NCBI GenBank assembly: GCA_025453925.1
Contig: JALOPK010000234.1
Coordinates: 1-9,483, forward strand
Origin: Candidatus Eiseniibacteriota bacterium
GTDB lineage: Bacteria > JAFGKV01
DNA: 9,483 nt
Direction: 5' to 3'
Part shown: positions 1 to 9,483 of the stretch, piece after piece
Layout: each line of letters starts with the position of its first letter
How positions within the stretch are numbered: the stretch's first letter is position 1
Notes under the pieces: generated by a model
Told to the model about the DNA's origin: nothing
Seen by the model: the letters and a program-made list of their open reading frames with translations, nothing else
Database searches by the model: none
Program-made: the position numbers and the translations under genes

Positions 1-66
1 GAGAAGGACGAGGACAGCAAGAAAGGCGGCAACCCCCTTCAGCGAATGATCAAGAAGCCCTTCTAG
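1..66 (+). CDS. 3' end of an unidentified protein (partial)
   Basis: Frame 1 is open from the first base of the window to a TAG at 64-66. It gives the last 21 residues of a protein whose start lies outside the window. The tail is highly charged (EKDEDSKKGG) and ends in NPLQRMIKKPF, a polar and basic C-terminus like that of many cytosolic or membrane-protein tails. No family can be recognised from so little. It is treated as real because the frame is open to the edge, the codons are GC-biased at position 3, and a strong hairpin follows 24 bp after the stop, as expected at the end of a transcription unit. The call would fail if the upstream sequence carried a stop in this frame. Confidence 0.5.
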   Translation, partial: EKDEDSKKGGNPLQRMIKKPF

Positions 67-89
67 GTCGCGCGCGACCTCACTGATTG

Positions 90-125
90 CGTGCCCGGCG
101 GCCCTCGACAAGACCGCCGGGCACG
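90..125 (+). terminator. 12-bp perfect hairpin after the upstream gene, probable terminator
   Basis: The arms CGTGCCCGGCGG (90-101) and CCGCCGGGCACG (114-125) are perfectly complementary around a 12-base loop. The hairpin sits 24 bp after the stop at 64-66. There is no clear T-tract after it (only TTCC), so it would be an atypical intrinsic terminator or an RNA 3'-end stabiliser. It is nearly symmetric and could act on either strand. Confidence 0.45.
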
Positions 126-249
126 TTCCAATCTCGGCCACGGCTCCGCGGGACGAACCCGGCGCCGTTGCCGCCTGCCTGCTCGATCGTGTACCCGGCG
201 GGCAGGCCGGGACGTCTTGTCCTGCGGACAGGTTGTGAATAGGTTCACT

Positions 250-288
250 CCGTCTCTCCTGCTCTCCCCCGGAGAGCAGGAGAGACGG
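250..288. repeat. 18-bp perfect inverted repeat with a 3-base loop
   Basis: The left arm CCGTCTCTCCTGCTCTCC (250-267) is perfectly complementary to 271-288, with only CCC between them. RNA from either strand would fold into a very stable hairpin. Neither side carries a T-tract, so a simple intrinsic terminator is unlikely. The arms are polypyrimidine on one side and polypurine on the other. It lies about 220 bp upstream of the glycosyltransferase and 160 bp past the previous hairpin. Its function is unknown; it could be an operator, an RNA-processing site or an orphan palindromic repeat. Confidence 0.6.
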
Positions 289-500
289 GTACTCGGTGGC
301 ATGAGTGCGATGACGCACCAAGGCCGTCAAGACGGGCGAGTGCACGGTGCGAAGAGGACAACAGTCCGCTGTGATATCTCGCCGTGCGAATAACTCGCCG
401 GCTGCCGGACGCGAGAAACAGCGAGGGTCAATTGCGACGGTTCCCGGTCAATGAGTGCCAAGGCACCCATTGGTCGCCGCCGCCTTACCGCCTGACCCAC

Positions 501-507
501 AGGGAGG
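501..507 (+). promoter_or_regulatory. Shine-Dalgarno site that fixes the glycosyltransferase start
   Basis: AGGGAGG lies 4 bases before GTG at 512. This favours GTG 512 over the in-frame GTG at 455, which has no such site and would add an odd proline-rich N-terminus ahead of the first membrane helix. Confidence 0.6.
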
Positions 508-511
508 GATT

Positions 512-1970
512 GTGCGTCGGGATCGCCTCTTCGGAATCATCGTGGTGTTGCTGGCGCTGCTCCTCAGGCTTTGGGGGCTGAACCGCGAACCACTTACGAC
601 CAACGAGGCCACGAGCGCAGCTCTAGCCCGAGACTCGTGGGGCACGCTGGTCCATAAGACTGCGCACGACGTGCATCCACCCTTCTACTACCTGTTTCTC
701 AATGCGTGGGTCAGGGCGTTCGGCGATGGCGAGTTCAGCCTGCGGCTCCCATCAGCGCTCGCCGGCTCGTTGACGGCCTTCATCACAAACCATTGGGCGC
801 TCTCCGCGCTTCCCGCACCGGCGGCGATGCTGGCAGGCCTCATGGAGACCGTGTCGCCGTTCAACTTCCACAATAGCCAGCAGGCACGATTATACGCCTT
901 CCTTGGAGGAAGCGGCGCTTTTCGGGTTTGGGCTTGCACGTCTGATGAACGGGTGGAGCCGGCGGTGGTTCTCGGCGACGGCCGCGGTGGGCGTCGTGGG
1001 GCTCTACACCCACTACTATTTCGGCCTGCTGGCGGGGCCGCTCCTTTCTGTCTGCATTCCCTATGTCCTTCTGCGGGGGGGGGCAAAGGCCTTGGCGCGA
1101 CGGTTCGTGCTCGTCGGGGTCATAATGGCCGCAGGGTACGCCCCGTGGCTGCCGTACCTCGTGCGGCACACCACCGGCCCCGGGGCAGGGTCAACTGGGC
1201 CAGTGACGCCGACCATTCTGGTGCACACACTCCGCTACTTCATGAGCTATGATCCCGATGTGCAGCCCTGGCGATTGCTCTCGTTCACCCTGCTGGCCAC
1301 CGTGCTGGCGATCGGGCTCTTCAGGTTGAAGGCAAGGAAAGACTCGCTTGTCGTGTACTTCCCCGTGGGGATGCAGGACTTCCTTCCTTCGGTCGGCCTC
1401 ATGGCAACAGTGGTGGTGGTCTATGCGGTCTGCACGATCCGGCCCCTTTACATTGAGAAGGGCCTGGTCATCGCGCTCCCCGCATACGCGATTGTGGCGG
1501 CGCTGGCCTGGCTGCGTCTTTCACGGCCGCTTCCCAGAGCATTGATGATCATTTTGGTTCTGGCTCTTGCGGCGAGAGGTCTCACGGGGTTCTACGGGGC
1601 CACACGAAACAAGGACTGGCGAAAGGTCGCGGAGATCCTGACCGCACAGGGACGGGCCGGAGATCTGCTCGTGTTGAGAGAGGGTCTCATCGAAGTGCCA
1701 CTCCATTACTACTACTTGTCGGCAAGCCCCCAGCGAAGGCTTCCGGAGTTGCTCCTCCACTGCCATGCACACACGACCTCGGAACAACTTGACCTGCTCG
1801 AACGCGCCGCAACGGGCATGGAGCGCATCTGGCTGGTGCACGCCCACACGGCGGACACGTCACTCCGCGATTCGCTGATGTCAGGGACATCGTCCCGCCG
1901 GTTCCTGGAACGATGGGGGTTCGGAGAAGAAGGCCAACTACTGCTGTTCGGTGCTGCGCAGCCCGAGTAG
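512..1970 (+). pseudogene. GT39/ArnT-like membrane glycosyltransferase, split by a frameshift
   Basis: If the frame is restored, the product is 485 residues of the GT-C (PMT/ArnT-like, family 39) class. These polytopic membrane enzymes move a sugar from a polyprenyl-phosphate donor on the outer face of the inner membrane. Seen in order: a first hydrophobic helix (7-20); TTNEA (29-33), where the family normally has Asp-Glu; DVHPPFYY (53-60); FSLRLPSALAG (75-85); SQQARLYAF (122-130), matching the usual SQEARMY; YTHYYFG (165-171); YAPWLP (209-214); further membrane helices; and a C-terminal DWRKVAEIL block (368-376). The frame changes at about 905. The 5' part reads ...ARLYAFL in one frame and continues, one base later, as EEAALFGFG in the next, so one extra G (905 or 906) explains it. 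Whether this is a true mutation or a sequencing error cannot be told here. Asn31 in place of Asp adds to the case for loss of activity. The acceptor is unknown and no other glycan genes are nearby. Confidence 0.8.
903..1970 (+). CDS. Intact 3' reading frame of the split GT39-like glycosyltransferase
   Basis: This is the longest uninterrupted frame of the broken gene. It opens at a TTG (903) that is more likely an internal codon than a real start, because the conserved N-terminal motifs lie upstream in another frame. It encodes about 355 residues with several membrane helices, including FSATAAVGVVGLYTHYYFG and GLMATVVVVYAVCTI, then a soluble C-terminal part. A run of nine G (1075-1083) falls inside it in RGGA. 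The stop TAG at 1968-1970 is 27 bp from the stop of the convergent channel gene. On its own it would lack the catalytic N-terminal region. Confidence 0.6.
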   Translation: MEEAALFGFGLARLMNGWSRRWFSATAAVGVVGLYTHYYFGLLAGPLLSVCIPYVLLRGGAKALARRFVLVGVIMAAGYAPWLPYLVRHTTGPGAGSTGPVTPTILVHTLRYFMSYDPDVQPWRLLSFTLLATVLAIGLFRLKARKDSLVVYFPVGMQDFLPSVGLMATVVVVYAVCTIRPLYIEKGLVIALPAYAIVAALAWLRLSRPLPRALMIILVLALAARGLTGFYGATRNKDWRKVAEILTAQGRAGDLLVLREGLIEVPLHYYYLSASPQRRLPELLLHCHAHTTSEQLDLLERAATGMERIWLVHAHTADTSLRDSLMSGTSSRRFLERWGFGEEGQLLLFGAAQPE

Positions 1971-1997
1971 ACGCTTCACGGCACCTCGGCAGCAAGG

Positions 1998-4184
1998 TTA
2001 GGAAGGCAGCGCACCCTCTTCTCGAAGCCGCCGCCGCATCTCCTCGGTCGGCTCGGGGATGGTGAGTTGGCCTTGCTCCCGACGCTGCTCGATCTCTCCG
2101 CGGATTGAGGCCAGGTGTTCGGGGTCGGGCCGTTCGTCCCGCGAGAAGTGAATGGTCTGGGCGGGGAAGGCGAAGGAGCTGCCCGAGCGCTCCACGACCT
2201 CCATGATCCGGAAGTTCAGCTCCTCCACGATGCCGGTGTAGGCATGGTAATCGGTCGTAAGCACCCAGCAGAGCAGGTCTATGTCCAGAGACGACGCGCC
2301 GAACCTCAGGAAACGCACGCGGAGGCTGTCGGGAAACACCGATGGATGGGCCAGGAACATCCGTTTGATCTCATCCACCACGTACTGGAGTTGCTCCTTT
2401 GTCGTGCCATAGGTGAGGCCAATCGTGGTCTGGAAAAGGATGCGGTCCCGGGCGCCATAGTTGATGATCTTCTCCCCCATGACGACCCCGTTGGGGATTG
2501 ACACCAGCGTGCGGTCAAGGGGACGCAACCGGGTCGAGCGGAGACCCACGTCCTCCACGGTGCCGGAAATGCCGCCGATGGTGACCCAGTCGCCGACCTT
2601 GAAGGGTCGGTCGCCGGCGATGGCGATGGCCCCGAAGAGGTTCTCCAGGGTCTTCTGGGCCGCGAAGGCAACGGCGAGACCGCCCAGGCCCAGGCCGGCC
2701 AGCAAGCCGACCACCTCGATGCCGACGACGTCCAGCGCCGCGAGGAGGACGAAAACGAAGATCAGGATCTTGGCGATCCTGGAGACAATGGGTACGAAGC
2801 TCAGGCCAAGGGCGTCGGCCCGTGGAGCAGCCGAACGGATCTGGAGCACCATCAGGTCCACCGAGCGGAACAGAATCCATCCGAAACCTGCGATGGTGAT
2901 GACCCGCCACCCCCGCCCGATCACGCTCTGGGCGGCGTCCGACATCCCAACCCACGGAGACGCCAGAGCAACGAGCAGGCCCCAGAACACGACCCCCAGG
3001 GGGCCATTCAGGGCACGCACCATCGCGTCATCCCAGCGCACAGAGCTGCGCGAGGCCGCGGCCCCGAACAGCCGCAGAAGGATGGTGGAGACGATGCGTG
3101 CCAGCATCCAGCCGACGGCCAGGACCAAAGCGAGGCACGCCCATTGCCACAACTGAAGGCCCGCGAAGTCTGCGGAGAAGAACACCTCGGGCAGGCGATC
3201 TCCTATCCAGCCGTATCCGTGATGCCGGTAGAGATCGTTGACCAGGGCCACGGTCTCCGGCGAGAACGTCCAGACACTGCCCAGCGAAGGGTCGAACCGA
3301 TGCTTCAGCGTGAGGGTGACCACCTCGTCGCCTACCGCGCCCTGAGCCAGTCTCTCCTCGCCGTCCGGCACTCCGCGCTCCGGAGCGCCGTATTCGTCGT
3401 TCGACAGCTCGTCCGGGTTCACCCACCCTGACCTCATCAGCGCAAGGAACAGCCGCCGCGCGAGACCGTACCCTCCTTGCGCCTGGTCGCCGGGCGCAAG
3501 AGCGCTCAGGTCAAGGTAGTGGGCCGCAACGGCGAAGTCCCCGCGTTTCGCGTGGCTCAGGAATCCGGCCACCGTGATCCGAGGGTTCGCCCGAAGCACC
3601 GATGAGGGTACGTCCCCCAGTCCTGTGTTGAACGGTCCGCCCGGCCCGGCTTCGTCTCCTTCGACTACGGCGCGATACCAGAAGGGAATACTGGAAACGG
3701 TCTGCCGTGTGAACAACCATGCCAGTTGGCCGGTCGCCTGATCCCTGGTCCTGCGAAGCCATGCCTCCCCCGATGCCCGCGCATGCCGGAAGCGGAATGC
3801 CACGACGACATTCTGCGGTTGATCCTCAACGATCGGTCCTTCGGCCGTGACGTCGCCGGCCGAGTCGGCAGGGGCGCCCAGGGTGACGAGTACCCGGTGG
3901 AGCTTTTCCGATAGCGTCGTACCCACGCTCCGCTGCTGATCCTGCGATACCTCGGTGAGGTCCAGCAGATGCGACGCCAAGGCAAACTCGCCCGCAGCGC
4001 CGAACTGCATGAACGAATGCCACGCATCGGCCGGCGTCTCCCGGCGGACCTGGCTCGGGCAGGGCCCCAATCCGGGGTTGATGGAAGCGCGCTCGGCGAT
4101 CTCCGCCTTCTGAGCGTGTGCAGAGGTGACCAAGCTGGCGAGGAAGAGCTGAGCAAAGACGTGGACAACGCGAGAGCGGGACAT
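1998..4184 (-). CDS. MscS-family mechanosensitive channel with signal peptide and duplicated periplasmic domain
   Basis: The 728-residue protein has a small-conductance mechanosensitive channel core at its C-terminal half. In order: a cleavable signal peptide (1-25, basic start, hydrophobic core, SAHAQ near the cleavage site); two related domains of about 125 residues (48-170 and 198-330) likely in the periplasm; membrane helices near 346-372, 393-413, 424-448 and 464-487; and the pore helix with the Gly/Ala-rich GLLAGLGLGGLAVAFAAQ (493-510). The MscS beta domain follows (FKVGDWVTIGGISGTVEDVG, 528-547, then IPNG at 563-566), and a charged tail ends at 728. MscS channels open under membrane tension to release solutes on osmotic downshock. 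It is much longer than E. coli MscS (286 residues) because of the N-terminal domains. ATG at 4184 was chosen over the upstream in-frame ATG at 4280 because it starts the signal peptide, has GGGAG 6 bases upstream, and 4280 lies at or before the predicted transcription start. Confidence 0.9.
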   Translation of the reverse strand: MSRSRVVHVFAQLFLASLVTSAHAQKAEIAERASINPGLGPCPSQVRRETPADAWHSFMQFGAAGEFALASHLLDLTEVSQDQQRSVGTTLSEKLHRVLVTLGAPADSAGDVTAEGPIVEDQPQNVVVAFRFRHARASGEAWLRRTRDQATGQLAWLFTRQTVSSIPFWYRAVVEGDEAGPGGPFNTGLGDVPSSVLRANPRITVAGFLSHAKRGDFAVAAHYLDLSALAPGDQAQGGYGLARRLFLALMRSGWVNPDELSNDEYGAPERGVPDGEERLAQGAVGDEVVTLTLKHRFDPSLGSVWTFSPETVALVNDLYRHHGYGWIGDRLPEVFFSADFAGLQLWQWACLALVLAVGWMLARIVSTILLRLFGAAASRSSVRWDDAMVRALNGPLGVVFWGLLVALASPWVGMSDAAQSVIGRGWRVITIAGFGWILFRSVDLMVLQIRSAAPRADALGLSFVPIVSRIAKILIFVFVLLAALDVVGIEVVGLLAGLGLGGLAVAFAAQKTLENLFGAIAIAGDRPFKVGDWVTIGGISGTVEDVGLRSTRLRPLDRTLVSIPNGVVMGEKIINYGARDRILFQTTIGLTYGTTKEQLQYVVDEIKRMFLAHPSVFPDSLRVRFLRFGASSLDIDLLCWVLTTDYHAYTGIVEELNFRIMEVVERSGSSFAFPAQTIHFSRDERPDPEHLASIRGEIEQRREQGQLTIPEPTEEMRRRLREEGALPS

Positions 4185-4190
4185 GACGAT

Positions 4191-4195
4191 CTCCC
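4191..4195 (-). promoter_or_regulatory. Shine-Dalgarno site of the minus-strand channel gene
   Basis: On the minus strand GGGAG lies 6 bases before ATG at 4184. It supports this start over the ATG at 4280, which would add 32 residues before the signal peptide. Confidence 0.6.
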
Positions 4196-4282
4196 GGTGT
4201 ACGGAACGGGCAGCGGGCGCAGCAGAGTCCTGCGCTTGCTGCGTGAGCGCCAGAGCGCGGGGTGAACGATGAGGCGTCATCC

Positions 4283-4311
4283 CGTATACCGCGCCCGTCT
4301 CTCGATGTCAA
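4283..4311 (-). promoter_or_regulatory. Sigma-70-type promoter of the minus-strand MscS gene
   Basis: Read on the minus strand, a perfect TTGACA (4311-4306) is followed by exactly 17 bases and then TATACG (4288-4283), which matches four of six bases of the -10 consensus. Transcription would start near 4276 and leave a leader of about 90 bases before the ATG at 4184. It is the clearest promoter in the window. Confidence 0.65.
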
Positions 4312-4464
4312 GCTGGAGATGGCCCGGTCACGGAGCGGCCCGGCGGCCCTTGACAGCCCCCGCCGAATAGCGGGAATTGGCCTCGCCGTCACAATGAACG
4401 CGGCCGGAGAGAGACCGCCGGTTCCGCTGGCGTGCCGGAGACTCAAACCTGGAGTGCGAGCTGC

Positions 4465-5967
4465 ATGAACTCAGGCGCCGTGGCGGGCGGACTGGCCATA
4501 CTCTTGGGATACATGGGATTCACCTTCTGGCAGACTGCGATGACGCGCCGCTGGGCATGGCTCAGGTCCGTGCGCGTGATATCGAATCTCGCCGTGCTCT
4601 CGGCCGCGGTGTACGCGCTCCTGACGATCGGGGATTCCCCCGCGTTCGGGCGGGCACTCCCCTGGGCGCGCACCTGCGCCCAGTTCCTCTGGGCCTACCT
4701 CGTGATCAGGCTCTTCGATGCGGTTCTCTTCGACAGCGCGGTCGGCCGCCGCCACGGCGTGTGTGTCCCCCGTCTGCTACGCGACATCATCCGCTGGCTG
4801 GCGGCATTCCTCCTGCTGCTGGTCATCCTCCGGGTCAACCTCGGCATCAACCTGACGCCTCTGGTGGCCACCTCCGCGGCACTGACCTTCGTGCTGGGCT
4901 TCGCCCTTCAGGATGTGCTCGGGAATCTGTTCGCGGGTATCGCCATAAACTTCGAGAACCCCTTCTCTATCGGTGACTATGTCTCGATGGACGGCCATGA
5001 TGGCAAAGTGGACAATATGAATTGGCGCGCGACGCGCATTCTGACGTACAACAACGAGTACGTAACCGTGCCCAACTCCGTTGTCGCCAAAGGCACTTTC
5101 CTCAACTACAGCCAGCCTCAGCTCCCCAAAGGCCGTTCGTTCTTCATCAGCATCGGATACGAAGTGCGCCCCAATCGGGTCAAGGCGGTCCTCCGTGAGG
5201 CGCTGGACGCCGTTCCCGAAGTGCTCGGTGACCCGCCGCCGCGCATCTGGTTGATAGAGTTCGCGGAGCACGCGATCTCGTACCGCGTCAAGTTCTGGGT
5301 ACGGCGGTTCGATGACGGGTACGACGCGGAGGATAGGGTCAAGTCACAGGTCTGGTACCATCTCAACCGCAACGGCATCACGATTCCTTACCCCCGCCGC
5401 ACCGTGCAGATGGTCGCCGCGGAAGAAGCCTCCGCGCTTCAATCCCGCCATTCCCAGCGCGCGAAGAACCTCCTCCAGCGAGTGCCGCTGTTCGCGGGGC
5501 TAGGTGATGAGCGGCTCTCCACCCTGGCGGCCGAAGCCTCGGCCGTGTTCTATGCGGCGGGAGAACCGCTGGTCCGCCAGGGCGATACTGGTGACTCCCT
5601 CTACCTCATACAGCAGGGTGTCGCCGACGTGAGCCTGGCCCAGGCTGACGGCCCGGAAACCACGGTGGCCCGACTCGCGCAGGGCGACTTTTTCGGTGAG
5701 ATGTCGCTTCTGACCGGAGAGCCCAGGGGCGCGACCGTCCGCGCGGCTGAAGACAGGCTGGTGCTGGTCATCCGCAAGGAGCACCTGGGCCCGATGCTGG
5801 TGGAGAATCCGGTGATCGCCGAATCACTGGCCAAGGCGATGGAGCGCAGGCAGGCGGAAAACCTGGCCAAGATCGCCACGACCCGTATGGTGACCGAGGA
5901 GGAGCGCAACGAGGCATCCTTCGGGGCAATCCTGAAACGAGTCAAGGGCTTCTTCGGTCTGAGATAG
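4465..5967 (+). CDS. MscS-type channel with C-terminal cyclic-nucleotide-binding domain
   Basis: The 500-residue protein joins an MscS channel to a cNMP-binding domain, the layout of bacterial cyclic-nucleotide-gated (bCNG) channels. Seen in order: membrane helices near 5-25, 36-55 and 66-88; a pore region (102-165) with LTPLVATSAALTFVLGFALQ (130-149) and NLFAGIAI (154-161); the MscS beta domain (ENPFSIGDYVSMDG, 164-177; VPNS, 202-205); the alpha/beta C-terminal domain; then a CNB domain from about 337 (VPLFAGL) to 455. The phosphate-binding cassette is GDFFGEMSLLTGEPRGATV (407-425), which keeps Glu412 and Arg421, the residues that hold the ribose and phosphate; the position after Arg is Gly. 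The family responds to tension weakly or not at all in some members and to cyclic nucleotide in others, so gating here is inferred. ATG 4465 was chosen because it starts close to the first helix; an in-frame GTG at 4432 would add 11 residues. The ribosome site is weak (GGAG 4451-4454, 10 bases away). Confidence 0.88.
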   Translation: MNSGAVAGGLAILLGYMGFTFWQTAMTRRWAWLRSVRVISNLAVLSAAVYALLTIGDSPAFGRALPWARTCAQFLWAYLVIRLFDAVLFDSAVGRRHGVCVPRLLRDIIRWLAAFLLLLVILRVNLGINLTPLVATSAALTFVLGFALQDVLGNLFAGIAINFENPFSIGDYVSMDGHDGKVDNMNWRATRILTYNNEYVTVPNSVVAKGTFLNYSQPQLPKGRSFFISIGYEVRPNRVKAVLREALDAVPEVLGDPPPRIWLIEFAEHAISYRVKFWVRRFDDGYDAEDRVKSQVWYHLNRNGITIPYPRRTVQMVAAEEASALQSRHSQRAKNLLQRVPLFAGLGDERLSTLAAEASAVFYAAGEPLVRQGDTGDSLYLIQQGVADVSLAQADGPETTVARLAQGDFFGEMSLLTGEPRGATVRAAEDRLVLVIRKEHLGPMLVENPVIAESLAKAMERRQAENLAKIATTRMVTEEERNEASFGAILKRVKGFFGLR

Positions 5968-6092
5968 GCCCGGGCGGGAGTCCCGGCCCCCTCCTGTCAG
6001 CAACGGTCGCGCCCGAACGGGAACCGTCTGCCAGATCAGGCACTCCCCATCCAACACCGCCGGCGCCGATCCTTCTCCGCGACAGGGAGCGC
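5968..6092. other. Short non-coding stretch between the channel gene and the repeat array
   Basis: The 125 bases after the channel stop contain only a weak stem (CGGGA and TCCCG around 5976-5986) that might help end transcription, and no T-tract. Minus-strand frames across it continue into the repeats and have no recognisable domain. Confidence 0.4.
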
Positions 6093-6490
6093 CCACCCGC
6101 TGTCGGATCGTTGATGCTCCGCCATGGCCCCGCAATGCTCGATGTTGGAGCGTCGTAAGGCGCGACGGCAGGGCCAGGCGACATTCGCGGCTCACGCCGC
6201 TCCGATACTTCGATTGGACTGCCCCTTCCTGTTCCGTGCGGGGGGGCCATCCACCCGTTGTCGGATCGTTGATGCTCCGCCATGGCCCGGCGATGCTCGA
6301 TGTTGGAGCGTCGTAAGGCGCGACGACAGGGCCCAGGCGACATTCGCGGCTCACGCCGCTCCAACACTTCGGTTGGACTGCCCCTTCCTGTCTCGATGTT
6401 GGAGCGTCGTAAGGCGCGACGACAGGGCCCAGGCGACATTCGCGGCTCACGCCGCTCCAACACTTCGGTTGGACTGCCCCTTCCTGTTCC
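6093..6490. repeat. Array of three REP-pair (BIME-like) elements
   Basis: A unit of about 96 bp occurs three times: 6138-6232, 6296-6391 and 6392-6487. Copies 2 and 3 are identical over 96 bases and directly adjacent; copy 1 differs at four positions and lacks one base. Copies 1 and 2 are also preceded by a shared 45-bp arm (6093-6137 and 6251-6295, three differences), giving a 158-bp period. Inside each unit two REP-like sequences face each other. The plus-strand one begins GTTGGAGCG with a GCGTC/GGCGC stem and a GTAA loop (6308-6321 in copy 2). The minus-strand one begins GTTGGAGCG with a GCGGC/GCCGC stem and a GTGA loop (6346-6359). Both have the GGAGCG head typical of REPs such as those of Pseudomonas and Xanthomonas-type genomes. 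Elements of this sort are moved by RAYT (TnpA-REP) transposases acting from elsewhere in the genome; none is present here. Confidence 0.8.
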
Positions 6491-6689
6491 ACACCTCGTC
6501 CCCGTCGGGTTGGGCGATCAGGTTCATCCGCTGACCGCGGAACCAGAGTCCCTCGACTCCCGATCGATCACCGGCCTCGACTCGCCATCGAACCAGATCC
6601 CCGGCGCCCACGACTTCCAGCCCGATGACCCGCTCCAGGATCAGGGCGATTTCTCCTTGATGTGCTCGTGATGAGATTCGTTCTCGCCC
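6447..6689 (-). pseudogene. Minus-strand remnant of an unidentified gene running into the REP array
   Basis: After a minus-strand stop (TAG, 6692-6690), the frame stays open for 80 codons and ends at a TGA (6449-6447) inside REP copy 3. It contains residues such as ALILERVIGLEVVGAG and GLWFRGQRMNLIAQPDGDEV. The codons show strong G/C preference at position 3 and few rare codons, as in a real gene, but there is no ATG, GTG or TTG start with a ribosome site near the 5' end. The last residues come from the repeat itself. The reading is that this is the C-terminal piece of a gene truncated at its 5' end and overrun by a REP at its 3' end. I do not recognise the family, and chance openness in GC-rich DNA remains possible. 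Confidence 0.3.
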
Positions 6690-6740
6690 CTATGAGTAAA
6701 CGATTCCCTCCCCATCCGGTCAAAGAAACGAACCCGTGCA

Positions 6741-6747
6741 GAAAGGA
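6741..6747 (+). promoter_or_regulatory. Shine-Dalgarno site pointing to a TTG start for the adaptor gene
   Basis: GAAAGGA lies 6 bases before an in-frame TTG at 6754. The alternative GTG at 6736 has only weak A-rich sequence before it and would place this ribosome site inside the gene. Confidence 0.45.
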
Positions 6748-6753
6748 CCGTCT

Positions 6754-7746
6754 TTGATCCATCGTGTCGCGCTCTTTCTCACCGTTCTGGCCGTTGCCGT
6801 CGCCTTGGCCCATCGGTTGGACGGGCGCACGATCCGCACCGGCGGCGTGGTCACTCCCCACGCCGAGTGGAAGCTCATTGCCACCGAGGGCGGCATCGTG
6901 GAGCAACTTCAGCGCAACGGCGTGACGGCGCTCTCCCGGGGGTGGCAGGGCATCCGCGGTGATCCAATCGAGATATCGCTGTTCAGCCTTCCGGGAACCG
7001 GCGACACGGTGAGAGCCGGCCAGCGCGTCGCCCGGGTCGTCTTTCCATTGGAGTCCCACGGCCTCGCGACCTCGAACGCACGGTTGGATGGCGCACAGGC
7101 CGAACTACGATTACTCCAGGCCGGTCCCCGTCCCGAGGCGGTGGCGGCAGCAGCGGCGACCGCCCGCAGTGCCCACCTGGAGGCGACGCGGGCAGCATCC
7201 GAGGCGGCACGCGCCTGCTCCCTGTGGGCGAGAAGCCTGATCTCCCGGGAGGAGTATGAACGGATAGCTGCCGGGGCCCAGGTGGCCCAGGCAGACGCCG
7301 AGGCCGCCCTCGCCGAACTCGATCTGAGCAGGGCGGGCCCTCGATGCGAGGAGCTCGACGCAGTGCGGGCCGAGATCGCGGCGCTGGAAGCGGAGGCGGC
7401 CGAAGCCATGGATCGCGCCGAGACGACCATCGTGTCTGCTCCCATGGATGCGGTGATCGGCGATCTCCAACCGGATTGTCTGATCGTCCTCCAGAAAACC
7501 GACACGGTGCTCATCGCCCTCCCGCTGGATCAGCGGGTCTGGAACCGCGTGACGCCGGGCGATCCGGTGGAAGTCACGAATCATCGAAGATGCAAGGCCA
7601 CCGGCGTGATCGCGCGTCTGGGCCAATCCGCCGGCGTGATGGGCACCTCCGTCTCGATGGCGGCGTTCGCCGAGGTGCCCAACGGGACGCTCGGGCTGAG
7701 GCCTGGCATGACGGTACGGGCGGTGATCAGGCCGGGGAGCTCCTGA
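6754..7746 (+). CDS. HlyD-type membrane-anchored periplasmic adaptor, first gene of a polyphosphate operon
   Basis: The protein has about 330 residues (336 if GTG 6736 is used). An N-terminal membrane anchor (5-19, VALFLTVLAVAVALA) is followed by a first half-lipoyl/barrel segment (29-95, ending TVRAGQRVARV), then a long alanine/glutamate-rich coiled-coil hairpin (104-220), which includes SLISREEYERIAAG. The second half-lipoyl motif is TTIVSAPMDAVIGDLQ (224-239), and a beta-barrel part ends with GLRPGMTVRAVI (314-325). This is the layout of HlyD/MFP adaptors, which in the inner membrane and periplasm bridge a transporter to an outer-membrane channel. No ABC, MFS or RND pump and no TolC-like gene is in the window. 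Its stop overlaps the ATG of the VTC gene (TGATG, sharing one A at 7746), so the two are probably translationally coupled. The partner and cargo are unknown; the context suggests a link to polyphosphate or to an envelope function of the VTC/DUF4956 pair. Confidence 0.75.
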   Translation: MIHRVALFLTVLAVAVALAHRLDGRTIRTGGVVTPHAEWKLIATEGGIVEQLQRNGVTALSRGWQGIRGDPIEISLFSLPGTGDTVRAGQRVARVVFPLESHGLATSNARLDGAQAELRLLQAGPRPEAVAAAAATARSAHLEATRAASEAARACSLWARSLISREEYERIAAGAQVAQADAEAALAELDLSRAGPRCEELDAVRAEIAALEAEAAEAMDRAETTIVSAPMDAVIGDLQPDCLIVLQKTDTVLIALPLDQRVWNRVTPGDPVEVTNHRRCKATGVIARLGQSAGVMGTSVSMAAFAEVPNGTLGLRPGMTVRAVIRPGSS

Positions 7747-8522
7747 TGCGGAGTGCAACCCCCGAGTGGCGCGAGGAGTTCAAGTACTGGGTCGATGGGG
7801 ACCAGGCCCGGCGGATCATCAGCGCCATCAAACCCTTCGCCGCCCCCGATCCTCACACCGATCCCTCGGGTGAAGCGACCTATACGGTGCGCAGCGTCTA
7901 CTATGATTCGCCGTGTTTCGACTTCTACCACCAGAAGCTCGACGGACTCAGGTTCCGCAAGAAACTCCGGGTTCGTTCGTACGGCGGCAGTGGTCTGACC
8001 CCCCATCTCTTCCTTGAGATCAAACATAAGCGAGGCCGCCTCGTGCTGAAGGAGCGGGCCAAGTTGCCATCCCGCCTGGGATTGATCGCCCTGACAACGA
8101 ATGCCCCCTCCCTGCTCGCCGGTCCGGATCTTCCCGCCGGCACCATTCGCGTAGCGGGGCGCTTCATGTGGCTCACCCGTCAACTCGCCCTCACGCCGGT
8201 GATTCTGGTCGCGTATGACCGGACGGCCTATGTCGACCGATCCAACGCCGATGTACGTCTGACCTTGGACCGGAAAGTCCGGAGCCTCCTGCGGCCTGCC
8301 TGGGAAGATCTCCTCGACGATGCCGACCTCCAGCCGTGCACCAACGGCCATGTGATTCTGGAATTGAAGTTCTCGGGTCGGATGCCGCAGTGGATGCGGT
8401 CCCTGCTACGTGAGGAAGGGCTCATGCAGCGTTCGATCTCGAAGTACTGCATGAGCTTGGAGAGCTGGATGGCTCACCTGCGAGCGCCGTCGGCACTCCC
8501 CGTGAGCACCGCGGGGGATTGA
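7746..8522 (+). CDS. VTC-domain polyphosphate polymerase
   Basis: The 258-residue protein is one VTC domain, related to the catalytic tunnel domain of yeast Vtc4, which makes polyphosphate from ATP. Features seen: EFKYW (11-15); VRSVYYDS (48-55); a basic strand with K64, R69 and RKKLRVRSYG (71-80); FLEIKHKRGRLVLKER (89-104), with the acidic metal-ligand type residue E91 and several basic residues facing the tunnel; YDRTAY (157-162); R171 and D175; ELKFSGRMPQW (206-216), with E206 and K208; and SISKYC (230-235). The spread of basic and acidic residues on alternating strands is as expected for an active enzyme. No membrane helix is present, so it is likely cytosolic and held at the membrane by the DUF4956 protein. 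GGGGAG lies 6 bases before the ATG. A longer upstream reading frame in this phase is the shadow of the adaptor gene and was not used as a start. Confidence 0.9.
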   Translation: MRSATPEWREEFKYWVDGDQARRIISAIKPFAAPDPHTDPSGEATYTVRSVYYDSPCFDFYHQKLDGLRFRKKLRVRSYGGSGLTPHLFLEIKHKRGRLVLKERAKLPSRLGLIALTTNAPSLLAGPDLPAGTIRVAGRFMWLTRQLALTPVILVAYDRTAYVDRSNADVRLTLDRKVRSLLRPAWEDLLDDADLQPCTNGHVILELKFSGRMPQWMRSLLREEGLMQRSISKYCMSLESWMAHLRAPSALPVSTAGD

Positions 8523-8525
8523 GGG

Positions 8526-9203
8526 GTGTTCGAGCATCTACTGGTGGAGGCCGACGCCCTCTCCGTGGACCTGGTGCTGCTGCGGGTCGCGCTGGCATTT
8601 CTGCTGGGCGTGGCGACTGCAGCTCTCTACTGGCTCACCAACGACACCCCCAGCGGCTCCCGCAGCTTCATGAACACCCTGGCAATGTTGTCCATGGTCA
8701 CCGCCATGGTGATGATGGTGATCGGCAACAGCATCGCCCGAGCCTTCAGCCTGGTGGGCGCCCTGTCGATCATCCGGTTCAGAACCGCGGTGAAGGACAC
8801 CCGGGATACCGCCTTCGTGTTCCTCGCCTTGGCCGCCGGGATGGCGTCGGGCACCACCGAGACCGTCCTGGTGGTGTCTGCCTTCGCGGGGGTTGCGGTG
8901 TTCGTCTATGTCCTGCACGGCCTCAGGTTCGGGACTGCATCAGGAGCCGCCATGGTGCTCACCTTCTCGGTGGTTCCGGACGAGCACTCCCAGGAGTCGT
9001 CGATGGGTATCATCAAGAAGCACAGCCGGATGATCGCCCTTGCGGGCCTTCATACCCAACGTCAAGGCCAACTGGTTGAAGTCTCGTATCTGCTGGAAAT
9101 CCGGCGGAACTCGACCGCCCACCGACTGGTGGCCGACCTGAGTGCGCTCCCCGGCATCACCCGGGTCGCCATCTCGCCGGGTGATCGCGTGTCGGATCAG
9201 TAG
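8526..9203 (+). CDS. DUF4956 membrane protein, partner of the VTC polymerase
   Basis: The 225-residue protein belongs to the DUF4956 family, which commonly lies next to VTC-domain genes in bacteria. Hydrophobic helices are near 16-36, 52-69, 94-107 and 112-132. The family signature lies at 71-110: ARAFSLVGALSIIRFRTAVK, then DTRDTAFVFLALAAG. It combines a conserved RFRTA basic motif with a glycine-rich helix. The C-terminal 90 residues are soluble and include a beta-alpha-beta-like part (VEVSYLLEIRR, 184-194; ITRVAISPGD, 211-220). The start GTG at 8526 is 3 bp after the VTC stop, with GAGG just before it, so it is very likely in the same transcript. The molecular role is not established. Anchoring the polymerase or moving polyphosphate across the membrane are inferences from its constant company. 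Confidence 0.88.
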   Translation: MFEHLLVEADALSVDLVLLRVALAFLLGVATAALYWLTNDTPSGSRSFMNTLAMLSMVTAMVMMVIGNSIARAFSLVGALSIIRFRTAVKDTRDTAFVFLALAAGMASGTTETVLVVSAFAGVAVFVYVLHGLRFGTASGAAMVLTFSVVPDEHSQESSMGIIKKHSRMIALAGLHTQRQGQLVEVSYLLEIRRNSTAHRLVADLSALPGITRVAISPGDRVSDQ

Positions 9204-9231
9204 CGGCCGCCTTCCACGCCCCGACCCCCTT

Positions 9232-9346
9232 CCCGTTCCCGTTCACGTCCCCGTCCTCGTTCACGTACCCGTCCCCGTTCACGTCCCCGTTCACGTACCC
9301 GTACCCGTACTCGTACTCATACTCGTTCCCGTTCACGTCCCCCGTC
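9232..9346. repeat. Degenerate 6-bp tandem repeat downstream of the operon
   Basis: Eighteen consecutive hexamers of the form C-[C/A/T]-CGT-[T/C/A] run in perfect phase from 9232 to 9339, with a single variant (CTCATA at 9316-9321). One extra C shifts the phase before a last unit at 9341-9346. Examples are CCCGTT, CACGTC, CACGTA and CTCGTT. Only positions 2 and 6 vary, in a non-random mosaic. It starts 28 bp after the DUF4956 stop and is non-coding in all likelihood. Read on plus frames it would give Arg-Ser/Pro/Thr or Pro-Val/His-Val dipeptide repeats. Confidence 0.8.
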
Positions 9347-9483
9347 CTCCCGTTTCGGCGCCCGTGTTGTCAACGCCGTTTCGAAATGGCTCTTCTTCGG
9401 CCAATCTGAAAGGGACCTCTTTCTTCCGTGTCGAGGCCTCCGTTCTCTCCCTCTCTCCTGCTGCATACGGGCCGGTAGGGGCA
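9347..9483. other. Non-coding tail at the window edge
   Basis: Apart from the palindrome at 9375-9390, no start codon with a ribosome site, no recognisable protein and no clear terminator was found in the last 137 bases. The frame of the DUF4956 gene stays open after its stop to the window edge, but it reads through the hexamer repeat and carries no domain. Confidence 0.4.
9375..9390. repeat. 16-bp near-perfect palindrome
   Basis: GCCGTTTCGAAATGGC is symmetric about its centre except for one pair that would be a G-T wobble. It has the size and shape of a repressor or two-component regulator half-site pair, or of a small stem with a tight loop. No gene is seen to start beside it within the window, so the function is unknown. 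Confidence 0.35.

Follow-up and report, generated by a model that had tools for sequence, protein, structure and literature searches.

Three closely spaced genes on the plus strand

The window, by which we mean the whole contig analyzed here (9,483 bases, from a genome with a completeness of 82%), carries three consecutive plus-strand genes that the preliminary description had placed with a one-base overlap at 7746 and a 3-bp gap. Reading of the sequence confirmed these coordinates, and the features are as follows.

6741..6746, plus strand: AAAGGA, likely ribosome-binding site 7 bp 5' of the adaptor TTG, as read from the sequence
6754..7746, plus strand: VTC-associated periplasmic adaptor (HlyD/MacA-like, 330 aa), assigned by profile, predicted fold and subfamily linkage to VTC
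7744..7748, plus strand: TGATG stop/start overlap of adaptor and VTC, from the sequence and from close spacing in 32/36 loci
7746..8522, plus strand: putative VTC-family polyphosphate polymerase (258 aa), assigned by PF09359 and profile alignment to yeast Vtc4
8526..9203, plus strand: DUF4956 membrane protein (225 aa), assigned by PF16316

The adaptor gene runs from a TTG at 6754 to a TGA at 7744-7746, with an in-frame GTG at 6736 as an alternative start. The ATG of the VTC gene (7746-7748) has one base in common with this TGA, and its own stop ends at 8522, 3 bp before the GTG at 8526 that opens the DUF4956 gene, whose stop ends at 9203. Through the TGATG, translation of the adaptor and VTC is probably coupled. 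Among loci with the same gene order, 32 of 36 have an in-frame VTC start no more than 30 bp from the adaptor stop (11 of them overlapping), and 35 of 37 have a DUF4956 start at most 30 bp from the VTC stop; because so many loci share it, the close spacing is not a matter of chance. The earlier proposal that the three genes make up one operon is supported by this order and spacing, which are conserved in relatives. In a close relative (G001), opposite-strand genes come after the operon. A consensus scan 5' of the adaptor found no sigma-70 promoter, this consensus being uninformative for the host phylum, and a search for RNA elements gave no Rfam match.

The adaptor is predicted to fold like MacA and EmrA

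By single-sequence comparison, the first gene resembles the HlyD family weakly. It falls below the cut-off of Pfam HlyD_3 (16.7 vs 22.2 bits) and matches the NCBIfam HlyD model PRK03598 at 1.3e-20, which is under that model's own cut-off. Its assignment as an HlyD-like periplasmic adaptor, made in the preliminary description, became clear once profiles and a predicted fold were considered. The adaptor profile matches the solved adaptors MacA (8.4e-19, the strongest), EmrA (2.5e-13) and AcrA, and the predicted model (pLDDT 86; Foldseek 2.4e-14) compares to MacA with a VIA Z of 16.6 over 241 residues at an rmsd of 16.2, the hinge angles between domains being different. From this model, the protein is predicted to fold like MacA/EmrA and to consist of an N-terminal membrane helix, a lipoyl (barrel-sandwich) domain, an alpha-hairpin with four long helices and a beta-barrel. 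An extra stretch is inserted in the lipoyl domain before its GDxVxxG turn, and it is common to the adaptor-first loci and to a set of M50 peptidase-HlyD fusions (L263, L265, L267). The HlyD half of these fusions is the nearest relative of the adaptor outside VTC loci, but it is fused to PqqD-like and M50 domains, and no VTC or DUF4956 gene was found in the locus.

The adaptor subfamily is linked to VTC and inherited with it

The profile used in our surveys was built from 20 adaptor sequences seeded from loci already adjoining VTC. It was searched genome-wide, so positives were not restricted to VTC loci despite this seed, and more diverged family members away from VTC could escape it. Across the 81 genomes of the phylum of G047, 21 strong matches were obtained (192-427 bits), 20 of which lie directly upstream of VTC, while the remaining one (G098:C72) is cut by a contig end. 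The next-best matches in this phylum reached 107 bits (seemingly the other half of the G047 adaptor, which is split between contigs) and 105 bits, and generic adaptors scored no more than 80 bits. A survey of 366 genomes across Bacteria gave 13 matches that reach 179 bits. Ten are stand-alone genes, all of which adjoin VTC, and the other three form the C-terminal half of PqqD-M50 peptidase-HlyD fusions. Nine of the ten stand-alone loci also have DUF4956; at the tenth (G002:C124), VTC lacks it, and DUF4956 comes after a second copy of VTC that lies on a different contig. Thus G002 carries two VTC genes on separate contigs (L014, L015), one with the adaptor and the other followed by DUF4956. The preliminary description had named a location mainly beside ABC, MFS or RND pumps as the outcome that would make the link accidental; neither the 81-genome nor the 366-genome search showed any association of the subfamily with such pumps.

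Comparison of tree distances over 32 loci gave correlations of 0.78 for adaptor and VTC, 0.88 for adaptor and DUF4956 and 0.90 for VTC and DUF4956, and none of 2000 permutations reached the observed r (permutation maximum 0.31). Inside one phylum, the three proteins correlate at 0.88-0.91. The adaptor tree therefore follows that of VTC (r 0.78), a comparison that the preliminary description had asked for, and the trees of all three proteins agree, although shared genome ancestry adds to this agreement, which shows joint inheritance and not physical contact. Together, these observations support a dedicated partnership of the adaptor with VTC and DUF4956.

The second gene retains residues that align with yeast Vtc4

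The VTC protein matches PF09359 at 7.3e-41 (140.7 bits vs a cut-off of 23) over model positions 2-234 of 235, and its profile matches yeast Vtc4 at 6e-23 with basic residues and a Glu aligned. Ten residues (K13, R75, R77, K93, K102, R159, R171, E206, K208 and K233) are invariant in 15 bacterial VTC sequences and align with equivalent residues of Vtc4. We take these to be the tunnel basic residues and the metal-binding Glu that make up the catalytic set of Vtc4. Homology thus points to a triphosphate-tunnel fold, and from the same relationship to Vtc4 the product would be polyphosphate. VTC is the sole Pfam domain in the 258 residues, where neither an SPX domain nor a Vtc1-type membrane domain was found, and hydropathy indicates no membrane segment.

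Yeast VTC synthesizes polyphosphate in the cytosol and feeds it into a membrane channel whose wall carries basic residues (PMC9911596). The eukaryotic complex (Vtc1/Vtc3/Vtc4) resembles the present unit in its homologous catalytic domain with aligned basic residues and in cytosolic synthesis beside a membrane partner; it differs in that the bacterial protein has neither SPX nor fused Vtc1-type helices and is accompanied by DUF4956 and, in addition, by an adaptor. PPK1 is also present in 14 of 40 host genomes, including that of the window, so VTC is not always the sole maker of polyphosphate. The idea that VTC replaces PPK1 was dropped in view of this mixed picture.

DUF4956 is distantly related to MgtC

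The third protein matches PF16316 at 3.5e-15 (56.6 bits vs a cut-off of 30.6). It has five predicted helices with a conserved GALSIIRFRTxVKD motif, followed by an ACT/ferredoxin-like domain (ACT/NikR/S6 fold), and conservation is highest in the membrane motif and not in the ACT-like domain. Its predicted model has a pTM of just 0.54, and solved structures gave weak matches only, to the ACT-like domain, so that the membrane part was barely probed by the fold search.

No match of the window protein to PF02308 (MgtC) was found at E 0.1, and DUF4956 genes beside VTC in three genomes have sub-threshold matches of 23-24 bits (E 1e-4; cut-off 31.4). Alignment of the DUF4956 profile with the MgtC membrane core by hhalign gave a probability of 94-96% (E 1.5e-7 to 3.6e-9), compared with 0.1-0.2% for soluble decoys and no more than 1.3% for unrelated multi-helix decoys. 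The high-scoring "decoys" turned out to be either diverged DUF4956 genes that adjoin VTC (L133, L151, L286, L287) or proteins from MgtC loci (L323 and L324). Independently of the profile comparison, a Foldseek search with the ACT-like part placed the MgtC C-terminal domain at rank 5 (E 5.7e-3). By these profile and fold comparisons, DUF4956 is distantly homologous to the MgtC/SapB family, including its C-terminal ACT-like domain (window 8526-9203; L316-L333). The two share the membrane core motif as well as this domain, whereas DUF4956 stays below the PF02308 cut-off, has an RFR...K motif where MgtC has a loop and has VTC as an operon partner. DUF4956 thereby gains a structural relative, and no paper mentioning both DUF4956 and MgtC was found in the open-access literature searched. 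None of the tests run gave homology of DUF4956 to the Vtc1 channel. The MgtC relatives of DUF4956 are not known to us as polymer channels.

Distribution of the adaptor-first order

With the window adaptor as phmmer query, homologues placed immediately before VTC were obtained from KSB1 (L033), a second MAG phylum (L034), G047, G056 and an uncultured proteobacterium (L038). The order adaptor-VTC-DUF4956 was present in 19 of the best 30 VTC loci from the phylum of G047 (82 genomes, including the KSB1 record), in 11 of 17 VTC loci from the phylum of G061 (39 genomes), and in one record each from Deltaproteobacteria (L035) and Myxococcota (L036). Contigs of a same-genus relative (G001, JAFGKV010000147) and a same-family relative (G002, JAUXFG010000133) are labelled Candidatus Fermentibacteria, and the order is known from Fermentibacteria, KSB1 and its phylum, the second MAG phylum, Deltaproteobacteria and Myxococcota. 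Over 30 loci belonging to several phyla keep the gene order and spacing; most loci come from metagenome assemblies. Among the best 30 loci of the G047 phylum, the adaptor is found in 19 of 23 that have DUF4956 vs none of the 7 that do not, for which the hypergeometric chance is about 1.6e-4.

Two of the loci surveyed have further peculiarities. In G047 (L016:2356-3117), a separate SdiA-regulated/phytase-like propeller gene lies 3' of DUF4956, and at a contig end in L158:2231-2968 the translated stretch FFFFKQKTAYEIYQCDWSSDVCSSDL resembles sequencing-adapter contamination of the assembly.

A second arrangement with TolC-like genes

In Myxococcota the usual order is VTC-DUF4956-HlyD, with an HlyD-type gene right after DUF4956 in 19 of 20 extended loci (taken from the best 30 VTC matches of 188 genomes; HlyD Pfam-checked for several). 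At least six of the 20 have an OEP/TolC-like gene after HlyD (L170, L175, L177, L178, L180, L184). These adaptors are distant kin of the window adaptor: hhalign relates them at 99%, direct profile search finds them weakly, and the alignment begins only after the extra lipoyl stretch. Unlike the window adaptor, most of them pass the Pfam HlyD-type cut-off, as does the adaptor of G037. Several Myxococcota adaptors carry a C-terminal propeller fusion (L175, L178-L181, L184, L185), some with weak phytase-like PF13449 matches, and the propeller, here as in the separate gene of G047, is possibly a partner that processes a phosphate polymer.

In G037, genes for DUF4956, an HlyD adaptor, OEP, VTC, a lamin-tail-like protein and two CotH proteins follow one another, and on a contig of G128 OEP lies directly 5' of VTC. 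Altogether, an OEP/TolC gene is part of the unit in L018, L170, L175, L177, L178, L180, L184 and L119. A 447-aa gene of L224 and a 409-aa gene of L182, considered as OEP candidates, gave no Pfam match and were left uncounted. No OEP/TolC gene was seen in the window or adjoining any adaptor-first locus, and the window genome has 15 OEP domain matches elsewhere. Pump genes of the ABC, MFS or RND type were found neither in the window nor, in relatives, among the three genes.

Gram-positive pel operons can have a CotH-VTC-DUF4956 cassette as a neighbor (PMC7112168). Such cassettes share the adjacency of VTC and DUF4956 with the present operon, which differs in having the adaptor first, a diderm host, no CotH gene and no pel genes in the window. 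That CotH is missing from the window, as noted earlier, was borne out, and a search elsewhere in the genome, which had been suggested, located two CotH genes on other contigs. CotH adjoins the cassette in several relatives, and many adaptor-first loci have none beside the operon. Cassettes of CotH, VTC and DUF4956 that lack an adaptor occur in Gram-positives and Alphaproteobacteria, so the core function does not depend on the adaptor.

A possible synthesis-coupled exporter

VTC homologues and DUF4956 occur widely in bacteria and have no assigned function, and we know of no established bacterial route for polyphosphate export. Adaptors of two lineages accompany VTC and DUF4956, each lineage in its own position, and some of the cassettes include TolC-like genes. 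This suggests that VTC and DUF4956 work with an envelope conduit and is hard to explain otherwise; the partnership turns them into a concrete export-machine hypothesis. We lean, if only by a little, toward reading the operon as a polymer exporter of the diderm envelope, coupled to synthesis and made up of VTC, DUF4956, the adaptor and an outer-membrane channel. The membrane-spanning polyphosphate machine proposed in the preliminary description is supported in part: the results establish linkage of the genes, their joint inheritance, the protein families and the predicted folds, from which product, channel role, assembly, direction and motor are inferred. The narrower proposal of a polyphosphate secretion system, in which the polymerase is the motor and the MgtC-like DUF4956 the inner-membrane channel, and which was assembled at least twice with two distant adaptor lineages, is offered more tentatively. 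In the open-access literature searched, which leaves most subscription journals outside, we found no description of VTC or DUF4956 with HlyD, MFP or TolC, and the novelty of the adaptor-VTC-DUF4956 unit is to be read relative to that literature.

In such an exporter, the cytosolic VTC would lengthen a polyphosphate chain with the gamma-phosphate of ATP, as homology to Vtc4 suggests, and DUF4956 would thread the chain across the inner membrane in the role of the yeast Vtc1-type membrane helices, with its conserved RFR...K motif perhaps serving as an anion-binding path. With its N-terminal helix as inner-membrane anchor, the adaptor would form a periplasmic tube around the DUF4956 exit and could dock on a TolC-like channel that is encoded elsewhere in the genome, or inside the cassette in some relatives. 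The MacAB-TolC, EmrAB-TolC and AcrAB-TolC pumps use an adaptor that shares its family and predicted fold with this one, and some relatives of the operon share their OEP partner, but here VTC and DUF4956 occupy the place of the ABC, MFS or RND pump. Since the operon has no such pump, polymerization itself would be the motor. Most speculatively, the exported chain might function on the cell surface or within the periplasm and be used there by CotH-type kinases or phytase-like propellers that relatives encode nearby.

Several other explanations were weighed against this exporter. The genes might cooperate while the product stays periplasmic, or the adaptor might be a scaffold (a wall anchor or envelope sensor), with no passage through the outer membrane. 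The adaptor-first operons, having no OEP gene, fit such an arrangement, as does the ability of the core cassette to work without an adaptor in other bacteria, but the predicted adaptor model still has the long alpha-hairpin by which adaptors of known pumps dock on TolC, and OEP genes lie in the Myxococcota and G037 cassettes and before VTC in G128. We regard it as unlikely, although it keeps more weight than the other alternatives. Rather improbable, in our judgment, is that VTC makes or attaches a different product, such as short phosphate chains for CotH kinases or for the decoration of surface polymers, which the adaptor then delivers. CotH, lamin-tail and beta-helix surface proteins do recur near the cassette, which accompanies Pel polysaccharide genes in Gram-positives (PMC7112168), yet VTC retains the residues that align with yeast Vtc4, and CotH is missing beside many adaptor-first operons.

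The kinship of DUF4956 with MgtC also raises the question of whether it is a regulator like MgtC and not a channel, the adaptor then working with an unlinked pump. ACT-like folds often bind small ligands. The C-terminal ACT-like domain and the strength of the MgtC profile match (96%, vs at most 1.3% for unrelated membrane decoys) would suit a regulator, but the peak of conservation in the membrane motif and the close covariation of DUF4956 and adaptor distances make this role improbable to a degree that leaves it little room. An accidental neighborhood, with the adaptor as part of an ordinary efflux pump, would draw on the commonness of adaptors and on the 15 OEP domain matches, which point to ordinary pumps elsewhere in the genome, but it was rejected by the survey of adaptor matches and is now scarcely credible, given a stand-alone subfamily linked exclusively to VTC, agreeing trees and no adjacent pump gene.

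Other features of the window

A phage or mobile origin was considered and rejected, since a pattern scan found no relative in viral contigs. At 455-1970, a PMT_2-type glycosyltransferase frame appears to be split over the overlapping frames 455-1252 and 903-1970 by a frameshift or an assembly error. Upstream of the adaptor, at 4432-5967, lies a gene for an MscS channel with a cyclic-nucleotide-binding domain. Its counterpart in G001 (L013:8705-9427) ends just 87 bp 5' of the adaptor, so MscS may share the transcription unit in this genus. Between the MscS gene and the adaptor, the window has two perfect 96-bp tandem copies (6296-6487) with related sequence at about 6100-6300, for which there is no room in G001. 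Immediately 3' of the operon, at 9226-9342, lies a degenerate 6/18-bp CCCGTT repeat array.
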